From Mobilitalea sp. (GTDB lineage Bacteria; Bacillota_A; Clostridia; Lachnospirales; Lachnospiraceae): a stretch of 11,745 bases of DNA. Within the stretch, counting starts at the first letter, position 1. Every line of letters begins with the position of its first letter. The notes beneath the pieces are model-generated. The model was not told the origin of the DNA and did no database searches. It saw nothing but the letters and a program-made list of their open reading frames with translations. Shown here piece after piece: positions 1 through 11,745 of this stretch. The stretch is taken from NCBI GenBank assembly GCA_029974875.1, contig JARKQP010000502.1:1-11745 (forward strand), written 5' to 3'. The position numbers and the translations under genes are program-made.

Positions 1-800
1 TCAAAGCCCAGCTGCCGAAGAGCCGCAGCCATTTTCCCCGTAACGACGGTTCCCGGCTCCGCCCCGAACTCTTCACCCAGGGCAACCCTGACTGCCGGTG
101 CCGTCTGGACAATTACGTACTTATTCTTATTGTTAATAGCATCCCATACCTTTGAAACATTATTCACCTCCGTCAATGCCCCCGTCGGACAGACCGCCAC
201 GCATTGTCCGCAGAAGGTACAGGTGGTCTCATGCATGGGCAGGTTCATGGAGGGTGCGATATAGGTATCAAAACCCCTGTTTATGGCGGAAAGTACATGG
301 ACCGTCTGGACCTCGTTGCACATGGTCTCGCACCTTCTGCACAGGATACATTTATCCATGTTCCTGACAATGGATTTACTGGAGGTGTCCATCGGATGCT
401 TTGCCCGTTCCCCTTTATACTTAATCTCCCGGATGTTCAGCTCTGCTGCCAGGGCCTGCAGCTCGCAGTCCAGGTTCTTTTCACAGACCAGGCAATCCTT
501 CGGATGGTTGGAAAGCAGCAGCTCCAGCACTACCCTCCGCGCTTTGATGCATCTTATGGTATTTGTCCGCACTACCATGCCCTCCGTTACGGGAGTCGCA
601 CAGGAGGGTGCAAGATTTCTTCTTCCTTCCACCTCAACAACGCATACACGGCAGGAGGCTGCCTTATTTACCATTTTCATATTATCCAGGTTCAGATGGC
701 AGAGGGTCGGTATCCTGATATCTAATTTTTTTGCTGCTTCCAGTATCGTACTGCCTTCCTCTACGGAAACCTTTTGGTTATTAATTGTAAGATTTATCAT
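1..800 (-). CDS. hndD: NAD(P)-linked [FeFe]-hydrogenase catalytic subunit HndD (3' part outside window)
   Basis: This is the N-terminal 266 residues of the catalytic subunit of a multimeric [FeFe]-hydrogenase, reading leftwards off the window edge. Residues 1-75 form a plant-type [2Fe-2S] ferredoxin domain (C34, C50, C53, C67). Next is the His-Cys cluster motif (H99, C103, C106, C112), then two [4Fe-4S] motifs (C151/154/157/161 and C194/197/200/204). The hydrogenase domain begins near residue 228 (VIVQTAPAVRVALGEEFG). The three H-cluster Cys motifs would lie beyond the edge and cannot be checked. This N-terminal layout is that of HndD and other group A hydrogenases. It follows hndA-hndB-hndC, which should deliver NAD(P)H-derived electrons, probably with ferredoxin in a bifurcating reaction (inferred from the family). 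The start is uncertain. ATG at 798-800 lies 13 nt from the GGAGG at 814-818, and an in-frame GTG at 801-803 lies 10 nt from it. The upstream gap is the hairpin array. Confidence 0.93.
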   Translation of the reverse strand, partial: MINLTINNQKVSVEEGSTILEAAKKLDIRIPTLCHLNLDNMKMVNKAASCRVCVVEVEGRRNLAPSCATPVTEGMVVRTNTIRCIKARRVVLELLLSNHPKDCLVCEKNLDCELQALAAELNIREIKYKGERAKHPMDTSSKSIVRNMDKCILCRRCETMCNEVQTVHVLSAINRGFDTYIAPSMNLPMHETTCTFCGQCVAVCPTGALTEVNNVSKVWDAINNKNKYVIVQTAPAVRVALGEEFGAEPGTVVTGKMAAALRQLGF

Positions 801-812
801 CACTATTTATAA

Positions 813-858
813 TCCTCCTGATACCGTTTTTTTCATCAGGAGGATTTTTCCTCCTGAT
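813..858 (-). promoter_or_regulatory. Alternative pairings around the hndD Shine-Dalgarno site
   Basis: The hndD ribosome binding site lies in ATCAGGAGGA (813-822, read on the minus strand), which is a half copy of the array unit. The preceding unit (835-858) ends in TCCTCCTGAT. That arm can close its own 10-bp hairpin with the 5' arm of its unit. It can equally form a 10-bp helix with the ribosome binding site across a 12-nt A-rich loop. The two pairings exclude each other, so the site can be open or masked. That arrangement is read directly from the sequence. That it regulates HndD output is inference, and no ligand or protein partner is apparent. Confidence 0.5.
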
Positions 859-991
859 AACGCTTTTTTATCAAGATGATTTTCCTCTTGATAACATTTT
901 TCCATCAAAATGATTTTCCTCTTGATAACATTTTTTCATCAAGATGATCTTCCTCTTGATAACGGTTTTCCATCAGGAGGGTTTCCCTCCT
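813..991 (-). repeat. Tandem array of 34-35 nt hairpin units between hndC and hndD
   Basis: Almost the whole hndC-hndD gap consists of diverged copies of one unit, starting at about 835, 870, 904, 938 and 972, plus a half copy at 813-822. The period is 34-35 nt. On the minus (mRNA) strand most copies fold on themselves. The copies at 870-892 and 938-960 have 7-bp stems ATCAAGA/TCTTGAT. Copy 904-926 has the same stem with one G-U pair. Copy 835-858 has a perfect 10-bp stem (ATCAGGAGGA/TCCTCCTGAT) with an AAAA loop. Copy 975-991 has AGGAGGG/CCCTCCT with a 3-nt loop and begins 4 nt after the hndC stop codon. Between copies, A-U pairs change to G-C in both arms, so pairing is kept. Units are joined by A-rich linkers. 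The period is not a multiple of three, so the array does not encode a repeated peptide. Its function is unknown. It could act in mRNA processing, stability or translation of hndD. Confidence 0.9.
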
Positions 992-995
992 TTCC

Positions 996-2789
996 TTAGC
1001 GTTTTTCAATGGCACTGAATTTACACTTATTAAAGCATGCTCCGCATTTAATACATTTGGACTGGTCTATTTCGTGAACCGTCTTCAGCTCACCAGAAAT
1101 ACAGCTTACCGGACATACCCTTGCACAGGCTGTACAGCCGATACATTTATCCGGCAAGATATAGTAGGAAAGCAGTGAGGTACAGACCCCTGCCGGACAT
1201 CTCTTGTCCCTGACATGGGCCAGGTATTCCTCACGGAAATATTTCAAGGTGCTCAGGATCGGATTGGGAGCGGTCTGGCCAAGGCCGCAGAGTGAGGTAT
1301 CCTTAATGACTTCCCCTAGCTCCTCCAGATCCTCCAGATCCTCCTCCGTACCATTCCCGGAGGTGATTTTCTCTAATATCTCCAGCAGCCGCTTATTGCC
1401 TACGCGGCAGGAGGTACACTTGCCACAGGATTCATCTACCGTGAACTCCAGATAGAACTTAGCGATGTCTACCATACAGTTATCCTCGTCCATGACAATC
1501 ATACCGCCGGAGCCCATCATGGATCCGATGCTGCTTAAGGATTCATAGTCAATGGCGATGTCCAGGTTCTCCTGTGTGATACAGCCGCCGGAGGGTCCTC
1601 CGGTCTGCACGGCCTTGAATCCTTTTCCATTCTTAAGTCCTCCTCCGATATCAAAGATGACATCCCGGAGCGTAATCCCCATCGGAACCTCAACCAGACC
1701 CACATTATTTACTTTACCTGCCAATGCAAAAACCTTTGTCCCCGGGGATTTCTCGGTTCCTATCTGCCGGAACCAGTCTGCCCCCTTTAAGAATATCGGG
1801 GGGATGTTTGCCAGGGTTTCCACGTTGTTAACACAGGTGGGCCTGGCCCATACGCCGCTTTCCGCCGGGAAGGGAGGCTTTGTCGTAGGCTCACCCCTCT
1901 CTCCCTGGATGGAGTTGATCAGGGCCGTCTCTTCCCCGCACACGAAGGCTCCGGCACCATACCTTAATTCAATGTCAAAGTTAAAGCCTGTCCCCAGGAT
2001 GTCCTGTCCCAGCAGCCCCAGCTCCCTGGCCTGTGCAATGGCGATTTCCAGCCTGCTGATGGCAAGGGGATACTCTGCCCTTATGTAAATATAGCCATGC
2101 TCCGCACCAATGGCATAGCCGGCAATAGCCATGGCCTCCAGGACAGAATGGGGATCGCCTTCTAAAATGGATCTGTCCATAAAGGCTCCCGGATCACCTT
2201 CATCTGCGTTGCAGATGATGTATTTCTCCTCTCCCTTGCTCTGGCTGGCATATTTCCATTTGAGGCCGGTGGGGAAACCGCCGCCGCCCCTTCCCCGGAG
2301 CCCAGATTGGATTACGGTTTCGATTACATCCCGCCTGCTCATCCCGGTCAGGCACCCCGCGAGGGCCTGATAGCCGTCTGCTGCCAGACATTCATTAATA
2401 TCCTCAGGATTGATAAACCCGCAGTTCCTCAAAGCAATACGGACCTGCTTCTTATTGAAGGGAAGGTTCTTCTGACCCTCCAGCTTCGTCTTTAGGTTCG
2501 GCTCCACATAGAGGAGACGCTGGACCTGGCGCCCTTTTATCACATGCTCTGCTATAATTTCTTCCGCATCCTCCGGCTTCACCGTTACATAGAACACATC
2601 ATCCGGATACACCTTAACAATGGGTCCCTTTTCGCAGAAGCCAAAGCATCCGGTAATAACCACCTCTACTTCATTGGAAATGCCGTACTTCTTTATATAC
2701 TCGTTTAATTTGTCCACCAGCTTCAGGCTCTCGGAGGAGGTACATCCTGTGCCGCCGCAAACCAGCAGGTGCATTCTGTATTTTCCCAT
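996..2789 (-). CDS. hndC: NAD(P)H-oxidising flavoprotein subunit HndC (NuoF-like)
   Basis: A 597-residue diaphorase subunit of the multimeric hydrogenase. It should bind FMN and NAD(P)H and pass electrons through Fe-S clusters toward HndD. An N-terminal thioredoxin-like [2Fe-2S] domain has C11, C16, C48 and C52. The NuoF core follows, with the nucleotide-binding GRGGGGFP at 166-173, the FMN-site NADEGDPGA at 194-202, and GAGAFVCGEE near 278-287. An SLBB-like segment lies at about 350-400. The NuoF [4Fe-4S] ligands are C455, C458, C461 and C501. The C-terminus adds a two-cluster ferredoxin domain (C549/552/555/559 and C579/582/585/589). This domain order and length match HndC and the HydB subunits of bifurcating hydrogenases, and are longer than plain NuoF. 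The ribosome binding site GGGAGG lies 7 nt before the ATG, and the gene starts 18 nt after hndB ends. NAD and NADP specificity cannot be distinguished by eye. Confidence 0.96.
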   Translation of the reverse strand: MGKYRMHLLVCGGTGCTSSESLKLVDKLNEYIKKYGISNEVEVVITGCFGFCEKGPIVKVYPDDVFYVTVKPEDAEEIIAEHVIKGRQVQRLLYVEPNLKTKLEGQKNLPFNKKQVRIALRNCGFINPEDINECLAADGYQALAGCLTGMSRRDVIETVIQSGLRGRGGGGFPTGLKWKYASQSKGEEKYIICNADEGDPGAFMDRSILEGDPHSVLEAMAIAGYAIGAEHGYIYIRAEYPLAISRLEIAIAQARELGLLGQDILGTGFNFDIELRYGAGAFVCGEETALINSIQGERGEPTTKPPFPAESGVWARPTCVNNVETLANIPPIFLKGADWFRQIGTEKSPGTKVFALAGKVNNVGLVEVPMGITLRDVIFDIGGGLKNGKGFKAVQTGGPSGGCITQENLDIAIDYESLSSIGSMMGSGGMIVMDEDNCMVDIAKFYLEFTVDESCGKCTSCRVGNKRLLEILEKITSGNGTEEDLEDLEELGEVIKDTSLCGLGQTAPNPILSTLKYFREEYLAHVRDKRCPAGVCTSLLSYYILPDKCIGCTACARVCPVSCISGELKTVHEIDQSKCIKCGACFNKCKFSAIEKR

Positions 2790-2807
2790 ATCTCATCCTC
2801 CCTCTGC

Positions 2808-3197
2808 CTATTTTTCAAATGATTTGGCTATAATTGCATTCTGGAGCAGGCGCCCATTCATAATGTGTTCCTTCACGATCTCCCTGGCTCTTTCCTCATC
2901 CACATGTCCATAGATAACCGAGGGCATATCCTTGCTGACAACTTCAATGATCGGTTCCTCTGCGCAATAGCCCATACAGCCGGTCTGGGTTACGGAGATG
3001 TTGGGAATGTTCTGTTTTGCGATCTCATCAATAATCGCCCGCATGGTTTCTCTCGCCCCGCTTGCAATTCCGCAGGTAGCCATTCCGACCCGGATGATGA
3101 TCTTGTCCTCCGATTCCGCCGTAGCCCTCAGATCAATCCTTGCCTTGGCAGCCTCCCTTATTTTCTGAAGCTCTTCCATGGATTTTAATTTGTTCAT
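2808..3197 (-). CDS. hndB: HndB-like [2Fe-2S] ferredoxin-fold subunit
   Basis: A 129-residue soluble protein with the thioredoxin-like ferredoxin fold found in HndB of NADP-reducing hydrogenases. Charged helical residues 1-30 precede the core. The core has C42 in GMATCGIASGAR, then C74 and C78 in TGCMGYC. Only three cysteines are present, because the first motif has one Cys where NuoE-like proteins have two. If a [2Fe-2S] cluster is bound, the fourth ligand is unclear. The GIASGAR motif looks typical of the HndB family rather than a defect, though this is from memory. Its likely role is an electron-transfer or structural subunit beside HndC, whose N-terminal domain is related. The ribosome binding site AGGAGG lies 7 nt before the ATG and overlaps the hndA stop codon, with an 11-nt gap, which suggests translational coupling. 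Confidence 0.9.
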   Translation of the reverse strand: MNKLKSMEELQKIREAAKARIDLRATAESEDKIIIRVGMATCGIASGARETMRAIIDEIAKQNIPNISVTQTGCMGYCAEEPIIEVVSKDMPSVIYGHVDEERAREIVKEHIMNGRLLQNAIIAKSFEK

Positions 3198-3208
3198 ATG
3201 GTAACCTC

Positions 3209-3682
3209 CTACACATATTCCGCAATAATTTGCTTCACCTGGTCAACTTCCACTCTTCCATATACCCTGTCATTAATCATAACCACCGGGGCAAGGCCGC
3301 AGGCGCCGATGCACCGCAGTCCTTCCAGCGTAAACTTCATATCCGATCTGGTTTCTCCTGCCTTAATCTTCAATTCCTTTTCAAATTCCTTCATGACCGC
3401 ATCCGCCCCACGGACAAAGCAGGCGGTGCCAAGACAGACATTGACCACATATTTTCCCCGCTCCGTGGTTGTGAAATAGGAATAAAAGCTGATTACACCG
3501 TAGACCTTGGAACTGGGGATATCCATTGCTTCCGATATATACAATATGATATCATCCGATAAATAACCATATAGGTTCTGCGCCTTATGAAGTACCGCAA
3601 TCAGCGCACCTCTTCTGTCTGCAATGCTGTCGATGAACTTCTGGAGCTCTTCAAACTTAAACTGCGTATCACTACTTGCCAT
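3209..3682 (-). CDS. hndA: NuoE-like [2Fe-2S] subunit HndA
   Basis: A 157-residue first gene of the hydrogenase operon, homologous to the 24-kDa NuoE subunit of complex I. An N-terminal helical region (about 1-70, including RRGALIAVLHKAQNLYGYL) precedes a thioredoxin-like domain. The [2Fe-2S] ligands are C83 and C88 (CLGTAC) and C124 and C128 (CIGAC), the classic NuoE spacing of C-x4-C and C-x3-C. It should relay electrons to or from the FMN subunit HndC. The start at ATG 3680-3682 is chosen because AAAGGAGG ends 7-8 nt upstream. A longer reading from TTG at 3686-3688 would sit almost on top of the ribosome binding site. A good extended -10 promoter lies about 35 nt upstream, consistent with this being the operon's first gene. 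Confidence 0.95.
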   Translation of the reverse strand: MASSDTQFKFEELQKFIDSIADRRGALIAVLHKAQNLYGYLSDDIILYISEAMDIPSSKVYGVISFYSYFTTTERGKYVVNVCLGTACFVRGADAVMKEFEKELKIKAGETRSDMKFTLEGLRCIGACGLAPVVMINDRVYGRVEVDQVKQIIAEYV

Positions 3683-3714
3683 GAACAAACCTCCTTTTGC
3701 TTTATAACATCTGC

Positions 3715-3727
3715 TGATATTATATCA
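3715..3727 (-). promoter_or_regulatory. Extended -10 promoter for hndABCD
   Basis: On the minus strand a perfect TATAAT (3719-3724) is preceded by TGA, giving an extended -10 element (TGATATAAT), about 37 nt before the hndA ATG. At 17-nt spacing the -35 position reads TTCATT, a weak match that an extended -10 can tolerate. The -10 sits in the perfect inverted repeat TGATAT-A-ATATCA, so an operator could overlap it. The assignment rests on motif and position only. Confidence 0.55.
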
Positions 3728-3901
3728 TAACCACCGGAACAAATGAAGATATTTTTTATGCAATATGCATATTAAATAAGAGCTTTTCAAAATCATATCA
3801 CACACTTTTACACATATTGCAATTATTTTATTTGTTATTTTGTATATTTTTTCACAACCACCTCTTTCTCTTATATCTACCATCTGCTTTAACTGTATTT
3901 G

Positions 3902-3955
3902 GCAAGAAGCCTCCTGCCTCTCCAGCAGTGGGATGAGTCTCCCTAAAGCTCTTGC
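3902..3955 (-). other. Possible three-way-junction RNA fold in the hnd leader region
   Basis: Read on the minus strand, GCAAGAGC (3948-3955) can pair with GCTTCTTGC (3902-3910) through 8 bp with one bulged base. This encloses two small hairpins: GGGA/TCCC with a 6-nt loop (3930-3943) and CTGC/GCAG with a 7-nt loop (3914-3928). The patch is richer in GC than its surroundings. It matches no riboswitch class I can recall. The stems are short and could be chance. A protein remnant is another possibility, since one frame reads as a plausible short amphipathic helix. Confidence 0.2.
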
Positions 3956-4004
3956 AATAATGTACAATTCATTCTATTCCTATTGTATTCGGATTAATTC
4001 ATAT

Positions 4005-4066
4005 AAAAAAAGATACCTGTAAACATTGCACCAGCATTTCTATGTGCTTTATTTACAGATATCTTT
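4005..4066 (-). terminator. Intrinsic terminator of the group B hydrogenase gene
   Basis: On the minus strand a 15-bp stem (arms 4052-4066 and 4009-4023) is followed by a run of seven T. Position 8 of the stem is a G-U pair on this strand and would be an A-C mismatch on the other, which fits minus-strand use. The 28-nt loop holds a second, weaker GCAC/GTGC hairpin. It lies about 70 nt after the hydrogenase stop codon and so separates that gene from the hnd operon. Confidence 0.8.
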
Positions 4067-4134
4067 ATTTATTCCTTTTCCGGGCTACTTCTGCATCATC
4101 AAAAATCCAGCCTATCCTGACAGCCTGCTTACAG

Positions 4135-5604
4135 CTACAGCTGCAGCTGCAATTCAGCATCATGGCCAAAGACGGAAACAGAATCCCTGATCGTCTTCTC
4201 AATCGCCTGATGTCCATAAGCATCCACCAGGTTCTTATCCTTCGAGCTATGGGAGAGACAGGCCGGCCCGCCGATACAGCCGCCTTCGCATATCATACCT
4301 TCAATAAAGTTCTCCGAAAGCAGACCCTTACTGGCCTTTAACAGGGCTGTCTTGCATTCGGAGATTCCATTGCAGACCAGTGGCTTACAGGTGAACTGCT
4401 CCCCGGTTACCCCATGCTCCTTCAACGCCTGCTCTACTGCAGTGGATAATCCACCGGAGCGGGCAAAGATCCGCCCAAAGTAGGAGGCATTGTCAAGGGG
4501 CTCTTCCTCCAGGGCTTCCAGCTCAATGTTTTTCGCATTAAACATTGCCTGCATCTCCTCAAAGGTCAGGACACAGTCGACATACTCCCTGACGCTCTCC
4601 TCCTGGCGTTCCGCCTTTTTGGCAACACAGGGTCCAAGGAATACAACCTTGCCATTCGGGTCATTCTGCTTGATGATCTTTGCAATCTGCGCCATGGGTG
4701 AGAGATTATGGGAAATGTTATCTGCCACTGCCGGATAATTCTTACGAATATAGCGTACGAAGGCCGGGCAACAGGAGGAAGTAAGGAAGCCTTTCTCCAC
4801 AAGCTCCAGCGCTTCCATGGAAGCAACCATGTCTGCCCCAAGGGCCGCTTCGACTACGGAATGGAAGCCAATCTTTTTCAGGCCGGCGACCACCTTTCCC
4901 GTAGTAATCTCCGGCAGGCTTGCATATTGGCTGACCAGGGACGGCGCAACGACTGCATATATTTTAAATACCCGGTTGTCATCGGACTCACGGATCATAC
5001 GGACCGCCTGTGTTATGTAGGATTTATCCATGATCGCTCCAAAGGGGCAATGATATACGCAGGCTCCGCAGGAGATACATTTTTCATCCTTGATGACAGC
5101 CTTCTTCGAATCCTTATCAATGGATATGGCATTCACTTTACAGGCATTTACACAGGGTCTTGTATGCTTAACGATTGCGCTGTAGGAACAGACTGCAACG
5201 CATTTGCCGCATTCCACGCATTTGACCTTATCTATGACCGCGCGCCGGTCTATGATGGTAATTGCATCCTTGGGACAGGCATTGACACATTTGTGTGCAA
5301 TACATCCGCGGCAGGATGGGGTCACCTGTATTCCGTCTACGGGACATTCATCACAGGCAATTTTTAATACCTCTACCATATTAGGGTTCTTCGGATCCCC
5401 GCCCAGGGCCAGCTTTACACGTTCGTTTACAATTGCTCTTTCCTTATAGATACAGCACCTCATCCTCGCCTTTCCTTCCGGGACGATGATACCCGCCACA
5501 TCCATCAAATTCTCTGCCGTCAGTGAATTGTCAAAGGCAAGCTTTGCGATCTCACTGAGCACTTCATATTTTAACTGTTGAACATCATTATCAAAATAAG
5601 CCAT
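4135..5604 (-). CDS. Group B monomeric [FeFe]-hydrogenase
   Basis: A 489-residue soluble iron hydrogenase with all three H-cluster motifs. TSSCCPAF (275-282) supplies a proton-relay Cys (C278) and a cluster Cys (C279). GPCVAK (324-329) supplies C326. The third motif has C439 and C443 (EGMICEGGC). The SCCPAF form, rather than SCCPGW or SCCPMW, marks group B. The N-terminal half is Cys-rich: C84/C87; C98/101/106/110; C129/132/135/139; C151/C155; and a clear ferredoxin motif C176/179/182/186 ending HCPFGA. Several [4Fe-4S] clusters are therefore likely. There is no [2Fe-2S] plant-type domain as in HndD. Group B enzymes probably exchange electrons with ferredoxin, but their physiological role is not settled. 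GGAG lies 8 nt before the ATG. The C-terminal LQLQL comes from a short CAGCTN hexamer repeat. The gene stands alone between two terminators, upstream of hndABCD on the same strand. Confidence 0.94.
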   Translation of the reverse strand: MAYFDNDVQQLKYEVLSEIAKLAFDNSLTAENLMDVAGIIVPEGKARMRCCIYKERAIVNERVKLALGGDPKNPNMVEVLKIACDECPVDGIQVTPSCRGCIAHKCVNACPKDAITIIDRRAVIDKVKCVECGKCVAVCSYSAIVKHTRPCVNACKVNAISIDKDSKKAVIKDEKCISCGACVYHCPFGAIMDKSYITQAVRMIRESDDNRVFKIYAVVAPSLVSQYASLPEITTGKVVAGLKKIGFHSVVEAALGADMVASMEALELVEKGFLTSSCCPAFVRYIRKNYPAVADNISHNLSPMAQIAKIIKQNDPNGKVVFLGPCVAKKAERQEESVREYVDCVLTFEEMQAMFNAKNIELEALEEEPLDNASYFGRIFARSGGLSTAVEQALKEHGVTGEQFTCKPLVCNGISECKTALLKASKGLLSENFIEGMICEGGCIGGPACLSHSSKDKNLVDAYGHQAIEKTIRDSVSVFGHDAELQLQL

Positions 5605-5636
5605 GTTTTATTCTCCTTTATCCATTCACAATTTTA

Positions 5637-5654
5637 CTGTTATATCCGTTTCAA
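5637..5654. promoter_or_regulatory. Weak Rex-like inverted repeat upstream of the group B hydrogenase
   Basis: On the minus strand, TTGAAAC-GGAT-ATAACAG has the spacing of the Rex (NADH-sensing repressor) operator TTGTTAA-N4-TTAACAA and agrees at 9 of its 14 defined positions. It lies about 33 nt upstream of the hydrogenase ATG. Rex often controls fermentative redox genes in Firmicutes. The match is imperfect and no Rex gene is visible, so this is only a candidate. Confidence 0.2.
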
Positions 5655-5663
5655 TGGAAAGAT

Positions 5664-5701
5664 AAAAAAAGCATACTGTTACCAGCACAGTATGCTTTTT
5701 T
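5664..5701 (-). terminator. Intrinsic terminator after the lysR-type gene (bidirectional shape)
   Basis: A perfect 9-bp stem (GCATACTGT at 5671-5679 with ACAGTATGC at 5687-5695) has a 7-nt loop and is flanked by A6-7 on one side and T6 on the other. On the minus strand it ends in a run of seven T, 27 nt after the regulator's stop codon. It could work in both directions. It isolates the group B hydrogenase from read-through of the sugar operon and regulator. Confidence 0.9.
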
Positions 5702-5727
5702 GGAATAATGGCCTTATTTTTTTCAAA

Positions 5728-6723
5728 TTATCCTTTTCTGATTGTGTCCCGCATCCGGTAGAGATGGCCCAGGAATTTACGGTCTGTATCGGTCATCTGA
5801 TAGGAATTAGGATAGATCATCATATCCCGGTGCCTGTCATTCTTCCCCACTACCTGCTTCTGTACCAGCTGATAGCGGAGCAACAGCTCCTGGGGCACCG
5901 GAGAAACCCAAATGTAGCTGGAGGGGACGTTGGTCAACAAATCGAATTGACTTCCCCGCTCATAAATATAGATATTCTTCCTGCTGCCTGTCGTATGCTC
6001 CAGTTTCCGGATTTCCCCTGCCGCCAGGGAAGGAATCCCGGTATCGCCATGGGCTATTTCGATCAGACCGCTTAAATCCGATAACCGGAGTTCCTTCTTA
6101 TTGGCAAGGGGGCAACTGCCTGACATCAGTGCCACATATTCAAATTCCAATAAGGTATCACCGTATAAATCAAGCTCCTTTAACAGCTTATGATAGTACC
6201 TCTCATATTCCAAGGGATAGCGCAGGATGCCAAGATGGTGCTTTTTGGAGGATACATTTTGAATTACCTGCATGGAGCTGGTTTCAGAAAAATCGATCTG
6301 CAGTCCGTCCGTATCTGCAATTTCCCTGACAAACCCGGCGAAGGCATAGGAAATATAGCTGGCCCTCGGAACTGAAATACTAAAGTAGTGCTTCATCCCT
6401 TCCAGCTTATATTTCGCTTCAACCGCTTCGAATTTTTCCAGGATTTCTTTTGTGGAAAGCAGGAACTGGGTTCCTTCCCTGGTCAGGGACACCCCCTTGG
6501 AGGAGCGCCTGAAAATAGTAATCCCAAGCTCCTTTTCCAGGGCAAGGATTGCCTTGCTCAGGTTTGGCTGGTTCATATACAAATTTACAGCGGCCTGTGT
6601 CATTGAACCGGTTTTAGCAACTTCTGCAACATATTTCAAATCTAAGATATCCATAATAACGTCCATGCCATCTTTATGGACATTGCCCCTATACTGCGCA
6701 AATTGCCCTGATCGTACCGGCAT
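5728..6723 (-). CDS. LysR-family transcriptional regulator
   Basis: A 331-residue DNA-binding regulator. A winged helix-turn-helix spans about residues 24-83 (DLKYVAEVAKTGSMTQAAVNL, then QPNLSKAI and the wing FRRSSKG). A linker helix (about 84-108) and a periplasmic-binding-protein-like effector domain (about 112-325) follow. LysR proteins bind as tetramers near promoters and respond to a small molecule, which cannot be named here. The start at 6721-6723 is supported by AAGGAGGG placed 10 nt upstream. It gives a 20-23 residue N-terminal extension, since most relatives would begin at the internal Met24 (MDILDLKYV), which has no good ribosome binding site. The gene lies 110 nt downstream of lacM on the same strand. 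It may regulate the sugar operon, the adjacent hydrogenase, or something elsewhere. Unlike many LysR genes it is not divergent from an obvious target. Confidence 0.9.
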   Translation of the reverse strand: MPVRSGQFAQYRGNVHKDGMDVIMDILDLKYVAEVAKTGSMTQAAVNLYMNQPNLSKAILALEKELGITIFRRSSKGVSLTREGTQFLLSTKEILEKFEAVEAKYKLEGMKHYFSISVPRASYISYAFAGFVREIADTDGLQIDFSETSSMQVIQNVSSKKHHLGILRYPLEYERYYHKLLKELDLYGDTLLEFEYVALMSGSCPLANKKELRLSDLSGLIEIAHGDTGIPSLAAGEIRKLEHTTGSRKNIYIYERGSQFDLLTNVPSSYIWVSPVPQELLLRYQLVQKQVVGKNDRHRDMMIYPNSYQMTDTDRKFLGHLYRMRDTIRKG

Positions 6724-6833
6724 GGATCCGGTCCCTCCTTCGTTGATTTATTTTACTTCTTTCAACCGCACAGTCTCACTCATAATCAGACAAGCAGTAC
6801 ACTAATATTCTTTCTAAATTTGGATGGCAGCCT

Positions 6834-7814
6834 TTAAAGCCTGGTAATGCAAAACGAATAGGTAATATCCTTCCCGGCATCAATATGGTATGCCGGCTCA
6901 ACATCCGCTCCCCAGCTGTTGATCCCGCCGACTCCCCTGACCGCACCAAGAATTGATATCACCGTCCTCCTTGCGGCCGGCAGCTCCTCCTGATGGGTGG
7001 CATTTTCCAGCTCCTGCGCTGTATAGGGAATACAGGAAAATGCGAAATCCCGGCCAATTCCCGAGAACCGGATTCCAAAAGAATCCCCGTCCTTTCTTGA
7101 ATTATCAAGGGTTGAACTGCGGTATACCTCCAGCCACTTTGTGTCCACATGCACATTGCAGTCCTGGGGAACCAGGTAGGGTGTTACAGGCAGCCCCTCC
7201 ACCTCATAGATTCCGGGGATTCCCCCTTCCTTACGGTCTGGATAGGTTTCTCCCGAAATTCCCTCATACCTGTATTTGGTGGCCTTGGTCGGTACAATGA
7301 AACGCATGCCGAACACCGGCAGCTCCGGCAAGCCCGCCCTTCCATGATAATGCACCGCCACTTCAATCTCTCCGCCCGGGCTTACCTCATAGGTAACCCC
7401 TACGGTTACAGCCGGTACTGTGATTGTCTGATAGGTATATCCTATCTTCACCTTATGCGCCGTTTCCTTCCCGGAATACCGGTTATTTACCGGTGGCAGT
7501 GGCAGCTCTATTTTTTCATCCTCCACAAAAACCCCGATCCCGATACAGTCGATGAACATGTCGGCACCAAGCCATATTCCCGATTTTAAGGGGAATTTAT
7601 TCCCCCTGTCATTATCCGTGGTTGCCCGCCAAAAGGTTGGCTTCGGCACACGGTAGAGCCATTCCCTTCCGTCCATGACCAAAGATTCCGGCCCGCCAAA
7701 TTGATAGGAAAAGATATAATCAAAGTCCTTTCCATGGACACCCAGGGTACAGTCCCCGTAAACAAGCCGGAGTACCTCTTTCTCCGGATTTTCCTCCCTA
7801 GCTGTATAATCCAT
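6834..7814 (-). CDS. lacM: Beta-galactosidase small subunit LacM
   Basis: A 326-residue protein corresponding to the C-terminal third of a LacZ-type GH2 beta-galactosidase. It contains the linking beta-sandwich and the beta-galactosidase small-chain domain. Recognisable family motifs are FWRATTDNDRG (61-71), LPVFGMRF (165-172), YPDRKEGG (191-198) and GVGGINSWGAD (295-304), where W301 matches the substrate-stacking Trp of E. coli LacZ. It carries no catalytic Glu and should act only as a complex with LacL. The start codon lies inside the end of lacL, in another frame, with a 17-nt overlap and an extended AGGAGGTGA ribosome binding site inside lacL. Split LacL/LacM enzymes of about this size are known from lactobacilli and Leuconostoc, so this is a natural heterodimer design and not a broken lacZ. 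No strong terminator is seen in the 110 nt after it. Confidence 0.93.
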   Translation of the reverse strand: MDYTAREENPEKEVLRLVYGDCTLGVHGKDFDYIFSYQFGGPESLVMDGREWLYRVPKPTFWRATTDNDRGNKFPLKSGIWLGADMFIDCIGIGVFVEDEKIELPLPPVNNRYSGKETAHKVKIGYTYQTITVPAVTVGVTYEVSPGGEIEVAVHYHGRAGLPELPVFGMRFIVPTKATKYRYEGISGETYPDRKEGGIPGIYEVEGLPVTPYLVPQDCNVHVDTKWLEVYRSSTLDNSRKDGDSFGIRFSGIGRDFAFSCIPYTAQELENATHQEELPAARRTVISILGAVRGVGGINSWGADVEPAYHIDAGKDITYSFCITRL

Positions 7815-9684
7815 AAAAATATCTCACCTCCTGCATGGCCGGCTTTTCCGTTCTGTCGGCGAATAGGATTCCATTTCCTGAAAATTCATAATCGGAGGGC
7901 CTGTCGTCAAAATCGCCCCCGTAGCGGAGCACTCTTTCTCCGGTTATCTCATCCTTTACATAAAGAGCCTGGTCAATAAAATCCCAGATAAAGCCTCCCT
8001 GATACATATCATACCGGTTAAGGAGCCCGATATAGGATTTCATTCCGCCCAGCGAATTTCCCATGTCATGCATATATTCGCATAAAATAAAGGGCTTTGT
8101 GGGCTCACCCTCCAAATATTCCACTACCTCCTCCGGCGTGGCATACATCCGGCTCTCTACGTCTGAGATGGAGGCTTCATATTTTCTGTTGTGGAACACA
8201 CCTTCATAATGCACCAGACGGCTGTCATCCCTTTCTTTAAAAAAGCGGTTCATCTGCTCCATATTATCCCCCGCATAGGATTCATTCCCAAGGGACCAGA
8301 ACAGGATGGAGGGGTGGTTTTTAAATACCTCAAAATTAGTCCTTGCCCTGTCGATTACCGCCTCCCTCCACTGGGGAAGACTGCCGGGGACATTCCAGGA
8401 GGGCTCTACCCTACCCTGCTTCTGCCAGGAGCCATGGGATTCCAGATTGGTCTCCGCCATCAGATAGATGCCATTTTCATCACACAGATAATACCAGGGG
8501 ATTTGGTTTGGATAGTGGGAGGTCCGGACTGCGTTGATGTTATTCCTAAGAACCGCCCTCATATCCGTTTCCATCTCTTTCCTGCTGATGCACCTCCCCC
8601 GCTCCGCACTCCATTCATGGCGGTTTACACCGTTTAGGATCAGCCGCTTTCCATTTAAAAGAATTACCTTATTCTTGATTTCAATTCGCCGGAATCCGAT
8701 TTTATAAGGCACTATTTCCACCAGCCTGCCAGCTTTATCAAAGACTTCTACCGTCAGGGCGTAAAGGTAGGGGTTATGGTAATGCCAGGGAATGACCTTG
8801 CCAATTGCAGCCGGAGCCAGCTTAACCTCAGGGCTGATACCGGCATGCCGGTCATAGCAGACATTTCCAAGCTTATCCTTCAGCACAATATGGACCTCGC
8901 CAGGCTCCGCCAGATAGGATAGCTTTAATTCCATCGCCAGGCTGCCGGAAGCATTATCCTCATTCAAACAGGCTTTTACCCACAGATCCTCCACATGGAT
9001 ATCCGGCTTTGCATAAAGCGTAACATCCCGGAAGATTCCGAAGAACCGGAAGAAATCCTGATCCTCCAGATAGGCCGCGGTACTCCTCTTATGCACCTCT
9101 ACCGCCAGCAGGTTTCCCTTTTCCCTGATATAGGGAGAAAGGTCAAATTCCGAAGGAGTGAAGCTGTCCTCTGAATAGCCGATGAATTTCCCGTTCAGCC
9201 ACACATACATAGCCTGCTCCACACCTGCAAAGCAGATACCCACTCTCTTTCCCTGCAAGCCCGGTTCCAGGTCAAAGGTCTTAAGGTAGGAGCCTACCGG
9301 GTTATATTCAGCCTGGCTGAAGGAACCTAAGCCCTCAGCGTTCCCTTCCAGACTATAGGCCGGACGCCGGAACACATGCCCTTCCCAGGGATACATGGTA
9401 TTAATATAATGGATTTTATCGTAACCGGCTAATTCGATATGGCCAGGCACCTTGATTTCATCGAATTCTTCCGGGCAAAATTCCTTCTTATAAAATTCAG
9501 ACGGTCTTTCCCCCGCATTAACTGAATAGCGGAATTTCCAGCTTCCATTTAAGGATTGGCACAACGAATTCTCTCCGGACCGGAGCTCTTCCACGCTACA
9601 ATAGAAAGCATGGTCACTATGAGCCGGAAGCTGATTCATGCGAAATATTTCCGGATTATCCAGGTAGCTAAGATCTGCCCTCAT
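7798..9684 (-). CDS. lacL: Beta-galactosidase large subunit LacL (GH2)
   Basis: A 628-residue catalytic subunit that hydrolyses terminal beta-galactosides such as lactose. It covers the sugar-binding domain (about 40-220, including NPVGSY at 128-133), an immunoglobulin-like domain (about 225-335) and the GH2 TIM barrel (about 336-628). NRHEWSAERG (354-363) and RTSHYPN (387-393) are active-site His motifs. E468 in WSLGNES is the acid/base, and E536 in PFILCEYMHDMGNS is the nucleophile, both near the LacZ positions. There is no signal peptide, so it is cytoplasmic. The barrel ends at EVRYFYGLYS, where a full LacZ would continue. The missing part is LacM, encoded in the next frame. The ribosome binding site GGAAGGAG lies 8 nt from the ATG. 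It starts 37 nt after the second permease, so transport and hydrolysis appear co-transcribed. The exact substrate (lactose, galacto-oligosaccharide or a host-glycan fragment) is not evident. Confidence 0.96.
   Translation of the reverse strand: MRADLSYLDNPEIFRMNQLPAHSDHAFYCSVEELRSGENSLCQSLNGSWKFRYSVNAGERPSEFYKKEFCPEEFDEIKVPGHIELAGYDKIHYINTMYPWEGHVFRRPAYSLEGNAEGLGSFSQAEYNPVGSYLKTFDLEPGLQGKRVGICFAGVEQAMYVWLNGKFIGYSEDSFTPSEFDLSPYIREKGNLLAVEVHKRSTAAYLEDQDFFRFFGIFRDVTLYAKPDIHVEDLWVKACLNEDNASGSLAMELKLSYLAEPGEVHIVLKDKLGNVCYDRHAGISPEVKLAPAAIGKVIPWHYHNPYLYALTVEVFDKAGRLVEIVPYKIGFRRIEIKNKVILLNGKRLILNGVNRHEWSAERGRCISRKEMETDMRAVLRNNINAVRTSHYPNQIPWYYLCDENGIYLMAETNLESHGSWQKQGRVEPSWNVPGSLPQWREAVIDRARTNFEVFKNHPSILFWSLGNESYAGDNMEQMNRFFKERDDSRLVHYEGVFHNRKYEASISDVESRMYATPEEVVEYLEGEPTKPFILCEYMHDMGNSLGGMKSYIGLLNRYDMYQGGFIWDFIDQALYVKDEITGERVLRYGGDFDDRPSDYEFSGNGILFADRTEKPAMQEVRYFYGLYS
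7824..7832 (-). promoter_or_regulatory. lacM ribosome binding site inside lacL
   Basis: AGGAGGTGA on the minus strand is a near-perfect anti-16S match, 9 nt before the lacM ATG. It is built from the lacL codons for a conserved Gln-Glu-Val stretch just before its C-terminus. This strong site, together with the 17-nt overlap, indicates independent but coupled initiation of lacM and not ribosomal frameshifting. Confidence 0.85.
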
Positions 9685-9721
9685 ACTACACTCTCCTTCC
9701 CTTTATTCTTTCTAGGCGCAC

Positions 9722-10555
9722 TTATTCCTTAACGGCACCGGCCGTCACGCCCGCCAGGATATATCTCTGGAAAAATACATAAATAACAATCGTAGACATC
9801 ATAACTATGATAATGCCCGCCGCCAGCCTTTGCCAGGAGCCCTGCTGTGCATTTGCATAATTCATAATAAAGGTGGTTAAGGTACGCAGCTTATTCTTTG
9901 GCATGTATAAATAGGGGATATACATATCGTTAATAATATTGATCGCTTTGATAATACAAACCGTTGCCGTCGCAGGGGTAAGCAAAGGAAAAATAATCCG
10001 TGAAAACAGCCCAAAATAAGAACATCCGTCCAACAAAGCCGCTTCGTCCAGGGACACGGATATTCCCGATAAAAACTGCCTGTAGATATAGAGCTGCATT
10101 AAGTCCGAGGCTACATAGATGATAATCGGTGCCCCCAAGGTGTTATACAGGTTTAAGCCTTGGATGATGCGGAACCTTGCAATTTCCGTTACAAAGTTGG
10201 GAATCAGCATACCTATAAAAAACAGGGCAACGACAAGCTTTTTCCCCCTGAATTGAAAACGTTCGATGATGAACGCAGTTAATGTGCCAAAAATCACGTT
10301 AAAGAAAATGGATATTACCAAAATGATACCAGTATTTTTAAAGCCGAGCAAGAGATATTTATCCGTCAGTACATCCGTGAAATTCTCCAGGGTGATCCTA
10401 TTCATGGGCGGCAACAGCAGGGGGGAGGTATTCACCATGTCAGCCCTGGTTTTAAATGCCGCGAACAATGTAAGCAGAATGGGTGCCAGCACAACGAGAA
10501 CCATGCAAAGGCATATTATTTGTTTTGCAGTCTGATCTGCTATCCTCTTAACCAT
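9722..10555 (-). CDS. Sugar ABC transporter permease, MalG type
   Basis: A 277-residue inner-membrane permease of the carbohydrate-uptake (CUT1) class. About six hydrophobic helices are visible, at roughly 12-33, 73-95, 107-125, 140-160, 185-205 and 245-265. The cytoplasmic EAA loop, which docks the ATPase, reads DEAALLDGCSYFGLF (170-184) and continues to IIFPLL. The N-terminus KRIADQTAKQ with the following FAAFKTRADM and LLPP segment is typical of MalG-type partners. Its start codon is one base after the stop codon of the other permease, with GGAGG 7 nt upstream, so the two are made together as a heterodimer. Position before lacL suggests a beta-galactoside or oligosaccharide cargo. No ATPase gene is in the window. 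CUT1 systems in Clostridia often share an ATPase encoded elsewhere. Confidence 0.94.
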   Translation of the reverse strand: MVKRIADQTAKQIICLCMVLVVLAPILLTLFAAFKTRADMVNTSPLLLPPMNRITLENFTDVLTDKYLLLGFKNTGIILVISIFFNVIFGTLTAFIIERFQFRGKKLVVALFFIGMLIPNFVTEIARFRIIQGLNLYNTLGAPIIIYVASDLMQLYIYRQFLSGISVSLDEAALLDGCSYFGLFSRIIFPLLTPATATVCIIKAINIINDMYIPYLYMPKNKLRTLTTFIMNYANAQQGSWQRLAAGIIIVMMSTIVIYVFFQRYILAGVTAGAVKE

Positions 10556-10556
10556 A

Positions 10557-11477
10557 TTATTTCCTCCTATCCCTTAAAACCAGACCATGGATGATATTAT
10601 TCTGGATCAAATAGATCACCACAATCATAACCATAATTGCCACCGCCATCGTTGACGCAAGACCAAAGTTAGAGAAGGTAAAGGCCGTCTTAATGGTATA
10701 CAGGGTAAAGGTAGAGGATGCATAGCCGGGACCTCCGGAGGTCATAACAAAGGGAATGTCAAATACCTGAAGCGCTCCCCGGACATTATCAAACAGGATG
10801 AAATCTACCATCAACATAATTGCCGGAATTTGGACATACCTGAACAAATGCATGGCATTTGCACCATCCACCCTTGCCGCCTCTTCGATATCCTTCGGGA
10901 TGGATTGCAGCGCCGCCATAAACAGAACCACATGATATCCGCTAAATCTCCAGACGGATACAAAGGACAGCACATAATTCACAATCTTCGAATCCGATAA
11001 CCAATTTGCGCTCAGGAAGTCCAGATTCAGCAGCGCCAGGATAGAATCAAAGGCACCGTTGATGGGCGAGAAGAAATAGGAAAAGGCATAGGATATTGCC
11101 ACACCATTAATAATGTAAGGTAAAAATACCATCGTCTTATAAAACTTAGCCGCACGGAGCCTGCTGTTCAGCAGCACTGCAAATAATAGTTCCAGCGGGA
11201 TCATGCACAAGTGCACCACAAAATACACGGCATTATTCTTTAAGGATAGCCATAGATCCTTATTCTGAAACATGGCTATATAATTATCAATCCAAATGAA
11301 CTTGCTTTCCGGGGAAAAACCATCCCAGTTTGTGAAGCTCATGCGGAACAGATCAATTGCAGGGACTACTACAAACCCGATCAAGAGCGCTACCGGTATG
11401 ACCAGGGAAAGCAGGATGAACCAGGTTCTCTTTCTATTTAATTTTGTCATATAAAAATCATTCTCCATTCCAAACAT
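10557..11477 (-). CDS. Sugar ABC transporter permease, MalF type
   Basis: A CUT1 permease of 306 residues as given, or 297 if translation starts at the internal MTKLNRKR. About six membrane helices are visible, the first at about 19-40, followed by the family-typical periplasmic FTNWDGF segment (48-54). The EAA loop is EEAARVDGANAMHLF (198-212), followed by VQIPAI. FVMTSGGPG (244-252) is also characteristic. The start is unclear. The ATG at 11475-11477 has no good ribosome binding site. ATG at 11448-11450 has GGAG 12 nt upstream, and RKR just before the first helix fits a short cytoplasmic N-terminus. It pairs with the MalG-type permease directly downstream and would receive sugar from the binding protein whose end lies at 11686-11745. 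Confidence 0.93.
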   Translation of the reverse strand: MFGMENDFYMTKLNRKRTWFILLSLVIPVALLIGFVVVPAIDLFRMSFTNWDGFSPESKFIWIDNYIAMFQNKDLWLSLKNNAVYFVVHLCMIPLELLFAVLLNSRLRAAKFYKTMVFLPYIINGVAISYAFSYFFSPINGAFDSILALLNLDFLSANWLSDSKIVNYVLSFVSVWRFSGYHVVLFMAALQSIPKDIEEAARVDGANAMHLFRYVQIPAIMLMVDFILFDNVRGALQVFDIPFVMTSGGPGYASSTFTLYTIKTAFTFSNFGLASTMAVAIMVMIVVIYLIQNNIIHGLVLRDRRK

Positions 11478-11524
11478 GCTGCACTACAGCACTCTTTACG
11501 GTATAAATCCGGCCAGGTTAAAAA

Positions 11525-11601
11525 GCTGCTCCTTTGTTACCGGCAGGATGCATAATTGATCAACATGCCGCTCCTTGTTGCCAGAAAGCAGGATTGACCA
11601 A
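11525..11601 (-). repeat. Imperfect tandem duplication in the binding protein-permease gap
   Basis: Two similar segments lie 3 nt apart (11567-11601 and 11525-11563). On the minus strand both read TTGRTCAAT, two variable bases, TGC, then a short variable stretch, then GG(C/T)AACAA(A)GGAGC(G/A)GC. Each copy thus ends in an AAGGAGC ribosome-binding-like motif. The first is followed by an ATG opening a 9-codon frame, the second by no useful start codon. This looks like an old duplication of a leader or start region. No function is assigned. Confidence 0.5.
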
Positions 11602-11631
11602 CGGGCTGATCTCTATTATCAGGCACCAGCC

Positions 11632-11666
11632 TGTTATGAGGGTTACGTTTCGTAACCCTCATAACA
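11632..11666 (-). other. Strong intercistronic hairpin after the solute-binding protein gene
   Basis: A perfect 16-bp inverted repeat with a 3-nt loop (arms 11632-11647 and 11651-11666) begins 19 nt after the stop codon of the binding-protein gene. It has no T-run after it on either strand, so it is not a standard intrinsic terminator. Hairpins in this position in sugar ABC operons are known to protect the upstream message and lower downstream expression, giving excess binding protein over permease. That role is inferred here. Confidence 0.75.
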
Positions 11667-11685
11667 ATAGCCGGTTGCTTTCTGC

Positions 11686-11745
11686 TTATTGAATCTGCAG
11701 CTTTTCCCTTGCCGCTTTCCACTTATTATTCAATTCGGATAAGGT
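11686..11745 (-). CDS. C-terminal end of a probable sugar ABC transporter solute-binding protein
   Basis: Only the last 19 residues (TLSELNNKWKAAREKLQIQ) and a TAA stop are in the window. The rest lies beyond the right edge. A final helix of the form LN-x-K-W-x-x-A-R-x-K is common at the C-terminus of CUT1 solute-binding proteins. The position directly upstream of MalF and MalG-type permeases is the usual place for that gene. The product would be a lipoprotein catching sugar outside the membrane. The call rests mainly on context. Confidence 0.6.
   Translation of the reverse strand, partial: TLSELNNKWKAAREKLQIQ

Follow-up and report, generated by a model that had tools for sequence, protein, structure and literature searches.

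The DNA analysed here (the window) is a stretch of 11,745 nt from a Mobilitalea sp. Its minus strand carries a [FeFe]-hydrogenase-like gene, followed by a closely spaced series that runs from a NuoE-like ORF through a small ORF and an hndC-like diaphorase gene into the first part of an hndD-like hydrogenase gene (Table 1). The gaps between the first three genes of this series are just 11 and 18 nt, whereas hndC and hndD are separated by positions 804–995. This larger gap is filled by a tandem repeat with a period of 34, 5.1 copies and 83% matches at positions 813–989 (Tandem Repeats Finder), so the initial annotation, which described a tandem array occupying the hndC–hndD gap of a tight gene cluster, was correct in both respects.

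In the mRNA (minus) strand, each unit consists of a Shine-Dalgarno (SD) arm, a short loop, an anti-SD arm and a spacer. The consensus of units 2–5 reads, in mRNA sense, ATCARGAGGA, loop, TCMTCYTGAT or close to it, and an A-rich spacer. The GGAGG of the last, incomplete unit is located 10 nt from the GTG at 803 and 13 nt from the ATG at 800, at the hndD start. The array fits the definition of a ribosome-binding-site (RBS) hairpin array used here, namely SD–loop–anti-SD–spacer units of which the last SD lies about 5–12 nt before a start codon. The replacement of A–U by G–C pairs in both arms (ATCAAGA/TCTTGAT to ATCAGGA/TCCTGAT) and a G–U pair in copy 3 that exists only in the sense strand had been noted earlier and are indeed present; to these can be added a G–A mismatch in each of copies 2–4 and the identity of the half copy as the hndD RBS. 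Small upstream ORFs were discarded as an explanation, because the ATGs that occur within the window units (TGATGAAAAA) are missing from most other arrays inspected.

Table 1 Features of the array and of the adjoining genes in the window
Feature	Positions	Strand	Basis or remark
Tandem SD/anti-SD hairpin array, five hairpin units and a terminal half unit	813–991	minus	Tandem Repeats Finder, sequence, fold
SD1 arm, AGGAGGG	985–991	minus	just past hndC stop; equivalent of the native hndD SD in array-less G001 (GGGAGGGAACA-GTG)
Anti-SD arm 1, CCCTCCT, partner of SD1	975–981	minus	sequence, fold
Hairpin unit 2, ATCAAGAGGA ... TCATCTTGAT, one G–A mismatch	938–960 (SD2 960–951, anti2 947–938)	minus	sequence
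Hairpin unit 3, ATCAAGAGGA ... TCATTTTGAT, G–A mismatch and sense-strand G–U	904–926 (SD3 926–917, anti3 913–904)	minus	sequence, fold
Hairpin unit 4, ATCAAGAGGA ... TCATCTTGAT, one G–A mismatch	870–892 (SD4 892–883, anti4 879–870)	minus	sequence
Hairpin unit 5, ATCAGGAGGA-AAAA-TCCTCCTGAT, local (RBS open) hairpin	835–858 (SD5 858–849, anti5 844–835)	minus	predicted −18.5 kcal/mol with two more flanking pairs
Terminal half unit ATCAGGAGGA, the hndD SD	813–822	minus	alternative (RBS masked) hairpin with anti-SD arm 5, predicted −18.5 kcal/mol
hndD-like [FeFe]-hydrogenase subunit, gene start, runs off the window	3–803	minus	ORF; Pfam Fer2_4, NADH-G_4Fe-4S_3, Fe_hyd_lg_C
hndC/NuoF-like diaphorase subunit	996–2789	minus	ORF; Pfam Complex1_51K, NADH_4Fe-4S
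Small ORF without Pfam match	2808–3197	minus	ORF
NuoE-like ORF, named by position	3209–3688	minus	ORF
[FeFe]-hydrogenase-like gene	4135–5604	minus	446 nt upstream of nuoE

The array region as a whole is predicted to fold better than shuffled sequences on the mRNA strand (z −8.05) as well as on the opposite strand (z −7.11). The copy-3 segment is no better than shuffles (z −0.49), and the other five segments have z values of −1.83 to −4.69. No intrinsic terminator, in the sense of a hairpin followed by a U tract, was found on the mRNA strand of 780–1020. Two terminator-like sites on the plus strand of the array region, with 0.2 expected, would agree with the idea that opposite-strand hairpins with T-rich spacers stop incoming transcription. 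However, several other arrays (e.g., L175, L176 and L283) have no long T run in their spacers when inspected by eye, and an SD-type stem at the start codon would be left unexplained, which makes this role very unlikely.

In the nearest relative genome examined, G001, hndD is 98% identical, and the hndC–hndD gap contains only TAAGGAAGGGAGGGAACA ahead of GTGATG. A second genome, G032 (hndD 79% identical), is array-free at this position as well, and the expectation that close relatives would have kept the array was thus not borne out. The equivalent of the native SD of G001 sits at the far end of the window array, so that the array separates the old SD from the start codon and provides a new SD itself. 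Since G032 also lacks the array, a gain in the lineage of the window is the simpler reading and probably the direction of change. When the window was compared by eye with this one G001 site, no flanking direct repeat was seen that could represent the target-site duplication of a MITE or similar transposed element. The best related array in G001 is 81% identical over query positions 75–188 (E 1.2e-22) and belongs to an unrelated gene, which carries DsbD and HMA domains; genomes G014, G029, G032 and G054 gave only weak matches to the window array (best E 0.007). The initial annotation had placed the array at a point where hndC/hndD stoichiometry would matter, and the hndC–hndD gap is indeed the only large one from nuoE to hndD. 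Absence from the site in both relatives and the occurrence of arrays, including related ones, at many unrelated genes nevertheless contradict a conserved device for this stoichiometry and leave hardly any room for one that is specific for these two genes.

To describe the arrays as a family, the strict pattern AGGAGG-(2–10)-CCTCCT-(8–30)-AGGAGG was searched in 61 genomes, 34 of them from the same genus; the set consists mostly of MAGs, some with 4–9% contamination. Matches were obtained in 13 of the 61 genomes, every one of them belonging to the genus, as compared to 1 of 61 with the permuted word AGGTGG. The fraction of 13/34 is a lower bound, because the strict AGGAGG pattern misses the array of G025. 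The latter (contig C107, 3383–3514) is an array of another flavour, GGAGGTGAAATCCTCCATGAAA. The strict matches merge into 45 arrays, and each of the 45 has as its last element an SD a short distance upstream of a start codon, although part of this bias is built in by a pattern that closes on the SD word. Of these array ends, 42 follow the rule that the final SD precedes the start codon of an ORF with 60 codons or more, and three were placed by eye: L164, at a gene that we take to be leuB-like, L165, at a presumably pheS-like gene behind an apparent T-box, and L195 (ilvC). A single hairpin at nusA (L206), which lies away from its RBS, was left out of the count.

The genes behind the arrays are diverse. 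They include ilvC-, pheS-, gyrB-, ileS-, clpX- and tig-like genes, and others, and the Pfam domains found include carbamoyl-phosphate synthase, ketol-acid reductoisomerase, DNA gyrase B, class I tRNA synthetase, ClpX-type AAA, trigger factor, class II fructose-bisphosphate aldolase, phosphopantetheine carrier and CheW; a common function is not apparent. Units resemble each other inside one array and differ from array to array; their loops are short and for the most part rich in A.

A relaxed pattern matched 130 times in G001, versus 18 times when the anti-SD was permuted to CTCCC, a control that itself catches arrays via CCTCCC (14 of the 18 control matches lie in arrays by eye). Permuted words were used as controls since a reversed pattern is not independent, AGGAGGA containing its own reverse. 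Among 40 further G001 sites, drawn from 100 listed of the 130 relaxed matches, 32 passed the RBS rule, as against 29 of 165 for background GGAGG in the same loci. Subtraction of five sites judged to be chance coding matches and addition of three of the eight failures that are gene starts by eye brings the number of gene-start arrays to 30 of 40. Upstream of SD–ATG, CCTCC was found 142 times in G001 versus 70 for CTCCC, and over the 34 genomes 777 versus 392 times (higher in 28, lower in 4 and equal in 2 genomes). Scattering of the same repeats over unrelated sites, which had been named beforehand as an argument against a role at hndD, was thus found in part: the repeats do occur at other G001 genes, but their placement is not random, being mostly at ribosome-binding sites. 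This leads to a different and broader reading than that of an hndC/hndD device.

In the wider family, the strict pattern was found in 17 of 397 genomes, one of which is G001. The other 16, out of 395 family genomes outside the genus, show between one and three matches, and G247 looks as if it had two units in tandem. A scan of 84,980 species with a stricter form of the pattern yielded 68 stretches, 11 of them assigned to genomes of the genus; by rule, eight of these 11 have an ATG and a long ORF behind them, and the other three run on to one. Among the 57 stretches not assigned to the genus, 19 have an ATG and a 60-codon ORF behind the last SD, so that genes preceded by a single SD/anti-SD/SD unit are also found elsewhere. 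By these pattern searches, the array family is concentrated in one genus-level group of Lachnospiraceae. In three Treponema records (L111, L113 and L127), one SD–anti-SD–SD unit each was seen before what is apparently the same gene.

The position of the arrays raises the issue of what the anti-SD arms can pair with. In a set of 39 arrays that takes one per gene and includes the window, the anti-SD arm goes on matching past the final SD for 2.46 positions on average, versus 1.31 in shuffled loci (p 0.0002), whereas for the local SD the run is 0.64 versus 0.61 (p 0.39). For G001 alone (41 loci, leaving out the five chance coding sites and the three gene starts seen only by eye), the runs are 2.05 versus 0.98 at the final SD (p 0.0002) and 0.66 versus 0.41 at the local SD (p 0.0024). 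Position by position over 68 loci, the first base after the final SD is complementary to the anti-SD arm in 56 (shuffled 30.0, p 0.0002), a covariation that may owe much to the copying of repeats; the second is complementary in 56 (shuffled 47.0, p 0.0004; G001 alone p 0.24) and the third in 51 (shuffled 49.0, p 0.17). Seven orthologous leaders were dropped from the 39-array and 68-locus tests. Anti-SD arms and final-SD contexts vary in pairs, as illustrated by GGAGGATT with AATCCTCC and GGAGGCTT with AAGCCTCC. This locus-by-locus match means that the last anti-SD arm could mask the working RBS, and the masking pairing is often a few pairs longer than the hairpin of the anti-SD arm itself.

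A row of SD sequences and hairpins might alternatively protect the mRNA by blocking a 5′ exonuclease, or act as a ribosome standby site that holds the 30S subunit near the start. The duplexes of SD1, SD5 and the final SD of the window with the 16S tail are strong (−12.0 and −10.3 kcal/mol), and in the arrays hairpins are found immediately upstream of the RBS. However, the inner SD arms in the window pair weakly with the 16S tail (−5.9 kcal/mol), SD arms are paired in local hairpins, and the complementarity to bases past the final SD would have no explanation. We therefore consider protection or standby improbable.

The open and masked hairpins of the window are mutually exclusive and have the same predicted energy (−18.5 kcal/mol each). 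For 46 leaders, the masked minus open helix energy has a mean of −1.2 kcal/mol; 25 of the 46 are within 2 kcal, and the local hairpin is favoured in 11. The predicted openness of the final SD in these 46 leaders is 0.19, as compared to 0.40 with shuffled upstream sequences (8 shuffles per leader that keep base composition only). In 12 leaders truncated from the 5′ end, the first unit lowered predicted openness in 10, and further units gave no steady change. This argues against a simple 1/(n+1) rheostat in which copy number would set openness, and that model was rejected.

Since the open and masked states are close in predicted energy, the array is most likely a cis-acting tuner of translation initiation, a dispersed RBS-hairpin repeat that is amplified in place. 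We give this reading, which is built on sequences and folding models, about an even chance. The array is located directly before the start codon, with its last half unit serving as the working SD of the gene. Each anti-SD arm has two possible partners, the SD arm on its 5′ side, giving a local hairpin, or the next SD on its 3′ side, and the choice made by the last anti-SD arm would leave the RBS of the gene open or cover it. During transcription the local hairpins would form first, leaving the RBS open; a later shift of register, or binding of a ribosome or factor to an upstream SD arm, could then free the anti-SD arm that covers the RBS. In this way, the balance of local and shifted pairing would set what fraction of the mRNAs has its RBS open. 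If so, the arrays, with a unit made of an RBS and its own complement and with copies at dozens of genes in one genome, would illustrate how the growth of a repeat can create and distribute translation control, instead of its evolving separately at each gene.

A more elaborate and rather unlikely version is that the occupation of upstream SDs by ribosomes is transmitted along a shifting chain of SD/anti-SD pairings that ends in covering the RBS of the gene itself. With an SD at both ends of every unit, such a repeat could spread between genes and grow in place harmlessly, with translation starts unbroken. If true, it would represent a general and easily evolved layer of translational control over dozens of genes in one lineage.

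The same property could allow growth without regulation. In a neutral or selfish expansion, an SD and a chance inverted copy would be amplified by slippage, template switching or gene conversion, and the result would be tolerated since units end in an SD and the distance to the start codon is preserved. We regard this as a serious rival to tuning and nearly as likely, though its chances fall somewhat short of even. It would account for the likeness of units inside arrays and their difference between arrays, for the diversity of array genes, for the empty hndD site of G001, where the native SD is the equivalent of the first arm of the window array, and for the resemblance of that array to one at an unrelated G001 gene; palindromes, moreover, can persist through template switching. 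The ilvC leaders fit it as well. The gene was found in 32 of the 34 genomes of the genus, and the number of exact hairpins in its leaders (n = 32) ranges from 0 to 5. A tree was built from 31 ilvC genes, leaving out G011, whose ilvC frame is broken, and the two genomes in which ilvC gave no match; at least one exact hairpin is present in 10 of the 31, all within one branch of 20. Hairpin presence requires 7 changes on this tree versus a shuffled mean of 8.7 (54 of 500 shuffles are as low), or 5 changes if three degenerate hairpins are scored as present. Such patchiness indicates frequent gain, loss or growth and a dispensable array. Even if neutral, the arrays would form a mutational niche that is relevant to leader annotation in this group, and the ilvC genes with their varying hairpin number provide a natural test set for the relation between RBS masking and translation. 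In the ilvC leader of G017 (L229), several outer hairpins have arms that have drifted off the SD word and are still paired, e.g., TATAGTATAGGAGAAAATTCTCCTATACTA.

What argues against purely neutral growth is the behaviour of degenerate units, tested with identical leaders dropped. Pairing is retained at 38 of 103 changed left-arm positions versus 26.1 in shuffles (p 0.0004), with 21 double changes versus 11.8; these figures include chance units, and the former also related rows. Pairs that are possible only in the sense strand are in excess, with G–U found over A–C 28 versus 10 times (p 0.005), although most of this excess stems from C-to-T changes in the anti-SD arm (19 versus 3; at A–T pairs 9 versus 6), which would also be expected if the SD arm is conserved. 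Outside the 6-bp core, single pairs are not above shuffles when one unit per locus is taken (42 loci, best p 0.08), and the best value for all 68 units is p 0.013; the run length beyond the core does exceed shuffles. Since the G–U excess can be explained by SD-arm conservation and outer pairs stay at the level of shuffles, selection on RNA structure is suggested, but not proven. Long stems were dropped as a feature of the family, since pairing past the SD core stands out in the window and in some, but not all, G001 arrays.

With respect to known systems, Rfam 15 gave no match at E up to 1 for window positions 600–1300, and no match at the gathering threshold in a set of 20 of the 45 strict array loci. 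A description of tandem SD/anti-SD arrays was not found in searches of open-licence literature. The RBS-hairpin arrays thus apparently form an unnamed family, in line with the earlier impression of RNA hairpins without a family name. Cis regulators that sequester the SD, such as translational riboswitch platforms, RNA thermometers and leader attenuators, use alternative hairpins to expose or cover it. The arrays likewise have alternative SD-covering hairpins, and by prediction and covariation they possess an arm that can pair with the working SD and its surroundings, in competition with another pairing. They differ in the lack of an Rfam match, in having the masking arm inside a repeat with decoy SDs, and in occurring at dozens of unrelated genes in one genome.

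For the pneumococcal BOX and RUP repeats, no tie to SD sequences is known to us. Compared by description, they are likewise short interspersed bacterial repeats (PMC3049150). Tandem repeats in the 5′ UTR of the Moraxella uspA genes also have a variable copy number and lie between promoter and start codon; unlike the arrays they are described as simple tracts of poly-G or AGAT, each at an individual gene, with no SD/anti-SD pairing (PMC4679880). The nearest likeness is with the TAACTGA direct repeats of marine Beggiatoaceae, which are reported to lie right before the start codons of many unrelated genes, including presumably essential ones, to be patchy among genomes and to function, as has been suggested, in translation (MacGregor 2015, PMC4679880). 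A position right before start codons (45/45 strict arrays) and a patchy spread are thus common to both. However, the TAACTGA unit is described there as a word of 7 nt that bears little resemblance to an SD and has no anti-SD arm, before ORFs that mostly have no SD, whereas the window unit is not this heptamer, measuring 34 nt and containing an SD and its complement.

Several other elements were observed in the same material. The leader L165 (G005) has an apparent T-box with a terminator, followed by four SD/anti-SD units and the pheS-like RBS, i.e., two leader elements in series; the T-box was recognized by eye and gave no Rfam match at the gathering threshold. In G024, a different dispersed element, CCTCCCAGTGCCAGTCAAT...ACCACCAGGAGGTAAAT..ATG, is present on many contigs in at least 8 near-identical copies, with GGAGG before the ATG. 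In the window itself, a perfect 15-bp inverted repeat with A/T-run ends at 5665–5701 is terminator-like and lies next to the hydrogenase-like gene; the gene on its other side is presumably LysR-like. One frame at 6834–9684, which we take to be beta-galactosidase-like, is seemingly split into overlapping ORFs (9684–7798 and 7814–6834, minus strand), as by a frameshift or assembly error. Finally, a perfect inverted repeat of 16 bp, closed by a 3-nt loop (TGTTATGAGGGTTACG), is located at 11632–11666, upstream of a permease gene that is presumably sugar-transporter-like.
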